Assembly: GCA_027310665.1 (NCBI GenBank)
Contig: DAIDAJ010000011.1
Span: forward strand, 1 to 63,922
Source: Sideroxydans sp.
GTDB taxonomy: Bacteria > Pseudomonadota > Gammaproteobacteria > Burkholderiales > Gallionellaceae
Direction: 5' to 3'
DNA: 63,922 bases
This document shows positions 1-63,922 of the stretch, piece by piece. Made by a program: the position numbers and the translations under genes. The first letter of the stretch is position 1. Each line of letters opens with the position of its first letter. Below the pieces are notes generated by a model. The model made no database searches. It saw nothing but the letters and a program-made list of their open reading frames with translations, and had not been told where the DNA came from.

Positions 1-33
1 TCAAATCTGTGTCCATGCTGTCCTCCGTGTAGT

Positions 34-936
34 CTACTTTTGTACGGTATTTTGCAAAGCGTGACGGATCGCTTCGGGAGCCTTCATGATGTTCATGAAG
101 CTGTTCTTGCCCATCATGCTCAGATCGGGGAAGTCGATCGCGATGCGGAAACGCGCATACAGCGCATAGACTTTGTTGCCCGAGACCAGCACTTCATATG
201 GCAGGTGCGCCGTGGACTTCACATCGTGAAAATCGATCTCGTTCATGATGTATTGGTCGTCCATGTACTTGTTATCGTCGCTACCTTTCATCGCAACGCC
301 GAACACACTCTCCTGCTTGCCCGGAATATCCACGCGGTACACTTTGGACACGCCGTTCTTGTTGCTTGCGAGCTTGCTATCCACCGCCTTTACCGCCTCT
401 TCGTAGCTACCGTATTCCGCAAGCACGCTGGGCTCATCGAAATATTCCATGCCGATGGTATAGTGATATTTGCGAGCCTGCTTTGCCGTCATGCCTTGCG
501 CACCGAACTCCTCCATCTTGCCTAACGCCGTTGCCAGCGATGCCGCCACGCCGCTCAGATCGCCTTTCATGCGATACACATTCGCCATATAAACGGGATT
601 GGTATAACTCACCTGTATGTCTTTGCCGACTTCGGTGATCGCAACCCGCTGCACCGCACCGTATCCGCCAAAATCCGAAGCAGCCGCATTCTTCTTCAAT
701 TCGTCATTGGTGACGATGATGATGTCTGCACCGGCATATGGCGCATATTCTCCGGCCAAGGTGAAGCCGGCCGTCGTCAGCGCCGTTTTCACCTGGGCTG
801 ATTTCTCGGCAACCGTTCCCGCGCTTTTCGAAGCCAGTACAAAAGGCTTGAGTATCACATCGTCGGCCTGTGCGTTTGCGCTAATGAACAGAAACAGTAC
901 CGGCAGCAACATATTTCGTATTGTCATACTCATCAT
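34..936 (-). CDS. exported protein, possibly DUF302-like, unknown function
   Basis: The 300-aa product starts with a clear Sec signal peptide: a hydrophobic stretch at residues 9-20 and a likely cleavage after Ala-Gln-Ala at 22-24. The mature protein should be periplasmic. It has no cysteines or heme motifs. The first half (about residues 30-130) vaguely resembles the DUF302 fold, with a Gly-Phe beta strand after a helix and an Asp-Ile-Ile-Ile-Val strand; this is a weak guess. It lies 34 bases downstream of cysG on the same strand, so it is probably the last gene of the long dsr-cysG transcript. A GGGAGAG ribosome site supports the first ATG, though the ATG at 933 or 927 is also possible. Confidence 0.75.
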   Translation of the reverse strand: MMSMTIRNMLLPVLFLFISANAQADDVILKPFVLASKSAGTVAEKSAQVKTALTTAGFTLAGEYAPYAGADIIIVTNDELKKNAAASDFGGYGAVQRVAITEVGKDIQVSYTNPVYMANVYRMKGDLSGVAASLATALGKMEEFGAQGMTAKQARKYHYTIGMEYFDEPSVLAEYGSYEEAVKAVDSKLASNKNGVSKVYRVDIPGKQESVFGVAMKGSDDNKYMDDQYIMNEIDFHDVKSTAHLPYEVLVSGNKVYALYARFRIAIDFPDLSMMGKNSFMNIMKAPEAIRHALQNTVQK

Positions 937-970
937 TCTCTCCCTGTTGTAATTGGACTATGGCTGCTTG

Positions 971-2350
971 TTATGAGTTGTGCGGGTGGAACCAGGCCAG
1001 CTTTTCTCTGAGTGCGACCACTCCACCGACGATGATCAGCGTCGGCGCGTGCGGCTTTTCGCGCTCGGCGATGCCTGGCAATGTCGCCAGAGTGCCGGTG
1101 AACACGCGCTGGTTCTGCGTGGTTCCCTGTTGCACGATGGCAACCGGTGTGGTGTCTGGCATCCCATGTTTGATCAGTTCGCCGCACAGCGTATCCAATC
1201 CATGCAGCCCCATGTACACCACGACCGTCTGCTTGGGGCGCGCCAGCGCATCCCAGTCCAGATTCATGGTGCCATCCTTCAGGTGGCCGGTAACGAACAT
1301 GCAGGACTGCGCGTAGTCCCGATGCGTAAGCGGGATGCCCGCATATGAGGCCACACCGGAAGCTGCGGTAATGCCAGGTACGACCTGGAACGGAATGCCT
1401 TCTGCTGCAAGGGTCTCGATCTCTTCGCCTCCTCGCCCGAAGATGAACGGATCGCCGCCTTTCAGCCGCACGACGCGCTTACCCTCCTTGGCCAGCCTGA
1501 CCAGCAGTTCGTTGATCTCTTCCTGGCGCAATGTATGGTCGGCGCGTTTCTTGCCGACAAAGATGCGTTCCGCGTCGCGCCGCGTCATCTCGACGATGGG
1601 CTTGGACACGAGGTTGTCATACACCACCACATCCGCTTTCTGCATCAGTCGCAATGCGCGGAAGGTCAGCAAGTCGGGATCGCCGGGGCCAGCACCCACC
1701 AGATACACCTCGCCGCGCTGGATGTTGTCCTCGTTGGCCAGCATCTTTTGCAGCATGGCTTCCGCGCCGGCCTCATCCCCGGTCAGCACCTTCTCGGCGA
1801 CCACGCCTTCCAGCGCGTTCTCCCAGAATATGCGGCGCTTCGCCGGATTGATGACTCTCGTCTTGACCAGCTCGCGGAAGCGTTCGGCAAATGCAGCAAG
1901 TCGGCTGTAGTTTTGAGGAATGATCGTTTCCAGCTTGCCGCGCATCATGCGTGTCAGCACCGGCGATGCGCCGCCACTGGAAAAGGCGATCATCAGCGGA
2001 GAACGGTCGAGGATGGCAGGCATGATGATCGAGCACAACTCGGGGTCGTCGACCACATTGACCGGAATATTGCGCGCTTGCGCCAGTTCGGAGACCAGCT
2101 TGTTGACGCTACGGTCATTGGTCGCAGCAATGATCAGTGTCACACCCTCAAGATGTGATACATCGAATCTCGCAATGACAGGTTGAACGTGTTGTTTCTT
2201 AGCCAGTGCAGGATCGATTTCGGGAGCTACCACGCGCACGATCGCGCCTGCCTCCAGCAACACGCCCGCCTTGCGTTTTGCGACTTCTCCGCCGCCGACC
2301 ACAAGGCACAGCTTGCCTTTGACGTTATGAAATACGGGCAGGAAATCCAC
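971..2350 (-). CDS. cysG: siroheme synthase (trifunctional CysG)
   Basis: 459-aa fusion of the usual CysG length. The N-terminal half is precorrin-2 dehydrogenase/sirohydrochlorin ferrochelatase, with the nucleotide loop [11 protein letters not shown] near residues 19-29. The C-terminal half, from about residue 215, is uroporphyrinogen-III methyltransferase (motif [12 protein letters not shown]). It makes siroheme, the prosthetic group of DsrAB, from uroporphyrinogen III. It starts one base after the DUF4202 gene ends, in the tail of the dsr operon. DsrN in the same operon amidates siroheme, so both steps of cofactor supply are co-transcribed with the enzyme. Identification is secure. Confidence 0.96.
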
Positions 2351-2351
2351 G

Positions 2352-2954
2352 TTATCCCTTGACCGCTTTGAGAATCAGCGGAACCAGTGCTTCCGGCAAA
2401 GCGATCTTGCCTGCCAATGCGAAATCATGGGCGCGGGAAGACATCTTGTTCCAGGTCTTCTTGATGATCTCGATCCACTTGGTTTCGTCATATTCCGGAT
2501 GGCTGGTTGCGAAACCGATCATGTAATACTCGATGAACACCAGATCCACCACGTCCTCCATCAACTGTGTCTCCGGATTGACCTTGAGCGCCTTCTTGCC
2601 GACGATGGTCTTCACGCGCTCAATCATCTCGTCGTCGTAGCCGACCTGCTTCATCAGATTGCCGGCGGTCTCGGCGTGGAATTTGTACAGTCCGGTGCGC
2701 CATTGCAGATAGCCATTTCGATCCATGGGGAAGTTGCTGCGCGGGCTCTTCCAACGCTGGATATGCTGGGCACGCACGGCCAGTTTCACCGCCTCCGATG
2801 CGTCCGGCGCATAACGTTCCTGCATCTCGGTCATGCGTTGCGCGTAGAGAAGTTCTTTCGGATATTCCTTGCCATTTGCTACTTCCTTGTTCGGATCTTC
2901 GGCATTCGCCTTGTCAAAGGCCGCGATGGCGGCCTGGTAGAGTTGCTGTGTCAT
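2352..2954 (-). CDS. DUF4202 family protein
   Basis: 200-aa soluble protein with the characteristic DUF4202 blocks: [13 protein letters not shown] near residue 33, [19 protein letters not shown] near 81-99, and a C-terminal [15 protein letters not shown] block. The conserved His, Arg and Trp residues suggest ligand or metal binding, but no biochemical function is established for the family. Its start overlaps the stop of dsrN by four bases (ATGA), and it is followed directly by cysG. That places it in siroheme/siroheme-amide supply or in dsr function more generally; this is inference from position only. Confidence 0.9.
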
Positions 2955-4360
2955 AGTGCTTTCTCAGTGTTGGTTGATGTCGCTACTGTGTGCTGCTCCT
3001 TGCATCGGCGCACAAAAGCGACGAAGCGGGTAGCCCAATAGCAACTGCCGATGGTACGCAGGTGGGTATAGGACGCCAACAGGTTATGAACGATCAGCCC
3101 GTCCCGAACTCCATCGATGCCGTATCCACGCTCGACATGGTAAGCGAAGCGGCTATCTGGCGGAAGATTCTCCAGGCTGGAGTAATGAAACTCGTGCGCC
3201 TTGATCTGCTTCGCAGGTGTATTCGGCCTTGGCCAGGGATGTGCTTCATCTTCCTTGAGATGGACGTAGCCGCGACCAATCGGTTTGTCGTGCATCTTCA
3301 CATCGCCGGGTATCGCCCCGACCATCCGGTAAGTCTGTCCCTGATACTCGATACCACGCGACAGATACATCAATCCGCCGCATTCCGCATAGGCTGGCAT
3401 ACCGCCTTCGATGGCTGTTTTGATCTGGGAACGCAATGCCGCATTCGCTTCCAGCTCGGTGGCGCATGTTTCCGGGAAGCCGCCCCCGATATAGAGTCCG
3501 TCCACTTCCGGCAATTGTGCATCGCGCAAGGTATCGAACGGCACCAGCTCCGCCCCTGCGGCCTCCAATGCATCGAGATCGTCTGCGTAGTAGAAACCGA
3601 AGGAGCGGTCTCGTGCGATGCCGATACGCACTTTTTCGCCGCAGGGCAAGGGGCTCACTTCGGCCTTGTGCGGGATGGCCAGAGGTTCTTTTTCAGTCAG
3701 CACGAGCAATTTGTCGAGATCGACCTGTTCCGCAATGGCCTCGCCGATCTGCTTGATTTTAGACGTGGCCACATGAGACTCATTGCTGGGCATCAGGCCG
3801 AGATGGCGTTCGACGATGCTCAGTCGCTCGTCGTGATGGATCGCGCCGACCACCGGCACATCGGTGTAATGCTCAAGGACGGCGCGCAGCTTGGATTCGT
3901 GTCGGCTGCCGCCCAGATTATTGAGGATGATCCCGGCGATATTGATATCGCGGTCGAATGCCTGGTAACCGAGGATCAGCGGTGCGATGCCGCGTGTCAT
4001 GCCGCGCGCGTCGATCACCAGCATCACCGGCAGGTCCAGCAATTTAGCCAGCGCTGCGTTGCTGTTGCTGCCGTCCAGCGCCAAGCCGTCGTACAGCCCC
4101 TTGTTGCCCTCGACGAGATTCACTTCCGCGCTATGGCGCGCGAAAGTGGCGACGATGTCGTCGTTTTCCATCAGATACAGATCGAGATTGCGGCAGGCAT
4201 GACCGGCGGCCTGGCTGAGCCACATCGGGTCGATGTAGTCGGGACCTTTCTTGAACGGCTGCACAACATGACCGCGCGCCGCAAGCGCCGCGCACAGCCC
4301 GATGCTGACCATGGTTTTCCCGGAGGATTTATGTGCTGCCGAGATCAGCATACGGTTCAT
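2951..4360 (-). CDS. dsrN: DsrN, siroheme amidase (cobyrinate a,c-diamide synthase family)
   Basis: 469-aa glutamine-dependent amidotransferase. The N-terminal ATPase domain begins SAAHKSSGKT (P-loop). The C-terminal class I glutaminase domain carries YAECGGLMYL with the expected catalytic cysteine. In sulfur oxidisers DsrN converts siroheme to siro(heme)amide, the cofactor of reverse-type DsrAB. An upstream in-frame ATG (4381) would overlap dsrP, but the ATG at 4360 is preceded by a strong GGAGG at good spacing and begins MNRMLISAAHK like the family, so I chose it. The stop overlaps the DUF4202 start. Confidence 0.94.
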   Translation of the reverse strand: MNRMLISAAHKSSGKTMVSIGLCAALAARGHVVQPFKKGPDYIDPMWLSQAAGHACRNLDLYLMENDDIVATFARHSAEVNLVEGNKGLYDGLALDGSNSNAALAKLLDLPVMLVIDARGMTRGIAPLILGYQAFDRDINIAGIILNNLGGSRHESKLRAVLEHYTDVPVVGAIHHDERLSIVERHLGLMPSNESHVATSKIKQIGEAIAEQVDLDKLLVLTEKEPLAIPHKAEVSPLPCGEKVRIGIARDRSFGFYYADDLDALEAAGAELVPFDTLRDAQLPEVDGLYIGGGFPETCATELEANAALRSQIKTAIEGGMPAYAECGGLMYLSRGIEYQGQTYRMVGAIPGDVKMHDKPIGRGYVHLKEDEAHPWPRPNTPAKQIKAHEFHYSSLENLPPDSRFAYHVERGYGIDGVRDGLIVHNLLASYTHLRTIGSCYWATRFVAFVRRCKEQHTVATSTNTEKAL

Positions 4361-4377
4361 GGCAGCCTCCTGCAGTG

Positions 4378-5565
4378 TCAATCTGCTACGTAGGGTTTGT
4401 CATGGGGCATGAAATCCAGCACGCGCACGCCGACAGTGGTGATCACGAAAGCGATTGCCAGACCGCCGATACCCAGCAGGAATTCGTAGATGGATGGATG
4501 ATATGATGCGATCTGTCCGTCACCGAAGGTGCTTTTGACCTCGAAGCCCGGGAAGATATCGAGCGGAAAAGCCTGTCCGCCGATGATGAATACATACAGC
4601 AGCGACAAGGCGCCCAAAACCACCAGCATTGACGCCGCCATGACGCACTTGCCTTTGCCCAGACCGGGCACGTAGATCAACAACAACGGCAACAGATTGC
4701 CGATCAAGATGTACCCCCACCAGAACAGATCCGGGAAGACACCTCCATCGCGCAGGATGAAGTTCTCAAAGGCGGATTTGTGCGCGAAATACAGATTGGT
4801 CATATGGTAAATGGCTACCATATACAGCGAACCGATGATGAACACCCCGAGCAGGTTCTTCTTGCGCCGCAGAATGTCGGCATCAAGCGTCTTTTCGTTC
4901 CAGGCATAGATCACGGTCTGCACCACATGGAACACGGCCAAGCCCCAAGCGAACGACAACACGATGAACATCGGTGGCAGGATGGCCGAGCCGTATGCCT
5001 GTCGCGCAGTCAGAAACGCAAAGATCAGGCCGGTACCGGTGGTCAGGATGAAACGCCAGGCGAAAACAGCCAATCCTGCTGTTTTGTTCCAGGGATTCAT
5101 ACGGCGTTCCATCATCGTCCACAGATAGATGATCACCAGCGAGAACATGCCCGAGTACAAGACCACATTCCAGGCAAATACCGAGGTGAGATTGAAATTG
5201 GTCGCCGCCACGATGATGCGGTCCGGTCTGCCCAGATCCAGCATCAATACGGTCAGGCCGCCTGCCAGCATGGCAATGGACAGCAGACTGGCCAGAGGCG
5301 CACGCGCCTTGTAGATGGCCTTGCCGAACACCGATCCGATTGAAGCGACGTTAAGCACCCCGGACGCGGCTACGATCAGAAAGATCGCGAATACATGCGG
5401 AAGGCCCCACACGATCTGGTTGTTCATGCCGGTGATGATGTGACCGTGCGATTCCATCATGTGTACGGCATACAGACCGGCCATAACGACCAGACCGGCA
5501 ATAGCAAGCAGCACGTAGTACAAACGGTTCTTGGCACGCAATGCGTAAAGATCAGCCATGTTCAA
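4378..5565 (-). CDS. dsrP: DsrP, NrfD-like membrane subunit of DsrMKJOP
   Basis: 395-aa integral membrane protein of the NrfD/PsrC family with about ten hydrophobic segments. It carries the quinone-interacting membrane part of the JOP module of DsrMKJOP and exchanges electrons between the periplasmic DsrO/DsrJ and the quinone pool. The start overlaps the dsrO stop by four bases, so translation is coupled. A second ATG two codons in (MADLYALRAKN) is an alternative start. Family and context agree fully. Confidence 0.95.
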   Translation of the reverse strand: MNMADLYALRAKNRLYYVLLAIAGLVVMAGLYAVHMMESHGHIITGMNNQIVWGLPHVFAIFLIVAASGVLNVASIGSVFGKAIYKARAPLASLLSIAMLAGGLTVLMLDLGRPDRIIVAATNFNLTSVFAWNVVLYSGMFSLVIIYLWTMMERRMNPWNKTAGLAVFAWRFILTTGTGLIFAFLTARQAYGSAILPPMFIVLSFAWGLAVFHVVQTVIYAWNEKTLDADILRRKKNLLGVFIIGSLYMVAIYHMTNLYFAHKSAFENFILRDGGVFPDLFWWGYILIGNLLPLLLIYVPGLGKGKCVMAASMLVVLGALSLLYVFIIGGQAFPLDIFPGFEVKSTFGDGQIASYHPSIYEFLLGIGGLAIAFVITTVGVRVLDFMPHDKPYVAD

Positions 5566-6278
5566 AGTCCTTGGTAACGGATGCCAGGATTCAACTGCAT
5601 ATCGGCACGTATCTGAACCGATGCGACGCTGCGCAACTTCTGGGCTATCTCACTGTTCGCATCATTCAGATTGCCGAACAGGATGGCTTTGTTCGGGCAC
5701 GCTTGCGCGCACGCAGGTTGTTGTCCCTTGTCGATGCGGTGCACGCACATGGTGCAGGACTCGACCGTGCCCTTGCCGCGCGGCACGTCCGGATTCTGGT
5801 CATGCAGCGGCTCATGCACGAAGGAGCGGGCCTTGTACGGACAGGCCATCATGCAATAGCGGCAACCGATGCAACGATGCTTGTCCACCAGAACGATCCC
5901 GTCCGCACGCTTGAACGAAGCTCCTGTCGGGCAAACATCCACACAGGGCGGCTCCTCGCAATGCTGGCACATCATGGGCAGCGATGTTTCGTGTCCGCTG
6001 CTGATATCCTTGATATCGATCTTGCGCATCCATTGTGAATCGGTAGGTAACGTCCCTCCCGACAATCCATTCTCCTTGTTGCATGCTGTGACGCAATCGT
6101 TGCAGCCGGTCTTGCACTGTGCAGTATCGATCAGCATGCCCCAGCGCACCTTGCTGCTGGCCGCTTCCGTTTTGCCGTGCGCCGTATCGAACAACAGCAT
6201 GCCCGGCGCGATGGCGACTGCTGCCGCGCCGAGGGACGTCTTCAGGAACTGCCTGCGTTGTGTATCGAGATCGCTCAT
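5562..6278 (-). CDS. dsrO: DsrO, periplasmic iron-sulfur subunit with Tat signal
   Basis: 238-aa ferredoxin-type protein. The N-terminus has a twin-arginine signal (RRQFLK at residues 8-13, then a hydrophobic stretch ending near an Ala-His-Gly site), so it is exported folded. The body has the cysteine groups of a four-cluster DMSO-reductase-B-type ferredoxin, for example CQHCEEPPCVDVCPTG and CIGCRYCMMACPYKARS, plus CTMCVHRI. It connects triheme DsrJ with DsrP. It overlaps dsrJ and dsrP by four bases each. Confidence 0.95.
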   Translation of the reverse strand: MSDLDTQRRQFLKTSLGAAAVAIAPGMLLFDTAHGKTEAASSKVRWGMLIDTAQCKTGCNDCVTACNKENGLSGGTLPTDSQWMRKIDIKDISSGHETSLPMMCQHCEEPPCVDVCPTGASFKRADGIVLVDKHRCIGCRYCMMACPYKARSFVHEPLHDQNPDVPRGKGTVESCTMCVHRIDKGQQPACAQACPNKAILFGNLNDANSEIAQKLRSVASVQIRADMQLNPGIRYQGL

Positions 6279-6643
6279 TTCTCATCCTTCTTCGCGAGCG
6301 CTACCCTGCGTTTGCTGGCATGGCATTCGAAGCAATCAATCTTTACCGCCTCGTAACGGTGGCAACCGGCACAGAAGCTGTCCTCGCGCGCGATCACGCT
6401 GTCGTCTTTCAGGCTGGCATGGCATTCCACGCAGTTCTTCAGGCTGATCTGCTCGTCGCGTATCCCCTTGCGCACCGCCTCGTCGCGTTGATGTATGAGC
6501 AGGTGCATATGGTTCTTGCGCATCCACTGGGGGTCTCGTACACACTGCCCGCCCTTGCCGATATCCAGCTTGGGCGCATTCGCCTCGGTAGCCCAGGCCA
6601 GCGGGATGCAAAGGCAAAGCAACAGAGAGACGAGCAGCTTCAT
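6275..6643 (-). CDS. dsrJ: DsrJ, triheme cytochrome c
   Basis: 122-aa periplasmic cytochrome with a Sec signal peptide (residues 1-18, cleavage after Ala-Trp-Ala). Three CxxCH heme motifs lie at Cys71, Cys91 and Cys104. Cys34, in the context GGQCVRDPQWMRKNHM, sits where the unusual axial cysteine ligand of one heme is found in Allochromatium vinosum DsrJ, and His45 follows. The longer upstream reading frame is not used: the ATG at 6643 shares its A with the dsrL stop codon and begins a proper signal peptide. Confidence 0.94.
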   Translation of the reverse strand: MKLLVSLLLCLCIPLAWATEANAPKLDIGKGGQCVRDPQWMRKNHMHLLIHQRDEAVRKGIRDEQISLKNCVECHASLKDDSVIAREDSFCAGCHRYEAVKIDCFECHASKRRVALAKKDEK

Positions 6644-8610
6644 TATTCGCCCAGACCCATTTGGATGTAGCCAGTCGGACATACATCGGCACAGATGTGG
6701 CAGCCGATGCATTTGTCGTAGTCGGTGGCCACGTAACGACCCAAGGTAGACTCGGTCTTCTTGACGCGGTAGACGGCGGTCTGCGGGCAATACACGACAC
6801 AGTTATCGCACTCGAAGCACATGCCGCAGCTCATGCAACGTTTGGCTTCGGCAACGGTTTGTTTCTCATCCAGCACTCCCAATCGATCCTGGAAGTTGCC
6901 CAATGCACTTTCCTTATCAAGTGTGGTCACCGCTCGTTGGTTGCGAGCCACATAAGAGAAGTGTCCGAGGAACAGCTTGTCGTGCGGGATGATGTAACGG
7001 TCGGAACGGTTATCGAAATTGTGTACCGCGGCGTTGGAATCGCACGTGCCGCGCATCGGCTCGTGATTTTCCTTGGGTTCGAGGCCTTTTTCCGCCAATT
7101 TCCTGATCAGGTCGAATTGGTGCGCGTCGATCTTGGGACGTTTTTCCAATTCCTGGCCGTTCATATAGTGATGGATACCGTCGGCCGCGATGGAGCCGTG
7201 TCCAATAGCGGTGGTGAGCAGATGTGGGCGAATCACGTCGCCGCCGGCGAATACACCGGGCTGTCCGTTCACCACGTAATTGCGGTCCGTCGAGACGGCA
7301 CCCTTGCCGTTGTTGAATTGCTCCAGTCCGGTGAAATCGACCGCCTGGCCGATCGCAGAAACGATCAGATCGGCTTCGATGTCATGTTCGCTGCCTTCGA
7401 TGTTCTTGATCTCCAGTTTGCCGCCCGCCATCTTGGCTTCGCACTTCGCCACTCTTAGCGCAGTAGCGCGGCCATTTGCATCGCGCACGATACCGACCGG
7501 TGCCAGGCTGCCAATGATCTGGATGCCCTCGGCCAGCGCCTGTTCTATCTCGTGCTTGTTGGCCTGCATCTTGTCGATGTTGAAGATGGAAGTCAGCGTG
7601 ACGTCAGCGCCTTGCTTCACGGAAATATCCGCGACATCGTGTGCCAATCGTCCGGCGATGGCGAGTTCGGCATCGGTCGGCTTGGCATGCTTGATGTGGC
7701 CGAGACGGCGCGCGACTGTCGCCACGTCGATGGAGGTATCACCACCGCCGACCACCACCACGCGCTTGCCTACATGCTGCAGACGCCCGTCGTTAAAGGC
7801 TTTCAGGAAAGCGGTCGCAGTCACCACATTGGGGGCCGCACTGTCCGCGATCGGCAGGGCACGACCGGCCTGAGCCCCCATGCCGAGGAACACCGCGTCG
7901 AAATCCTTGCGGATCTGTTCCATGGTGATGTCGGTACCTACGCGTGTCTTCATGCGTGTTTTCACACCCAGATCGAGAATCCGCTGGATTTCCGCGTCCA
8001 GTACATCGCGCGGAGTACGGAAGCCCGGAATGCCGTAGCGCATCATCCCGCCCAGGAATTCATGTTCATCGAACACGGTAACTTCGTGTCCTTTCAGCGC
8101 CAATTGATAGGCGCAGGACAAACCGGCCGGGCCAGCACCGAGGATGGCAACTTTCTTGCCGGTCGTGTGCGCGGGTTTGTTGAACTTGAGCTTGTTGGCG
8201 ATCGCATATTCGCCCAGGAAATGTTCGACCGAATTGATGCCGACGTGGTCTTCCACTTCGTTGCGGTTGCAACCTGTCTCGCACGGTGCCGGGCATACGC
8301 GTCCCATCACCGACGGGAACGGGTTGGCCTCGGTCAAACGACGCCATGCGTATTCTTGCCAAGCCATCGTCGGTTTTCCGTCGGCGCCGACGGGCGGCTT
8401 TTCTGTGCCGCGCACGATGGCCAGATAGCCCCGGATGTCCTCACCGGCCGGACAGCTGCCCTGGCATGGCGGTGTGGACTGTATATAGGTCGGGCACTTG
8501 TAGGTATAGCTGGCCTGGAAGATTTTCTCGTTCAGGCGGCGGACTTTATTGTCTCCATCCTTGTAACGACGGAATGTGATTTTCTGGGGGGTTTCGCTCA
8601 CTACTGACAT
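6643..8610 (-). CDS. dsrL: DsrL, iron-sulfur flavoprotein NAD(P)H oxidoreductase
   Basis: 655-aa protein related to the small subunit of glutamate synthase. The N-terminal cluster site reads CPTYIQSTPPCQGSCPAG. FAD- and NAD(P)-binding Rossmann folds follow (VAILGAGPAGLS near residue 150, VVVVGGGDTS near 290). A C-terminal ferredoxin-like region has CMSCGMCFECDNCVVYCP and CIGCHICADVCPTG. In sulfur oxidisers DsrL accepts electrons from DsrAB and passes them to NAD(P)+, and it is required for stored-sulfur oxidation. Its presence with dsrEFH marks the pathway as oxidative. No residue loss is visible. Confidence 0.96.
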   Translation of the reverse strand: MSVVSETPQKITFRRYKDGDNKVRRLNEKIFQASYTYKCPTYIQSTPPCQGSCPAGEDIRGYLAIVRGTEKPPVGADGKPTMAWQEYAWRRLTEANPFPSVMGRVCPAPCETGCNRNEVEDHVGINSVEHFLGEYAIANKLKFNKPAHTTGKKVAILGAGPAGLSCAYQLALKGHEVTVFDEHEFLGGMMRYGIPGFRTPRDVLDAEIQRILDLGVKTRMKTRVGTDITMEQIRKDFDAVFLGMGAQAGRALPIADSAAPNVVTATAFLKAFNDGRLQHVGKRVVVVGGGDTSIDVATVARRLGHIKHAKPTDAELAIAGRLAHDVADISVKQGADVTLTSIFNIDKMQANKHEIEQALAEGIQIIGSLAPVGIVRDANGRATALRVAKCEAKMAGGKLEIKNIEGSEHDIEADLIVSAIGQAVDFTGLEQFNNGKGAVSTDRNYVVNGQPGVFAGGDVIRPHLLTTAIGHGSIAADGIHHYMNGQELEKRPKIDAHQFDLIRKLAEKGLEPKENHEPMRGTCDSNAAVHNFDNRSDRYIIPHDKLFLGHFSYVARNQRAVTTLDKESALGNFQDRLGVLDEKQTVAEAKRCMSCGMCFECDNCVVYCPQTAVYRVKKTESTLGRYVATDYDKCIGCHICADVCPTGYIQMGLGE

Positions 8611-8625
8611 TTGCCTATCTCCTCT

Positions 8626-10155
8626 TTATTTCGGTCCTAACTGGATCGCGTTGCTAACCAGTTGATGCACACCGCCCACCATCTTCCTGTCGAAACCGTA
8701 GATGGGCATTATTTTGGTAAATTGAGCCTTGCAGATGGCGCAAATGGTCGCCATGAAATTGACGCCATGTTCATCGACTGCCTGCTGCAATACTTCCATG
8801 CGCGGCAGCGCCCCCTTGACGCGCAGTTCGAGCAGATCGTCGGTCAGCAGTCCACCGCCGCCGCCGCAACAGAATGTCTGTTCACGCGTGGTGCTGGGCG
8901 CCATCTCGACGAAATTGTTGGCGACCGCCCTGATGATATTGCGCGGGATCTCGAATTGGCCGCCGGGCAGATCGCCCATGCGCGAGCCGCGCGCCACGTT
9001 GCAGGAATCGTGGAATGTGATGATGTGTTTGTCGTTCGCCGATTTGTCAAAGGTCAGACGGTTATCCTGAATCATGTCCCAAGTGAACTCGCAGATATGA
9101 GCGGGTTGCTTGTAGCGATGATCCAGTTGCTTTTGCAACATCTGGGCAAAATGGTCGTTGGCGTCAGCCCCTTCCCCGACTCCGGTCAGGGTATTCCAGA
9201 AGCTGTACGCTACACGCCATGCATGGCCGCATTCTCCGACCACGATGCGTTTAACGCCCAATTCCAGCGCTGCCTGGCGGATGCGCAGCGCAATGGTGCG
9301 CAGTTGATCGTAATTGCCGATGAACATGCCGAAATTGCCCGCCTCTGACGACATCGACGAGAGTGTCCAGCTGGTGCCGGTGGCATGAAATACTTTCGCG
9401 TAACCGATCAGGCTGTCGATATGAGGCTCGGCAAAAAAATCAGCAGACGGCGTGATGAGCAGCACTTCTGCACCTTTCACGTCCATCGGAAAGCGCACAT
9501 CGAAGCCGGTAGCATCTTTTACGTCTTCTTCCAGACCCTCCAGCGTATCGCGCAATGCCGGACCCGGCAGGCCGAGATTGTTGCCGATCTTGTGTACCTT
9601 GCCGATGATCTCGTTGGAATATTTCTGTCCGTAACCGACGGTATCGAGTATCTCGCGCGCGGCCATGGTGATTTCGGCAGTGTCGATGCCGTAGGGACAG
9701 AACACCGAGCAGCGGCGGCATTCGGAACACTGATTGAAATAGTTGTACCACTCGTCCAGCACTTCGCGCGTCAGATCGCGCGCACCGACCAGTTTGGGGA
9801 ACAGCTTGCCGGGCAAGGTAAAGTAGCGGCGATAGACGCTGCGTAGCAGGTCCTGGCGCGCCACCGGCATGTTCTTCGGGTCTTGCGTGCCGATGAAATA
9901 ATGGCATTTGTCGGAGCAAGCGCCGCAATGCATGCAGGCATCCATGAATACTTTTAGCGAACGGTATCTGGACAGCAAATCACCCATCTTGCCGATGGCA
10001 CGGTCATGCCAGTCTTCCACCAGCTGGCCGGGGAAGCCGAGCGCTTCATTGAGCTTCTCACCTGCAACAAATGGCCCCTTCCCTTCCATCGCACCGGGCT
10101 TCAACGCGGGGATGAGGGGGATGACGCGATAGGCCGGTGCTGTAATGTCCGCCAT
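8626..10155 (-). CDS. dsrK: DsrK, HdrD-like catalytic subunit of DsrMKJOP
   Basis: 509-aa cytoplasmic iron-sulfur protein. Two classical [4Fe-4S] sites (CMHCGACSDKC at residues 74-84 and CSECRRCSVFCPYG) are followed by CCG-type cysteine-rich regions, including FCCGGGGG, for the non-cubane cluster known from heterodisulfide reductase. It acts on the DsrC trisulfide/disulfide and passes electrons to heme-b DsrM. The ATG lies one base after the dsrM stop. The Isp2 protein at 55273-56535 is a second member of this superfamily in the same window. Confidence 0.95.
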   Translation of the reverse strand: MADITAPAYRVIPLIPALKPGAMEGKGPFVAGEKLNEALGFPGQLVEDWHDRAIGKMGDLLSRYRSLKVFMDACMHCGACSDKCHYFIGTQDPKNMPVARQDLLRSVYRRYFTLPGKLFPKLVGARDLTREVLDEWYNYFNQCSECRRCSVFCPYGIDTAEITMAAREILDTVGYGQKYSNEIIGKVHKIGNNLGLPGPALRDTLEGLEEDVKDATGFDVRFPMDVKGAEVLLITPSADFFAEPHIDSLIGYAKVFHATGTSWTLSSMSSEAGNFGMFIGNYDQLRTIALRIRQAALELGVKRIVVGECGHAWRVAYSFWNTLTGVGEGADANDHFAQMLQKQLDHRYKQPAHICEFTWDMIQDNRLTFDKSANDKHIITFHDSCNVARGSRMGDLPGGQFEIPRNIIRAVANNFVEMAPSTTREQTFCCGGGGGLLTDDLLELRVKGALPRMEVLQQAVDEHGVNFMATICAICKAQFTKIMPIYGFDRKMVGGVHQLVSNAIQLGPK

Positions 10156-10156
10156 G

Positions 10157-10885
10157 CTATTTCTCCGATTCCAACTTGGCAGCCCAAGCGCTCAGATGGC
10201 GCTTCTCGCGCGGGTCGTCCTTCTGGTTGCGTGTCGGTGAAAAAAAGACTCCTGGCGCGTGCAGCAGTTTGCTGTTGGGGAACACGACCAGGAGTGACAC
10301 AACCAACGACAGGTGAATCATCAACAACAGATCGGCAGGAAGCACTCCGACATCAAAATGCATCAAGCCTAGGAAATACGACTTCACCGCGATCACATCA
10401 GTGTGTGCAGCGAATTTCATCATCAAACCTGATGCGGCTATGCCGATAAGCAACAGCAGCATCAGGTGATCAGACGGTGTCGAGATGTAGCGGATGCGCT
10501 CGACGAACATACGTCGCGCCCACAGTCCGCACAACCCCAACAACATGGTGATGCCCGCATACATCCCGAATGGCTGGATGAACGCGACCCACTCCCATAC
10601 AGGCTCGGTGAAATAGCGCAGATGACGCAGGATCACCAATGCCAGACTGGCATGGAACAACCAGCCCAGACCCCATATCCACAGATTGGCCTTGAACAGG
10701 CTTTCGAAGAAAACCACCTCGCGCGTCATGCGCAACACCACGCCACCGGTGGTGGTGGGCGCAGGTGTCGTCGGTATCTTCAGCGGAGCCGGGGTGCGGG
10801 CGTAGGTGCTAATGCGATAGAGCAGCCCTACGACAAGCAACAGTGTCGCGAGATAAAACAGGGTCGCAAAAACGATGCTCGCCAT
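10157..10885 (-). CDS. dsrM: DsrM, heme-b membrane subunit
   Basis: 242-aa integral membrane protein of the NarI-like family, with about five hydrophobic helices and histidines placed to bind heme b. It anchors DsrK and links DsrC oxidation to the quinone pool. It begins 27 bases after dsrC ends. The C-terminal cytoplasmic tail is basic (PTRNQKDDPREKRHLSAWA). Isp1 of the hydrogenase operon further along is from the same family. Assignment follows from operon order and topology. Confidence 0.93.
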   Translation of the reverse strand: MASIVFATLFYLATLLLVVGLLYRISTYARTPAPLKIPTTPAPTTTGGVVLRMTREVVFFESLFKANLWIWGLGWLFHASLALVILRHLRYFTEPVWEWVAFIQPFGMYAGITMLLGLCGLWARRMFVERIRYISTPSDHLMLLLLIGIAASGLMMKFAAHTDVIAVKSYFLGLMHFDVGVLPADLLLMIHLSLVVSLLVVFPNSKLLHAPGVFFSPTRNQKDDPREKRHLSAWAAKLESEK

Positions 10886-10912
10886 GAGAGTGTCCCTATC
10901 GCCCGACCTTGA

Positions 10913-11248
10913 TTAAACGCAACCGGTGGGTTTGGGCAGGCCGGCGATCTTGCATGCCTGCTTGCCTGGACCGTACGGGAACAAGCCGTACAGGTACTCG
11001 CTGTTGCCTTTTTCCGCACCGAGCTTCTTGCCAATGGCTTTCGTCAGAACGCGCACTGCCGGAGCGATCTGGTATTCCTCGAAATACTCGCGCAGGAAAT
11101 TGACGACTTCCCAGTGCTGCTCGGTCATGGTGACATTCTCAGTCTGTGCGATGTAATTCGCGACTTCGGTGTTCCAATCGGCCAGATTGGTCAGATAACC
11201 CTCTTCATCTGTTTCGTAGCTTTTGCCGCCCACTTCGATTGTTGACAT
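10913..11248 (-). CDS. dsrC: DsrC, sulfur-carrier protein with both redox cysteines
   Basis: 111-aa DsrC/TusE family protein with the complete C-terminal arm: Cys99 in KQACKIAG and the penultimate Cys110 in PKPTGCV, ten residues apart. These two cysteines carry the DsrC persulfide/trisulfide that is the substrate of DsrAB and DsrMK. It sits between dsrH and dsrM, the canonical position. A paralogue at 15877-16206 lacks both cysteines, so this is the catalytic copy in the window. Confidence 0.97.
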   Translation of the reverse strand: MSTIEVGGKSYETDEEGYLTNLADWNTEVANYIAQTENVTMTEQHWEVVNFLREYFEEYQIAPAVRVLTKAIGKKLGAEKGNSEYLYGLFPYGPGKQACKIAGLPKPTGCV

Positions 11249-11275
11249 GCTGTTTCTCCTTCTGTTTATTACTGA

Positions 11276-11572
11276 TTAAAGCCAGGATTGGCAGGTTTTG
11301 TTACTGCTAGTCAGATCGACGAAACCGCCATAATCGACTGGTGAAACGCCTTCCATGAGCCGGTCGCCCAATCCGCGTGCCTCAAGATCCGGCATCAGGA
11401 CGTGCACCTTGAACCGGCCCATTGCATTGCGCAGCTTGGCTTCTCCGGCGTTGCCTCGCGTCGCCGCATAGACCGCATCTTCGATGAGCAGAATGTCTCC
11501 GCCCGTCGCCGTATTCAAACAACTGTCCAGCGAGACACTGGTCAGGGGCGATTTATTGATGATATGTAACAT
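11276..11572 (-). CDS. dsrH: DsrH, sulfur-transfer subunit (TusB family)
   Basis: 98-aa protein of the DsrH/TusB family. It forms the DsrEFH hexamer that receives persulfide sulfur and passes it to DsrC. The conserved cysteine lies at residue 18 in LDSCLNTATGGDILLIEDAV. It is separated by 12 bases from dsrF and 27 bases from dsrC, in the usual E-F-H-C order. Length and sequence are normal for the family. Confidence 0.94.
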   Translation of the reverse strand: MLHIINKSPLTSVSLDSCLNTATGGDILLIEDAVYAATRGNAGEAKLRNAMGRFKVHVLMPDLEARGLGDRLMEGVSPVDYGGFVDLTSSNKTCQSWL

Positions 11573-11584
11573 GCGTCCTTCCCC

Positions 11585-11950
11585 TTAGAAACTCAAGACC
11601 ACGTCTTGCTCGTCCATCAGTTTGCCCATCTCGGCACGGCTGAGCAATGTGACGGGCACCAGAAAATCTTCCTCGGTCAGACCGCGTGCCTCCATGGCTT
11701 CTTTTTCCACATACAGCTTCTCGATGTCGTAGTCTTCCAGGGCGCGATAAGCCGGCGAGAAATTCTTGGTCTCTATCCCTTTGGTCTGCTGCCCTTTCTT
11801 CAACTGGTACACGCCGTCATCCAGAAACGCCAGCGATACATCCTGATCAAATGCCGCAGTGATCAAAACCACCTCCAGCGACTCCAGCGCGTAGATCGTA
11901 CCGTAAGGCGCCTTGCGATTGACGAACATGAATTTCTTAGCATCACTCAT
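11585..11950 (-). CDS. dsrF: DsrF, sulfur-transfer subunit (TusC family)
   Basis: 121-aa protein of the DsrF/TusC family and second subunit of the DsrEFH sulfurtransferase. The N-terminal RKAPYGTIYALESLEV block is typical. It has no cysteine, which agrees with the family's structural role next to the cysteine-bearing DsrE and DsrH. It lies 11 bases after dsrE. Confidence 0.94.
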   Translation of the reverse strand: MSDAKKFMFVNRKAPYGTIYALESLEVVLITAAFDQDVSLAFLDDGVYQLKKGQQTKGIETKNFSPAYRALEDYDIEKLYVEKEAMEARGLTEEDFLVPVTLLSRAEMGKLMDEQDVVLSF

Positions 11951-11961
11951 TCCGTCTCTCC

Positions 11962-12321
11962 TTAATCCCCGAAGGTGACCAGACGGTCACATTTGATTCC
12001 GGCTTCCACCAGTTGCCCCAGCCCGGAGATACGGAAACCCTGAGCCAGATTCTCTTCCTTGATACCGCGACGCAAAGCAGCAGCGACGCAAACCACCAGA
12101 TCGACCTTGTGCTCTTCAGCCAGCTTTGCCCAGCGATTCACGATATTCCGGTCATCCTGCGGCGGCTCAGTCAATTTGGACGCGTTGTTGACGCCATCGT
12201 GATAGAAGAACACGCGCCAGACTTCGTGCCCCTTGGCGATGGCGGCCTTGGCGAACAGATAAGCCGAGTCGCTGGCTTGATGCTGGTAAGGCCCTTCGTT
12301 GACGACGATTCCGAATTTCAT
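11962..12321 (-). CDS. dsrE: DsrE, sulfur-transfer subunit with active cysteine
   Basis: 119-aa TusD/DsrE family protein. The active-site cysteine lies in VVCVAAALRRGI (about residue 78), the place of the persulfide-carrying cysteine of A. vinosum DsrE. It passes sulfur from TusA/DsrE2-type donors to DsrC with DsrF and DsrH. It starts 14 bases after dsrB. The presence of DsrE, F and H is diagnostic of the oxidative direction. Confidence 0.95.
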   Translation of the reverse strand: MKFGIVVNEGPYQHQASDSAYLFAKAAIAKGHEVWRVFFYHDGVNNASKLTEPPQDDRNIVNRWAKLAEEHKVDLVVCVAAALRRGIKEENLAQGFRISGLGQLVEAGIKCDRLVTFGD

Positions 12322-12335
12322 TCAGGACCTCTCGC

Positions 12336-13421
12336 TCAGAAACGGATATGGGTCGACGCGTTCAAATTGGAACGGGAACCGCGCCAATCGTCGATCAGAT
12401 ACTTGGTGAACGGCAATCCGGTCTTTTCGAAGAAACGCGGCCAGCCGATACGGTCGATCCAGTCTGCCATGCGCTCCCAGGGACGGGCATCTGCCTTGTA
12501 AACGCGCAGGATATTCTTTACCGCTTCGCCAACTTCTGGCCAGCGTGGTGCATTGTTCGGGTAGCCGGAGGCGACCATCTTCATGAAAGTCGGCTTGCCG
12601 CGTGCGTTGGAATTCTTACCGCCAACCCAGATCGCCAGTTTGGAATTCTCCGGATCGTTGATCTGCATCGGCGGGCACGGAGGATAGCAAGCGCCGCAGC
12701 ACATACATTTTGATTCGTCGATCTCCAGTGAAGGCTTGCCATTCACCATGGCGGGACGAATCGCAGCTACCGGGCAACGCGCCACTACTGCCGGGCGTTC
12801 GCATACGTTGGCAACCAGGTCGTGATTGATGACCGGTGGTTTGGTGTGCTGCACGATGATGGCGATATCGGCCTGTCCGCCGCAATTGATCTCGCAGCAG
12901 GATGTGGACATATGCACACGATTCGGCATTTCTTCCTGCTTGAACTCTTCGATCAGTTCGTCCATCAGCGCCTTCACCACACCCGACGCATCCGTACCCG
13001 GAATGTCGCAGTGCAGCCAGCCCTGGGTGTGCGCGATCATGGTTACGGAGTTGCCCGTTCCGCCAACCGGGAAACCATGTTTCTCCAGTTCGGCAATCAG
13101 CGGTGCGACCTTCTTTTCTTCCGACACGATGTACTCGATGTTGGAACGAATGGTGAAGCGTACGCGGCCATCGGCGAACTTGTCGGCGATATCGCATAGC
13201 GTGCGAATGGTATAGACATCCATCTGGCGTTGCGTACCAGCACGCACTGTCCATACCTCATCACCTGAGTGTGACACATGGTGCAGCACGCCCGGACGGG
13301 GACGGTCGTGATATTTCCAGTTGCCGTAGTTTTTCGCCAGCAACGGGTGCAGGTATTTCTTGTTGTCCGGTACGCCAGTCTCTTTCGGCTTGCGCATCTG
13401 TACAGGTGCGGGTGCATTCAT
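12336..13421 (-). CDS. dsrB: DsrB, reverse dissimilatory sulfite reductase beta subunit
   Basis: 361-aa beta subunit of siroheme sulfite reductase. Visible blocks include the RSNIEYIV region, STSCCEINCGG, VVARCPVAAIRP, and the ferredoxin-type cluster CMCCGACYPPCPP. It forms the alpha2beta2 enzyme with DsrA that oxidises DsrC-bound sulfur to sulfite. A TTG two codons upstream is open, but the ATG at 13421 has GAGGAG at seven bases' spacing and gives the expected N-terminus MNAPAPV. dsrA ends 11 bases upstream. Confidence 0.96.
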   Translation of the reverse strand: MNAPAPVQMRKPKETGVPDNKKYLHPLLAKNYGNWKYHDRPRPGVLHHVSHSGDEVWTVRAGTQRQMDVYTIRTLCDIADKFADGRVRFTIRSNIEYIVSEEKKVAPLIAELEKHGFPVGGTGNSVTMIAHTQGWLHCDIPGTDASGVVKALMDELIEEFKQEEMPNRVHMSTSCCEINCGGQADIAIIVQHTKPPVINHDLVANVCERPAVVARCPVAAIRPAMVNGKPSLEIDESKCMCCGACYPPCPPMQINDPENSKLAIWVGGKNSNARGKPTFMKMVASGYPNNAPRWPEVGEAVKNILRVYKADARPWERMADWIDRIGWPRFFEKTGLPFTKYLIDDWRGSRSNLNASTHIRF

Positions 13422-13432
13422 TTTCAATCTCC

Positions 13433-14728
13433 TCAGGCAGCTTGCTTTTTGGCTTTGATTTTAGCGACTTCGTCATCCCATCCATCGGTACGGACGTATG
13501 GGTTCATGCGTGGCGAACTGATCATTGCCGGATCGACTTCGACCTCCATCGCATCCAGGAAGTTGGACAGGCCGATACGCTCGATCATCTCGCCGGTGCG
13601 TTCATGTTCCAATGCGTTTTCGGCAAAGAAATCAATAGTGCGCTGTGCGAAATCGACCAGCTTCTCGACTTCCTCTTCAGTGTCCAGCTTCATGAACGGA
13701 ATAACCACGGTACCCATCAGGCCGCCGATCTTCAGGTGGCTTTTGCCGCCAACCAGTACGCTTGCGCCCTTGTCCTTGCCGGGAGCCAATGCGCCTGTCA
13801 TCACGTTGACGCAGTGCATGCAACGCACGCAATCCTGATTGTCGATCTCGATCCCGTGCGTGTCGCTTACCGCCACGCTGGTGATATGTTCACCTTTCTT
13901 GATCTTCTTGAGCTCCTTGACCTGGAATGTCTTGGTCGGGCAGCGCGCGACGACGTCGTTCACCAGCTCGTCCATGCCATGCTTGGCAAACCATTTCTTG
14001 GCCAGCCCCTCATCGGTGCGCATATTGTCACGCCAAGTGCCGATCACGGCCATGTCGGAACGCTGAATTGCATTCATGCAGTCGTTCGGACAGCCGGAGA
14101 ACTTGAACTTGAACTTGTATGGCAGCGAAGGACGGTGCAGGTCATCCAGGAAAGTATTCAGGACTGCGCGGTGCGCATTTGCCTCGTCGTAGCAAGACTG
14201 CTCGCAGCGTGCGGCTCCCACGCAAGACATGGAGGTACGCACAGCAGGACCGGCGCCACCAAGGTCAAAACCCATCTCATTGATCTCGTCAAATGCCTTC
14301 TGCACGTTCTCGGTCGTGCAACCCTGGAACATGATGTCGCCGGACTGGCCGTGGAACGCAATCAGGCCGGAACCATGCTTTTCCCATATATCGCAGAATT
14401 TGCGCAGAGTATCGGTATCGTAGTGCATGCCGGGAGGGGGCATAACGCGCAAAGTGTGGAATTCGGCAGCATCCTTGTAGACAGCTTGGCCGTTTTCGTC
14501 CTTGAGCTCGGTAAAGCGCGGAATAACGCCGCCGCCATAGCCGAACACGCCGACGGTACCGCCCTTCCAGTATCCCTTGCGGGTCTTGTACGATGTCTCA
14601 AGTTGACCGAGCAGATCGACCATGAGATCTTTTTCTTTGGCAAGCCGTTTCAGGCCGGTCACAAAACTCGGCCATTTGCCTTTTTCGAGCTCATCCAGAT
14701 TTGGAGTGTCATACATTTTTTTTGCCAT
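13433..14728 (-). CDS. dsrA: DsrA, reverse dissimilatory sulfite reductase alpha subunit
   Basis: 431-aa alpha subunit, first gene of the dsr operon. The siroheme-coupled [4Fe-4S] site is formed by SCVGAARCEQSC together with FSGCPNDC. A ferredoxin insertion carries CVRCMHCVNVMTG. Length is normal. It is transcribed away from the plus-strand locus beginning at 15030, and the two share a 301-base intergenic region. An AAAGGAAAA ribosome site precedes the ATG. Identification is certain from sequence and operon. Confidence 0.97.
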   Translation of the reverse strand: MAKKMYDTPNLDELEKGKWPSFVTGLKRLAKEKDLMVDLLGQLETSYKTRKGYWKGGTVGVFGYGGGVIPRFTELKDENGQAVYKDAAEFHTLRVMPPPGMHYDTDTLRKFCDIWEKHGSGLIAFHGQSGDIMFQGCTTENVQKAFDEINEMGFDLGGAGPAVRTSMSCVGAARCEQSCYDEANAHRAVLNTFLDDLHRPSLPYKFKFKFSGCPNDCMNAIQRSDMAVIGTWRDNMRTDEGLAKKWFAKHGMDELVNDVVARCPTKTFQVKELKKIKKGEHITSVAVSDTHGIEIDNQDCVRCMHCVNVMTGALAPGKDKGASVLVGGKSHLKIGGLMGTVVIPFMKLDTEEEVEKLVDFAQRTIDFFAENALEHERTGEMIERIGLSNFLDAMEVEVDPAMISSPRMNPYVRTDGWDDEVAKIKAKKQAA

Positions 14729-15029
14729 GATATTTTCCTTTCAAGTCGCGTTGAGCTACATTGCCCGGCGGGGCCTGGAATTCCTAATGTCGTACGGGCT
14801 CTGGTACATATTGCAACCACCGACCCGGTTTCTTAATGGTTCCGCATAGTACGGCGCAACATCAAGCCTAACCATCACCCTTAGCGACTATCCAAAGTAA
14901 CCCTTAAGGGGGGTGCTTTTCGCTTCCCCAGTAGTATTCCAATCAGGACGGTAATGGCGCTAGACTAGGCGCATACAAAGGGCTAGTCGATTCTCGGTCC
15001 GTCTCATTTAACCAAACCTAAGGAAAAAC
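14729..15029. promoter_or_regulatory. divergent dsr / Cas6-like-locus intergenic region
   Basis: 301 bases without a gene between dsrA (minus) and the 72-aa gene (plus). It must hold the promoters of both units. The notable content is the inverted repeat at 14898-14916, with a partial copy (CACCCTTAG) just before it at about 14877. No other gene or array is visible. The plus-strand gene has an AAGGA ribosome site at the right-hand end. Confidence 0.6.
14898..14916. promoter_or_regulatory. candidate shared operator, dsr copy
   Basis: The 19-base element TAACCCTTAAGGGGGGTGC contains the perfect palindrome CCCTTAAGGG. It is identical at 18 of 19 positions to the element between soeA and sat (28609-28627). 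It lies 170 bases before dsrA and 114 bases before the 72-aa gene. A CTAG-containing -10-like hexamer (TAGACT) begins 45 bases to its right. It resembles sites of NarL/FixJ-type regulators in being a short C-rich/G-rich inverted repeat; the binding protein is inferred, not shown. Confidence 0.6.
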
Positions 15030-15248
15030 ATGGCGAAAATCACCGAATTGAACAAGATCCATGTTCCTCTGGGGGGACAACAAATCGAGCTGCAACAGAT
15101 CGACCATGCAGAAGATGGCATGAGCATGCTGCGTGTTCGCATCCGAGAAGGAAAACGTTTCACCATTTTCGATATTGATCCGGCAACGGCAGGGCAATGG
15201 GCGGCGACCATGCTGCAATGGGCCAATTCGCAAGGTAATAGCAAGTGA
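15030..15248 (+). CDS. small hypothetical protein, first gene of the Cas6-like locus
   Basis: 72-aa soluble protein starting from an ATG with AAGGA eight bases upstream. It is predicted mostly beta at the N-terminus (HVPLGGQQIELQQI, SMLRVRIREGKRFTIF), followed by one helix (PATAGQWAATMLQWA). It has no cysteine, so it is not a sulfur carrier. Its stop overlaps the GTG start of the Cas6-like gene by four bases, so the two are probably translated together. I do not recognise a characterised family. Confidence 0.8.
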   Translation: MAKITELNKIHVPLGGQQIELQQIDHAEDGMSMLRVRIREGKRFTIFDIDPATAGQWAATMLQWANSQGNSK

Positions 15249-15847
15249 CGGCCCCGCACATTGAAATGATCGATCTGGTATTCGAAATAAGCGGAGGAAC
15301 ATTGCCTGCCGCTTATCCCTATACATTATGGGACGAACTTGTCCGGCTAGCCCCGCAACTCGGGGAAGATGAAAATGTCGGCGTCATCCCCCTGCGCATG
15401 TCCACAAGCAATGAGGGAATGTTGCTTCCCAAACGCGCCAAGCTGGTTTTGCGACTGCCGCATTCGCTTGCCAATGTCGCTACCGGCCTTGCGCAGAAGC
15501 AAATGCGGGTGGCAGACAGCTTGATACAGCTGGGTTCATGCAAAACGAGGCTAATTTCGCACTATCCCACCCTGCATGCGCATTTGGTGACAGGCGCTGA
15601 TAATGAAATCGCATTCATGAAAGAAGTGGAATCTGCTCTCGTAGCGATGGGGGTTGAGGCAAAATTGATCTGCGGTCAACGCCTCACCTTGACAAATGGC
15701 GAGCGCGCAATCAAAGGATACAGCCTGGTTTTGCATGACCTCAGTCCGGAAGATTCGTTACGTGTGCAATATTCCGGATTGGGTGAGGAACGGCGGTTTG
15801 GCTGCGGCATTTTCGTGCCGTACAAGGTCATCTCCGGCTTGGAGTGA
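15245..15847 (+). CDS. Cas6/Cmx6-like RAMP protein, orphan (no CRISPR nearby)
   Basis: 200-aa protein. The C-terminal glycine-rich loop, YSGLGEERRFGCGIFVPYK at about residues 176-194, is the RAMP signature of Cas6 proteins, and the start MIDLVFEISGGTLP resembles Cmx6, the Cas6 of the MYXAN CRISPR subtype. Cmx6 proteins, as I recall them, carry histidines in a (D)H-Y/A-L block and a G-I/V-H-P block near residues 20-50. Here those read AAYPYTL and GVIPL, and there is no histidine between residues 6 and 72. RNA cleavage may be lost and RNA binding kept (inference). The GTG start overlaps the preceding stop; ATG at 15266 is an alternative. No array or other cas gene is visible. Confidence 0.75.
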   Translation: MTAPHIEMIDLVFEISGGTLPAAYPYTLWDELVRLAPQLGEDENVGVIPLRMSTSNEGMLLPKRAKLVLRLPHSLANVATGLAQKQMRVADSLIQLGSCKTRLISHYPTLHAHLVTGADNEIAFMKEVESALVAMGVEAKLICGQRLTLTNGERAIKGYSLVLHDLSPEDSLRVQYSGLGEERRFGCGIFVPYKVISGLE

Positions 15848-15876
15848 CGTTTTACTGAAAGAAAGGGAAAGTAAAG

Positions 15877-16206
15877 ATGGGATACACAGTTGCAGGCAAC
15901 GAGTTGGAAACCAATGATGACGGCTTTTTGCTCGAGCCGGATTTCAGTGAAGAAGTGGTGAGCGTGATCGCGGCGTCCGAGGGAATCGAGCTGACGCCCA
16001 AGCACTGGGAAGTCATCAACTACATGCGCGAGCAGTACCGCGAGCACGGCCACACACCCAATTTCCGCAACATGCTGAAGGACATCAACGAATTCTGGCC
16101 GGAAGCTGACAGCAAGGCATTGTACGACCTGTTTCCAATGGGGCCCGCCAAACAGGCTGCAAAAGTCGCCGGATTGCCGCAACCTTTGGGTAAAGGCGGC
16201 TACTGA
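15877..16206 (+). CDS. cysteine-less DsrC paralogue (RspA-type)
   Basis: 109-aa DsrC/TusE family protein that keeps the family core (LTPKHWEVINYMREQY, LYDLFPMGPAKQAAKVAG) but has no cysteine at all. The first redox cysteine of DsrC (KQACK) is Ala95 here, and the C-terminal arm ends LPQPLGKGGY instead of TGCV. It therefore cannot form the DsrC persulfide or trisulfide. Cysteine-free members have been set apart from DsrC as putative regulatory proteins (RspA). It lies 29 bases after the Cas6-like gene with a GAAAGGGAAAG ribosome site. Confidence 0.9.
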   Translation: MGYTVAGNELETNDDGFLLEPDFSEEVVSVIAASEGIELTPKHWEVINYMREQYREHGHTPNFRNMLKDINEFWPEADSKALYDLFPMGPAKQAAKVAGLPQPLGKGGY

Positions 16207-16360
16207 AACCACGCCAGCCAGGTACCTCATCAAGGGGACGCCGTGGTTGCAAGGGGCCAAAGCCCCTGCAACACACGCAATTGGTTATGATGGGACTGCC
16301 AGCCATTCGACCAGGCTGCCAAACAACACCAGCCAAGTCGCTGGCTTTAAGGAGATGAAG

Positions 16361-16840
16361 ATGGGAATGGATATGGTCAACGTAGTACTAGACATGAAGG
16401 GGCTTTCCTGCCCCAGGCCGCTCATCGGGGCGAAACGCATGGTCGACGAACTTGCCGCTGGGCAGGTGTTGCTGCTGGTGTCCGACTGCCCTGGAACGCA
16501 GGATGATCTGTTCGCCTGGGCGAAATTGACTGGCAACCAGATACTTAAAACCGAGAAGATGCCTGATGGCGGAACCGGCTATCACATCCAGAAAGGCGCG
16601 GGCCATGCACATAGCGCCAACGTCACGCTGGATATACGCGGTGCAGTTTGCCCCGGCCCCATCGTCGAGGCAAAAAAACTGTTGAACGGGATGCAAACGG
16701 GCGAAGTGCTGAAACTCATCAGCGATTGCCCCGGTGTGCAGTCCGACATAGGCGGCTGGGCTTCCGCAACCGGCATGACTTTACTGGAATCCGTTGAAGC
16801 TGCGGCCGGCGTGCACGAGTTCTACATCCGTAAAGGCTGA
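16361..16840 (+). CDS. tandem TusA-domain fusion protein
   Basis: 159-aa protein of two consecutive TusA domains (about residues 7-78 and 87-158). Each keeps the CPxP motif (GLSCPRPL, Cys17; GAVCPGPI, Cys97) and each has a second cysteine in SDCPG (Cys43, Cys123). Single-domain TusA carries persulfide sulfur, so this fusion may hold two sulfurs or deliver between two partners (inference). Several in-frame ATGs exist; 16361 has AAGGAG at six bases, whereas 16355 is too close. A single-domain tusA lies at 21598-21825. Confidence 0.88.
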   Translation: MGMDMVNVVLDMKGLSCPRPLIGAKRMVDELAAGQVLLLVSDCPGTQDDLFAWAKLTGNQILKTEKMPDGGTGYHIQKGAGHAHSANVTLDIRGAVCPGPIVEAKKLLNGMQTGEVLKLISDCPGVQSDIGGWASATGMTLLESVEAAAGVHEFYIRKG

Positions 16841-16843
16841 GCC

Positions 16844-17440
16844 TTGCGCATCAAAAGCAGCTGGTTCAAGGAAGGCCGCAAACGCACTCCGCAGGAGGTC
16901 TCGGATGCGTTGGCATTCGTCGTTTCGCGTATCGCCGACAATGCCCTGAAGAACACACGCAAGGCGAAATTCGAGATTGAAGTCGGGGTACAGTACTTCG
17001 ACTTCCTCGCCGAATTCCTGTTGTTCCTCATTATCTCCGCCGACCGCATCGCTTATCGCGAACTTACGGAAGAAGACCGGCTCGTTTTCACCAGCAACCT
17101 AGCAAACCGGGTAGCCGAGACCTACGCCGAGAACCGCAGCCGCCTGCTTGTCGAAGATCTGAAGGAGTGCAAGCGGCGCTTCATCGACTTGCTCAACCAG
17201 CGCGCCGGGGAATATGCCGAATTCGGCTACGACGAAAACGGGCCCGCGTATACCTTTTATCGCTATCTCGCCTATTGCATCGGCGAAATCATGACCGATG
17301 CGGACAGCGGCTGGATCATCGACCAGATCATCAGCTTCGAAGCACCAGAGGCAATTCAGATGGTCGAAAAGACGCTCCGCGGCCTGTATGAGGCCGAGCC
17401 GAAAAAATCACACCGCCGCGCGTCGGTCAGCGGAGACTGA
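16844..17440 (+). CDS. hypothetical helical protein
   Basis: 198-aa protein, apparently all-helical and soluble, starting with TTG three bases after the tandem TusA gene. It is rich in charged residues with a conserved-looking core (QYFDFLAEFLLFLIISADR, FYRYLAYCIGEIM). One hydrophobic stretch near residue 53-66 is too short and interrupted to be a confident membrane segment. I do not recognise a family. The next gene begins at the base after its stop, so it sits tightly inside the operon. Confidence 0.75.
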   Translation: MRIKSSWFKEGRKRTPQEVSDALAFVVSRIADNALKNTRKAKFEIEVGVQYFDFLAEFLLFLIISADRIAYRELTEEDRLVFTSNLANRVAETYAENRSRLLVEDLKECKRRFIDLLNQRAGEYAEFGYDENGPAYTFYRYLAYCIGEIMTDADSGWIIDQIISFEAPEAIQMVEKTLRGLYEAEPKKSHRRASVSGD

Positions 17441-18313
17441 ATGAAAAGCCCGTTCGACCCAAACAACACCGAAAGCTATCTGCGCTGGCGCGAATGGAAA
17501 CTTGCTGCCGCGCCGCTCTCGGTGAACGAATTCATGGTCGAGGTGCATGATCCGCGTGCGCTGACGCCGATTGAACACGCTGCGCTGGCCGAGCGTGTTC
17601 GGCGCAGCAACATGGCGATCTACGCCAGCCTCCTGCACGATGCGGACACCGAAATCCCGCGTTTGCTCGGCGTCCAGTTTGGTCTGAAACATCTCGATGC
17701 CAATTGGCTGGCTGGCGAAGACGGCATCTCCGAAATCCGCGTATTCGACAACGGCACGCGCCAGAATTACATTCCTTACACCGACAGACCGATCAAGTGG
17801 CACACCGACGGCTATTACAACCCGCCGGAACGTACGATCCGCGGCATGGTGCTGCATTGTGTTCGCAACGCCAGCAGCGGCGGCGAGAACCATCTGATGG
17901 ATCACGAAATGGCCTACCTGCTGTTGCGCGATGAAAATCCACAGCACATTCGGGCATTAATGCAGCCCGACGCGATGACCATCCCGGATCGAGTGGATGA
18001 GACGGACGGCGTGCGCACCGCGCAAAGCGGCCCCGTGTTCTCATTGGACACTACCGGAAACCTCCACATGCGCTACACCGCACGCACCCGCAGCATCGAA
18101 TGGAAACAGGATGCCGAAACACTTTCGGCAGTGGCCGCACTGGAACGCCTGCTGGCATCCGATACACCGCACATCTTCAAAGCACACCTCGATCCGGGTA
18201 TGGGGCTGCTATGCAACAATGTGTTGCATGATCGCAGCGCCTTTACCGACGCCCCCGGCCAACCTCCACGTTTGCTGTATCGCGCCCGCTATCTGGACAG
18301 GATGAACACTTGA
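17441..18313 (+). CDS. TauD/TfdA-family 2-oxoglutarate dioxygenase
   Basis: 290-aa non-heme iron dioxygenase. The facial triad is visible: His121 and Asp123 in KWHTDGYYNP, and distal His263 in NNVLHDRSAF. Arginines for 2-oxoglutarate follow in RLLYRARY. The family hydroxylates small acids; taurine and other sulfonates are known substrates of TauD but the substrate here is not evident. It starts directly after the preceding stop and is the last tightly packed gene of the plus-strand locus. A role in organic sulfur is suggested by context only. Confidence 0.85.
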   Translation: MKSPFDPNNTESYLRWREWKLAAAPLSVNEFMVEVHDPRALTPIEHAALAERVRRSNMAIYASLLHDADTEIPRLLGVQFGLKHLDANWLAGEDGISEIRVFDNGTRQNYIPYTDRPIKWHTDGYYNPPERTIRGMVLHCVRNASSGGENHLMDHEMAYLLLRDENPQHIRALMQPDAMTIPDRVDETDGVRTAQSGPVFSLDTTGNLHMRYTARTRSIEWKQDAETLSAVAALERLLASDTPHIFKAHLDPGMGLLCNNVLHDRSAFTDAPGQPPRLLYRARYLDRMNT

Positions 18314-18406
18314 GAGCCTGCTAAAGCTTTCACGATTAAAGTCGATACCCTTACAGGCAGGCTTGGTTTCAATCCGATTGAAGAGTTCGAACTGTAAAGG
18401 ACAATC

Positions 18407-19594
18407 GTGGACAGCAATTCATCTTCAATTCTCAAGCAACTCAAATACTCATTTTTAGGCTTCGGCCTGACCATGGGTCTGGTGTTCCCTCTTTACGCCA
18501 ATTTTTTCGTTAACTGGAAGGAAGGCATGCTCGTCTGGTTCTGCCTAGGTTGCATTGTCGCAGGCATTACCATCGGCATTTCCAACCATAAGCTGCTGGA
18601 ATGGCTACTCGTCCGTAAATTGCGTCTGGTCGCCGTCGCAGCCGAACGTATCCGCAAAGGCGATTTGCGTGAAGGTTGCGGCTTGCGCAGCTCGGATACG
18701 GTGGGGGAGATCACCGAGGGCTTTGACGCAATGGCTACCAGCCTGCGCGCAACCATGACCGAAGTGGCGCAGTCTGCTGGCTCTGTGGACTCAACCGCCC
18801 GTGAGATCGGTTCGTCCATGCAAACGCTGGGTGGCGACATGGACAAATATCGCCAGGACGCACAGGAAATAATCAAAGTCATCAACGGAATGGCCGATGC
18901 CGCCAACACCATCCTCACTTTGTCGGATGCGGCACGCAATAGCGCATCTTCCGCCGACGAACTGGTGCGCAACGGCGTATCCCAAGTAGGCAATACCGAA
19001 ACGGCGATCTCGGTACTGAATGAAGCCAGCCGCAAGATATCAGCCAATGCGAGCAGTCTTGCGGTCAGCGCCAAGGAAGTCGAGACAGCGGTGTCTGCCA
19101 TACGTGCCATTGCCGAACAAACCAATCTGCTGGCCCTCAACGCCGCCATCGAGGCCGCACGTGCGGGCGAACAAGGCCGCGGATTTGCCGTCGTGGCGGA
19201 TGAGGTCAGAAAATTGTCGGAGCAGGCAGCGCAGGCAACCACCCGCATCGATGCCGTCCTTAAACGAGTCAGTGCTGACGTCGCCTCCACTGTCAGCATT
19301 TCTGAAGAGAACGCTATCGCGGTCCAGGATGGATTAAAGGCGGCCAAGTCGTCTTCCGAAATATTCGTTCAGATTGAAAAGGCGACAGTAGACATGAAAC
19401 ACTCGGTCGAGGCTGTGCGTGAAGCCGCCGACGACCAACAGATGCTGGTGGGCATCGTTCTCTCGCGCATGTCGGAAAGTGAAACACGAACAGAAAGCGT
19501 AGCCGATCTCACCAAGGTCTGCATCAAAGATGCAGACCGAATGATCGAGACGGCGCAAGGCCTTAATGCAACGACAAGGAAATTCACGGTATGA
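18407..19594 (+). CDS. methyl-accepting chemotaxis protein without periplasmic sensor
   Basis: 395-aa chemoreceptor starting from GTG with AAAGGA upstream. Two membrane helices (about residues 12-29 and 37-56) are separated by only a few residues, so there is no periplasmic ligand domain. A HAMP-like linker and the signalling domain follow, with the tip [20 protein letters not shown]. It probably senses an internal or membrane-linked state such as redox or energy taxis (inference). It lies 93 bases after the dioxygenase and is followed by a terminator, so it may belong to the same transcript. Confidence 0.92.
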
Positions 19595-19655
19595 CCTTTC
19601 GGGTTTTGTGAAAAAAGTTCTTCACCCGAGTTGATCAATGCAAAGCCTGCCAGTT

Positions 19656-19685
19656 AAAAAGCCCGCCTTAAAGGCGGGCTTTTTA
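19656..19685. terminator. bidirectional rho-independent terminator
   Basis: The stem GCCCGCCTT/AAGGCGGGC is flanked by five A on the left and five T on the right. It can stop the chemoreceptor transcript from the left and the FadL-type gene from the right. Confidence 0.9.
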
Positions 19686-19707
19686 TTGGAATCAACCTGC
19701 GATCAGA

Positions 19708-21015
19708 TTAGTACCAGCCGTAAGAAAGGCTGAGCGAATCCTCCGACATGCTGATGCTCGCATTGCCGCCACCCAACGCAGCAGGAATAACTCCAACACC
19801 AGTGACGGTCTGCTTGAACGCGTGGATGTAAGCAAACGTTACTTCTTGTTTGTTTGCCAGTTTCCATGTGCTGCCCAGTGACAAGTGGTTTTGAACAACC
19901 CCGGGAGCCATTATGTTCAACAAAGTCTGGTTACTTGGTATTTGCTGATTGTTATGGTTATAACCAGCGCGTACCGTCAGCGTCGAGTCGACGTCATAAC
20001 TTACCCCGAGTTTGACAACTGTCATATCCTGCCAGCCAAACCCAGGACCGCCGGTCGCACCAAGCTGAAGGCCTGTTCCACCAAACGCCGGTGGCAGCGA
20101 GGTAAATGCGTTACCAACAGAGCCTACTCCGCTATAGTTGATACGTACCACGTCGAACGCTACCGTAGTCTGGGAAGTGGCCTTGACCGCAGCGCCAAGA
20201 CCATAGTTGGACGGTATGTCGAAACTGCCCTGATCAGCAAACAGGCCACTGTATTTTGAAAACTTACTCATCTTGGTCTTGGTCTGGTAAGTGGCACCCA
20301 ACGTTACCATGGGTGTGACTTGCCCCGTCCAGCCAAACCTTAAACCGTAGCCAGTAGATGTATCCGTTCCATTGTTGGTAACAGCAGTCGGTGTTTGCGA
20401 CATGCCTTCGAACGGCTGTAAACCGGTAGCGCTGAACATCTGATAGGCCAGATTCAAGGAAACACCGACCGAGTTGTTAGCATTGATTTTCTGCGACCAA
20501 GTAGGTGCAATGAAAAGCTGTTCCAGATTTATACCAGCCGGCCCCTGACCTCCAAGGCTGGCAAAGGGATTGGTGTCGTACTGAGTATTCATACCACCAT
20601 TACCGAAAACGGATACGCCCAGCGATGTATCCGAATTGATCATCTTGTTGTAGCCGAACGAAGGAATGTAGAACATGCTTTTGCCATTGCCGTCATACGT
20701 CCCATTCATTGTGGTACCCGGCGTTGTATATGGAGCCGGCGCGGTGGGTCCTGGTAAGGTATTTCCGCTGATTTCAGCACTGCGATTGGGTTTAAAAAAA
20801 GTCAGGCCGACATCAACGCGATCCCCGACCATCACCATACCCGCAGGATTGTTTGCGGCTGCAAGAGAGTCCATCGGCAGCGCAATACTTGCTCCACCCA
20901 TACCCTCGTTTTGCGCGCCATAGCCGATCGGAAAATAACCATTGGTGGCATTCGCCAGCGGCGACGCCACCATACCCAACGAAAACAATGAAGCTACGAT
21001 CTTTTTGATTCTCAT
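19708..21015 (-). CDS. OmpP1/FadL family outer-membrane channel
   Basis: 435-aa outer-membrane beta-barrel. A Sec signal peptide (MRIKKIVASLFSLGMVASPL) is followed by the FadL hatch motif NGYFPIGYGAQNEGMGGASI and NPAGM. The protein ends in a C-terminal aromatic barrel strand (SLSYGWY). FadL proteins pass hydrophobic substrates across the outer membrane; here fatty acids, aromatics or hydrophobic sulfur species are all possible. The reading frame extends upstream, but only the ATG at 21015 has a good ribosome site (GGGAGAG) and gives a signal peptide. It stands alone on the minus strand. Confidence 0.92.
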   Translation of the reverse strand: MRIKKIVASLFSLGMVASPLANATNGYFPIGYGAQNEGMGGASIALPMDSLAAANNPAGMVMVGDRVDVGLTFFKPNRSAEISGNTLPGPTAPAPYTTPGTTMNGTYDGNGKSMFYIPSFGYNKMINSDTSLGVSVFGNGGMNTQYDTNPFASLGGQGPAGINLEQLFIAPTWSQKINANNSVGVSLNLAYQMFSATGLQPFEGMSQTPTAVTNNGTDTSTGYGLRFGWTGQVTPMVTLGATYQTKTKMSKFSKYSGLFADQGSFDIPSNYGLGAAVKATSQTTVAFDVVRINYSGVGSVGNAFTSLPPAFGGTGLQLGATGGPGFGWQDMTVVKLGVSYDVDSTLTVRAGYNHNNQQIPSNQTLLNIMAPGVVQNHLSLGSTWKLANKQEVTFAYIHAFKQTVTGVGVIPAALGGGNASISMSEDSLSLSYGWY

Positions 21016-21036
21016 GCTTCTCTCCCTGATTGTGAA

Positions 21037-21051
21037 AATGCCCCTATGGCA
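21037..21051. promoter_or_regulatory. 15-bp inverted repeat before the FadL-type gene
   Basis: ATGCCCCTATGGCAT has perfect ATGCC/GGCAT arms around a 5-base centre and lies 22 bases before the start codon. The C-rich half and G-rich half recall the candidate shared operator, but the similarity is weak. Confidence 0.35.
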
Positions 21052-21088
21052 TCTCAAGTTACAACACCCTGTTACAACAAACCTCGTC

Positions 21089-21559
21089 TTATATGAACAA
21101 GCAGATATCCGTGTCTCCCGCGAAGCCCATGAACGTGGCTGCACCGCCGTATTCGCACTGTTCTATGAACTCGCTCTTGTCGAATTCGAACAGATCGACA
21201 GTCATCTGGCACGCAACGAATTTCACATCCGCCTCCAGGCACAGGTCACGCAGTTCCTGCAGCGAAGCCACACCATGCTTCTTGAGCTTCTGCTTCATCA
21301 TCATGGTGGCCATGGACTCCATGCCGGGCAGCATCTGCACCATCACCGGCATCGGTATCGGCATCGGCATCGCCGGGTTGGCGAGCGGGCTGATCATCAC
21401 GGTCGACAGATCCTTGCGCAGTAATTGCAGGCCGTAGAAGGTAAAGAAGATCTGCACGTCATAACCCAACGCAGCGGCTGTGGAAGCCAGAATGAACGGC
21501 GGATACGCCATGTCCAGTGTGCCTTTGGTGGCGATGATCGCCATTTTTTTGGTAGCCAT
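21089..21559 (-). CDS. dsrE2: DsrE2, DsrE/F/H-like sulfur-transfer protein
   Basis: 156-aa protein of the DsrE2 family. It has two conserved cysteines, in VKFVACQMTVDLFEF and FIEQCEYGG, and a Met/Pro-rich middle segment (PAMPMPIPMPVMVQMLPGM) typical of the family. DsrE2 partners TusA in sulfur transfer to DsrEFH or related acceptors. It lies 38 bases downstream of tusA with an AAGGGG ribosome site. The rhodanese gene that often accompanies tusA-dsrE2 is absent here. Confidence 0.92.
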   Translation of the reverse strand: MATKKMAIIATKGTLDMAYPPFILASTAAALGYDVQIFFTFYGLQLLRKDLSTVMISPLANPAMPMPIPMPVMVQMLPGMESMATMMMKQKLKKHGVASLQELRDLCLEADVKFVACQMTVDLFEFDKSEFIEQCEYGGAATFMGFAGDTDICLFI

Positions 21560-21597
21560 TCTTGCCCCTTAAATATATTTGGTTGCAGGTGATTCGA

Positions 21598-21825
21598 TTA
21601 CTTTTTCTTCATGTAGAAGACGTATTCGCCATTGACTTCTTCCTGGCTCAACAACGGGTTTCCGGTCTGCTCGGCGAATGCGGCCATGTCTTTCACCGAA
21701 CCGCAATCGGTCGAAATGACCTTGAGCACCTGGTTGGAAGCCATGTCAGCCAGCGCCTTCTTTGTCTTCACGATAGGCAAGGGACAAGACAAACCGCGCG
21801 CATTGAGTTCTTTATCAAAATTCAT
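21598..21825 (-). CDS. tusA: TusA, sulfur carrier protein
   Basis: 75-aa single-domain TusA. The sulfur-carrying cysteine is in LNARGLSCPLPIVKTKKAL. It transfers persulfide sulfur in the cytoplasm toward DsrE2/DsrEFH and DsrC. The frame extends five codons upstream, but the ATG at 21825 is preceded by GGGAGAAG and gives the usual N-terminus. It is the first gene of a two-gene unit with dsrE2. Confidence 0.94.
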   Translation of the reverse strand: MNFDKELNARGLSCPLPIVKTKKALADMASNQVLKVISTDCGSVKDMAAFAEQTGNPLLSQEEVNGEYVFYMKKK

Positions 21826-22150
21826 TATTTCTTCTCCCACGAGTGAATTAAAACTACTTCCTAAAAAAGTGCGTCACCGCACAGAACTTGAGTTGCATTA
21901 TAGGGATAAGCAACCCTACAACGTCCATAGCCACCAAGGGTAAAATGCGATAGCTCTTTAGGGTTATCTTTAAGCATCTGCTAATAAAGGTCCCTTGGGC
22001 AACAGCTATCGTATTCCTGATCGCAAGCAAATCCCAGTATCGTGAATGTCGCGCTGCCATACAGTATCTTTGCGAACTTTCTTGAAGAAGCATACTTGTA
22101 TATCAGCCAAATACTGCTGAAAGCGCCCTGCTCAAAATGGGATCATGGCC
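21826..22150. promoter_or_regulatory. intergenic region upstream of tusA-dsrE2
   Basis: 325 bases without a convincing gene. It must contain the tusA promoter. On the minus strand it has TAACCCTAAAGAGC (21953-21966) and several other ACCCT or AGGGT pentamers (about 21900-21950), in a pattern like the candidate shared operators. Short reading frames here look accidental. Confidence 0.45.
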
Positions 22151-23848
22151 TCAATCAGTTGCAGCATGCTTGTCTAGACGCAGGCAGATTTCATCGATTG
22201 CCATCCTGTCGGTGGCAAAAATGTATTCTTCCCCGATTTTAGCGGTCAGGCCAGTTCGATCCATCACGTCCGAGACTTGTTTCTTCAATCCGCTGAATGC
22301 AAGCTTGATCCCGCTTTTCTGGAAACGCTCGAGCAGATTGCGCAGCATCTCAATGCCCGATGCGTCGATCTCGTTGATGCCGCTCGATTGAACGAGAATG
22401 CACTCCATTTCCGGGTTCTCCCTTTCCAGTTTCAGCAGTGCGTCTTCAAAATAGGAGACGTTTACGAAGCGCAATGCACCATCAAAACGGATTGCGCCCA
22501 GCTTCGGATGCAACGGAGGCAAGTTATGGCGTACCGCATCGCGCAGGGTGGTATCGCTATGCAGACCCAGCACCGCTATCCTTGGGCGCATCATTCGATA
22601 GAGCAGCAGCGAAAGAGACAGGATGATGCCGGTGAGAATGCCGTTTTGTATGTTCGGTGCAAAAGCCAGGGTCGCGATAAAAGTAACAATCGCTGCAATA
22701 CCGTCATCCCGGCTTGCCCGCCACGCGTTCCTGATGGACTGAAAGTTGATGAGATTGATGACTGCCATCATGATGATTGCGGCAAGAACGGGCTTGGGCA
22801 GGTGAAAAAGCAAAGACGTAAAAAAGAGTAGCGTGAGCAGTACGAAAATCGCGGAGATGATGGATGACAACGGTGTCCTGGCATCCGACGCGAGGTTAAG
22901 GGCCGACCGGGAGAATGATCCGCTCACCGGCATCGATTGGCAAAATGCAGCCGCCACCTTGGCCAATCCCTGTCCGATCAGTTCCTTGTTTTCATCCCAA
23001 GGCTGGCGGGTTTTGATGGCGATCACCTTGCAACTCGACATGGCTTCCATGAAGCTGATCAGGGCAATCACGAAACTAGCGGGCAATAGCGCGACCGTCG
23101 CGTGCCAATCCAATGGTGGAAGACTCAGAGTCGGCAGACCCTGAGGCACGATCCCGACCACCCTCCCCCCCAAGTTGGCATAGTCGATCGCATAACTGAT
23201 CCAGGTCAGGGACGCGACCGTGATCAGTACTCCGGGCAGTCTGGGCACAAACCGCTTGAAGCCCAGCAGCATGAGAATAGCGGATATGCCAAACCCGAGC
23301 GACAGTGCATGGGCGGTATCTATATGCATCAGCACCCGGCTGATATCGAGCAGAAAATGTTCCGACTGCGCAGCAGGGATGCCCAGCAGAGTCGGCAATT
23401 GCGACAGCCCGATAATGATAGCTGCGGCATTGATAAACCCCATCAGCACCGGGTTGGAAAGAAAGTTGAGCAGAACTCCTACCCGGAACAACCCGAAGGC
23501 AATTTGAAACAAGCCGGAAATCAGCGCCAATAAAATCGCATATGAGTAGAACAAGGCACTACCATGTCCGGCCAGTGGCGCGATGCTGGCTGCAGTCAGC
23601 AGGGATGTCATGGCAACAGGGCCGGTGGACAACTGATTGGAGGAGCCAAACAAGGCGCCGATCACCGTGGGGATCAACGCTGCGTACAAGCCGTAATAGG
23701 CCGGGACTCCCGCCAGCTGTGCATAAGCCAACGATTGTGGAATGGCAACCAGGGAAACCGTGATACCCGCAACCAGGTCGGCCTTGAGGGTGCCGGCCCG
23801 CATGTCAAAACGCTGAATGAAATTGCGCCAGATAGCCTGCGGGTTCAT
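22151..23848 (-). CDS. SulP family anion transporter with STAS domain
   Basis: 565-aa inner-membrane transporter. The SulP core shows the signature SLAYAQLAGVPAYYGLYAAL near the N-terminus and about eleven to twelve helices. A C-terminal STAS domain (about residues 430-555) follows. SulP proteins carry sulfate, bicarbonate or other anions; placement directly after soeABC suggests sulfate or sulfite handling (inference). The ATG at 23848 with GGAG is preferred over the TTG at 23866. It starts 14 bases after soeC and is probably co-transcribed. Confidence 0.93.
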   Translation of the reverse strand: MNPQAIWRNFIQRFDMRAGTLKADLVAGITVSLVAIPQSLAYAQLAGVPAYYGLYAALIPTVIGALFGSSNQLSTGPVAMTSLLTAASIAPLAGHGSALFYSYAILLALISGLFQIAFGLFRVGVLLNFLSNPVLMGFINAAAIIIGLSQLPTLLGIPAAQSEHFLLDISRVLMHIDTAHALSLGFGISAILMLLGFKRFVPRLPGVLITVASLTWISYAIDYANLGGRVVGIVPQGLPTLSLPPLDWHATVALLPASFVIALISFMEAMSSCKVIAIKTRQPWDENKELIGQGLAKVAAAFCQSMPVSGSFSRSALNLASDARTPLSSIISAIFVLLTLLFFTSLLFHLPKPVLAAIIMMAVINLINFQSIRNAWRASRDDGIAAIVTFIATLAFAPNIQNGILTGIILSLSLLLYRMMRPRIAVLGLHSDTTLRDAVRHNLPPLHPKLGAIRFDGALRFVNVSYFEDALLKLERENPEMECILVQSSGINEIDASGIEMLRNLLERFQKSGIKLAFSGLKKQVSDVMDRTGLTAKIGEEYIFATDRMAIDEICLRLDKHAATD

Positions 23849-23862
23849 TGCTCCATCTCCAG

Positions 23863-24834
23863 TCAACCTATGGTTTGATAGTAAAGATTCTGCGGGTGAT
23901 TGGCCTGCGCAAAGAAGAACCAGCGCTCGGCAAGCAGCCCGATGTATTGAAGCACAAACACCAGACCGAGCAGCGATGGAGAAAATGTGCCCATAGCGAG
24001 CATGAGCAGCGGCACCACAAAAGCCAGAAGCAGGAAGGCCGGTTTGATTGTACGCAGGAATGCCGGACTCTTGCCATGGAAGAATTCACGCGTATTGAAT
24101 GAGCCTCCCATGGACCCCATCGAGCGCTGCACGATATGCGGATGCTTTACGCCGATGGCAGTCTGCATCGTGGATTTCGGTTTGAGGCGCGCATTGCGTA
24201 TCAACGATGCAATGCGTCCGACGAAAGCCAGCAAAGTGATGATCAGTGCCCAGCCAACAAAGAAATAGGTCTGAGACGGCGCTGCCAACGCTGCATAGAA
24301 TGCAGCCAGTATGAAACCGGAAGAACCGCCCATCAGGATATAGTTGATGACGGTCAGCGGCGAGTACCACTCGCGCAGAAAGCGCAGGCAGGCGTAGACC
24401 ATGCCGGTGCAGATGAACAGCACGAACGCCAGGAATGTGCCAATGTAGCCGATCACGACAGACAGATCGATGAGCATGCCGCTGGGCAGAGTCACCACCT
24501 CGGGCCTGAACCCGCTCAAATGAGAGACTCCGTAGACGAATATCATTCCCATGAATACCGGCAACGCGATCACTTCACGCGACAGCCAAGAGGTACGCCA
24601 TTGCGATGCTGCACGCCATGCGCGTTCCGGCCGCCCGAGGTGGAAGAACGAAGCGATCAGTCCCCCTCCGAGAAGCAGCAACGCAATGACGCTGCCGTAA
24701 CCGTAGAACGCGTCCGACTGCATCGGCAGGAGGCCAAACAACGCATAGGACTGATGTGTGAACAGCGCGAGGAACAGGCCTTGCCCGGCACCGAGCAAGG
24801 TAGTCAGAAAAATCACGGAAAAAGCGGGTTTCAT
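23863..24834 (-). CDS. soeC: SoeC, membrane anchor of sulfite dehydrogenase
   Basis: 323-aa integral membrane protein of the DmsC/NrfD-like group with about eight hydrophobic helices. It anchors SoeAB on the cytoplasmic side of the membrane and passes electrons from sulfite to quinone. It starts nine bases after soeB ends. No heme motif is seen, as expected. Assignment rests on the A-B-C gene order and the sulfur-oxidation context. Confidence 0.88.
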   Translation of the reverse strand: MKPAFSVIFLTTLLGAGQGLFLALFTHQSYALFGLLPMQSDAFYGYGSVIALLLLGGGLIASFFHLGRPERAWRAASQWRTSWLSREVIALPVFMGMIFVYGVSHLSGFRPEVVTLPSGMLIDLSVVIGYIGTFLAFVLFICTGMVYACLRFLREWYSPLTVINYILMGGSSGFILAAFYAALAAPSQTYFFVGWALIITLLAFVGRIASLIRNARLKPKSTMQTAIGVKHPHIVQRSMGSMGGSFNTREFFHGKSPAFLRTIKPAFLLLAFVVPLLMLAMGTFSPSLLGLVFVLQYIGLLAERWFFFAQANHPQNLYYQTIG

Positions 24835-24843
24835 AGTTCCTCG

Positions 24844-25575
24844 TTACCAGGCAGAAGCATCGTCCATTGACGGTGCGCCCTTTGCAGGTTTGGGCAGTTG
24901 GCCGTCCACTTTGAGCGGGTTGTCCGCGCGTTCCAGCTCGTCCATGTGTATCTTGAGCTTGGTCTTGCGGCGCGGCAAATAATGATTGGCGGGATGCGTA
25001 CCCCATTCCGGCATCAGCGGATAGCCGCCCTCCTCGCGTATCGCCTGCGATATCTCGGATTCGGGATCGTGGATATCGCCGAACAGACGCGCGCTGGTCG
25101 GGCACGCCTTCACGCAGGACGGTTTGCGGTCGATCTCGGCCAGCGACTGGTCGTAGATTCGATCCACGCACAAGGTGCACTTCTTCATCACCTTCTCTTT
25201 TTCGTCGATTTCGCGCGCACCGTACGGGCAGGCCCAGGTGCAATACTTGCAGCCGATGCACTTGTCGTAGTCCACCAGCACGATGCCGTCTTCCTTGCGC
25301 TTGTATGACGCGCCGGTCGGGCATACCGGCACGCACGGAGGGTCCTCGCAATGCAGACAGGATTTGGGGAAATGCAGCGTCTCGCTGTTCGGGTACTGGC
25401 CGATCTCGAAAGTCTGCACGCGGTTGAAGAACGTGCCGGTCGGATCGGCCCCAAAGGGATTTTCGTCGCATAAAGGTCCGGCAGAACCGGAGGTGTTCCA
25501 CTCCTTGCAACTGGTCACGCAGGCATGGCAACCGACGCAGACATTCAAGTCGATAACGAGCGCGAGTTGGGTCAT
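24844..25575 (-). CDS. soeB: SoeB, iron-sulfur subunit of sulfite dehydrogenase
   Basis: 243-aa four-cluster ferredoxin with no signal peptide. Cysteine groups include CVGCHACVTSC (residues 13-23), CEDPPCVPVCPTG, CIGCKYCTWACPYGARE and CTLCVDRI. It conducts electrons from molybdenum subunit SoeA to SoeC. The reading frame begins upstream, but the ATG at 25575 overlaps the soeA stop by four bases and gives the canonical N-terminus. Confidence 0.92.
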   Translation of the reverse strand: MTQLALVIDLNVCVGCHACVTSCKEWNTSGSAGPLCDENPFGADPTGTFFNRVQTFEIGQYPNSETLHFPKSCLHCEDPPCVPVCPTGASYKRKEDGIVLVDYDKCIGCKYCTWACPYGAREIDEKEKVMKKCTLCVDRIYDQSLAEIDRKPSCVKACPTSARLFGDIHDPESEISQAIREEGGYPLMPEWGTHPANHYLPRRKTKLKIHMDELERADNPLKVDGQLPKPAKGAPSMDDASAW

Positions 25576-28487
25576 TTCGCACCGCCCTTCTTTTTGCCGC
25601 CGCCAAAATACGCCTGCCAACTCGGAGATTCTTTCATACCTGGATATTTCTTCATGGGTTCGAATTGCGGCGAGGTCTGCTCGGGCTCTCCCTCCTCCGC
25701 CTTGTAGATACGCACGCGCACGTCATACCACGCCGCCTGACCGGTGATCGGATCGGAATTCGAGAAGCGCTTGCCATCCACCTGCGGCGGCAGCTCTTCC
25801 GAAATGATGTGATTGAGCAGGAACCCCTGTTGCGATTCGTTCGCGTCGGGAGACAGATTCCACGCGCCTGCAGCTTTGCCGATGGCATTCCATGTCCACA
25901 CCGTGCCCGGTTCAACCGACTCGCTGTAACGCGCCATGCAACGTATCTTGCCCCATTGCGACTCGACCCATATCCAGTCGCCGTCGGCTATGCCCGCATC
26001 CTTCGCAGTCTGGGAATTCACATACAGATAGTTGTGTGCATGGATTTGGCGCAACCAGGCATTCTGCGAATCCCACGAGTGGTACATCGCCATCGGCCGT
26101 TGCGTCAAAGCTGACAGAGGATATTTGCGCTTGTCGCTGGTCTGGGTCTCCAGCGGTTCGTAGTAGAACGGCAACGGATCGAAGAAAGTCTCGATGCGCT
26201 TCGCCAGATGCGCCGGCGGCTGGCGTGTAATGCTCTTGCCCTGTGCAGCAAGGCGGAACTTCTGCAATACCTCGGAATAGAGGTGGATCAGGATAGGCTC
26301 CGAGTAGCGCGTGATGCCGTTGCGCTGTGACCATTCGAGATAGCCCTTGTTCCAGTTGCGCATGAACTGGTAGGAGCGCGGCAACACATGGTGATGCACG
26401 CAGTCATTCTTCGCATACATCTCCCACTGATTGGGATTCGGCTCGCCGCGTATGGATTTCTCGCCCCCCTTGCCGCGCCATCCTGTCAGGAAGCCGATGC
26501 CGGATCCCGGCGCAGTCTCCCAGTTGACGATGAAATCGGGATAGTCTTTAAACTTGCGCTCGCCTTCCTTGGTGACAAAGGCCGGCAACTTCAGTCTCGT
26601 GCCGAGTTCGATCAGCACTTCCTGGAACGGCTTGCATTCGCCGGTCGGCGGCACCACGGGGATGCGCACCGAATCCACCGGCCCGTCGAATTCGGAGATC
26701 GGACGGTCGAGCATGGACATCACGTCATGACGCTCGAGATAGGTCGTATCCGGCAGGATCAGGTCGGCGAAAGCGGTTGTCTCGGAATGGAAGGCGTCGC
26801 ACACCACGATGAACGGGATCTTGTATTGCCCGTCCTCTTCCTTGTCGGTGAGCATCTTGCGTACTTCGCTGGTGTTCATGCTCGAGTTCCATGCCATGTT
26901 GGCCATGAACAGCAACAATGTATCGATCTTGTAGGGGTCGCCGCGCCAGGCATTTGTAATGACGTTATGCATCAGCCCGTGCACCGACAGCGGATATTCC
27001 CACGAGAAAGCCTTGTCGATGCGTACCGGGCTGCCGTCTGCATTGACGAACAGGTCGTCCGGATCGGACGGCCAGCCCAGCGCCATGCCGTCGAGCGGCG
27101 TATTCGGCTGCACCGCACGCGGGTCGTTCGGCGTGCGCGCACAGGGCGGGATCGGGCGCGGGAACGGTGTTTTGTGGCGAAAACCGCCGGGACGGTCTAT
27201 CGTACCCAGCAAGGTCATCAGAATGGATAGTGCGCGTATCGTCTGAAAGCCGTTGGAGTGCGCTGCCAATCCGCGCATGGCATGGAACGAGACGGGATTG
27301 CCCGTAACGGTATCGTGCTCCTTGCCCCAGGAATCGGTCCACGCGATGGGCAGTTCGATCTTCTGGTCGCGCGCGGTGATGCCCATCTCGTGCGCCAAAC
27401 GACGGATGGTCTCGGCGGAAATGCCGGTTATCTGCTCCGCCCACTCCGGCGTGTAATCCTTGACGCGCTCTTGCAGCAACTGGAACGCGGGCTTGACAGG
27501 CGTGCCGTCCGCCAACTTGAATTCGCCGAACAGGTAAGGATCGGCGCCTTCGGTATGCGTAACCACCGCCTTTTCGGTGTTACGATCCCACCACAGTTTG
27601 TTCTGCGGATCGTAACAGCCCTCCTCTTGCGGCACCTCGGTACGCACGAACATACCGAACTCGTCATGTGCAGCGTCCAGGTTCACCAGTTGTCCGGAAT
27701 TGGTGTAGCGCACCAGGAAATCGCGGTCGTACAGGCCGAGTGCGATAATCTCGTGGATCAGGGCCAGCATCAGTGCGCCATCCGTACCCGGGCGGATCGG
27801 CACCCATTCGTCGGCAATCGCGGAATAGCCGGTACGCACAGGATTGATCGAGATGAAACGCCCGCCTTCGCGTTTGAATTTCGACAAGGCGATCTTCAAT
27901 GGATTGGAGTGATGGTCTTCTGCAGTCCCTATCATGATGAACAACTTGGAACGCTCGAGATCGGGGCCGCCGAACTCCCAGAACGAACCGCCGATCGTGT
28001 AGATCATCCCGGCAGCCATGTTCACGGAACAGAAACCGCCGTGCGCCGCATAGTTGGGCGTGCCGAACTGGCGCGCGAACAAGCCGGTCAGCGCCTGCAT
28101 CTGGTCGCGTCCGGTGAACAGCGCGAATTTCTTGGGGTCGGTAGCGCGTATCTTGCCGAGACGCTCGCCGAGGATGGAGAAAGTCTCCTCCCAGCTGATC
28201 TCTTCGAAATCTCCGGCGCCGCGTTCTGATCCCGGCTTGCGGCGCAACGGCTTGGTCAGGCGTGCCGGCGAGTACTGCTTCATGATGCCGGAAGAACCCT
28301 TGGCGCAGATCACGCCATTGTTCAGCGGATGATCGGGGTTGCCGTCTATGTAGCGCACCTCACCGTTGCGCATATGCACGCGGATGCCACAACGGCAAGC
28401 GCACATGTAACAGGTGGTTTTGTGAACTTCGATCTTCGCATCCGGAACGGGGGGAGCAAACGGGTCATGCAAGGGAGTCGATGACAT
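25572..28487 (-). CDS. soeA: SoeA, molybdopterin sulfite dehydrogenase catalytic subunit
   Basis: 971-aa member of the DMSO reductase superfamily. An N-terminal [4Fe-4S] site (CYMCACRCGIRV) is followed by molybdopterin-guanine-dinucleotide binding regions such as GDWIWVESQWG. There is no twin-arginine signal, so it works in the cytoplasm, as expected for SoeA and unlike periplasmic polysulfide or thiosulfate reductases. SoeABC oxidises the sulfite made by DsrAB directly to sulfate. It is divergent from sat-aprMBA, the alternative route. Close PSR-like relatives cannot be excluded by eye, but context favours Soe. Confidence 0.9.
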   Translation of the reverse strand: MSSTPLHDPFAPPVPDAKIEVHKTTCYMCACRCGIRVHMRNGEVRYIDGNPDHPLNNGVICAKGSSGIMKQYSPARLTKPLRRKPGSERGAGDFEEISWEETFSILGERLGKIRATDPKKFALFTGRDQMQALTGLFARQFGTPNYAAHGGFCSVNMAAGMIYTIGGSFWEFGGPDLERSKLFIMIGTAEDHHSNPLKIALSKFKREGGRFISINPVRTGYSAIADEWVPIRPGTDGALMLALIHEIIALGLYDRDFLVRYTNSGQLVNLDAAHDEFGMFVRTEVPQEEGCYDPQNKLWWDRNTEKAVVTHTEGADPYLFGEFKLADGTPVKPAFQLLQERVKDYTPEWAEQITGISAETIRRLAHEMGITARDQKIELPIAWTDSWGKEHDTVTGNPVSFHAMRGLAAHSNGFQTIRALSILMTLLGTIDRPGGFRHKTPFPRPIPPCARTPNDPRAVQPNTPLDGMALGWPSDPDDLFVNADGSPVRIDKAFSWEYPLSVHGLMHNVITNAWRGDPYKIDTLLLFMANMAWNSSMNTSEVRKMLTDKEEDGQYKIPFIVVCDAFHSETTAFADLILPDTTYLERHDVMSMLDRPISEFDGPVDSVRIPVVPPTGECKPFQEVLIELGTRLKLPAFVTKEGERKFKDYPDFIVNWETAPGSGIGFLTGWRGKGGEKSIRGEPNPNQWEMYAKNDCVHHHVLPRSYQFMRNWNKGYLEWSQRNGITRYSEPILIHLYSEVLQKFRLAAQGKSITRQPPAHLAKRIETFFDPLPFYYEPLETQTSDKRKYPLSALTQRPMAMYHSWDSQNAWLRQIHAHNYLYVNSQTAKDAGIADGDWIWVESQWGKIRCMARYSESVEPGTVWTWNAIGKAAGAWNLSPDANESQQGFLLNHIISEELPPQVDGKRFSNSDPITGQAAWYDVRVRIYKAEEGEPEQTSPQFEPMKKYPGMKESPSWQAYFGGGKKKGGAK

Positions 28488-28735
28488 GGGTGGTGGTTTA
28501 ATAGTTATTGAGGCATGGCCGCCTCACCAAATTAGTCGGCTTGATCAGGGTCGCAAGTATGCGTATCCCTTACCAGTACTGCCATAGCTGTGATGAGGGA
28601 GTGAAGCATAACCCATAAGGGGGGTGCGTCCCTCAACCCATGAGAGCTATCGCGGACAGGATGAGCTTGCTCTAGTGTGCGTACCTGAGAAATCATAAGT
28701 ACCTGACTAGATTACTAGATTATTAGGAGGCATAT
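28488..28735. promoter_or_regulatory. divergent soe / sat-apr promoter region
   Basis: 248 bases between soeA (minus) and sat (plus) with no gene. It holds the second copy of the 19-base element (28609-28627), a nearby CTCAACCCATGAG, and a strong AGGAGG ribosome site before sat. Two alternative sulfite-oxidising systems therefore share one control region. Confidence 0.6.
28609..28627. promoter_or_regulatory. candidate shared operator, soe/sat copy
   Basis: TAACCCATAAGGGGGGTGC differs from the dsr copy (14898-14916) at one position only. It lies 109 bases before sat and 122 bases before soeA. A -10-like hexamer (TCTAGT) begins 44 bases to its right, against 45 bases for TAGACT at the dsr copy. 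The conserved spacing to the plus-strand gene suggests a common activator-dependent architecture (inference). Confidence 0.6.
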
Positions 28736-29950
28736 ATGGCATTGGTAAACCCGCATGGTGGAGGCGATCTCAATCCCTTGTTGCTGGATGGCCCCAGCCA
28801 TAAGGCGGAACTCGAGAAAGCGAAAAAGCTGACTCAAGTCAAAGTCAGCTCGCGCGAAAAAGGCGACATCATCATGCTGGGCATCGGCGGATTCACGCCG
28901 CTCAACGGTTTCATGACCCATGCCGACTGGCAAGGCGTCTGCGACGGCATGACGATGACCAGCGGCCTGTTCTGGCCTATCCCTATTACCCTTTCCACCG
29001 ACAAGTCGACTGCCGACGCCATTCCCACCGGCAACGAAATCGCGCTCATCGATCCTGAAGACGGCAGCATTCTCGCCACGATGAAAATCACCGAGAAGTA
29101 CACCATCGACAAAGGGCACGAATGTGCCACCGTGTTCGGCACCACCGACATCGAACACCCCGGCGTAAAGATGGTCATGGAACAAGGCGACGTAAATCTC
29201 GCCGGTCCGGTAAAGGTGTTGTCGCAGGGCGGATTCCCGGAGAAATACGGCACGTTGTTCATGACGCCGAAAGAGACGCGCGCACTCTTCAATGAATTGG
29301 GATGGAGCAAAGTTGCAGCGTTCCAGACCCGCAACCCGATGCACCGTTCGCACGAATACCTCGCCAAGGTCGCCATCGAAGTTTGCGACGGAGTCCTTAT
29401 CCATTCGCTGCTCGGCAACCTCAAACCTGGAGACATCCCGGCCGAAGTGCGTACCAATGCCATTATGGCGCTGACCAAACATTATTTTGTAGCCAAGACC
29501 ATCGCCCAGGCAGGTTATCCGCTCGACATGCGTTACGCCGGTCCACGCGAAGCCCTGTTGCACGCGCTGTTCCGCCAGAACTACGGCTGCTCGCATCTCA
29601 TTGTCGGGCGCGATCATGCCGGGGTCGGCAGCTACTATGGCCCGTTCGATGCGCATCACATATTCGACAAGATTCCCAAGGGCGCGCTCGAAACACAGGC
29701 GCTCAAGATCGACTGGACTTTCTGGTGCTACAAGTGCGGTGGCATGGCCTCCGCACGTACCTGCCCGCACGATGATAAAGAACGTCTGCTACTCTCGGGT
29801 ACCAAGTTGCGCAAGATGCTTTCCGAAGGATCCGATGTACCGCCGGAATTCAGCCGTCCCGAAGTGCTGGAGATATTGCGCAAGTACTACGCGGGACTAC
29901 AAGAGCATGAGAAGGTAGAAGTAAAACTGACAGGGCATTCCGCGAAGTAA
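28736..29950 (+). CDS. sat: dissimilatory ATP sulfurylase
   Basis: 404-aa homo-oligomeric sulfate adenylyltransferase. Substrate motifs are [13 protein letters not shown] and [21 protein letters not shown] zinc-binding group [15 protein letters not shown] near residue 325 is typical of the dissimilatory form. In sulfur oxidisers it makes ATP and sulfate from APS and pyrophosphate. It has an AGGAGG ribosome site and heads the sat-aprMBA unit. Confidence 0.96.
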
Positions 29951-30012
29951 GGCCAGCGGATAGTCCGGTCATTCAGGATGGTCATTCGTCTGCAATTATT
30001 GAGGAGAAACTA

Positions 30013-30837
30013 ATGTTCACGAGCAATCCCTTTGCCGCACTTTCGGCATCGATTCCAACCGTCTATATGCAAGGGTATATCGTCGTGATGATCCTGCTGG
30101 TCATGGGTGGAACCATACTCGACATGCTTCACAAGAAAAGCGCGCAGTACTTTTTCGAAAATGCAAAAAAAGCGAAGAAGAGCGCAAAACGATCAGTAGG
30201 TGGTGGTGAAAAGATAGCGATTGCCACTTCGGTGCTGGTAAAGGAAGTATTGACTTCTGGTGAATTCGACAATCCAAGGCGCAGGCTTTCCCATCTGTTG
30301 ACCATGTGGGGAACCATTATTTTCATCGTGACTACCGCGATCATGATCTTCTCGCCGTCATCCACCTCTACCCTGCTGCCTCAGCTCTGGCATATCGGCG
30401 CGCTGATGCTTGCTGTTGGTGGATACTGGTTCTGGTTTGCCATCCGCGTTGATGTGGCTGCGGAAGGCCTTTCATGGTTTCGGCTTGAGCGCGCGGACTT
30501 GTTCATCCTCTCGCTGCTGGCCACCTCGACCTTCGCATTGATCTGGTCTTTTACCGGCGGTGGATTGACCGTGTTCTTTGCCTTGTTCATCCTGTCCAGC
30601 ACGGTGCTCTTTGGCGGCGTGTATTGGTCCAAGTTTGCCCACATGTTCTTCAAGCCCGCTGCGGCCTACCAGAAGAAAATCATCATGGCCGATGGTTCTC
30701 GTGAGAATCTGCCTCCTGACTATGACCTGACGGATCCTGAAGTACAGCGCAAGTTTCCGGATGTGCCTATGTATATGGGCAAGAACCCGCCCAACATGGG
30801 GCTTTGCATCAAGGCTGAAAGAGCCAACCATTACTAA
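30013..30837 (+). CDS. aprM: AprM, membrane protein of APS reductase
   Basis: 274-aa protein with about five to six hydrophobic helices, placed directly before aprBA. AprM is the putative membrane anchor and quinone link for APS reductase in sulfur oxidisers that lack QmoABC. It begins 62 bases after sat. The N-terminus is followed by a basic cytoplasmic loop (KKAKKSAKRSVGGGEK). No cluster or heme motif is visible. Identification is mainly by context and topology. Confidence 0.87.
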   Translation: MFTSNPFAALSASIPTVYMQGYIVVMILLVMGGTILDMLHKKSAQYFFENAKKAKKSAKRSVGGGEKIAIATSVLVKEVLTSGEFDNPRRRLSHLLTMWGTIIFIVTTAIMIFSPSSTSTLLPQLWHIGALMLAVGGYWFWFAIRVDVAAEGLSWFRLERADLFILSLLATSTFALIWSFTGGGLTVFFALFILSSTVLFGGVYWSKFAHMFFKPAAAYQKKIIMADGSRENLPPDYDLTDPEVQRKFPDVPMYMGKNPPNMGLCIKAERANHY

Positions 30838-30881
30838 TGCTGTCTTGACTAATTTTCGATAAGAAATAGAGGAGTATCTTA

Positions 30882-31364
30882 ATGCCAACCTTTGTATATA
30901 TGACACGTTGTGATGGTTGTGGAGAGTGCGTTGACATCTGCCCGTCCGACATCATGCACATCGACAAGAAGCTGCGTCGTGCTTATAACATCGAACCCAG
31001 TATGTGCTGGGAATGCTATTCCTGTGTAAAAGCATGCCCGCATCAAGCGATCGATGTACGCGGTTATGCCGATTTTGCACCACTGGGACACAGTGTCCGA
31101 GTGATCCGTGATGAAGAGAAAGGCACGATTGCGTGGCGCATCAAGTTCCGTAACGGCAAGAAAGACATGGAACTGCTGGCGCCGATCACGACCAAGCCCT
31201 GGGGCTCGGCGACACCGGACCTCGCCAAGGTGCCTGCCCCCAGCAAGGAGATGCGCGACAGCCAACTGTTGTTCAATGAGCCTAAATACATCCGCATGGA
31301 TGAGGGTGGATTGCACACACTGCAATCCAATGGCCTGGAAATCAAAGAGGGAGTGCAATACTGA
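30882..31364 (+). CDS. aprB: AprB, APS reductase beta subunit
   Basis: 160-aa ferredoxin-type subunit. Two [4Fe-4S] sites are seen in CDGCGECVDICPSD and CWECYSCVKACPHQA, followed by a beta-rich tail that wraps around AprA in known structures. It takes electrons from the AprA flavin. Its stop overlaps the aprA start by one base (TGATG). Confidence 0.96.
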   Translation: MPTFVYMTRCDGCGECVDICPSDIMHIDKKLRRAYNIEPSMCWECYSCVKACPHQAIDVRGYADFAPLGHSVRVIRDEEKGTIAWRIKFRNGKKDMELLAPITTKPWGSATPDLAKVPAPSKEMRDSQLLFNEPKYIRMDEGGLHTLQSNGLEIKEGVQY

Positions 31365-33253
31365 TGAGCTACTCGACAATTATTGAAGACAATATCGACA
31401 TCCTGGTTGTCGGTGCGGGTCTGGGCGGTACGGGTGCTGCATTCGAGGCAAGATATTGGGGGCAGGACAAGAAGATCGTCATCGCCGAAAAGGCAAACAT
31501 CATGCGTTCTGGCGCGGTAGCTCAGGGCCTGTATGCGATCAACTGCTACATGGGTACACGCTTTGGCGAGAACAATCCCGAAGATCATGTGCGCTATGCA
31601 CGTATCGACCTGATGGGTATGGTGCGTGAAGACTTGCTGTTTGACATGGCACGCCACGTAGACTCCGCTGTGCATAACTTTGAAGAATGGGGTCTTCCCA
31701 TCATGCGCAACGAGAAGAAGGGTTCGTATCTGCGTGAAGGGCGTTGGCAGATCATGATCCATGGTGAATCCTACAAGCCTATCGTTGCCGAGGCCGCCAA
31801 GAAATCTGCAGACAAGGTTTTCAACCGCATCTGTGTGACTCACCTCTTGATGGATGAGTCCAAGGAGAACCGTGTTGCCGGTGCCGTGGGCTTTAATGTC
31901 CGCACGGGCAACTACCACGTGTTCAAATCCAAGGCCGTTATCTGTGGTGCCGGTGGCGCTTCCAACATCTTCAAGCCGCGCTCTGTCGGCGAAGGTGCGG
32001 GTCGAGTCTGGTACGCACCGTGGTCTTCGGGTTCTGCATATGGCCTGATGATCGAAGCCGGTGCAAAGATGACGCAAATGGAAAACCGCATCGTGCTGGC
32101 TCGATTCAAGGATGGTTACGGCCCTGTCGGCGCCTACTTCCTGCACCTCAAGACCTATACCCAGAACGCCTACGGTGAAGAGTACGAGTCCAAGTGGTTC
32201 CCGGCACTTCAGCAAATGGTAGGCAAGGAATACCTGGATCCGGAGGTTTCGCACAGAACTCACAGACCCATTCCGACCTGCCTGCGTAACCACGCGATCA
32301 TCAACGAGGTCAATGCCGGTCGTGGCCCGATCCATATGGTCACCATGGAAGCCTTCCAGGATCCTCACCTTGAAGAGATCGGTTGGCACAACTTCCTGGG
32401 TATGACCGTTGGTCAAGCAGTACTGTGGGCAGCTACGGACGTTGATCCCAAGTACGAGAATCCTGAGCTGACCACCTCTGAGCCTTATGTCATGGGTTCG
32501 CATGCTACTGGTTGCGGTGCCTGGTGCTCTGGTCCGGAAGACGTGTCTCCGAAAGAATACTTCTGGGGCTACAACCGCATGACGACTATTGAAGGTCTGT
32601 TCGGTGCCGGTGATGCGGTAGGCGGTACACCCCACGCCTTCTCGTCGGGTTCCTTCACCGAAGGTCGTCTGGCCGCCAAGGCTGCCTGTAAATATATCGA
32701 TGATGGCAAAGCAGAGGGCATCCGTGTTTCTGACGCTCAGATCAATCGTCGCAGGGAACAGATCTACAAGCCTCTGGAAACTTACCGTGTTTTCAGCAAT
32801 GAAGTGGTTGCCGGTACCGTCAATCCCAACTTCATCAACCCAAGACAAGGCCTTGATCGTTTGCAGAAGCTGATGGATGAGTACTGTGGTGGTTTTGGTG
32901 TCAACTACATGACCAACGACAAGCTCCTGAACATCGGCTTGAAGAAGATGTCGATTCTGGGTGAAGATCTGGAAAAGGTTGCCGCGTCTGATATCCATGA
33001 ACTGCTGCGCGCATGGGAGCTGAAGCATCGTTTCCTGACTTCTGAAAGCGTGTTCCAACATACGCTGTTCCGTAAGGAGACGCGTTGGCCGGGTTACTAC
33101 TACCGTGGCGATGTGATGAAGCTGGATGACAAGAACTGGCACGTACTGACAGTTTCCCGCCGTGATCCCAAGACAGGTGAGTACACCATGGAAAAAGCAC
33201 CGCTCTACCACTTGGTGGGCGATGTTGAGAAAGCACCCGCAGAAGCGCACTAA
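31364..33253 (+). CDS. aprA: AprA, APS reductase alpha subunit
   Basis: 629-aa FAD protein of the fumarate reductase/succinate dehydrogenase flavoprotein fold. The FAD site starts DILVVGAGLGGTGAAFEAR, and the AprA-specific block CGAWCSGPEDVSPKEY is present. It oxidises sulfite plus AMP to APS in this direction. It ends the sat-aprMBA operon, with a terminator about 70 bases downstream. A long open frame on the opposite strand is a codon-bias shadow. Confidence 0.96.
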   Translation: MSYSTIIEDNIDILVVGAGLGGTGAAFEARYWGQDKKIVIAEKANIMRSGAVAQGLYAINCYMGTRFGENNPEDHVRYARIDLMGMVREDLLFDMARHVDSAVHNFEEWGLPIMRNEKKGSYLREGRWQIMIHGESYKPIVAEAAKKSADKVFNRICVTHLLMDESKENRVAGAVGFNVRTGNYHVFKSKAVICGAGGASNIFKPRSVGEGAGRVWYAPWSSGSAYGLMIEAGAKMTQMENRIVLARFKDGYGPVGAYFLHLKTYTQNAYGEEYESKWFPALQQMVGKEYLDPEVSHRTHRPIPTCLRNHAIINEVNAGRGPIHMVTMEAFQDPHLEEIGWHNFLGMTVGQAVLWAATDVDPKYENPELTTSEPYVMGSHATGCGAWCSGPEDVSPKEYFWGYNRMTTIEGLFGAGDAVGGTPHAFSSGSFTEGRLAAKAACKYIDDGKAEGIRVSDAQINRRREQIYKPLETYRVFSNEVVAGTVNPNFINPRQGLDRLQKLMDEYCGGFGVNYMTNDKLLNIGLKKMSILGEDLEKVAASDIHELLRAWELKHRFLTSESVFQHTLFRKETRWPGYYYRGDVMKLDDKNWHVLTVSRRDPKTGEYTMEKAPLYHLVGDVEKAPAEAH

Positions 33254-33319
33254 GCGAATACAGGCCTGATTTGCCAATTTCGTACAATCAGGCTTGCGAT
33301 AACTTGTAAATGTATTCAG

Positions 33320-33355
33320 AGAGGACCGGCATATTTCATGTTGGTCCTCTTTTTG
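33320..33355 (+). terminator. rho-independent terminator after aprA
   Basis: The stem AGAGGACC/GGTCCTCT has a 15-base loop and is followed directly by five T. A second, weaker hairpin (GCCTGATT...AATCAGGC) precedes it at about 33263. Together they close the sat-apr operon. Confidence 0.8.
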
Positions 33356-33430
33356 CCTGTTTCGCAAGAGTGGAATAGTCATTTCCATGAAAGTATGTGA
33401 ACATCATGTTCGTTTAACGGAGTTCGGTTG

Positions 33431-33781
33431 ATGAATATAATTGACAAGACAGATGAAGAGATATTGGATATCGCAAATCCTATGTGGGCGGATTTGGTTA
33501 AATACTCGAATGAAGGCAACTACGGTGCTTTCACGCGAAATTTTTCGAGTACTTTGATTGCCGGCGCCAATGAGGTTGAAATGGGCAAGCAGTTTGCAAG
33601 AAGCGAACTGGCAAAGAACCTGTCACCGGACTACGAGTATCTTGGCATCATTCGTCGTGGTGAATATGTCACAGTGTTATATAAACAGAGAAGTTCGAAG
33701 AAAGCTGGTGAATGGCTGGGAAGGCTGGTACTGGGTTATGAAAAGGACAAGGTGAGAGTTTTTGGCGCCACCATATTTTAA
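33431..33781 (+). CDS. hypothetical protein, SnoaL-like length and pattern
   Basis: 116-aa soluble protein. The helix-rich N-terminus (DEEILDIANPMWADLVKYSN) and beta-rich C-terminus (GEYVTVLYKQ, GRLVLGYEKDKVRVFGATIF) give an alpha+beta pattern compatible with an NTF2/SnoaL-type fold; this is only a guess. The ATG at 33431 has GGAG eight bases upstream; a TTG one codon earlier is also open. It is 26 bases before slyD and may be co-transcribed with it. Function unknown. Confidence 0.75.
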   Translation: MNIIDKTDEEILDIANPMWADLVKYSNEGNYGAFTRNFSSTLIAGANEVEMGKQFARSELAKNLSPDYEYLGIIRRGEYVTVLYKQRSSKKAGEWLGRLVLGYEKDKVRVFGATIF

Positions 33782-33806
33782 GGCAGGGTTATAAAAAATA
33801 TTGAAT

Positions 33807-34316
33807 ATGTCAGATACGATAGCAGACGAAAAATTCGTTGAACTGAACTACAAGGTCATCGATAACAAAACTGGCGACGTACTGGTCACTGTGGATTATC
33901 CACTGGGTTATGTTCACGGCGTAAATGATGTGATGTCCGAAGAAGTGACAAAGGAACTCTATGGCAAAAAAGTCGGCGACATCATCGAAGTGCCGATAGA
34001 CACTGCAAAGTTGTATGGTGAAAGAGATGAGTCACTGGTATTTACCGATCGCATAGAAAATGTCCCCGAAGAATATCGGGAGATCGGCATGACCATCACC
34101 ATGGAAAATGAAAAGGGTGAACCCAGGAACTTCATCGTTACCCGATTCGATGACAAGACACTGACTATCGACGGCAATAACCCCCTTTGCGGCAGAGAGG
34201 TCACTTTCCTGCTGCAAGTGCTGTCTATACGTGATGCCACCGAGGAAGAGATCGAGCTTGGCGGAGCAGTCGGCGCCGATCCCGACCTGAATGAGATACT
34301 CGACCGGGCAAAATGA
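33807..34316 (+). CDS. slyD: SlyD-like FKBP-type peptidyl-prolyl isomerase
   Basis: 169-aa FKBP/SlyD protein. The FKBP part (LNYKVIDNKTGDVL, PLGYVHGVNDVM) is interrupted by the insert-in-flap chaperone domain (about residues 70-130). The C-terminus ends GADPDLNEILDRAK and lacks the histidine/cysteine-rich nickel-binding tail of E. coli SlyD. It folds proteins in the cytoplasm; a role in nickel delivery to the hydrogenase in this window is therefore less likely. The TTG at 33801 is also open. The stop overlaps the TPR gene by four bases. Confidence 0.88.
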   Translation: MSDTIADEKFVELNYKVIDNKTGDVLVTVDYPLGYVHGVNDVMSEEVTKELYGKKVGDIIEVPIDTAKLYGERDESLVFTDRIENVPEEYREIGMTITMENEKGEPRNFIVTRFDDKTLTIDGNNPLCGREVTFLLQVLSIRDATEEEIELGGAVGADPDLNEILDRAK

Positions 34317-35371
34317 AATTCTCAACCAATTACATCATTTTCCCGCCGAACAAGGCTCTGGAACGTGCAATAGCGGATTCTATCGGCATGCTGAGTAAAG
34401 AAGCGGCCGCAGCGGCCATGCCGGATACCAAGATTGCAGTAGCGGATAATTTTCGTTACGCACGGGGAAATTATGAGCAGCACCGTTTCAGCGCCAGGAT
34501 CTATGAAAGTTTGTGCGAGGCGCTTGAGGCATCGCTGACAGACACTACCGATACAGGCGCTCTTGCTGCAAAGATCATCCGCGCACGGGAGCCATTGGTC
34601 TGGGCAGAGACGCAGAACAATCTTGGAAACATTCTTGCCGCACTGGGACAGCAGCGCAGAGATGCAACATTGTTTGAACGGGCCATCCTGTGTTTTGGCA
34701 AAGCATTGGAAGAGTTCAGCCAGGAAAGCTCTCCCCCGGAATGGGCAGCTACGCAATATAACCTGGGCACGGCCAACCAGGCGCTTGGTCGGCTACTTGA
34801 TGCTACAAAGCCATTAAAAATCGCTGTAGATGCTTACACCAATGCTTTGCTGGTTTGGACACGAGAAAGGTCACCGGAAGATTGGATGTACGCCATGCAT
34901 CAACTGGGGGCCACCTTACATACGTTCGGCAAACTGCTTAAAGGCAACCGTCAATTTCAAAAATCCGTTGTTGCCTATAAGAATGCCCTTGCCGCTCTCG
35001 ATGCAGACAATTACCCATTGGAGCTCACTGCCACACATAGCAATCGGGCTGCCGCTTTGCATCATCTCGGTGAGTCGGAAGAAAACCCTGATCGCCTAAA
35101 AGAAGCGATCAATTCCTACGAAAAGGCATTGACGGTCAGCATGGAGCAGCAGTTGCCTATCCATGTGGCAGTCATCTGCCGGGTAAACAAGGCGACAGCG
35201 CAAAATGTACTGGCTCAATTAACAAATGATGCCGTGCTTGCAGAAGAAATCGCGGATGAATTCGAGGTGATCATGGAGTGTTTTCCTCACGCGCTACAAC
35301 CACTCTGTTTAAAGCACTGCCAGGAACAGCTGAAAATGGCGCAGTCGCAACTGCAAGTGATTAACCGCTAG
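34313..35371 (+). CDS. tetratricopeptide-repeat protein
   Basis: 352-aa soluble protein made largely of TPR units between residues 95 and 300 (for example WAETQNNLGNILAALGQQ, WAATQYNLGTANQALGRL). It has no signal peptide or catalytic domain. TPR proteins mediate protein interactions. The ATGA overlap with slyD implies coupled translation, so it may act with this isomerase; the partner is unknown. Confidence 0.85.
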   Translation: MKFSTNYIIFPPNKALERAIADSIGMLSKEAAAAAMPDTKIAVADNFRYARGNYEQHRFSARIYESLCEALEASLTDTTDTGALAAKIIRAREPLVWAETQNNLGNILAALGQQRRDATLFERAILCFGKALEEFSQESSPPEWAATQYNLGTANQALGRLLDATKPLKIAVDAYTNALLVWTRERSPEDWMYAMHQLGATLHTFGKLLKGNRQFQKSVVAYKNALAALDADNYPLELTATHSNRAAALHHLGESEENPDRLKEAINSYEKALTVSMEQQLPIHVAVICRVNKATAQNVLAQLTNDAVLAEEIADEFEVIMECFPHALQPLCLKHCQEQLKMAQSQLQVINR

Positions 35372-35392
35372 ATTGTTGAGAGAGGACTGAAA

Positions 35393-35809
35393 TTAAATCC
35401 GCTCGGAAAGTTTATTTTCCAACTCAATGAATGAGCCGGTATCCGCCAGGAAACGGATCGTTCTGGCACCGAACCCGACTTCCGGGCTTGATTCTGCTTT
35501 ATCGATAGATAAAGTCAGCACCACGCCCAACCTTGGAGACAGATTGTGACTTTTACAGACTTCAACGATTTTTTCTTTGATGGGTTCCAGCTGCTTGACG
35601 AGCGTATCCGTCAAGGCAAATACGTCCAGCTCTCCGGAAAGGGTCTCCGTGGATAGCTCCCATGAACTGATGACGGGTTTATCCAGGCTGCTGAATGCGC
35701 CCGCAGCATTGACGGAGGTGGGCTCCATCCCAAGCAGGCGTGTAATGTCGTCGGGGTTGAAATGATAACCAAGCAGTGCAAAGTAAGCCCGTCCTTTATT
35801 CGATGCCAA
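35393..35809 (-). CDS. DUF4279 family protein
   Basis: 138-aa protein beginning with TTG. The pattern AYFALLGYHFNPDDITRLLGMEPT at the N-terminus and the paired WELSTETLSGELDVF and LEPIKEKIVEVCKSHNL segments match DUF4279, a family of unknown function. It is on the opposite strand, tail to tail with the TPR gene, and shares a short promoter region with the HIT gene. Confidence 0.8.
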   Translation of the reverse strand: MASNKGRAYFALLGYHFNPDDITRLLGMEPTSVNAAGAFSSLDKPVISSWELSTETLSGELDVFALTDTLVKQLEPIKEKIVEVCKSHNLSPRLGVVLTLSIDKAESSPEVGFGARTIRFLADTGSFIELENKLSERI

Positions 35810-35876
35810 GATAGTTCCCTCGTTAACAAGATTCTGTGTCGAAGTATAAAGTATAGATTGAGCCGGAGGTGTTCAG

Positions 35877-36290
35877 TTGTCGTCTGAAGCCACACAAGAA
35901 AAGAAAAGAGACCCCAATAATCCATGTCTGTTCTGCAAAGATCCGCGTGGGGTATCGATAGAGCATGAACTTGCTTTCAGCGCCCGCGACTCCTACCCGA
36001 CGAGTCCGGGGCACACCTTGGTCATCCCACGTCGGCATGTCGCCAGCTTTTTCGACCTGACGCCGGAAGAGGTGGCCGCCTGTATGGGCCTCATTAAAGA
36101 GGAGAAAAAACTCATTGACGAGGAATTCAATCCGGATGGCTACAATATCGGTGTCAATGTCGGACCGGCGGCCGGGCAAAGTATCTTCCATGTCCATATT
36201 CACATCATCCCCCGCTACAAAGGGGACGTTGAGAATCCACAAGGGGGAGTGCGGCATGTGATTCCAAAGAAGGCATATTACACACGCTGA
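35877..36290 (+). CDS. HIT family nucleotide hydrolase
   Basis: 137-aa histidine-triad protein. The catalytic triad motif is HVHIHIIPRY near residue 106, and an N-terminal CLFCKD group is present as in many bacterial HIT proteins. HIT enzymes hydrolyse adenylated or dinucleoside compounds; some act on APS, which is notable because APS is an intermediate here, but nothing in the sequence fixes the substrate. The TTG start has a GGAGG ribosome site six bases upstream. Confidence 0.88.
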   Translation: MSSEATQEKKRDPNNPCLFCKDPRGVSIEHELAFSARDSYPTSPGHTLVIPRRHVASFFDLTPEEVAACMGLIKEEKKLIDEEFNPDGYNIGVNVGPAAGQSIFHVHIHIIPRYKGDVENPQGGVRHVIPKKAYYTR

Positions 36291-36388
36291 ACAGTATAAT
36301 TTCAGCAGCAAAATGGGAGAAGTCGATATGCCTGTTTACATACTTCCCATTTTCAACCACCACTTTTTTAACCCAAGGAGATAGGATC

Positions 36389-36559
36389 ATGAGTGATGAA
36401 AAGAAACCCTTTATGCGCCCCAAGGTTCCGGATGGCCACACAGCCCGCGTAACCACACGTCAGAAGGAGATCGTACCGGGGCAGTTCTTTGTGGGCTATG
36501 AAACCATTTGGGCGCCGCAACAGAAAGAAGTGCCATACACCACTCCCAAGAAGCCCTGA
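36389..36559 (+). CDS. small hypothetical protein
   Basis: 56-aa protein starting from ATG with AAGGAG eight bases upstream and ending just before a strong terminator, so it is very probably a real gene. It is basic and proline-rich (MSDEKKPFMRPKVPDGHTA; WAPQQKEVPYTTPKKP), lacks cysteine, and has no membrane segment. It lies 99 bases after the HIT gene. I do not recognise a family. Confidence 0.7.
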   Translation: MSDEKKPFMRPKVPDGHTARVTTRQKEIVPGQFFVGYETIWAPQQKEVPYTTPKKP

Positions 36560-36580
36560 AGCAATCAGCAAAGACTCTCT

Positions 36581-36615
36581 GCCGCGCGAACCTGAATGGT
36601 CGCGCGGCTTTTTTT
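36581..36615 (+). terminator. rho-independent terminator
   Basis: The stem GCCGCGCGA/TCGCGCGGC is followed by seven T. It closes the HIT/small-protein unit. Confidence 0.9.
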
Positions 36616-36794
36616 ACGTTTTAGAGTGATCTTGTGGAACAAGGGATTTCCGCCAAGCTATAGTTCGCTATCGGCTAGTTGCAGCGGCACGACCTTGCCT
36701 TAACGCTCCAGAACTAAAGTCGAGACGCGCTTTTGTTCACTGTAGACATCCCCGCCGACGAGATGAAGAACTGCTCACCGACGACACCGAACTC

Positions 36795-36980
36795 ATGCTG
36801 TTCGGTTACCTCTTGCTCAAGCAGGTGCTATCCAGTAAGAACATCATCAGGATCCACGAAGAGACCGCGTCCAAGCGCATGGAGATCGCCGAGAAGAAAT
36901 TGCAACAGCTCGAATCCAAGGCTCGCGAGAAACGTGCGGCGGACGGGGATGGGATGTATGATGATGAAGAGTGGCTATAG
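36795..36980 (+). CDS. short hypothetical, possibly a broken gene
   Basis: 61 codons with a plausible protein: a short hydrophobic start (MLFGYLLLKQVL) and then a charged helix (KRMEIAEKKLQQLESKAREK). The same frame stays open upstream with protein-like sequence (DEELLTDDTEL) but no start codon. A neighbouring frame (from 36733) encodes FTVDIPADE just before, so a frameshifted, originally longer gene is possible. The stretch 36616-36794 otherwise holds nothing I recognise. Confidence 0.35.
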   Translation: MLFGYLLLKQVLSSKNIIRIHEETASKRMEIAEKKLQQLESKAREKRAADGDGMYDDEEWL

Positions 36981-37019
36981 ATGGTTAGTGCATTAACGCC
37001 ATTTTGAAAGGGAGTTTCG

Positions 37020-37388
37020 ATGTCAGATCTCAATGACCCAAGAGTCTTTTTTGCCGCCGAGCGCACCTTGCTCGCATGGAATAGAACCAGCCTCTCCCTG
37101 ATGGCATTCGGTTTCGTTATCGAACGGTTCGGCCTGTTCGTGCACATCCTTTTGCCAAAACATGACATGCCCCTGCAGCGTGGACTGTCCTTCTGGATTG
37201 GATTGATCTTTGTGTTACTGGGCGCGGTTACTGCCGCCTTTTCCACAGTGCAATACCGGAAAGTCCTCGACACCCTCAAACCCGTCGAAATCCCGGTTGG
37301 TTACCGTACCGATCCCGGCGTCATCAGCAACCTGATTATCTCTGTGCTGGGTATCGTTCTGACGATCTATTTCTTCCAGGGCGTCTAA
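37020..37388 (+). CDS. DUF202 (YidH-like) membrane protein
   Basis: 122-aa inner-membrane protein of the DUF202 family. The signature RVFFAAERTLLAWNRTSLSL at the N-terminus and three hydrophobic helices are present. Function is not established. GGGAG precedes the start. It stands alone on the plus strand. Confidence 0.88.
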   Translation: MSDLNDPRVFFAAERTLLAWNRTSLSLMAFGFVIERFGLFVHILLPKHDMPLQRGLSFWIGLIFVLLGAVTAAFSTVQYRKVLDTLKPVEIPVGYRTDPGVISNLIISVLGIVLTIYFFQGV

Positions 37389-37479
37389 CCGGACGAACAA
37401 GGTCATTATCGGATACCAAAAAACCGCCCAAAACTTCAGGCAGCCTCAGCATCGAATTTGAGCTGGCAAACACACTCAA
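37389..37479 (-). terminator. weak candidate terminator after the RND/DUF2892 operon
   Basis: On the minus strand, CTGCC and GGCGG (one wobble pair) enclose a 10-base loop and are followed by six T, at about 37417-37444. The stem is short, so this is only a candidate end for the efflux operon. Confidence 0.35.
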
Positions 37480-37689
37480 TCAGCACACTTTTTTCACACC
37501 GAGTCTGGCAAGTATGCTGTCCAGCGGGCAGAACCTGGTGATCCCGCTTTGGAACAAATTGAATCCGACAAATGCGGTAAACAGCAAGAAATAGCTGCTG
37601 ACGAAAACGGGGCTGCTCTGGACGCCCAACGCAAGCGACAGCAACACAAATGTTCCCGCAACAATACGAACAATACGTTCTGAATTCAT
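37480..37689 (-). CDS. DUF2892 (YgaP-type) membrane protein
   Basis: 69-aa protein with two membrane helices, matching the inner-membrane domain often attached to rhodanese in YgaP (start RIVRIVAGTFVLLSLALGV; end CPLDSILARLGVKKVC). It sits 30 bases downstream of the RND permease with CAGGAGAG upstream. In sulfur bacteria this domain is often tied to persulfide or sulfide handling, which agrees with the SqrR-like repressor at the head of the operon. Confidence 0.85.
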   Translation of the reverse strand: MNSERIVRIVAGTFVLLSLALGVQSSPVFVSSYFLLFTAFVGFNLFQSGITRFCPLDSILARLGVKKVC

Positions 37690-37719
37690 TACAACTCTCC
37701 TGTAAAAATTGATAAATAT

Positions 37720-40700
37720 TTACGATACTTTTTTGTACAGTACCGCGTAATACAAGACCGGAATGACGATCAATGTCAGCAATGTTGAGACGAATATGCC
37801 GAATATCAAGGACAGCGCCAGGCCGTTGAATATCGGATCATCGAGGATGAACAGCGCCCCCAGCATCGCTGCCAGCCCGGTCAGAACGATGGGTTTGGCA
37901 CGCGCCGACGCCGCATTGATGACCGCATGCTGCAAGTCGACGCCGTCACGCAATTGAAGATTGACGAAGTCCACCAGCAATATCGAGTTACGCACGATGA
38001 TTCCTGCCAGGGCAATCATGCCGATCATCGACGTCGCGGTAAACTGGGCGCCAAACAATGCATGGCCGGGCATCACGCCGATGATGGTAAGGGGGATCGG
38101 CGCCATGATGACCAGCGGTACCACATAGCTCTTGAACTGTGCCACCACGAGCAGATAGATCAGGATCAGCCCGACGCCATAGGCGATACCCATGTCGCGG
38201 AACGTCTCGAACGTCACCTGCCATTCTCCATCCCACTTAAGGGCATAGCCGGCGTAGGGATCGGAGGGCTGCTTGAAGAAATATGACTTCAGCGAACCGC
38301 CTTGCTCCAGTTCCATGCCACTGGTCTTGCCGTTGATGCCGAACATGCCGTACAGGGGGCTATCCAGTTTGCCTGCCATGTCGCCGGTCACGTACACCAC
38401 AGGCAGCAAGTCCTTGTGATAGATAGGATAGTCGCGCTGAATCTGCAGCACTTGCACCACTTCGGACAAGGGAACCAGCGCACCGTCCCGAGCGCGCACC
38501 TTAAGCTTCAGCACATCGTCGATGCGGCTGCGTTTCTCCGCAGGCAAACCCAGGCGTAATGGCGGAGCATATTTCGCATTGGCATCATGTAACGCCGTCA
38601 CGTCCTGTCCGGACAACGCGATTTGCACTGCATCCACAATATCGCGCTGTGCCACGCCAAGCAAGGCTGCCTTGCTCTGCATCACGTGCAGAATCAGCTT
38701 GGGTGCGACTTCGCTCACGGTATCGTCGATCCCGACAATGTCCGGGGTGGCCGAGAACTGCTCATGCACCTTGGATGCGACCTTGCGCGCGCCCTGATAA
38801 TCCGGCCCGTAGATCTCGGCCACGATAGGTGACATCACCGGCGGACCAGGCGGCACTTCAACGATCTTCACTTTCGCGCCCCACACCTTGGCGATCTTCT
38901 CGATCGGCTCACGCACACTGGTAGCGATCTCGTGACTGCTGCGCGAACGATGATGCTTGTCCTGCAGATTGACCTGGATATCCCCCTGCTCGGATGCGCT
39001 GCGAAGATAGTACTGGCGCACCAGTCCGTTGAAATTGATGGGCGAACCGGTTCCGGCGTAGGCTTCGTAATCCGTCACCTCCGGCACGGTCGCCAGGTAA
39101 GCACCGATCTCATGCATCACTCCGGAAGTCTGCTCCAGCGCTGTACCGCTGGGCATATCGACCACAACTTGAAATTCTGACTTGTTGTCGAACGGCAACA
39201 TCTTCAACACAACCAGTTTGACCATGGCCAGGGATACCGCGAACAGCAGCGCACCCAGTATTCCCAGCCAAAGTTTGCGTCTGGCCGGTTTTCCATGCAC
39301 CCCGTTCAGGAACGGTGTCAGCCGATTGCGGAAGAAACGGGTTATTTTGGTGTCACGCTCGTCCTTGACCACCGCGTGATGCGCGTCTGCCAATTTGAGT
39401 GCCAACCAGGGCGTGATGATAAATGCGATCGCCAACGAGATCAGCATTCCCATGCTGGCATTGATCGGGATCGGGCTCATGTACGGCCCCATCAGGCCGC
39501 TGACGAAAGCCATCGGCAATAGCGCAGCGATCACGGTAAAAGTTGCGAGTATGGTTGGGCTACCAACCTCATCTACCGCTTCTGGGATGATCTCGGATAA
39601 TGACTGATGCTGCGCCAGTTCGCGACGGCGATGGATGTTCTCCACCACGACGATGGCGTCATCCACCAGGATGCCGATTGAGAAAATGAGCGCGAACAAT
39701 GACACACGGTTCAGTGTAAATCCATAAGCCCACGATGCAAACAGTGTCACCGCCAAAGTCAGCAGCACCGCGACACCGACTATGACCGCTTCGCGTCGCC
39801 CGAGCGCGAACCACACCAGTGCGACCACGGCAAATGTGGCGAAGAACAACTTCTTGATGAGTTTCATCGCCTTGTCATTGGCGGTTTCGCCATAGTTGCG
39901 TGTGGTAGTCACCTGTACATCGGAAGGAATCACGCTGCCTTTGAGCTCTGCCACTCTCTGGAGCAGCTTATTGGCCACATCCACAGCGTTCTCGCCCGGC
40001 TTCTTGGTGACAGCAAGGGTGACCGCGCCGAATTCCCCATGGGCAGTGATGCTCTTGTCGCCTGCGGCCGCACCCGTTCCGAGCCACACGTAGCTAGTGG
40101 GTTGATCTGCACCATCCAGTACTTCCGCCACGTCGCGCAAGAATACGGGCTTGCCGTCTGTCACACCGACGACCAGCTGGCTGACTTCCTTCGCGTCGCT
40201 GAGGAAATTGCCGGTCTGCACCAAAACTTCACGGTTGTTCTGAACCAGACTCCCCGCGCTGTGCGACACATTGGACGCCTGCAATGCCGAACGCACTTCC
40301 TGTACCGAAAGCTGATGCGCGTTCAATGCTTCCGGATCCAGCAACACGCGCACAATGCGCGGCGTTCCGCCCAAGGTAATCACCTCGCGTGTGCCATTGA
40401 CGCGTTTCAGCTCGGCTTCGATGGCATGCGCGACCTGGGTCAGTGCCACACCGCCCGCAGCCTGTTCGCGCCACAAGGTGAACGCCATTATCGGCACGTC
40501 ATCTATGCCTTTGGCCTTGATGATGGGCTGCATCACACCCAGTGTCGGCGGTAGCCAGTCCGCGTGCGAGTTGATTACATCGTAAAGTTTGACCAGAGAT
40601 GGTACATGCTGCTCACCGACCTTGAACTGGATGGTCAGCACGGCCATGCCCGGCTGAGATACGGAATAGACGTGATCGACGCCTGCGATCTGCGACAGCA

Positions 40701-40923
40701 CCTGTTCCGCAGGTGTTGAGACAGTATTCGCCACATCCTGCGCGGAGGCGCCGGGATAGGCGATCAGCACGTTGGCCATGGTGACGTTGATCTGCGGCTC
40801 TTCCTCGCGCGGTGTCACCATCACTGCAAACACACCGAGCAACACTGCCACCAGCGCCAGCAATGGCGTCATCTGCGAATGCAGAAAGGTCCGCGCAATA
40901 CGGCCGGATATGCCCATACTCAT
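37720..40923 (-). CDS. RND efflux permease (AcrB-like)
   Basis: 1067-aa inner-membrane permease of the resistance-nodulation-division superfamily, with twelve helices and two large periplasmic loops expected. The proton-relay motif in TM4 (GILVDDAIVVVENIHRR) is intact. It forms a pump with the adaptor encoded just upstream (four-base overlap); no outer-membrane TolC gene is adjacent. The substrate is not evident, but the operon's repressor suggests that reactive sulfur species induce it. Confidence 0.93.
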   Translation of the reverse strand: MSMGISGRIARTFLHSQMTPLLALVAVLLGVFAVMVTPREEEPQINVTMANVLIAYPGASAQDVANTVSTPAEQVLSQIAGVDHVYSVSQPGMAVLTIQFKVGEQHVPSLVKLYDVINSHADWLPPTLGVMQPIIKAKGIDDVPIMAFTLWREQAAGGVALTQVAHAIEAELKRVNGTREVITLGGTPRIVRVLLDPEALNAHQLSVQEVRSALQASNVSHSAGSLVQNNREVLVQTGNFLSDAKEVSQLVVGVTDGKPVFLRDVAEVLDGADQPTSYVWLGTGAAAGDKSITAHGEFGAVTLAVTKKPGENAVDVANKLLQRVAELKGSVIPSDVQVTTTRNYGETANDKAMKLIKKLFFATFAVVALVWFALGRREAVIVGVAVLLTLAVTLFASWAYGFTLNRVSLFALIFSIGILVDDAIVVVENIHRRRELAQHQSLSEIIPEAVDEVGSPTILATFTVIAALLPMAFVSGLMGPYMSPIPINASMGMLISLAIAFIITPWLALKLADAHHAVVKDERDTKITRFFRNRLTPFLNGVHGKPARRKLWLGILGALLFAVSLAMVKLVVLKMLPFDNKSEFQVVVDMPSGTALEQTSGVMHEIGAYLATVPEVTDYEAYAGTGSPINFNGLVRQYYLRSASEQGDIQVNLQDKHHRSRSSHEIATSVREPIEKIAKVWGAKVKIVEVPPGPPVMSPIVAEIYGPDYQGARKVASKVHEQFSATPDIVGIDDTVSEVAPKLILHVMQSKAALLGVAQRDIVDAVQIALSGQDVTALHDANAKYAPPLRLGLPAEKRSRIDDVLKLKVRARDGALVPLSEVVQVLQIQRDYPIYHKDLLPVVYVTGDMAGKLDSPLYGMFGINGKTSGMELEQGGSLKSYFFKQPSDPYAGYALKWDGEWQVTFETFRDMGIAYGVGLILIYLLVVAQFKSYVVPLVIMAPIPLTIIGVMPGHALFGAQFTATSMIGMIALAGIIVRNSILLVDFVNLQLRDGVDLQHAVINAASARAKPIVLTGLAAMLGALFILDDPIFNGLALSLIFGIFVSTLLTLIVIPVLYYAVLYKKVS

Positions 40924-41942
40924 TGCTTGTTCTCCGACGCAACCATACCAGCCTTGACTGCGTCGCGCGCCACTCGCTCTCCGATGTTCAATCCAGCCAG
41001 CACCTCGATCTCGTTTTGTTCATTCGTGTCGCCCAAGCGTACTTGGCGCAGATGTGGCACATCCTTTTCGTCCATCACATACACTGCAACCACTTCACTT
41101 CGGCGCAGCACTGCGCTCACCGGAATCAGCAATTTGCTCACCTTGCCGACCACAAAATGCGTACGCACGAACATGCCCGGATAAACGTTTTCCTGATTGG
41201 CGGGCAGTTCGACACGCACTTGCGTACTGTGCGTGCGTACGTCCGCGGACGGCTGCACCGTGACGGAGGCAGCTTTAATCCAGCGACTCAAGGACGGCAC
41301 CTCAATAGTTACATTCGGACGACTACCGATGTCCTTCAATTTGTCTTGCGGCACATTGGCGATGACACGCAACTGCGACGGATCGAAACCTGTCATCAGG
41401 GGCTTGCCCACCGTGACCATCTCGCCCATCTCGACCATGCGCGCCGATACGACGCCCGCATAAGGCGCAATGACTGAGGTATAGCTTTGTGTCAACGCTG
41501 ATTGCTGGGCGCCTGCCTCGCTCGCAGCCGCCTGAGCCTGCGCGACATCGAAATCCGACTTGGCTTTGTCCAGTGCAGCCTGACTGATGAATTTTTGCTC
41601 GAACAGCTGTTTTGAACGCTCATAGTTCAGTCGCGCGTTCTGCAAAGAGGCTTCTGCCTGTGACAGTTGCGCTTTGCTCCCGGCCAAGGCCTGATTAGCT
41701 TCGCGCTCGTCAATACGCAAAATAACCTGCCCTTTGCTCACGCGGTCACCGACGTCGAAAAATACGCCTTTCACCCGCCCGGAAATTTGCGCCGACACGG
41801 TTGATTGGCGAGTTGCCTCGACGACACCGTCAATGCTGTATGTCTGCTCGACCTCACGCATTTGAACCGGGGCAGTCGCCAGCGGTTCAGCCATACATAG
41901 CGGGGCAATAATCAATAACATCAAGCCGATAATTTTCATCAT
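40920..41942 (-). CDS. RND periplasmic adaptor (membrane fusion protein)
   Basis: 340-aa adaptor with a Sec signal peptide (KIIGLMLLIIAPLCMA). The lipoyl/barrel halves (SAQISGRVKGVFFDVGDRV) flank a coiled-coil hairpin at about residues 80-140, followed by beta-barrel and membrane-proximal domains. The frame begins seven codons earlier, but the ATG at 41942 has AGAGAG at suitable spacing and gives the signal peptide. It lies 70 bases after the ArsR gene. Confidence 0.92.
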   Translation of the reverse strand: MMKIIGLMLLIIAPLCMAEPLATAPVQMREVEQTYSIDGVVEATRQSTVSAQISGRVKGVFFDVGDRVSKGQVILRIDEREANQALAGSKAQLSQAEASLQNARLNYERSKQLFEQKFISQAALDKAKSDFDVAQAQAAASEAGAQQSALTQSYTSVIAPYAGVVSARMVEMGEMVTVGKPLMTGFDPSQLRVIANVPQDKLKDIGSRPNVTIEVPSLSRWIKAASVTVQPSADVRTHSTQVRVELPANQENVYPGMFVRTHFVVGKVSKLLIPVSAVLRRSEVVAVYVMDEKDVPHLRQVRLGDTNEQNEIEVLAGLNIGERVARDAVKAGMVASENKQ

Positions 41943-42012
41943 TAATCTCTCTTCCATCGTCATCGGGTAACTTAATATCTTCTAAATGATTTTCTGGATG
42001 ATTTAGAACTCA

Positions 42013-42306
42013 TCACATAGAACAAAACACATCCCGTACCATACTTACCAAGTTAAGCGTGCGGGAATCGCTGATGCGGTAATACACACGATTGGCATCT
42101 TTTTGCGTTGCAAGCAAGTTTTTGTATCTCAATATGGCTAAATGCTGTGAAATATTACTCTGCGTCGACCCCACCCGCTCCACGATATCCTGCACGCTCA
42201 ATTCGCTATCAGCCAACGCACACAAGATCTTGAGACGCAAGGGATGCGAGATAGCCTTGAATGAGGCCGCTGTGATGATGAAGTCCTCGTCCTTATCAAT
42301 CAGCAT
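42013..42306 (-). CDS. ArsR-family repressor of the SqrR/BigR persulfide-sensor type
   Basis: 97-aa winged-helix protein. The recognition helix region is VGSTQSNISQHLAILR. It has exactly two cysteines, Cys29 in LKILCALAD and Cys95 in VRDVFCSM, 66 residues apart. That is the same spacing as Cys41 and Cys107 of Rhodobacter SqrR, which form a polysulfide bridge and release DNA. No arsenic-type CxC motif is present. It heads the RND-adaptor/permease/DUF2892 operon, so it probably represses that operon until persulfides accumulate. Confidence 0.88.
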   Translation of the reverse strand: MLIDKDEDFIITAASFKAISHPLRLKILCALADSELSVQDIVERVGSTQSNISQHLAILRYKNLLATQKDANRVYYRISDSRTLNLVSMVRDVFCSM

Positions 42307-42400
42307 ATTTGCCCGTATCTTCCCATTGCAACAGCAATTTTGAACATGTTAGCGAAATCGGTAAAATCATTCCGCTAATTGCACATTTTCAGTATAACAC

Positions 42401-42423
42401 AATATAAGCATATTCTAACATAT
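42401..42423. promoter_or_regulatory. candidate repressor site upstream of the RND operon
   Basis: Two overlapping AT-rich inverted repeats are visible: AATATAAGCATATT (42401-42414; arms AATAT/ATATT) and ATATTCTAACATAT (42410-42423; arms ATAT/ATAT). They lie 95 to 117 bases before the repressor start, in its promoter region. BigR/SqrR-type sites are also AT-rich inverted repeats. The assignment is by position and composition only. Confidence 0.4.
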
Positions 42424-42470
42424 TGAACATCGAATTATAGTTATGTAATTGTATTCAATGGATTATCGAT

Positions 42471-42920
42471 TTACGCCCTATACAATCCCGCTACATTTGA
42501 AAGTGTTCGGTCTATGACTAGACAAGCAAAGGTCCAAAAATGATCGTCGTCTCTGAGATTGGCAGCTGTGGCGCCAGAGGAAACATTGGCAAGCTGGCGT
42601 TCATGATCAGCCTGAACTTGCAGTAAGGTCAGAACGCAATTCTCCAGATTGTCATATTCACCCCTGCCAGCGTCATATTGCTCGCCTTCGAAATAGAAGA
42701 ATTGGCAGCTGTAGCGGCTAGCCGAAACTTTACATACGATGAAATGAGCACCACGCTCATTCCAGTAGATTGTGGGGCAAACGGTTAGTCGAGAAGGATC
42801 GCCACCAAGTTGCAATTCGCTGTCCGCAAGTTGGATCGGTACGAACTTCGCATAGCGTTCGAACAGCATTCCCGAAACGCGTTTGTGTTCTGCTTCTGTG
42901 AAATCGGGTATAGAGGTCAT
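42471..42920 (-). CDS. hypothetical protein
   Basis: 149-aa soluble protein; the ATG at 42920 is chosen because a start further upstream would run into the rhodanese gene. The sequence (PTIYWNERGAHFIVCKV, YSCQFFYFEGEQYDAG) is beta-rich with an alpha-helical tail. I do not recognise a family. It follows the rhodanese gene by 25 bases on the same strand, so the two are probably co-transcribed. Confidence 0.75.
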   Translation of the reverse strand: MTSIPDFTEAEHKRVSGMLFERYAKFVPIQLADSELQLGGDPSRLTVCPTIYWNERGAHFIVCKVSASRYSCQFFYFEGEQYDAGRGEYDNLENCVLTLLQVQADHERQLANVSSGATAANLRDDDHFWTFACLVIDRTLSNVAGLYRA

Positions 42921-42945
42921 AGGAAACCTTGAATCCGAGTCAATG

Positions 42946-43332
42946 TCAGGTCTGGGCCCAAGGCAGGCCATCGAAACGCCAGCCGTTATGCGAATTGCGG
43001 TGATGCGTATCGTCCAGGTCTCCTTCGAAACCGTGAGCAACATTGTAAATATCACTCAGTCCGGCATTTTCCAGAGCCTGTCCCGCATCTGCAGAACGAC
43101 GTCCTGAACGGCAAATAAGCACTATAGGGCGATTGACACTGGCTGCCTTGCGCACGTGCGCCACGAATTGGGGGTTGATCTCCCAATCTGGCCCGTCCAC
43201 CCATGGAATAAGGATAGAACCGCGTGGATGACCGACGAACATGTGCTCCATCTCGCTACGCACATCGATGAAAACCGCCTCAGGATTGGCTTGCAGGAAG
43301 TCATATGCTTCCTTGGGGTTAAGGTGCTGCAT
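42946..43332 (-). CDS. single-domain rhodanese
   Basis: 128-aa rhodanese-fold sulfurtransferase. The active-site loop is ICRSGRRSADAG with the catalytic cysteine, and the N-terminal AVFIDVRSEMEH is typical. It would move sulfane sulfur in the cytoplasm. The C-terminus has a His-rich tail (DDTHHRNSHNGW). Its position beside a persulfide-sensor efflux operon and near sqr suggests a role in sulfide detoxification or oxidation. Confidence 0.92.
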   Translation of the reverse strand: MQHLNPKEAYDFLQANPEAVFIDVRSEMEHMFVGHPRGSILIPWVDGPDWEINPQFVAHVRKAASVNRPIVLICRSGRRSADAGQALENAGLSDIYNVAHGFEGDLDDTHHRNSHNGWRFDGLPWAQT

Positions 43333-43440
43333 GGTATCCGCCCTCCAAATTGACTGGTTCTGAAGGTTGGATTATAGCGCCCTGAACGGGCTGATGTATT
43401 AACACCCACCCCAGTCTATCTGGGCGAATGGGCTGATGCA

Positions 43441-43647
43441 TTATTTGGCTGCGATATCCTTCAACTTCTTCCGCTGAATGACATGCCCGTCCAGCACTAC
43501 TTCTTTTGCGCTACCGCCACAAGCTACGCTCATGATTTGTGAATAGCACGCCACCGGAATGGCAAATTTAGTACCCTGCTCTTTGTTGATCTCCAACTGG
43601 CAAATCTCGACGCTGGCTCGGTACAACTGGCACGGCGTGCCGATCAT
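43441..43647 (-). CDS. small cysteine-containing hypothetical protein
   Basis: 68-aa protein with four cysteines (6, 16, 34, 43; IGTPCQLYRASVEICQ and ACYSQIMSVACGG). The spacing does not match a known metal site. It has no signal peptide or membrane helix. It starts 15 bases after the phosphodiesterase gene ends and is likely its operon partner. No family recognised. Confidence 0.65.
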   Translation of the reverse strand: MIGTPCQLYRASVEICQLEINKEQGTKFAIPVACYSQIMSVACGGSAKEVVLDGHVIQRKKLKDIAAK

Positions 43648-43662
43648 TTAAGAACCATAAGC

Positions 43663-44205
43663 TCAAGCCTCTGATTCAGAATGCTGCGGGGTACGTATCT
43701 CAAAACTCATGTCTTCCAGATCGCCAAGTATCCAGGTTGGAACTGCGTCTACACCGGGAGCGTCTATGCCCGCGACCGAACCGGGATTGACCAACCAGCT
43801 TTTTCCGCCTGTGACGTTCGATTGCAATCCTGCATGAGCAGTGTGACTATGGCCATGGCAGACCAGATCGTATTCTCCTGTACAGGCAAAAGCGTAACCG
43901 TGATGCGGCATATGCGTAACGAAAATCTTGCGCCCGCCGAGTTCCAGCACGGTATCCTGTCCATGATAGGTAAACAGGCCGTTTGATTTCGCCATCATGC
44001 GGTAAAGTGCCGCAACGTCGCCGATGTTATTGCCGTGCACGGCATGAATGGGAATACCCAGCCGGAGAGAAGCGCGCAAGGTATTGACTCCGATCAGGTC
44101 ACCACAGTGGATGACAGCTTGTGCCCCGGCAGCCTGCGCTTCTACAATAGCTTCCACAAGAGGATCTGAGCGGTCATGGCTGTCGGAAACAATACAGATC
44201 TTCAT
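43663..44205 (-). CDS. YfcE/MJ0936-type metallophosphoesterase
   Basis: 180-aa calcineurin-like phosphodiesterase. Metal-binding motifs appear in order: SDSHDR (residues 8-13), HCGDLIG, HGNNIGD and GHSHTAH. This group hydrolyses small phosphodiesters. It precedes the 68-aa gene on the minus strand and is divergent from the NarXL-like genes. Confidence 0.9.
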   Translation of the reverse strand: MKICIVSDSHDRSDPLVEAIVEAQAAGAQAVIHCGDLIGVNTLRASLRLGIPIHAVHGNNIGDVAALYRMMAKSNGLFTYHGQDTVLELGGRKIFVTHMPHHGYAFACTGEYDLVCHGHSHTAHAGLQSNVTGGKSWLVNPGSVAGIDAPGVDAVPTWILGDLEDMSFEIRTPQHSESEA

Positions 44206-44301
44206 ATCTATATTATGCGTCTTATGCGTCGCGTGGATTCCGTCACATTAGGCGGAATTCCTGCTCAGAGTGTCTATAACCACATCGGGTGGGGAGCGCC
44301 A

Positions 44302-44318
44302 TAGCCCTGAAGGGGTGG
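44302..44318. promoter_or_regulatory. candidate shared operator upstream of the NarXL-like genes
   Basis: TAGCCCTGAAGGGGTGG aligns with the dsr and soe/sat elements (TAACCCWTAAGGGGGGTG) at most positions. It lies 126 bases before the chosen sensor start. A second repeat, ATACCCTAGTAT, follows at about 44367. If bound by the response regulator encoded downstream it would be an autoregulatory site (inference). Confidence 0.4.
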
Positions 44319-44443
44319 TAGTTAAAAATTTATCAAGGTTCTGTTGATATTAAAGGGAAAGCGGCATACCCTAGTATGGCTATTTGGAATATCAGCTTAC
44401 AGGTATTTTCAGGCACAAATTAGGACTTTCGGACATTTTATCG

Positions 44444-45673
44444 ATGGATGTTATGGATACAAAGTTCAAGTCAACAAACGAGTCGGCCAACGTGGATTTC
44501 TATTGGACACGCGACCCTGAGTTGGTGTTTCCCGGCAAGAATGGCGGGCTGGAGGCTTGCGTCGAGCAGGAATTTACAGCATCCCGCACCAGCGACCTTA
44601 AGACGCTATTGAACACCTTTCTGGAAACAGCCACCAGTTTCATCAAGGCAAAAGCCGCTGTGGTGCGTGTCTTGCTCCCCGACGAACAGACCCTGCAAGT
44701 CATCAGCGCAGTCGGACTTTCTGGAGAAGAACTGGAAGCTGAACGCATCGTCGAACTGGCCTGCGAAGATTGCGGCAAAGACGCCTTCAAACATGGGCTC
44801 TGCTCAACCAATATCGAAAGTTGCAATACCCGAAATGGCGATCAGCCCAGACAATTTCGCTCGGTGATCTCCATTCCGCTTGTATGCCGAAATTCTCCTG
44901 AAATCATGCTCGGTGTTTTCACGCTCTTCTTTGATACGCCCCAATCGTCATCCGGCAATTCGGCAACCATGGCAAACAGCTTCGCCGATCTGCTGGGTTC
45001 TCTGATTGAGCACATCAAAGCCACGCGCGAAGCCAAACGGGAGGAGTTGTTGATGGAACGCCAATCCATCGCCAACGATATTCATGATTCGCTTGCACAA
45101 ACATTAAATTACGCACGCATGAGCACCACTTTACTGAGCGACGCAATACGGAATAACAACGAGGTGATGGCTACAAAATATGTGCGCGACATCGATGAAG
45201 CTCTGGAAATCGGCCAGAAATCGGTTCGTACACTAATCACTGATTTTCGCAGCGATATGGATCCGGCCGGCCTGTTGCATGCGCTCCAGACGCTTGTTGA
45301 GCAATTTGTCCTGAAGCACTACATCGTACTTGACTGTTCCATTCGTGTCGCCGATCTTGATCTGCCGCTGGAACATGAGATTCAGACATATCACATCGTG
45401 CGTGAGGCGCTCTCCAACATTGCAAAACATTCCAGCGCAAGCCATGCAAGGTTGATCGTCGATCATCTCTGTGGCTATTATGTGTTCACAATTGAAGACA
45501 ATGGGGTCGGGACATTCTCTCCGCTGGAGGGGCATTACGGGATCATCATCATGCGCGAACGCGCACAACGCATCGGCGGTGAAATCAAGGTGGAAAGCAC
45601 GAAAGGACTGGGCACCTGCGTACAATTGTTCTTCCCTGAACCCGAGTTGAACTGGAGAAGTGCGCATGGATAA
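44444..45673 (+). CDS. soluble NarX-like histidine kinase with a GAF-type domain and cysteine cluster
   Basis: About 409 aa, with no membrane helix, so it lacks the periplasmic nitrate-sensing module of NarX. A GAF-like region (about residues 50-190) contains four cysteines at 107, 110, 120 and 127 (ACEDCGKDAFKHGLCSTNIE, then SCNT). The HisKA_3 dimerisation box is ERQSIANDIHDSLAQTL with His214, and a HATPase domain closes the protein (EDNGVGTF). The cysteines could hold an iron-sulfur cluster or react with sulfur species. The start is uncertain: TTG 44384 and ATG 44453 are alternatives. Confidence 0.88.
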   Translation: MDVMDTKFKSTNESANVDFYWTRDPELVFPGKNGGLEACVEQEFTASRTSDLKTLLNTFLETATSFIKAKAAVVRVLLPDEQTLQVISAVGLSGEELEAERIVELACEDCGKDAFKHGLCSTNIESCNTRNGDQPRQFRSVISIPLVCRNSPEIMLGVFTLFFDTPQSSSGNSATMANSFADLLGSLIEHIKATREAKREELLMERQSIANDIHDSLAQTLNYARMSTTLLSDAIRNNNEVMATKYVRDIDEALEIGQKSVRTLITDFRSDMDPAGLLHALQTLVEQFVLKHYIVLDCSIRVADLDLPLEHEIQTYHIVREALSNIAKHSSASHARLIVDHLCGYYVFTIEDNGVGTFSPLEGHYGIIIMRERAQRIGGEIKVESTKGLGTCVQLFFPEPELNWRSAHG

Positions 45674-46373
45674 CAGACTAAAGATCGTGCTGGTTGACGA
45701 CCAGGGGTTGTGCCGGCGAGGGCTGAGCGAACTGCTCACGCATTGTTACGATTTCAACGTACTCGGTGCGGTCGGCTCAATCGAAGAGTTACGCGTTCTT
45801 ATTCAGGAGCAGCCCGACCTGTTGGTCATGGATCTGCGTATGAAGCCGATGGACGGCCTGGCCATGCTTGAACAACTGCGCAAGGAAGGCTGCACAATCC
45901 CTGCCGTGATGTTGACCATGAGCGACTCCGAAGCGGACTTAGGCAATGCCATACGCGCCGGGGTGCGCGGCTACCTGCTCAAGGATATGGCGCCCGAAGA
46001 AGTGGTGGACGCAATTCGCCGTGTTGCCGCCGGCGAATTGGTGGTCGCACCGACCATGACGGTGAAAATGATCGAAATGCTGCGCGGCGACCAACCGGGG
46101 CAGGAACCAAAGAATTCCCTCAAGCTTCTGACCGAACGCGAACGCGAAATTCTGCAATTGCTGTCTCGCGGCGAAAGCAACAAGGCCATCGCTCTTACTC
46201 TGTCTATCAGTTACGACACGGTAAAACAGCACGTGCGCCACATCCTGAACAAGCTCAACCTGTCGTCAAGGGTGAAAGCCGCCGTGCTTTTCGCCAAGGA
46301 ACAAGGAGCGCCGGAAGACAGCGATGCATCGTCGAATATGCAGGTCAGTTCAAAGAAGCAGGGAAGCAAGTAA
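45666..46373 (+). CDS. NarL/FixJ-family response regulator
   Basis: 235-aa regulator. The receiver domain has the acidic pair Asp10-Asp11, the phosphorylation site Asp56 (LVMDLRMKPMDG) and Lys in LLKDMAP. A LuxR-type helix-turn-helix (LTEREREILQLLSRGESNKA) is at the C-terminus. It overlaps the kinase gene by eight bases, so they form one two-component system. It is the best candidate within this window to bind the C-rich/G-rich inverted repeats before dsr, soe/sat, hyn and its own operon. Confidence 0.93.
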   Translation: MDNRLKIVLVDDQGLCRRGLSELLTHCYDFNVLGAVGSIEELRVLIQEQPDLLVMDLRMKPMDGLAMLEQLRKEGCTIPAVMLTMSDSEADLGNAIRAGVRGYLLKDMAPEEVVDAIRRVAAGELVVAPTMTVKMIEMLRGDQPGQEPKNSLKLLTEREREILQLLSRGESNKAIALTLSISYDTVKQHVRHILNKLNLSSRVKAAVLFAKEQGAPEDSDASSNMQVSSKKQGSK

Positions 46374-46422
46374 ACAGGTATTGGAACATTGGTCATTAAT
46401 AATCAAACAGAGAGGAAATAAC

Positions 46423-47694
46423 ATGGCACACATCGTCATTATGGGAGCAGGTCTTGGCGGCATGCCGGCGGCATACGAAATGCGAGACAAGCTGGACAGC
46501 AAACACAAAGTTACCGTTGTCTCAAACAGCGAAAATTTCCATTTTGTCCCATCCAATCCATGGGTGGGTGTGAGGTGGCGCGACCGCAAGCAGATCGAGT
46601 TCCCCGTGCGCACCTATCTGGAGCGCAAGGGCATCGAATTTATCTCCACCGGTGTCAAGCGCGTTCACCCCGACAAGAACCAACTTGAATTGAACGATGG
46701 CAAGAGTGTCGATTACGATTACTTGGTGATCGCCACAGGCCCCAAGCTGGCGTTCGATGAGGTCGAGGGTCTGGGTCCGCACGGTGGCCACACTTATTCA
46801 GTATGTCATGTAGATCATGCAATGAAATCGCACGATGAATGGGAAAGTTTCTGCGAGAAGCCAGGCCCCATTGTGGTCGGTGCCGTGCAAGGTGCATCTT
46901 GCTTCGGCCCGGCTTACGAATATGCGTTCATCATGGATACCGATCTGCGTAAACGCAAAATCCGCACAAAAGTACCAATGACCTTCGTCACTTCTGAACC
47001 TTACGTCGGTCACTTGGGATTGGGCGGCGTGGGTGACTCCAAGGGCATCCTCGAGTCCGGTATGCGCGATAAGGGCATCAAATGGATCTGCAATGCCAAG
47101 GTCACCAAGATCGAAGCAGGCAAAATGTTCGTCACCGAGCATGACGACATGGGCGTGGAAAAAAAGAAGCACGAGTTACCGTTCAGCTACAGCATGATGT
47201 TACCCGCATTCAAGGGTGTCGATGCGGTGTTCGGTATAGACGGTTTGGTACAGGCGCGTGGCTTCATTGTCGTGGACAAGCACCAGCGCAATCCGAAGTA
47301 TAAAAACATCTTCGCGGTTGGTGTCTGCGTCGCCATTCCTCCTGTTGAAGCCACGCCAGTCCCATGCGGTACTCCCAAGACCGGCTACATGATCGAATCT
47401 ATGGTGACCGCCACCGTGCATAACATCCACGCAGACCTGGTCGGAGAACCGGCGGACAAGGAAGCAACCTGGAACGCCGTTTGCCTTGCCGATTTTGGTG
47501 AAAGCGGTGTGGCGTTCGTTGCCATTCCTCAAATTCCGCCGCGCAATGTGAACTGGTTCTCAGAAGGCAAATGGGTACACCTTGCCAAAGTTGCGTTCGA
47601 AAAATACTTCATCCGCAAGATGAAGAAAGGCACGTCTGAACCATTCTACGAAGGCAGTATTATGAAAATGTTGGGAATCGAAAAGCTGAAATAA
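46423..47694 (+). CDS. sqr: sulfide:quinone oxidoreductase
   Basis: 423-aa flavoprotein of the FAD/NAD-linked disulfide reductase fold (IVIMGAGLGGMPAAYEM at the N-terminus). The three redox cysteines are Cys128, Cys160 (GASCFGPAYEYA) and Cys354 (WNAVCLADFG), in the same contexts as in Acidithiobacillus ferrooxidans SQR, to which the whole sequence is strikingly similar. It oxidises sulfide to polysulfide at the membrane and reduces quinone. An amphipathic C-terminus (EKYFIRKMKKG) mediates membrane association. A longer upstream frame overlaps the regulator; ATG 46423 has GAGAGGAAA. Confidence 0.95.
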   Translation: MAHIVIMGAGLGGMPAAYEMRDKLDSKHKVTVVSNSENFHFVPSNPWVGVRWRDRKQIEFPVRTYLERKGIEFISTGVKRVHPDKNQLELNDGKSVDYDYLVIATGPKLAFDEVEGLGPHGGHTYSVCHVDHAMKSHDEWESFCEKPGPIVVGAVQGASCFGPAYEYAFIMDTDLRKRKIRTKVPMTFVTSEPYVGHLGLGGVGDSKGILESGMRDKGIKWICNAKVTKIEAGKMFVTEHDDMGVEKKKHELPFSYSMMLPAFKGVDAVFGIDGLVQARGFIVVDKHQRNPKYKNIFAVGVCVAIPPVEATPVPCGTPKTGYMIESMVTATVHNIHADLVGEPADKEATWNAVCLADFGESGVAFVAIPQIPPRNVNWFSEGKWVHLAKVAFEKYFIRKMKKGTSEPFYEGSIMKMLGIEKLK

Positions 47695-47714
47695 CTCCAG
47701 TTGCAGAACCAAAC

Positions 47715-47743
47715 AAAAAGCCCCGGGATTCCGGGGCTTTTTT
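47715..47743. terminator. bidirectional rho-independent terminator
   Basis: The stem GCCCCGG/CCGGGGC has a GATT loop, five A to the left and six T to the right. It separates sqr from the converging TlpA-like operon. Confidence 0.92.
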
Positions 47744-47757
47744 CTGAGCCAACTTTC

Positions 47758-48756
47758 TTATTTGCCCGATCTGGCGGCCACATCGCGCAATAATGGCAAG
47801 TACTGCGGCCAGCGCGCAACGGGGCCGATGTTGGAAAACACTACGACACCATGTTTGTCCAGAATATATGTGGTGGGGAAAGCTGGGGCAATGTCGCGAT
47901 CACGGGTCTTCAGGCCATTTGCCAAAGATAGCATATCCATCCCCTTGGTCCTTATTCCAGAATCGAACAACGGTAGCTTCAAATGCTGTTCCAACATCCA
48001 ATGACGAGATATTTCGAAATTTTCTTGTACCTGCAACAAGATCATCTGTATATCTGCTGACGGTTCCAACAATTGATGCAGACGCTGCAAATCAGGCATT
48101 TCGCTGCGGCAAGGTAGACACCAGGAACCCCAGAAATGTAGCAGAACCACTTTGCCGCGCAATTCGGATAACGTTATGCGCCTCCCTGATGCATCCGTGA
48201 AAGCCAGATTGAAAAATCGCTCGTCGCGATCCGGTCCGACATGAGCCCGGTTAGCCTGGTCAAGATTCAGGTAGGGGCCCCAAAGCCCGGCCCAGGCATG
48301 AGCATCAAATACCACATGGTCATCCAGCGCATAGACTATGCAAGCTTGACCGCTATCATCCCTGCAAGTCTGCAAGGCGCTGTCGGATGCGGATTGGACA
48401 GTGGCTTCTTCGCTTTTCCAAGACCATGCACCACCGGGCGCGATGGCGAAAGCCCTGTGTTTTCCGGACGCAAGAAATTCACGGTAGGCATCCTGTCCTG
48501 CGCTGTCCAGATGTGGAACCGCCTTGATGTTGCCCAATGTCGCCGAAAGCCCAGCCAATGGAAATAAACAGATCAGGATCGATAGCGCAGGCCATATTAC
48601 GGTTCTGGAAATATCAAGACCGAACATTGATGTTGTCGACTCGGTACGCATTCGATCGACGCCAGTCGAATGTTCGTGCATGACTTTCGTATCACCACCG
48701 CAACAAACGCCGCTACTTGTAGCGGTGTCTGTTGGCGCCGAAAGCGGCAGGTTCAC
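47758..48756 (-). CDS. TlpA-like membrane-anchored thioredoxin-fold protein
   Basis: Up to 332 aa. One hydrophobic helix (residues 52-70, TVIWPALSILICLFPLAGL) anchors or exports the protein. A unique segment (about 75-180) with a Cys131/Cys139 pair follows. The C-terminal TlpA/ResA-type domain has the redox motif WCLPC (Cys213, Cys216). It would act as a periplasmic thiol-disulfide reductase, perhaps for heme attachment to the octaheme cytochrome. The GTG start overlaps the cytochrome b stop; ATG at 48681 would be a shorter alternative. Confidence 0.82.
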   Translation of the reverse strand: MNLPLSAPTDTATSSGVCCGGDTKVMHEHSTGVDRMRTESTTSMFGLDISRTVIWPALSILICLFPLAGLSATLGNIKAVPHLDSAGQDAYREFLASGKHRAFAIAPGGAWSWKSEEATVQSASDSALQTCRDDSGQACIVYALDDHVVFDAHAWAGLWGPYLNLDQANRAHVGPDRDERFFNLAFTDASGRRITLSELRGKVVLLHFWGSWCLPCRSEMPDLQRLHQLLEPSADIQMILLQVQENFEISRHWMLEQHLKLPLFDSGIRTKGMDMLSLANGLKTRDRDIAPAFPTTYILDKHGVVVFSNIGPVARWPQYLPLLRDVAARSGK

Positions 48757-49358
48757 TCCACTTCTTCCCAGCCGGTGATCATCGTCTTGATGTGCGCCGT
48801 TGGCGTATGTCCCGTGGTGGTCAGATAGACGTGTGCAATGAAAAAAATCAGCATCATGAAAGCCCCCGCTGTATGCACGAGCGCCACGGCTTCGAGACTC
48901 AGGTAGGTATCTACACCGCAGATTTTCCAGTAGGCGTAGAAAAGGTAGAACAGGCCCGAACCCCAGATGATAGGCGAAAGTGCCGACAGTAGCGCGAGGT
49001 ACGCCAGTCGTTGCAACGGATTGTGCTTTTTCTCTGCAGTTTTATGAAATGGATTCGGTGCGTCGCGGAAGATGCCGAAGGCATAGTAGCGAACCATCGC
49101 ATCCACCTTCTTCAGCGTCGGGATATATTGCCTCCATTCATCGGTGGTGAATTGCCAAAAAATCGTAAATGCCCAAAGTGTCAGCAATGTCCAGGAAAAT
49201 ATGGTGTGGAGGTTCACCGCCTGTTCGAAACCGAACAGCTTGTATGTGCCATGCACTTCGAAGCCGGTGATCATCATGGAGATGATCAGCAAGGCCTGCG
49301 ACCAGTGCCAAAAACGCTCATAGCGTTTGTAGAGATAGATACGATTCTCTGCGTTCAT
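48753..49358 (-). CDS. cytochrome b561-type membrane subunit
   Basis: 201-aa di-heme b membrane protein resembling the gamma subunit of formate dehydrogenase or thiosulfate reductase cytochrome b, with four helices and histidines in RFWHWSQALLI, VNLHTIFSW and VHTAGAFMML. It likely passes electrons between the quinone pool and the octaheme cytochrome encoded immediately upstream (four-base overlap). ATG 49358 follows a short leader inside that gene. Confidence 0.88.
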   Translation of the reverse strand: MNAENRIYLYKRYERFWHWSQALLIISMMITGFEVHGTYKLFGFEQAVNLHTIFSWTLLTLWAFTIFWQFTTDEWRQYIPTLKKVDAMVRYYAFGIFRDAPNPFHKTAEKKHNPLQRLAYLALLSALSPIIWGSGLFYLFYAYWKICGVDTYLSLEAVALVHTAGAFMMLIFFIAHVYLTTTGHTPTAHIKTMITGWEEVE

Positions 49359-51013
49359 TTGTTTTGTCCCTTTTTCTTGCTGGCATAAATGCGAAGGCCT
49401 CCATGGATCAGTACGCCGATCAGTGACATCAGAGCCAGCGTCCATCCCACCATATCGAGCAGCCGGTTGCTGTCGCGGGACGGCATATATATACCCTCGA
49501 TGCCCTTCAAGCGTCCGTTCTTGCTATGGCATTGAGCGCAGGATAAAGCGTCTTCCTCGGGTGCAACCATATGGGTGATCGGCCAGGTCATCTCGGTGTC
49601 GACGAATCCGTACTCGCCACTGTATTTCAACCCAGCAGCCTTCATTCCGGTACCGATTGCTTTCTGCCAATCGTAGTTGTGCCACAGGGCCGTCTCGTCC
49701 TCTCCTGCGGTATGTTGTACGGTCAGGACGTTATTCACCTTGTCATAGGGCTGCTTGCCGCGATGAACCTTGGTAGGCCAGATGCGTGAACCGGGATCGT
49801 TCGGACTGCCACCCACTTCATTGATCTGCACAGTTTTGTTGGGGTCGATCTTGTCTCCGATCACTTTGTAAGTCGAAACACCATTAAACCAACGGTACTC
49901 TGGTATGACATAGGAATCCCACATCCATGCCCCTTTCTTTGAGTCGAAGGCCCGGCGCCCCGCACTATCCTTGCGCGATGCCGGCTTGCCGTCCGCACCC
50001 ATGATGGTGGCTTGAGACCAATCCCAACTCAATTCGGTGCCAATATCGTCGCGCGCATACTCCGGAATATGACAAGTCTGGCAAGCGATTTTCTCTGTGT
50101 GCTGATTAAGAATGGCCATAGCGCCATGGTGCGGTTTGTCGCCGTGGCACGACTGGCAGGATGCAGGCGATTCATCATTCTTGCCGCGAATATGTGCCGG
50201 GCCGCTGACAGCCGCCGCAACGTTGTAGCGACTACCGGAAACCTGATGACTGGATGTCGCGTGGCAGGTCACACAGGTGAAGTTGAGCCCTTTCTCGTCC
50301 ATATGCACGTCCAGGTATTTGCCTGGATGCTGCAACGAACTATCGAGATCTCCGTGTTTCGCGCCATTCGCGCCTGCGCCGAAGAAATGGCAGGAGCCGC
50401 AGTTGCTGCGGCTTGGCTTGCCGATGCTCTGCGCAACTTTTTTGAGATCAGCAGGTTCAACAAATTTTCCTGACCCCTTCGGAAACTCGACGCGCTTGTA
50501 CACCGGGTGTCCGGCGTCACCCGGCAACTTGCGGTAAGTGCCGGTCGTGTCGTGGCATACCAGACAATCAACGTTCTTTTCGACACTGAAGTCGAAACTG
50601 CTGTCTTTCCAACCGTACCCCGCATGACATGCCATGCAGTCCTTCTCATTTGAGATCGGAGAGGTGCAGTAGTTGTTGATGATATTTTTTTTGCCACGCT
50701 TCTGTCCGGTCTTGGGATCGACGGACTCCCAAGTCCAGTGCTTGGTATGTTGTACCTGCTTTGCGGCCTCGGTGTGACACATCAGGCACGCTTCCGTCAC
50801 CTCCGGGCCGGTCTTGAAATTTTTCTGCAGTTCTTTGAATTTGCCGTGGTCTGCCGTAGAGGCATCTTTGGACTGGCTGGTTGATTCGGCGTGCTGTACC
50901 GCATGCGGAGCGATCACTGCATCTTGCTTGGCAGGCAAGGCAAACGCGGTCAGCGCTGCCAGTACCGTGCTCATAGCCAACATCGGCAAAGCAACTCTGA
51001 ATATGAATGACAT
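49355..51013 (-). CDS. octaheme cytochrome c, tetrathionate reductase (OTR) family
   Basis: 552-aa periplasmic cytochrome with a signal sequence and eight CxxCH motifs, with first cysteines at residues 76, 126, 150, 205, 247, 286, 311 and 492. The last heme is far from the others, as in Shewanella octaheme tetrathionate reductase. A C-terminal membrane helix (about residues 517-540) precedes a basic tail, so it is membrane-anchored. The family reduces tetrathionate, nitrite or hydroxylamine in vitro; the direction here, in a sulfur oxidiser with a cytochrome b partner, is open. Confidence 0.87.
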   Translation of the reverse strand: MSFIFRVALPMLAMSTVLAALTAFALPAKQDAVIAPHAVQHAESTSQSKDASTADHGKFKELQKNFKTGPEVTEACLMCHTEAAKQVQHTKHWTWESVDPKTGQKRGKKNIINNYCTSPISNEKDCMACHAGYGWKDSSFDFSVEKNVDCLVCHDTTGTYRKLPGDAGHPVYKRVEFPKGSGKFVEPADLKKVAQSIGKPSRSNCGSCHFFGAGANGAKHGDLDSSLQHPGKYLDVHMDEKGLNFTCVTCHATSSHQVSGSRYNVAAAVSGPAHIRGKNDESPASCQSCHGDKPHHGAMAILNQHTEKIACQTCHIPEYARDDIGTELSWDWSQATIMGADGKPASRKDSAGRRAFDSKKGAWMWDSYVIPEYRWFNGVSTYKVIGDKIDPNKTVQINEVGGSPNDPGSRIWPTKVHRGKQPYDKVNNVLTVQHTAGEDETALWHNYDWQKAIGTGMKAAGLKYSGEYGFVDTEMTWPITHMVAPEEDALSCAQCHSKNGRLKGIEGIYMPSRDSNRLLDMVGWTLALMSLIGVLIHGGLRIYASKKKGQNK

Positions 51014-51073
51014 GATGTTCCCTTGATTTGACTGGTTGTGGAAACTATTTGGACGCGAATCGAAATGTCTGCG

Positions 51074-51625
51074 CTAGCAGCCGCCCGCCGCACCAGAACC
51101 AGAACCGCCGCTCGCACCGGCACCGGGAGTGCCCCTGATCATTGCGGGCGCAGGTTTGCTCGGATCGAACTGAATGAATTTGGCTTGATCTGCGGCCACA
51201 TGACGCATGGTCTCACCCACCATGGAACCAAACATCCCACCGATGAATCCGGCATTCATCATGCCGATATAGGTTTTACCGTCGTTCTTCTTGTAGACCG
51301 AAATCTTGCAAGGCATCAGGTTGGAAAGGAAGCGAACAGAATCGTCCTTGAGAATCGGTCCGGAATATTTTGTACTGCAAGCCTCGATCAATAGCACCGG
51401 CAAGGTATTTCCACCATCAACCTCGACCGCCTTAGCTGGATTGCGCAGGCCGGACAGCGTCCAGCCGTTACCCGTATTCTGAATGTTCTGCTGAATGCGG
51501 GCGACCGTCTCTTCCACGCCGAATGGACTTGGCACTTCCCTGAACATCAGGCTCCCCATGAAGTTGTAAACGAGCACACCAAAGAAAACCGCTCCTGCAA
51601 TAAATCCTCCGACGACTTTCAACAT
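51074..51625 (-). CDS. membrane-anchored DUF302 protein
   Basis: 183-aa protein. An N-terminal hydrophobic anchor (residues 4-24) is followed by a DUF302 domain (FGVEETVARIQQNIQNTGNG to about residue 145). The protein ends in a flexible Gly/Ser/Ala tail closing with a cysteine (GGSGSGAAGGC). Two further cysteines (ACSTKY, LMPCKI) are in the domain. DUF302 proteins are common in sulfur oxidisers but their role is not established. It lies 60 bases upstream of the octaheme gene. Confidence 0.87.
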   Translation of the reverse strand: MLKVVGGFIAGAVFFGVLVYNFMGSLMFREVPSPFGVEETVARIQQNIQNTGNGWTLSGLRNPAKAVEVDGGNTLPVLLIEACSTKYSGPILKDDSVRFLSNLMPCKISVYKKNDGKTYIGMMNAGFIGGMFGSMVGETMRHVAADQAKFIQFDPSKPAPAMIRGTPGAGASGGSGSGAAGGC

Positions 51626-51731
51626 CCTAAAACCCTCCCCTTATTGTCAATTGAGAATAATTAATGAATTAACGCCGGCCAACAGCGTGAATGTCCCATT
51701 CCGTCACGAGGTACATGCGGTCAGTTTGAAG

Positions 51732-52109
51732 CTAACAATCGCAACCAATAAGCTCCTGCTTCCGCGGGATGCTGTAGCCATGCGAGATAGCAGGCTTGAT
51801 CGTACCAGCGAGAAAGTCGCACACCGCTTTGCGCGGATCGCTTTCATTGCTGGTGATCACTTGAACACCGCGCTCAGCAAGTTCCTCGACGAACCCTTGG
51901 CTGGCATTCGCTGTAAGAATGACATCCATACCGTCCAGCGGATGTCTGCCTCCTGAAAACACATGGAAGGACATTTGCATGGGAAGATGGAGCCACACTA
52001 TCGCAGGGACATCGCAAGGAGCATCGACCTCGAAAATGATGAAGCGACGACTCTTGCCGGCATGTCCGGTAACACTTTTGAAGTCCTGGCTGGTAACCGC
52101 AATTTTCAT
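51732..52109 (-). CDS. NifX/NifB-type iron-molybdenum-cofactor-domain protein
   Basis: 125-aa protein with the dinitrogenase iron-molybdenum cofactor biosynthesis fold (KIAVTSQDFKSVTGHAGKS at the start; GMDVILTANASQGFVEELAERG in the middle). Such stand-alone domains bind iron-sulfur or molybdenum-containing clusters and occur outside nitrogen fixation. The C-terminus ends in a Cys-Asp-Cys pair. It follows the ferredoxin gene by 33 bases; no nif genes are present. Confidence 0.86.
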   Translation of the reverse strand: MKIAVTSQDFKSVTGHAGKSRRFIIFEVDAPCDVPAIVWLHLPMQMSFHVFSGGRHPLDGMDVILTANASQGFVEELAERGVQVITSNESDPRKAVCDFLAGTIKPAISHGYSIPRKQELIGCDC

Positions 52110-52142
52110 ATCATTTATTCCAGTTACAAGACTCTTGAAAAG

Positions 52143-52400
<258 letters not shown>

Positions 52401-52526
52401 TCACTCCTAAAACTTGATCCATTTCTCAATCTCGCGCCGAAAAAGCATTACAAACTTGTTCACATCCTCACTAAAGCTCACTCCCTCATTCCAATGAACG
52501 GTACAAGTGAGGATGTCTTGCACACC

Positions 52527-52558
52527 AAAAAAATACCTGTGACGCTTCGCGTCACAGG
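52527..52558 (-). terminator. rho-independent terminator, end of hydrogenase operon
   Basis: Read on the minus strand, CCTGTGACGC-GAA-GCGTCACAGG forms a perfect 10-bp stem with a three-base loop, followed by TATTTTTTT. It lies 480 bases beyond hynL, so the hydrogenase transcript probably has a long 3' tail. Confidence 0.85.
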
Positions 52559-52751
52559 AAGAGTCTGAATGGAGGGAGTATCCAATCAGTGAGGTGTCTA
52601 ACTGCACGTCATTACACAAGGATGTATGCAATTCCTGTTGAGCAACCATCATGCCAGCATGGAAAATGGTTGCCTTTTGTTTTATTTTTCAAAAAGATAT
52701 GGATAAATGTGATTGATAATGAACTGATTGGTGCGCCATAAGTGGCATTCG

Positions 52752-52901
52752 ATGACGGACGTGACTGTCACTAATGACATCAAGCTCAAGCAGTTAAAGT
52801 TCGACAGATATGCTCAACTGCTGAATGGATTCCTACGGGTGTGGCAAAACATTGGGCTCCACGCCATCGAGGCCACGAACCCGCAGCATCAACAGTTTTA
52901 G
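52752..52901 (+). CDS. possible 49-aa small protein
   Basis: ATG-initiated frame encoding MTDVTVTNDIKLKQLKFDRY and continuing through LLNGFLRVWQNIG to QHQQF. The amphipathic middle looks protein-like, but there is no strong ribosome site and the start codon lies next to the GTGACTGTCAC palindrome. It could be a fragment of an older gene. Confidence 0.25.
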   Translation: MTDVTVTNDIKLKQLKFDRYAQLLNGFLRVWQNIGLHAIEATNPQHQQF

Positions 52902-53042
52902 TGGTATTGAAAGGAGCTGGTCTGACTGGAACCATGCTCGAAAACGAAATGTTCAGCTACAAAAAAAGCATTTATCAGCCCAAGTGTTCATGAGCTGTAA
53001 AAGCGATCCACAGTGACGTCCGACTTCTGTGCCGCCCCTGCT

Positions 53043-54812
53043 TCAGACAACTTTAACCTGCATCAACTCCTTGCCATCCGGGTCAGTAAGGTGCACCGCG
53101 CATGCGATGCATGGATCGAAACTGTGCACGGTGCGCAATATCTCGATGGGTTGCTTCACGTCATACAGCTGATGGCCTTTCAGCGCACCTTCATAAGGCC
53201 CCTGATTTCCCTGTGCATCGCGGGGACCCGCGTTCCAGGTGCTGGGCACGATCGCCTGATAGTTGTCGATCTTCTGATCCTTGATGACGACCCAATGCGA
53301 GAGCGCCCCGCGGGGTGCCTCTGTGACACCGACGCCCTGCGCATGGCTAGGCCACGTCGACGGTTCCCATTTCGATTCGTTGAAGGTCTTGACGTCGCCC
53401 GCTTTGATATTGGCGACCAGCTGATCGTACCAACCCTGCATTGCATCGGCGATGATCTTGGTTTCCAGTGTGCGCGCGGCAGTGCGTCCAAGTGTCGAAT
53501 AAAGCGCCTGCACCGGCACATCGAGTTTTTTCAACGTCATGCCTACCAGTTCCTTGGTCTGCTCATGTCCCGAGGCATATAACATCAACACACGCGCCAA
53601 CGGACCGACTTCGACCGCCTTGCCTTTCCAGCGCGGCGACTTCATCCATGAATAATCCTTGTCCACATCCAGATGTTCGTACGGAGGCTTCGGCCCGGTA
53701 TAGTCGAGCTTGGTCTCGCCCTTGTAGGGATGCAACCCCTGCTCCTTGCCTACCGAGTACTCGTACCAGGCGTGGCTGACGAACTCCTGTATCTCGCCTT
53801 CCGCATTCATATCGATTGGATGTATCTTGCTCAGGTCGCGATCCAGGATCACCCCGGAAGGAATCATGTAAGACGAGGGATCGGACATACCCTTGGCCGG
53901 AAAATCGCCAAAGGTGAGGAAATTACCGACACCCTCGCCCTGTTTGAACCAGTCCTTGTAGAACCCGGCGATAGCCAGCGTATCCGGCACATAGACCTGA
54001 TCGACAAAGGAGCGCATCTGGTTGATGACGTTCTGCACGATTTGCAGCCCGACTTCATTGAGCGCGGTACCGGAATTTCCTCCATGAAAATGCGGGCCGT
54101 TGCCCTGCCCCGGATGGCTCGGGTCAATGCTGATCGCACACGGCACACCGCCAACCAGGAACATCGGATGCGGATTCTTGCCCCCGAACACGGCATGCAG
54201 TTTCACCACATCGCGTTGCCACGCCAGCGCATCCAGATAGTGGGCCACCGCCATGAGGTTCGCTTCCGGCGGCAACTTGTAGGCCGGATGCCCCCAATAG
54301 CCGTTGGCGAAGATACCCAACTGACCGGCATCGACAAAACCTTTCAGCTTCTTTTGCACATCGCTGAAATAGCCCGGCGATGATTTGGCGTAACCCGACA
54401 GGCTCTGCGCCAGCGCTGAAGTCGCCTTTGGATCAGCCTTCAGGGCCGAGACCACATCCACCCAATCCAGCGCATGCAGGTGATAGAAGTGCATCACATG
54501 ATCGTGGATATATTGCGCACCTATCATCAGATTGCGGATCAACTGTGCATTGCTTGGTACCTCGATCTTCAGCGCGTTCTCAACGGCACGCACCGATGCA
54601 ATGCCATGCACCAGCGTACACACCCCGCAGATGCGCTGCGCAAATGCCCAGGCGTCACGCGGATCCCGCCCCCTGAGGATGATCTCGATGCCTCGAACCA
54701 TGGTGCCAGCGCTGGAGGCTCTTGTGATGCGGTTGTTCGCGTCGGTTTCCGCCTCGATGCGCAAGTGGCCTTCGATGCGGGTGACCGGGTCAACTACGAT
54801 GGTTTGCGTCAT
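53043..54812 (-). CDS. hynL: NiFe hydrogenase large subunit (group 1e, Isp type)
   Basis: 589-aa nickel-iron catalytic subunit. The two CxxC metal motifs are present: RICGVCTLVH near the N-terminus and DPCIACAVH near the C-terminus. The residues after His (LTDPDGKELMQVKVV) form the peptide removed by protease HynD on nickel insertion. It is membrane-associated and periplasmic via the Tat-exported small subunit. It is separated from the small subunit by isp1, isp2 and a 148-aa gene, an order typical of Isp-type hydrogenases of sulfur bacteria. Confidence 0.95.
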   Translation of the reverse strand: MTQTIVVDPVTRIEGHLRIEAETDANNRITRASSAGTMVRGIEIILRGRDPRDAWAFAQRICGVCTLVHGIASVRAVENALKIEVPSNAQLIRNLMIGAQYIHDHVMHFYHLHALDWVDVVSALKADPKATSALAQSLSGYAKSSPGYFSDVQKKLKGFVDAGQLGIFANGYWGHPAYKLPPEANLMAVAHYLDALAWQRDVVKLHAVFGGKNPHPMFLVGGVPCAISIDPSHPGQGNGPHFHGGNSGTALNEVGLQIVQNVINQMRSFVDQVYVPDTLAIAGFYKDWFKQGEGVGNFLTFGDFPAKGMSDPSSYMIPSGVILDRDLSKIHPIDMNAEGEIQEFVSHAWYEYSVGKEQGLHPYKGETKLDYTGPKPPYEHLDVDKDYSWMKSPRWKGKAVEVGPLARVLMLYASGHEQTKELVGMTLKKLDVPVQALYSTLGRTAARTLETKIIADAMQGWYDQLVANIKAGDVKTFNESKWEPSTWPSHAQGVGVTEAPRGALSHWVVIKDQKIDNYQAIVPSTWNAGPRDAQGNQGPYEGALKGHQLYDVKQPIEILRTVHSFDPCIACAVHLTDPDGKELMQVKVV

Positions 54813-54822
54813 GTCGTGTTCC

Positions 54823-55269
54823 TCAAACGTTCAGAAATTCCGCAAGGATGCGGTATTGCGCGTCGCTCTCGGCGTTATCGGTGCCGCGACCGGTCGCAAT
54901 GCTCTCGCTGGTTCGCGCCATGCGTGCGTGCATCGCGGCATTCCACGCCGGACTGTCACCCGGTTCCGCCGGCTTTAGACAGGCTACCGCCGCCTGCGCA
55001 ACAAAATGACCGGCCTGACTACTCCAGTCGCATTCTTTCCCGCACTGGGTAAAGCTGTCCACGCTGGCTTTTTTGGCCGACTGAGAAGCGGCGGCAAGCT
55101 CGTCTTCGGTAATGTCCGCGCGCTTCGCTGCACCGATCGCGCTTTTTACTCTGGGGTCCTTGCTCAGCGCCAGCACATTTTCGGCGAAACGCGCCGCGAC
55201 CAGACGCTGCCCGGCCCTGGACAGTGTGCTCAAAGCGGCCTTGAAATCGCTGTCGTTATCGATAGCCAT
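54823..55269 (-). CDS. hypothetical protein inside the hydrogenase operon
   Basis: 148-aa, apparently helical, cytoplasmic protein with three cysteines (CGKECDW near residue 77 and AACL... at AVACLKPAE). It lies ten bases before hynL and three bases after isp2, so it is firmly inside the operon. It matches none of the hydrogenase accessory families I know (not HupE/F/G/H/J/K, HypA or HydD). It may be a maturation or coupling factor; function unknown. Confidence 0.8.
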   Translation of the reverse strand: MAIDNDSDFKAALSTLSRAGQRLVAARFAENVLALSKDPRVKSAIGAAKRADITEDELAAASQSAKKASVDSFTQCGKECDWSSQAGHFVAQAAVACLKPAEPGDSPAWNAAMHARMARTSESIATGRGTDNAESDAQYRILAEFLNV

Positions 55270-55272
55270 CGT

Positions 55273-56535
55273 CTATTCTCCTTCGGTCAGGTGATCGGCG
55301 ATCATCTCGGTAAGCCCGACCACCGGAATATTCATGTGGTAGTGCTCCAATCCTTCCTCCAGGACGATGCGGCAATTGGCACAAGCGGTAACCAGAGTCT
55401 TTGCGCCGGTCTCTTCCAGTTGCGATTTCTTCTTCCTGAACGCCTGCAGTCGTAATGGTTCTGCTTCTTCGATAGCGCTCACGCCGCCTCCGCCACCGCA
55501 GCACCAGTTCATCTGTCCGTGGTCGGCCGTATCCACAAAATTCTTCGCCACCATCTTCAGCAGGTTGCGCGGCTGTTCCAGTACGCCTCCGCGCCGCACC
55601 AATTGGCAAGGATCGTGGAAGGTAAGCAGCGCATCCTCAAAGCCTGTGGTCTTGAGCAGACCTGCGCTGCGGAAGCCATCCAGCACTTCCAGGATATGCA
55701 GTACGTCGAAGGTATACGGGCGACCCACCAGATTGGGGCCTTCCCAGCGCAACGCCGTATAGGCGTGGCCGCACTCCGGGCTGATCACTGTTTTGACTTT
55801 GAGTTTTTCAGCACCGTCCACGATGCGCTGCACGAGTATCTTCGCAATGTCGGAGACCCCGATCTGAATGCCACTGTTCGTGGCTTCGAACGCGTCGGAG
55901 CACAGTGTCCAGCTCTTGCCCGCCTGCTTCATGATCTTGGCTACTGCGGCAAGGTATTCCGGGAAGTTGATGATCTCCATTGAAGACATCAGCACCAGGT
56001 ATTCCGCACCTGCCACATCCAGCGGGATCTCGATGCCGGTGTCGGCCTGCACATGTTTCATCTGCGCCTTCACCGCGGGCAGGCGTATGCCCATGGGACT
56101 GCCGATCTCAACCGAACGCGTGCTTGCCGCGATCAAATCGGCAGGTGCGTGGCCTGAAGCGGCCATGCCTTCGCGCATCTTGCGGATCATGTAGGTCATG
56201 TCGTTGCCTACCGGGCACACCATGGCGCAACGGGAGCACATGGTGCAACTGTTGTAAACAAGAGGCTTCCATTCCTCGAGTTCTGCATCGGTGACCGGCT
56301 TGGACAGGCCGAGCATTTTTCCCAGCTTGCCCAGCAAGGTATATTCCTGCTTCCAGACGCGGCGCAATGGCTCAAGTTTATGGATAGGCGTGTATTGCGG
56401 GTCGCCGGTTTCGGTATAGAACAGACAAGCTTCGGCACACAGTCCGCAATGCACGCAGCTTGAGAAGAAACTGGCGATCGGCGCATCGATCACTTCCTTG
56501 AAAGCATCGATACCTTTGGCGAGGTTCACACTCAT
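55273..56535 (-). CDS. isp2: Isp2, HdrD/DsrK-like iron-sulfur protein
   Basis: 420-aa cytoplasmic protein. Two [4Fe-4S] sites (CVHCGLCAEACLFY and CTMCSRCAMVCPVG) precede two CCG-type domains, including WCCGGGGGVSAI and CANCRIVLEEGL. It is the soluble partner of Isp1 and resembles DsrK of this window. In Thiocapsa and A. vinosum the hynS-isp1-isp2-hynL order links hydrogenase to thiol/disulfide-type electron transfer. The ATG at 56535 is chosen as the start of MSVNLAKGID. Confidence 0.92.
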   Translation of the reverse strand: MSVNLAKGIDAFKEVIDAPIASFFSSCVHCGLCAEACLFYTETGDPQYTPIHKLEPLRRVWKQEYTLLGKLGKMLGLSKPVTDAELEEWKPLVYNSCTMCSRCAMVCPVGNDMTYMIRKMREGMAASGHAPADLIAASTRSVEIGSPMGIRLPAVKAQMKHVQADTGIEIPLDVAGAEYLVLMSSMEIINFPEYLAAVAKIMKQAGKSWTLCSDAFEATNSGIQIGVSDIAKILVQRIVDGAEKLKVKTVISPECGHAYTALRWEGPNLVGRPYTFDVLHILEVLDGFRSAGLLKTTGFEDALLTFHDPCQLVRRGGVLEQPRNLLKMVAKNFVDTADHGQMNWCCGGGGGVSAIEEAEPLRLQAFRKKKSQLEETGAKTLVTACANCRIVLEEGLEHYHMNIPVVGLTEMIADHLTEGE

Positions 56536-56641
56536 ATTGATGTCTCCTTTCGACCGGCAGTGCTCCACGAACTCGGGCGTCGGCCTCCGGCGTCACTCGC
56601 GGACGCTCTCATCCCCGCTGCGCGGGGCCCCTGATCGCTGC

Positions 56642-57301
56642 TCATGACGCCACCCCCTTCCGTCCGAAAATATCGCCGTTGTACCAGCGTGAAATGAACA
56701 GGGAGAACGTGTGGAACAGTTTGGTGAATGGCAGTAGTACGAGCAGCAACTCGACCGAGAACAGATGCAGCGACAACATCAGGGTGTACTCCACAAACAG
56801 GTGGTGGTAGGCCATGTAGCCGGTCAGCAAGGGAAGGAACGTCGCCCCCCAGGCAACATAATCACCGATGCCCGACAGCATGCGTTTCACCGGATTATTG
56901 AGCCGGTGGGCCAGCAAAACGCCCAAAGCCACCATCGCTGCCACGACCGATGCATCGACCAGCGGCGTAGGAAGATTCGGCCAGCGCAACCCTGTCATGC
57001 TGCGGAAGAATTCGATGTGCGGCGCCAGGAAAAAGATGGCCAAAAATAATCCAACGTGAAAAACATAACCGCTGATATAGGTCACCGGGTCGCGTTTCAA
57101 CATCCCTTCCGCCGGTAATGATCGGGTTAATACGGTGCGCCAACCGCTGCCGGGCGAGTTGGCGCGCGGCTTGGAAAGATCGGCTTTGCGACCGAGGCTG
57201 AATATCTCGAACAGGCGCAATACGACACCCGCGGCAAACAACATCAACGCCCAGTTCAACGCATTACCGCGCGCGAAAGTCAGAAGTTCAAGATGGTTCA
57301 T
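56642..57301 (-). CDS. isp1: Isp1, heme-b membrane protein
   Basis: 219-aa membrane protein with about five helices of the NarI/DsrM type (GYVFHVGLFLAIFFLAPHIEF, YHHLFVEYTLMLSLHLF) carrying histidines for heme b. It joins the periplasmic hydrogenase with cytoplasmic Isp2 and the quinone pool. It overlaps hynS by four bases. A 106-base gap with a G/C-rich inverted segment separates it from isp2. Confidence 0.91.
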   Translation of the reverse strand: MNHLELLTFARGNALNWALMLFAAGVVLRLFEIFSLGRKADLSKPRANSPGSGWRTVLTRSLPAEGMLKRDPVTYISGYVFHVGLFLAIFFLAPHIEFFRSMTGLRWPNLPTPLVDASVVAAMVALGVLLAHRLNNPVKRMLSGIGDYVAWGATFLPLLTGYMAYHHLFVEYTLMLSLHLFSVELLLVLLPFTKLFHTFSLFISRWYNGDIFGRKGVAS

Positions 57302-58413
57302 TTTCCCTCCCGCGCTAGATCCTGCACCGTCACTGTTTCGTGAGACGCTTTGGCCGCAGCCTTGGTCGAGCGGTTGTGCCAGGTGATGGCCACACCAGCA
57401 GCTGCGCCAGCGACGGCAGCTGCACCCAACATCGCAGTTGTCGCCGACACCGGCATCGACAGCGCTTTGTAGAACGGGCCTGCGTCCCAGAATTTGGGCT
57501 CTGAACAGCCGATGCAGCCGTGACCGGATTCGATCGGGAAACTGGTTCCGTCATTCCACTTCGTGGTGGCACAGGCATTGTAGGTCACCGGCCCCTTGCA
57601 ACCGAGCTTGAACAGGCACCAGCCATTCCGCGCCGCCTCGTCGTCGAAGGTCTCCGCGAACTTGCCCTGATCGTAGAATGGGCGGCGATAGCAGCGGTCA
57701 TGGATAGTCTCGCCGTAGAAAGATTTTGGCCGGCCCAATGCATCCAGTTCGGGTATCCCGCCAAATGTCAGGAAGTGCGCCAGTACCCCGGTCATCACCA
57801 CAGGAATCGGTGGGCAGCCAGGCACGTTGATGATCGGCTTGTCCTTGATGATGTCGCTCACCGAAACGGCGCCTGTCGGATTAGGATTGGCCATGGGAAT
57901 GCCGCCGTAAGTCGCGCAGGTTCCCACCGCGACGATGGCTGCCGCTCCTTTGGCTGTTTCCACCAGCATATCGTGATTGCTGATGCCGGCGATGGCAGAA
58001 TAGCCGGGATTGCCCATCGGGATCGAACCGTCGACGATCAACAAGTACTTGCCCTCATTGTCCTTCATCGACTGAAGGCGGGCATGCTCCGCAGCATCTC
58101 CGGAGGCGGCTTGCAGCGTATGGTGATAATCGAGGGAGATCATGTCGAAAATCAGGTTTTCCAGCGTCGGCGAATGCGAACGCGTGATGGATTCGGTACA
58201 TCCGGTGCACTCCTGGAACGAGAGCCATATCACCGATTGCCGCCGCGCTTTGCTGATGGCCTCCGCCATCACGCCGGCCATCGCGGGCGGCAGCGCCAAC
58301 AATGCCGCCAACGAGGTGCAGTACTTGAGAAATTCACGGCGGGTCACCCCGCGTTGCGCCAAACCTTCACCCACCGTTCCGGGCAATATTTTCGTTTGCT
58401 GCGTATTTTTCAT
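57298..58413 (-). CDS. hynS: NiFe hydrogenase small subunit with Tat signal
   Basis: 371-aa iron-sulfur subunit. The twin-arginine motif TRREFLK (residues 24-30) is followed by a hydrophobic stretch; the proximal cluster starts ECTGCTES (Cys69, Cys72), and GHGCIGCSEPKFWD is near the C-terminus. A C-terminal hydrophobic helix (AMLGAAAVAGAAAGVAITW) anchors it in the membrane. It transfers electrons from the NiFe centre to Isp1. Confidence 0.95.
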   Translation of the reverse strand: MKNTQQTKILPGTVGEGLAQRGVTRREFLKYCTSLAALLALPPAMAGVMAEAISKARRQSVIWLSFQECTGCTESITRSHSPTLENLIFDMISLDYHHTLQAASGDAAEHARLQSMKDNEGKYLLIVDGSIPMGNPGYSAIAGISNHDMLVETAKGAAAIVAVGTCATYGGIPMANPNPTGAVSVSDIIKDKPIINVPGCPPIPVVMTGVLAHFLTFGGIPELDALGRPKSFYGETIHDRCYRRPFYDQGKFAETFDDEAARNGWCLFKLGCKGPVTYNACATTKWNDGTSFPIESGHGCIGCSEPKFWDAGPFYKALSMPVSATTAMLGAAAVAGAAAGVAITWHNRSTKAAAKASHETVTVQDLAREGK

Positions 58414-58484
58414 GTCAACTCCCTGCGTTCAATGAACCACGGAATGTGCGAGAAATTTCGCGCGACCGATTTTGCTTGCTCAAC

Positions 58485-58979
58485 TCACCCCATAAGTATT
58501 TTCTGTGACCGACCCCTTGCGAAACGCCCGATGATTTCAGATGCAGTGCTGCAAATTTCCGGCAGAGCCGCCGCGACCGGAGGCGTCAGCGTATCTCCCC
58601 ATCCAACAAAAGCCGGCTGAACACCTATCAGCGCGCGCTGTTGCGGCCAGTATCCGGTCAGGAGCGAGATGGCGCGCAGATCGAGCAGCCCCACTTCATG
58701 AACGCTGCTTTTACGGTTCTGACCAAGAAAACGATCCATGTCGTCACCCTCGAAGCTGTGTGCGGTTCCCGGCGACTCGCCTAGTTCGGCTGCATCGATC
58801 ACCAGCAATGCGTCACATTCGCTGATCGGTGCCGCCAGCGTAAAAGACAGCGTACCGCCATCGACGAATTCAATTTCATTGCTTGCGCCGAATCGCGCTT
58901 CCAGTTCGTTCATGGCAACGATGCCTACCCCCTCATCAGCGAGTAACGTGTTGCCAATCCCAAGAACAAGTATCCTCAT
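58485..58979 (-). CDS. hynD: hydrogenase maturation protease
   Basis: 164-aa endopeptidase of the HyaD/HupD family. The N-terminal GIGNTLLADEGVGI holds the nickel-sensing Glu16, and VIDAAELGESPG the second metal ligand. It removes the C-terminal peptide of HynL after nickel insertion. It overlaps the hypC stop by four bases and lies 71 bases before hynS. Confidence 0.92.
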   Translation of the reverse strand: MRILVLGIGNTLLADEGVGIVAMNELEARFGASNEIEFVDGGTLSFTLAAPISECDALLVIDAAELGESPGTAHSFEGDDMDRFLGQNRKSSVHEVGLLDLRAISLLTGYWPQQRALIGVQPAFVGWGDTLTPPVAAALPEICSTASEIIGRFARGRSQKILMG

Positions 58980-59284
58980 GCTGTCTGCTCCGGTTTAAGC
59001 GGAAGGGATGGCAACATTGAAGCGGCTGAAGATAAGGGGAAGTAGGCATCCAGATCGGTTGCGCCCTGCAAAGCGGCAGCAAGACCATCGAGCGCCAGAT
59101 TGATCTCGTCGGCTTGTTGGGAGGTGATTATCTCGCGTGCATGTCCCAGCGTTGCATACACCCAATCGCCTGGCGACAGCTCTTCCAGTAGAAGCGCATT
59201 CAGCCGCTCACGTCGCCCGCGACCTTCGCACCAGGCGAATGCGCCGTCGACTTCGATGACATGCATGGGTATGCCAATACACAT
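58976..59284 (-). CDS. hypC: HypC/HupF-type hydrogenase chaperone
   Basis: 102-aa protein beginning MCIGIPM, the essential N-terminal cysteine motif of HypC. It carries the Fe(CN)2CO moiety or protects the large subunit during maturation. It is the first gene of the hydrogenase operon. An upstream TTG (59305) is open but would bury the required N-terminal Met-Cys. The other hyp genes are not in the window. The long C-terminal tail resembles HupF. Confidence 0.9.
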   Translation of the reverse strand: MCIGIPMHVIEVDGAFAWCEGRGRRERLNALLLEELSPGDWVYATLGHAREIITSQQADEINLALDGLAAALQGATDLDAYFPLSSAASMLPSLPLKPEQTA

Positions 59285-59320
59285 AATCAGGCATCCTATC
59301 AGCAATACGTGACAATGACA

Positions 59321-59336
59321 TGACCCATAAGGGTAA
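59321..59336. promoter_or_regulatory. candidate shared operator before the hydrogenase operon
   Basis: TGACCCATAAGGGTAA contains ACCC-ATAA-GGGT, a near-perfect match to the CCC(A/T)TAAGGG core of the dsr and soe/sat elements. It lies 37 bases before the hypC start, much closer than at the other operons, so its role may differ (repression or a downstream promoter). Confidence 0.5.
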
Positions 59337-59665
59337 GACTAACGTCTCCGTCATCTCCGGATAAACTTCCGACACATGTATTCTGCGTAAACGATCGAGA
59401 GTTACACTCTCAAATTTAGCCGGATACAAGTCGGCAACGAAGGAACATGAGAAAATAATACGATATTATTGGTAAACCGTCACTGGCATGTACCCATTTC
59501 CCCCTTGTCGTTGACATTGATCATCAAGGGAAAAATGCCGGCGATGCTCAAAATTTCACTTCATCCAAAATCCGCCTGACAAAATTCGTTGGGTATTTTG
59601 AATAAATCTTGAAACGTGAGAATCAAAACAGAAATTGTGTTATAAAAAAATGAAAGGAGAATTAC
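59337..59665. other. intergenic region, hydrogenase / small membrane protein
   Basis: 329 bases without a gene. It contains a TTGACA (59511-59516) with no clear -10 partner and the palindrome TTGATCATCAA at about 59517-59527, which lacks the spacing of an FNR site. The plus-strand small gene follows an AAAGGAG ribosome site. Confidence 0.5.
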
Positions 59666-59854
59666 ATGTTCAAACTGCCAATGGTAATCATCTACATGAT
59701 CATCGCGTTTAATATCACCGCGTTTACCGCAATATTGCTGTTAAATGTGCTGATCATCAACTCGCTCATCGCCAAAGTCATTGCATCTGCATTGACAATC
59801 GGCGCATGGGCTCTGGCATATATCAATCGGGACAAGGTCGTGACAATATTTTGA
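59666..59854 (+). CDS. small two-helix membrane protein
   Basis: 62-aa, strongly hydrophobic protein with two probable helices (about residues 5-30 and 32-52) and a short polar end (INRDKVVTIF). The ribosome site AAAGGAG is nine bases upstream. No family recognised. It is oriented away from the hydrogenase operon and precedes a second small membrane gene. Confidence 0.7.
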   Translation: MFKLPMVIIYMIIAFNITAFTAILLLNVLIINSLIAKVIASALTIGAWALAYINRDKVVTIF

Positions 59855-59934
59855 TAGAACGTCATGGTAGTTCCGCTAGTTGACCCGCACAGATTGCGTG
59901 GTTGGTTCAACGCCAAATCCAAAGGAGGTAAATC

Positions 59935-60057
59935 ATGAATCCGACTGCCCAAGCGTTCGGAATAGGAATCATTCTGGGCATAATCCTGTTTTTCATACTC
60001 GCACGTGCCGGCTTGATTGATAAATTGCTTGCATCGATGAACAAATGGTTCAAATAG
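59935..60057 (+). CDS. 40-aa single-helix membrane protein
   Basis: A perfect AAAGGAGG ribosome site precedes the ATG by six bases. The product has one membrane helix (AFGIGIILGIILFFILARAG) and an amphipathic basic C-terminus (LIDKLLASMNKWFK). This build is common in small accessory subunits of membrane complexes. It lies 80 bases after the 62-aa gene. Function unknown. Confidence 0.65.
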   Translation: MNPTAQAFGIGIILGIILFFILARAGLIDKLLASMNKWFK

Positions 60058-60156
60058 GGTCGACTCGCCATACGAGTACTTCGCCCGTGCACTAGTCACC
60101 GCATAACACTGATACAGTGGCAGAGGTTGTGCTTTATTCGGACTGTGGGGAAAATC

Positions 60157-61512
60157 ATGCGTATTGCGATTATCGGTTCCGGTCCTTCCGGTTTCTACGC
60201 CGCAGAGGCGCTCCTCAAACGTACCGATGAAATTGTACATGTCGACATGTTCGACCGCCTCCCAACCCCTTATGGTCTCGTACGCGGAGGCGTCGCACCA
60301 GACCATCAGAATATCAAGGCCGTTACCCGCGTTTATGAAAAGACTGCCGCACGCCCTACATTCAGGTTCTTTGGAAATGTCCGCCTCGGAACTGACATAA
60401 CGGTGGATGACTTGCGCCGGCACTACCATCAGATCGTCTATGCCGTGGGCAATGAGGCTGACCGCCGACTCGGCATTCCGGGGGAAGGCGTTCCGCGTTG
60501 TACCCCCGCAACTGTCTTTATCGGCTGGTACAACGGCCATCCGGACTACCGTCATGCCAAGATCGATTTGTCGGTGTCGCGCGTTGCGGTGGTGGGAAAT
60601 GGAAACGTGGCTCTGGATGCCGCACGGATCCTGCTGCGAACACCCGCCGAGCTTGAAAAAACCGACATCGCCGCACACGCTCTGGATGCCCTGCGCAAAA
60701 GCCGGGTACGCGAAGTCTTCATTCTCGGCCGGCGCGGCCCCGAGCAGGCTTCATTCACAGCGACCGAGCTTGAAGAGCTCGGCGAGATGGAAGATGCCGA
60801 ACCGGTCGTTGCACCAAGCGAACTTGCAAGCCTGGTTTTCCCGGAAGCTGCGCGCAACAAGCAGCAACAGAGAATTCTTAAAATTCTCCAGTCATTTGCG
60901 ACGCGGCAGGCCAATGTGAAATCCAGAAAGCTTCACCTGCGGTTCCTTCTTTCCCCGACAGAGATAATCGGCGGTCCTGATGGCGGTGTGTCTGGCCTTA
61001 AACTCGAAAGGAACCGACTTGAGATGCTAGCTGACGGCACGGTCACCGTACGCGGTACCGGCAAAACTGAAGTCCTCGATATCGGCATGGTGTTGCCTGC
61101 AATCGGATTCAGCGCCGAGCGGATCGCAGGTGTCCCTTATGACGAAAAGGCGCGTATCGTTGCCAACGAGGATGGTCGGGTCATCGATCCCGTCATCCGT
61201 TCTGTAATTCCAAATGAGTATGTCGTCGGCTGGGCGCGCACTGGACCGCAAGGCCTTATCGGGTCGCACAAGGCCGCATCTGCGCATGTTGTGGCACACA
61301 TGACCTCCGATGGCACCGGGATTGCAGCCCGGGTGCTGCCAGACCGAGACGCGATCATCGGCATGTTGCATCAGCGGGGCGTGAAAATAGTCTCGTTCGA
61401 TGACTGGAAACAACTTGATGATGTCGAGATGGCACGCGGGGTGCGGCGCGATGCTCCGCGCGACAAGATCGTCGATGTAGAGGCGATGCTCTCGATCCTG
61501 GGCCAGCATTGA
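60157..61512 (+). CDS. adrenodoxin-reductase-type ferredoxin:NADP oxidoreductase
   Basis: 451-aa flavoprotein. FAD-binding motif RIAIIGSGPSGFYAAEALLK at the N-terminus, the block LPTPYGLVRGGVAPDHQNIK, an NADP-binding VAVVGNGNVALDAARIL near residue 145, and the C-terminal VGWARTGPQGLIGSHKA are all typical of the adrenodoxin reductase (FprA) group. It would exchange electrons between NADP(H) and a ferredoxin, perhaps the one at 52143. ATG 60157 is preferred over the upstream frame start. Confidence 0.92.
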   Translation: MRIAIIGSGPSGFYAAEALLKRTDEIVHVDMFDRLPTPYGLVRGGVAPDHQNIKAVTRVYEKTAARPTFRFFGNVRLGTDITVDDLRRHYHQIVYAVGNEADRRLGIPGEGVPRCTPATVFIGWYNGHPDYRHAKIDLSVSRVAVVGNGNVALDAARILLRTPAELEKTDIAAHALDALRKSRVREVFILGRRGPEQASFTATELEELGEMEDAEPVVAPSELASLVFPEAARNKQQQRILKILQSFATRQANVKSRKLHLRFLLSPTEIIGGPDGGVSGLKLERNRLEMLADGTVTVRGTGKTEVLDIGMVLPAIGFSAERIAGVPYDEKARIVANEDGRVIDPVIRSVIPNEYVVGWARTGPQGLIGSHKAASAHVVAHMTSDGTGIAARVLPDRDAIIGMLHQRGVKIVSFDDWKQLDDVEMARGVRRDAPRDKIVDVEAMLSILGQH

Positions 61513-61558
61513 CCTATTGGCTGATCCGAGGAACTGGGACGGCAACCGTTTTGAGAGT

Positions 61559-62032
61559 CTATCGGGTCGGTTTCGGCTTTCGCTGCTCCGGTCGAAGCCG
61601 CGGTGCGAGCAGCACATCGCCCGTATCGGCATCTATCGCTTCTCCGTTCGCATTCACCAAGGGCAACTCGCTGTCGTTCCAGCCGCGCACCCCGGTCTTG
61701 AGCGAAGCCACATTGGTGAACCCCATCCGCATCAGCGTATCGGCTGCCAGAACCGAACGCTTCCCGGAACGGCAGATGATCACGATCTCCAGTTCGCGCC
61801 CGGCTGCCAATTCCGGCACAGTTTCATCGTAATCCCATTCACAGGACTGCTCCAGTACCCCACGCGGCACGTTGACGGAATCGGGAATGCGCAATATCGC
61901 AAACTCTGACGGTTCGCGCACATCGAGCAGGAGCGGCTTGCTGCCCGCTGCAATCGCCCTGTTCAAATCCCACGGCATGATCTCTTTCACACCGGTGATG
62001 ACTTCCTCAATCAGCTCATCATAGTTCTTCAT
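61559..62032 (-). CDS. rhodanese-like sulfurtransferase
   Basis: 157-aa single rhodanese domain (about residues 20-125) with catalytic loop IICRSGKRSVLAA. A proline/arginine-rich tail follows (LLAPRLRPEQRKPKPTR). The ATG at 62032 is chosen as the start of MKNYDELIEEV. It is separated by 76 bases from the MgtC-like gene upstream. Likely sulfane-sulfur transfer; partner unknown. Confidence 0.9.
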   Translation of the reverse strand: MKNYDELIEEVITGVKEIMPWDLNRAIAAGSKPLLLDVREPSEFAILRIPDSVNVPRGVLEQSCEWDYDETVPELAAGRELEIVIICRSGKRSVLAADTLMRMGFTNVASLKTGVRGWNDSELPLVNANGEAIDADTGDVLLAPRLRPEQRKPKPTR

Positions 62033-62108
62033 TCGAAGTATTTCCTTTTTGATTTGGCCGGATGAAATGCCGTCAACAAAGATACATTGAACCACCCCCA
62101 GACTTGGG

Positions 62109-63365
62109 CTAGAAAAACAGCGGCACCAAGCCAAATGCAGCCAAGGCCAGCAAGAAGACCAGGCTCATTGTGCCCGTCTGGCGGGAAGACAAGACAAAGG
62201 CATAAAGGCCTTTGACGACATTGTTGCTGGACGCAGCAATGAGGATACCGGACGACGCCACATGCAATGGCGTGAGCGTTGGTGTTGCCTGGGTCAGGCC
62301 CATGATGAACGGATCAACATCCGTGACTCCCATAACAGCGGCAAGGGTGTACACGCCCCCCTCTCCCAGGTACACGATGGCAAAATGAGTCGCGATCAGC
62401 ATAACCACGAAAAGCAGGGCAAAGAGAAGCGCTGCACTTATTTCGAGCGGATTCTTCGGTTTGGACTCGCTGATCAACTTCAACTCGCTTTCATCCCTCC
62501 GCGTGGACCACAGCCAGCCGACACCAACGGCAAAAATACCCAGCCCCAAAAATGGAAGCGACAATCTTGCCATCAATTCCTGATTGAATAGCGCCAACAG
62601 AACTGCAAGGCGCAGGTACATCATTCCAGAGGCAATCAATAATCCCCCGGAAAACAGATGGGGCTGATTTTCGCTTTTCGACCTCCTCGCAAGTGCTACT
62701 GTCGTCACCGTGGATGAATACGCACCGCCCAGAAACGCCGCAAGGATGATGCCGCCCTGCCCCCTGTTCAATCTCTGGAGCACGTAGCTGCCATATGAGA
62801 TCGCGCTTACCGCCACAACGACGAGCCATGTCTTGAAGGGATTGATCTGGAATTGGCTGAACTGGGCATCGGGCAGCAATGGCAAGATTACGGACGAGAG
62901 GAGCAGGAATTTGGCAAAAGTAAGAATGTCGGTCGTCTCGATGCGTTTTGCCAGATTTTCCAAGCCTGCCTTGAGTTCAAGCAGGATGATGCTGGACACT
63001 GTAAGTGTGGTGGCAATCCAGAACATCTGGTGATATACAAGAGCGCCCACCAGATAGGTGGTAAGGCCCGACATCTCGGAGGTCACGCCGGAATACGTGG
63101 ATGAGGTGGGCTTATGCCAATAGGAAATCATCAGGAATCCGGCCACTACTGCAAAACCAAGCGCCTGCGGCAAGAGCTCTCCTCCGGATATCAGGCCCAT
63201 GGAATAGCCGATCAGTCCGATCAGCGGAAAAGTGCGCACTCCCCCAAACGAATAATGGCCTTCGCTGTCCTTACGTTCTTCGCGCTCGAGTCCGATTAGA
63301 AAAGAGAGAAACAGTACGAAAAGAACCTGTACCCATTCAGGTGACATCCATTCCAAGTATTTCAT
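62109..63365 (-). CDS. MgtC/SapB family membrane protein with DUF4010 domain
   Basis: 418-aa integral membrane protein. The N-terminal MgtC/SapB region (LSFLIGLEREERKDSEGHY, GVRTFPLIGLIGY) is followed by the DUF4010 region with about eight helices. A role in magnesium or other ion homeostasis is suggested for the group but not proven. It is transcribed away from the helicase gene at the end of the window. Confidence 0.9.
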   Translation of the reverse strand: MKYLEWMSPEWVQVLFVLFLSFLIGLEREERKDSEGHYSFGGVRTFPLIGLIGYSMGLISGGELLPQALGFAVVAGFLMISYWHKPTSSTYSGVTSEMSGLTTYLVGALVYHQMFWIATTLTVSSIILLELKAGLENLAKRIETTDILTFAKFLLLSSVILPLLPDAQFSQFQINPFKTWLVVVAVSAISYGSYVLQRLNRGQGGIILAAFLGGAYSSTVTTVALARRSKSENQPHLFSGGLLIASGMMYLRLAVLLALFNQELMARLSLPFLGLGIFAVGVGWLWSTRRDESELKLISESKPKNPLEISAALLFALLFVVMLIATHFAIVYLGEGGVYTLAAVMGVTDVDPFIMGLTQATPTLTPLHVASSGILIAASSNNVVKGLYAFVLSSRQTGTMSLVFLLALAAFGLVPLFF

Positions 63366-63813
63366 GTCGCGTCTAAAAAAAAGGAGTGTGAATTCGCAAT
63401 ATATGCCATTTTAACAATGGCTGTAATGAACCTGGCGGGGGTGCGTGGAAAAATCCCGGTTCAGGACATGATCAAGTAATACAGCCCTTACGTAATAAGC
63501 GTTTAGACGGGTATCGTTGAACGCCCGGACCCGATGCTCGACGTGGTCGAGGCACAGCCATAAATCAATATCATCAGAAATTTACTTCAGAGTGTTCAGG
63601 CAACCATTTCGCAGCAATACTGAATGGCAGTCGAATCAAAAGCCGAAATAACTGCCATAATTAGCCTCTTGTTTTGCTGGCCGGGACGAGCATTCGTCAT
63701 CCAGCGTAACATATTGATTAATTAGAAATTGTTATAATATTGTTTACGGATTTATAAACCCGTTGCTGTGAAAATGGCATGCCGGTTCAATTCCGGTTTC
63801 GGGTACCAGACTG
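63366..63813. other. intergenic region before the helicase gene
   Basis: 448 bases without a protein gene. It contains the short palindrome TTACGTAA at 63488-63495, a good -10 box TATAAT at 63733-63738 that probably serves the helicase gene, and the tRNA-like 3' end described at 63758-63808. Nothing else is recognised. Confidence 0.5.
63758..63808 (+). other. tRNA-like 3' end (T arm, acceptor strand and CCA) in a leader
   Basis: GCCGG-TTCAATT-CCGGT (63781-63797) folds as a T arm with the invariant TTC-A loop. TTCGGGT, discriminator A and an encoded CCA (63806-63808) follow as in a tRNA 3' end. No D or anticodon arm is present upstream, so this is not a full tRNA gene. ACCCG at 63758-63762 can pair with CGGGT to give a mini acceptor stem. 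It may be a tRNA remnant or a structured leader five bases before the helicase start. Confidence 0.45.
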
Positions 63814-63922
63814 ATGTCAAGCAAACTTAACCCCACGCAACGCGAAGCGATCAAATATCTGGATGGCCCCCTCCTGGTTCTGGCCGGGGCCGGTAGCGGC
63901 AAGACACGTGTCATCACGCACA
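63814..63922 (+). CDS. rep: Rep/UvrD-family DNA helicase, 5' part only
   Basis: The gene is cut by the window end after 36 codons. The visible start, [20 protein letters not shown], then the Walker A motif AGAGSGKT, matches the N-terminus of the ATP-dependent 3'-5' helicases Rep and UvrD; wording is closest to Rep. It acts in replication restart or repair. Confidence 0.85.

Follow-up and report, generated by a model that had tools for sequence, protein, structure and literature searches.

Genes at the divergent dsr locus

The window, that is, the whole stretch of 63,922 nucleotides that was analyzed, contains two divergent transcription units. The minus-strand unit comprises dsrA (13433–14728), dsrB (12336–13427), dsrE (11962–12321), further dsr genes and the main DsrC of the dsr operon (10913–11248). 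The plus-strand unit begins with a gene for a 72-aa DUF6967 protein (PF22295; 15030–15248), recognized from the ORF list and Pfam, and extends to a TauD-type dioxygenase identified by Pfam (17441–18313), which elsewhere in the class is often located 5′ of the Cas6-like gene. Between them lie the coding sequences for a 200-aa Cas6-family protein with a GTG start (15245–15847), for a DsrC-like protein matching Pfam and NCBIfam models (15877–16206), for a protein with two TusA domains (16361–16840, with an assumed start codon; searches were run on 16364–16840) and for a conserved 198-aa protein that no Pfam or NCBIfam model recognizes at E 1 (16844–17440). The DsrC-like protein is a paralog of the main DsrC, with which it shares 41% identity; it lacks the C-terminal cysteines and ends in KGGY. 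The start of the Cas6-like ORF and the stop codon of the 72-aa ORF share 4 bases, and dsrA, dsrB and dsrE run the opposite way at 14728–11962, in line with an earlier, sequence-only reading of this DNA, which had described the gene as translationally coupled to a 72-aa gene and divergent from dsr.

The product of 15245–15847 matches the Cas6 family PF09559 with 188.6 bits (cut-off 26.7, E = 1.5e-55) and the cas6_cmx6 model TIGR02807 with 139.3 bits, above the equivalog cut-off of 98.85; six PADLOC Cas6 models also match. The Cmx6 likeness and the glycine-rich RAMP loop at residues 178–190, both proposed from the sequence, are borne out by these profile searches and by the presence of G178LGEERRFGCGIF190. 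The AlphaFold model has high confidence (pLDDT 92.4, pTM 0.87); among PDB entries it is matched best by a type I-B CAST Cas6 (8fcu_B, TM 0.87) and next by other Cas6 and Cse3 structures, and Foldseek ranks 1–41 are all Cas6, Cse3, RAMP or Cascade entries. The predicted fold, with two RRM/ferredoxin-like halves, is thus that of Cas6 and not a non-RAMP one, and the 200-aa ORF is a genuine Cas6-family protein. It is the only PF09559 match in the genome of the window (3.19 Mb, 127 contigs, 92.6% complete).

The DUF6967 protein is modeled with four strands plus one helix (pLDDT 90.7). Of the 12 highest-ranking fold matches of this model, 10 are PUR proteins, binders of single-stranded nucleic acids, with non-significant E values of 0.4–1, so that the resemblance is a hint only. 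The intergenic region between dsrA and the DUF6967 gene (14729–15029) is conserved in blocks, strongly so in Gallionellaceae-type loci, and includes the palindrome-like ACCCTTAAGGG; it is likely a divergent promoter with operators.

Distribution, gene neighborhood and CRISPR-Cas

The distribution of the gene was followed in the order and class of the window, which we take to be Burkholderiales and Gammaproteobacteria on the GTDB placement of Gallionellaceae. The order sample comprised 399 genomes at least 80% complete, in which the dsrA search used the settings of the PF09559 search; the class sample comprised 275 genomes, 90 of them with dsrA (89 besides the window's own), and 80 of these 89 were scored with PF09559. 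A scan of a named genome collection, in which Sideroxydans and Gallionella MAGs come closest to the window, returned 544 relatives, and the best 80 are referred to here as the named Gallionellaceae-type set. Four dsr-linked sets were available, with 80 (best of 544 named), 74 (order), 31 (the family of genome G789) and 75 members (rest of the class). Five of the 74 order loci duplicate a named locus, leaving 69, so that the distinct loci amount to 255, or to 175 when the named set is left out. Neighboring genes were searched with the proteins of the window and with two G789 proteins, one DsrC-like and the other Cas6-like, so that very diverged neighbors would be missed.

The presence of the Cas6-like gene follows that of dsrA. 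In the order, dsrA was found in 86 genomes and the Cas6-like gene in 79, all within those 86 and with one PF09559 match each, while none of the 313 dsrA-negative genomes carries it (Fisher p = 6e-76, with relatedness left uncorrected). The dsr link read from the window is therefore far stronger than could be seen there, since 79/79 carriers in the order have dsrA. Outside the order, 75 of the 80 scored genomes with dsrA from the class had exactly one match; the order to which G789 belongs, a single family of 55 genomes, has the gene in 47, and among genomes near to the window a homolog occurs in 31 of 61. Carriers include genomes of about 1.1 Mb (G881, G973). A sample of 397 genomes of the phylum yielded six carriers, all from the window's class; in the 34 genomes of the phylum that have dsrA but belong to other classes, the gene appears to be absent, as judged from their presumed inclusion in that sample. 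Together with the dsrA-positive genomes without the gene in the order (7/86: G117, G156, G165, G178, G246, G306, G335) and in the rest of the class (5/80: G916, G942, G955, G1033, G1037), this apparent absence indicates that dsr does not need the Cas6-like gene. Co-occurrence and clustering with dsrA place it in the oxidative dsr cluster.

The gene order is equally regular. Up to the contig ends, all 30 distinct near-genome loci, window included, show dsrA on the minus strand divergent from DUF6967, Cas6-like and DsrC-like genes; 25 of the 30 duplicate a locus among the best 80 of 544 named ones, and the locus of a further near carrier, G056, was viewed as L169. Of those best 80, 76 show dsrA and 79 show the DsrC-like gene; in the remainder, contig ends cut the locus short. 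Orthologs of dsrB and dsrE adjoin the homologs too. For 78 of the 79 carriers of the order the neighborhood was viewed, and dsrA is the divergent neighbor in all except G250, where it lies about 4.9 kb from the Cas6-like gene and outside the viewed stretch, and G270 and G300, where TauD is interposed; in G316, judged by coordinates alone, dsrA is divergent at 476 bases. Elsewhere in the class, dsrA lies on the same contig as the Cas6-like gene in 58 of 75 carriers and on a different one in the other 17; 57 of the 58 are at most 6 kb apart, all 57 divergent, and in G941 the distance is 41 kb. The common arrangement there is dsrA on the minus strand divergent from TauD, Cas6-like and DsrC-like genes, with TauD upstream in 53/75 loci, the DsrC-like gene at most 1.6 kb downstream in 57/75 and one or the other in 65/75; in five of the 18 loci with no DsrC-like match, the downstream sequence available was only about 1.5 kb long. 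Homologs are thus regularly adjacent to dsr across the class, a survey that the sequence-only reading had called for. Chance placement next to dsr is ruled out by synteny and co-occurrence.

The DsrC-like gene accompanies the Cas6-like gene also in 66/74 loci of the order and 21/31 of G789's family, and it is downstream in 218 of the 255 distinct loci. The last 14 residues of this partner contain no cysteine in 215 of the 218 and one cysteine in three; its dN/dS (median 0.08 over 440 pairs of the best 80 of 544) is low. Cysteine-less relatives of DsrC have reportedly been named RspA, "regulatory sulfur-related proteins", and DsrC itself is said to have been proposed as a binder of the dsr promoter. 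In G789's family (L216–L245), the gap after the Cas6-like gene often has TATAAT before the DsrC-like gene and a conserved block, TATCCCTTTTGAGGAAT, upstream, which looks like promoter DNA.

In E. coli, relatives of TusA and of TusE/DsrC take part in tRNA thiolation, and both TusA-type and DsrC/TusE-type proteins are found among the neighbors; the Cas6-like protein might then act, as an RNase or RNA chaperone, on tRNA or rRNA linked to sulfur transfer and not on dsr mRNA. This role is quite improbable, however, because the presence of the gene follows dsrA, with none of the 313 dsrA-negative genomes of the order carrying it, and because the DsrC-like neighbor is devoid of the sulfur-carrying cysteine. 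In classic DsrC, according to the accessible part of PMC3397948, sulfur is carried by the penultimate cysteine; with its C-terminal cysteines missing, the paralog should not carry sulfur in the same way.

A second explanation is that the protein processes crRNA in trans for distant arrays, the adjacency to dsr being due to chance or history. It could draw on the score of the window protein, which exceeds the equivalog cut-off of the Cmx6 model, and on the CRISPR loci that some carriers, including the genome of the window, do have. The survey of that genome consisted of a cas1 search, the PF09559 search and inspection of the sequence around cas1. In the window, a script found no exact repeats of 14 or 20 bases at CRISPR-like spacing, and the gene is surrounded by the dsr neighborhood instead of a cas operon with an array; the statement of the sequence-only reading that CRISPR is missing thus holds for the window, but elsewhere the genome has a type II CRISPR-Cas9 locus. 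Its single cas1, coding for a type II Cas1, is found there, together with Cas9 (1141 aa, TIGR01865 E = 5.7e-231) and Cas2, and the locus (L033, G000:C41:19500-39400, at 8370–13927) also carries an array of 13 repeats. Type II systems rely on tracrRNA and RNase III, not on Cas6. A CRISPR locus deprived of its own cas6, with repeats that this protein cleaves, had been named as evidence against recruitment; the only cas1 locus found is of type II.

Furthermore, cas1 is absent from 23 of 31 near-relative carriers and from 37 of 75 carriers elsewhere in the class, including two genomes of about 1.1 Mb; it is also missing from G004, G023 and G028, each consisting of one contig, while in other carriers incompleteness may hide some cases. 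The presence of the Cas6-like gene was not found to depend on the CRISPR-Cas content of the genome. Since it tracks dsrA instead, and many carriers have no cas1, recruitment outside CRISPR is supported, and processing of crRNA in trans, extremely improbable in view of the type II locus and of the cas1-less carriers, was rejected. As to a viral origin, no relative was present among 15 pattern matches in viral contigs.

Active-site histidines, selection and RNA structure

The window protein has Tyr24, Ile48 and Tyr193 at positions where most dsr-linked relatives outside Gallionellaceae have histidines; at 24, in the region in or before helix 1 where the active-site histidine of Cas6 is expected, it has a tyrosine. 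His24 is present in 6/6 homologs from CRISPR operons, in 74/75 proteins from the rest of the class, in 31/31 of G789's family and in 52/74 of the order (50/69 without duplicates), that is, in 155 of 175 distinct dsr-linked homologs outside the named set; among the best 80 of 544 named relatives, 78 have Tyr24 and two His24. All three positions are histidines in 63/75, 31/31, 43/74 and 0/80 proteins of the same sets. At positions 48 and 193, none of the six CRISPR-operon proteins has a histidine, so that these two residues mark the dsr-linked group and not Cas6 in general. The CAST Cas6 has a histidine in the column of 48 (GIHPI) and an asparagine in that of 24.

The loss of histidines proposed in the sequence-only reading was therefore correct in part. 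It stands for AAYPYTL, whose first tyrosine is position 24 and for which the CRISPR-operon homologs have His in 6/6; for GVIPL (Ile48) it agrees with most dsr-linked relatives outside Gallionellaceae and with the CAST Cas6, but not with the CRISPR-operon proteins (His in 0/6). It applies to the window protein and its close relatives, whereas most other dsr-linked homologs keep their histidines, so that "non-cutting" cannot fit the whole family. On a tree of 136 rows with the histidine columns masked, at least eight changes were counted for His24 and at least seven each for positions 48 and 193; the joint loss of the three was not significant after correction for relatedness, only 4–5 independent pairs being available, and control columns behaved much alike. 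Loss of the histidine is, moreover, no proof of lost cutting, since the Sulfolobus Cas6 (SsoCas6) cleaves although it is histidine-free, as stated in the accessible text of PMC3652601.

Other residues set the dsr-linked proteins apart. Glu121 and Lys194 are nearly invariant across the dsr-linked sets, and Arg64 mostly so; in the six CRISPR-operon proteins Pro121 occurs in 6/6, Lys194 in 0/6 and Arg64 in 1/6. Cys143 is found in 80/80 (best of 544 named), 63/74, 28/31 and 43/75 proteins of the order, G789's family and the rest of the class, respectively, and in 0/6 of the CRISPR-operon proteins, for which another alignment places a different residue at 143, also not a cysteine. A 75-row tree, built by a quick method and with few CRISPR-linked rows, has a branch with SH-aLRT 99 splitting 68 dsr-linked proteins from seven cyanobacterial plasmid proteins. 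The dN/dS of the Cas6-like gene (best 80 of 544, 222 pairs) has a median of 0.23 and a maximum of 0.60, with 0.13 for the window against L043, and these low values indicate that the gene is kept by selection.

These residues bear on the main rival to an RNA-binding regulator, namely that the Cas6 fold serves as a scaffold binding the DsrC-like protein, DsrAB or the sulfur relay, RNA being no longer involved; its role would be in assembly or redox sensing, perhaps via conserved cysteines. The relation of the partner genes to the sulfur relay agrees with this, as do the frequency of Cys143 in the dsr-linked sets only and the retention of the gene in Gallionellaceae after the histidines were lost. 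A pure scaffold, however, would need none of the glycine-rich loop residues, Arg64, Arg70, Lys194 and, outside Gallionellaceae, mostly His24, all of which are conserved; for this reason it is considered unlikely.

A search for an RNA target by Rfam, intergenic alignments and folding statistics gave no convincing candidate. Rfam returned nothing at gathering score on the window, and at E 1 on 14500–16500 a single match far below its gathering score. In the dsrA/DUF6967 region, 74 aligned Gallionellaceae-type sequences gave RNAalifold values of −0.19 and −3.4 kcal/mol on the two strands, with no control run, which indicates little conserved RNA structure. The gap before the DsrC-like gene had median folding z-scores of −0.75 (20), −0.5 (38) and +0.4 (21), each computed from 30 mononucleotide shuffles, with a few single loci below −4. 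The leaders of other families gave values of −6.7/−7.4 (10 sequences), −4.0/−5.9 (12) and 0/−5.4 (32), and −1.8 was obtained for the gap in G789's family (18 loci), with column-shuffled controls at about 0. Weak conserved structure may exist in the leaders of two other families, of a kind that such runs cannot separate from DNA palindromes.

Proposed role and comparison with known systems

Judged from family, predicted fold, single copy, divergent adjacency to dsrA, pairing with the DsrC-like gene, independence from cas1 and purifying selection, a Cas6 homolog has almost certainly left CRISPR and become a regular accessory of the oxidative (reverse) Dsr pathway in Gammaproteobacteria. The data suggest that this takeover of an immune RNA-handling protein for sulfur metabolism happened long ago. 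Binding of a short RNA hairpin is a property of Cas6 proteins, many of which also cut it at the base; in the Cas6-like proteins the glycine-rich loop and basic residues are retained, and it is fairly probable that they act through RNA. Regulation of a sulfur-gene transcript is a narrower claim and somewhat less than evenly supported. The overall picture, a domesticated Cas6 that would be an RNA-binding accessory of oxidative Dsr and would cut where the histidine is kept, is put forward with even confidence.

According to this proposal, the double RRM-like fold would recognize a small RNA hairpin, and the protein would act with the DsrC-like protein and, in the window's order, often with DUF6967 too, the outcome being a tuned expression of dsr or other sulfur genes. 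Lineages with His24 probably cut their RNA as well, while in Gallionellaceae, where His24, His48 and mostly His193 are gone, the protein probably only binds. A more specific and tentative scenario, rather less probable than the overall picture, is a single early domestication in oxidative-Dsr gammaproteobacteria as a site-specific RNase for sulfur transcripts, with the cysteine-less DsrC reporting the sulfur state, followed by decay to a non-cutting regulator in Gallionellaceae. If the RNA role is true, Cas6 would be at work in energy metabolism across a bacterial class, and the kept and lost histidines would be a built-in natural experiment. Two neglected partners, the cysteine-less DsrC and DUF6967, are also brought out.

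No report of a Cas6–dsr link was found among the full-text papers searched, most subscription papers being outside their scope; none is given in the accessible parts of PMC5944118, PMC10952691, PMC5728499, PMC10734462, PMC6397845, PMC11406059 and PMC3150331. In PMC10734462, a Gallionellaceae pangenome, oxidative-type dsrAB is described for iron-oxidizing members, and Cas6 is unmentioned in the main text as far as it was accessible. The dsrABEFHCMKLJOPNRS cluster of Allochromatium vinosum represents the same gene neighborhood, but the Cas6-like gene is not in that list as given in the accessible part of PMC3368242, which leaves out the divergent side of dsrA.

The closest annotated relatives are found among the Cas6/Cmx6 proteins. 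The type I-MYXAN Cas6/Cmx6 (TIGR02807) shares both the Pfam and the NCBIfam families, and its His24 is common to most dsr-linked homologs. In 6/7 cyanobacterial plasmid records, the Cas6/Cmx6 gene has cas3 and further cas genes as neighbors. In a Gloeobacter morelensis plasmid (L213, 4974–5765), the Cas6/Cmx6 gene has no annotated cas neighbors in the stretch shown, and a gene of the phosphoadenosine phosphosulfate reductase family is close by; it may be another non-CRISPR Cas6. The seven plasmid proteins score 161–255 bits with TIGR02807, in comparison with 104–149 for four individually scored dsr-linked proteins; all 70 dsr-linked members of the alignment match at E 1e-5, the best (E = 2.4e-45) being somewhat above those four. 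Pfam scores of the two groups overlap, and a stricter TIGR02807 cut-off might part them. The present cut-off of 98.85 bits admits the four scored proteins, and pipelines would therefore call them CRISPR-associated; by this label, a conserved neighbor of an important sulfur pathway is hidden and CRISPR counts would be inflated.

SsoCas6, like the window protein, lacks the catalytic histidine; however, as described in the accessible part of PMC3652601, it is a CRISPR processing enzyme relying on lysines and an arginine, unlike the window protein with its dsr setting. With the Cas6 of the type I-B CAST (8fcj/8fcu chain B) the whole-chain fold is common (TM 0.87, 25% identity), as is the glycine-rich loop; the CAST protein belongs to a Cascade complex, whereas the window protein stands outside any CRISPR operon and adjoins dsr.
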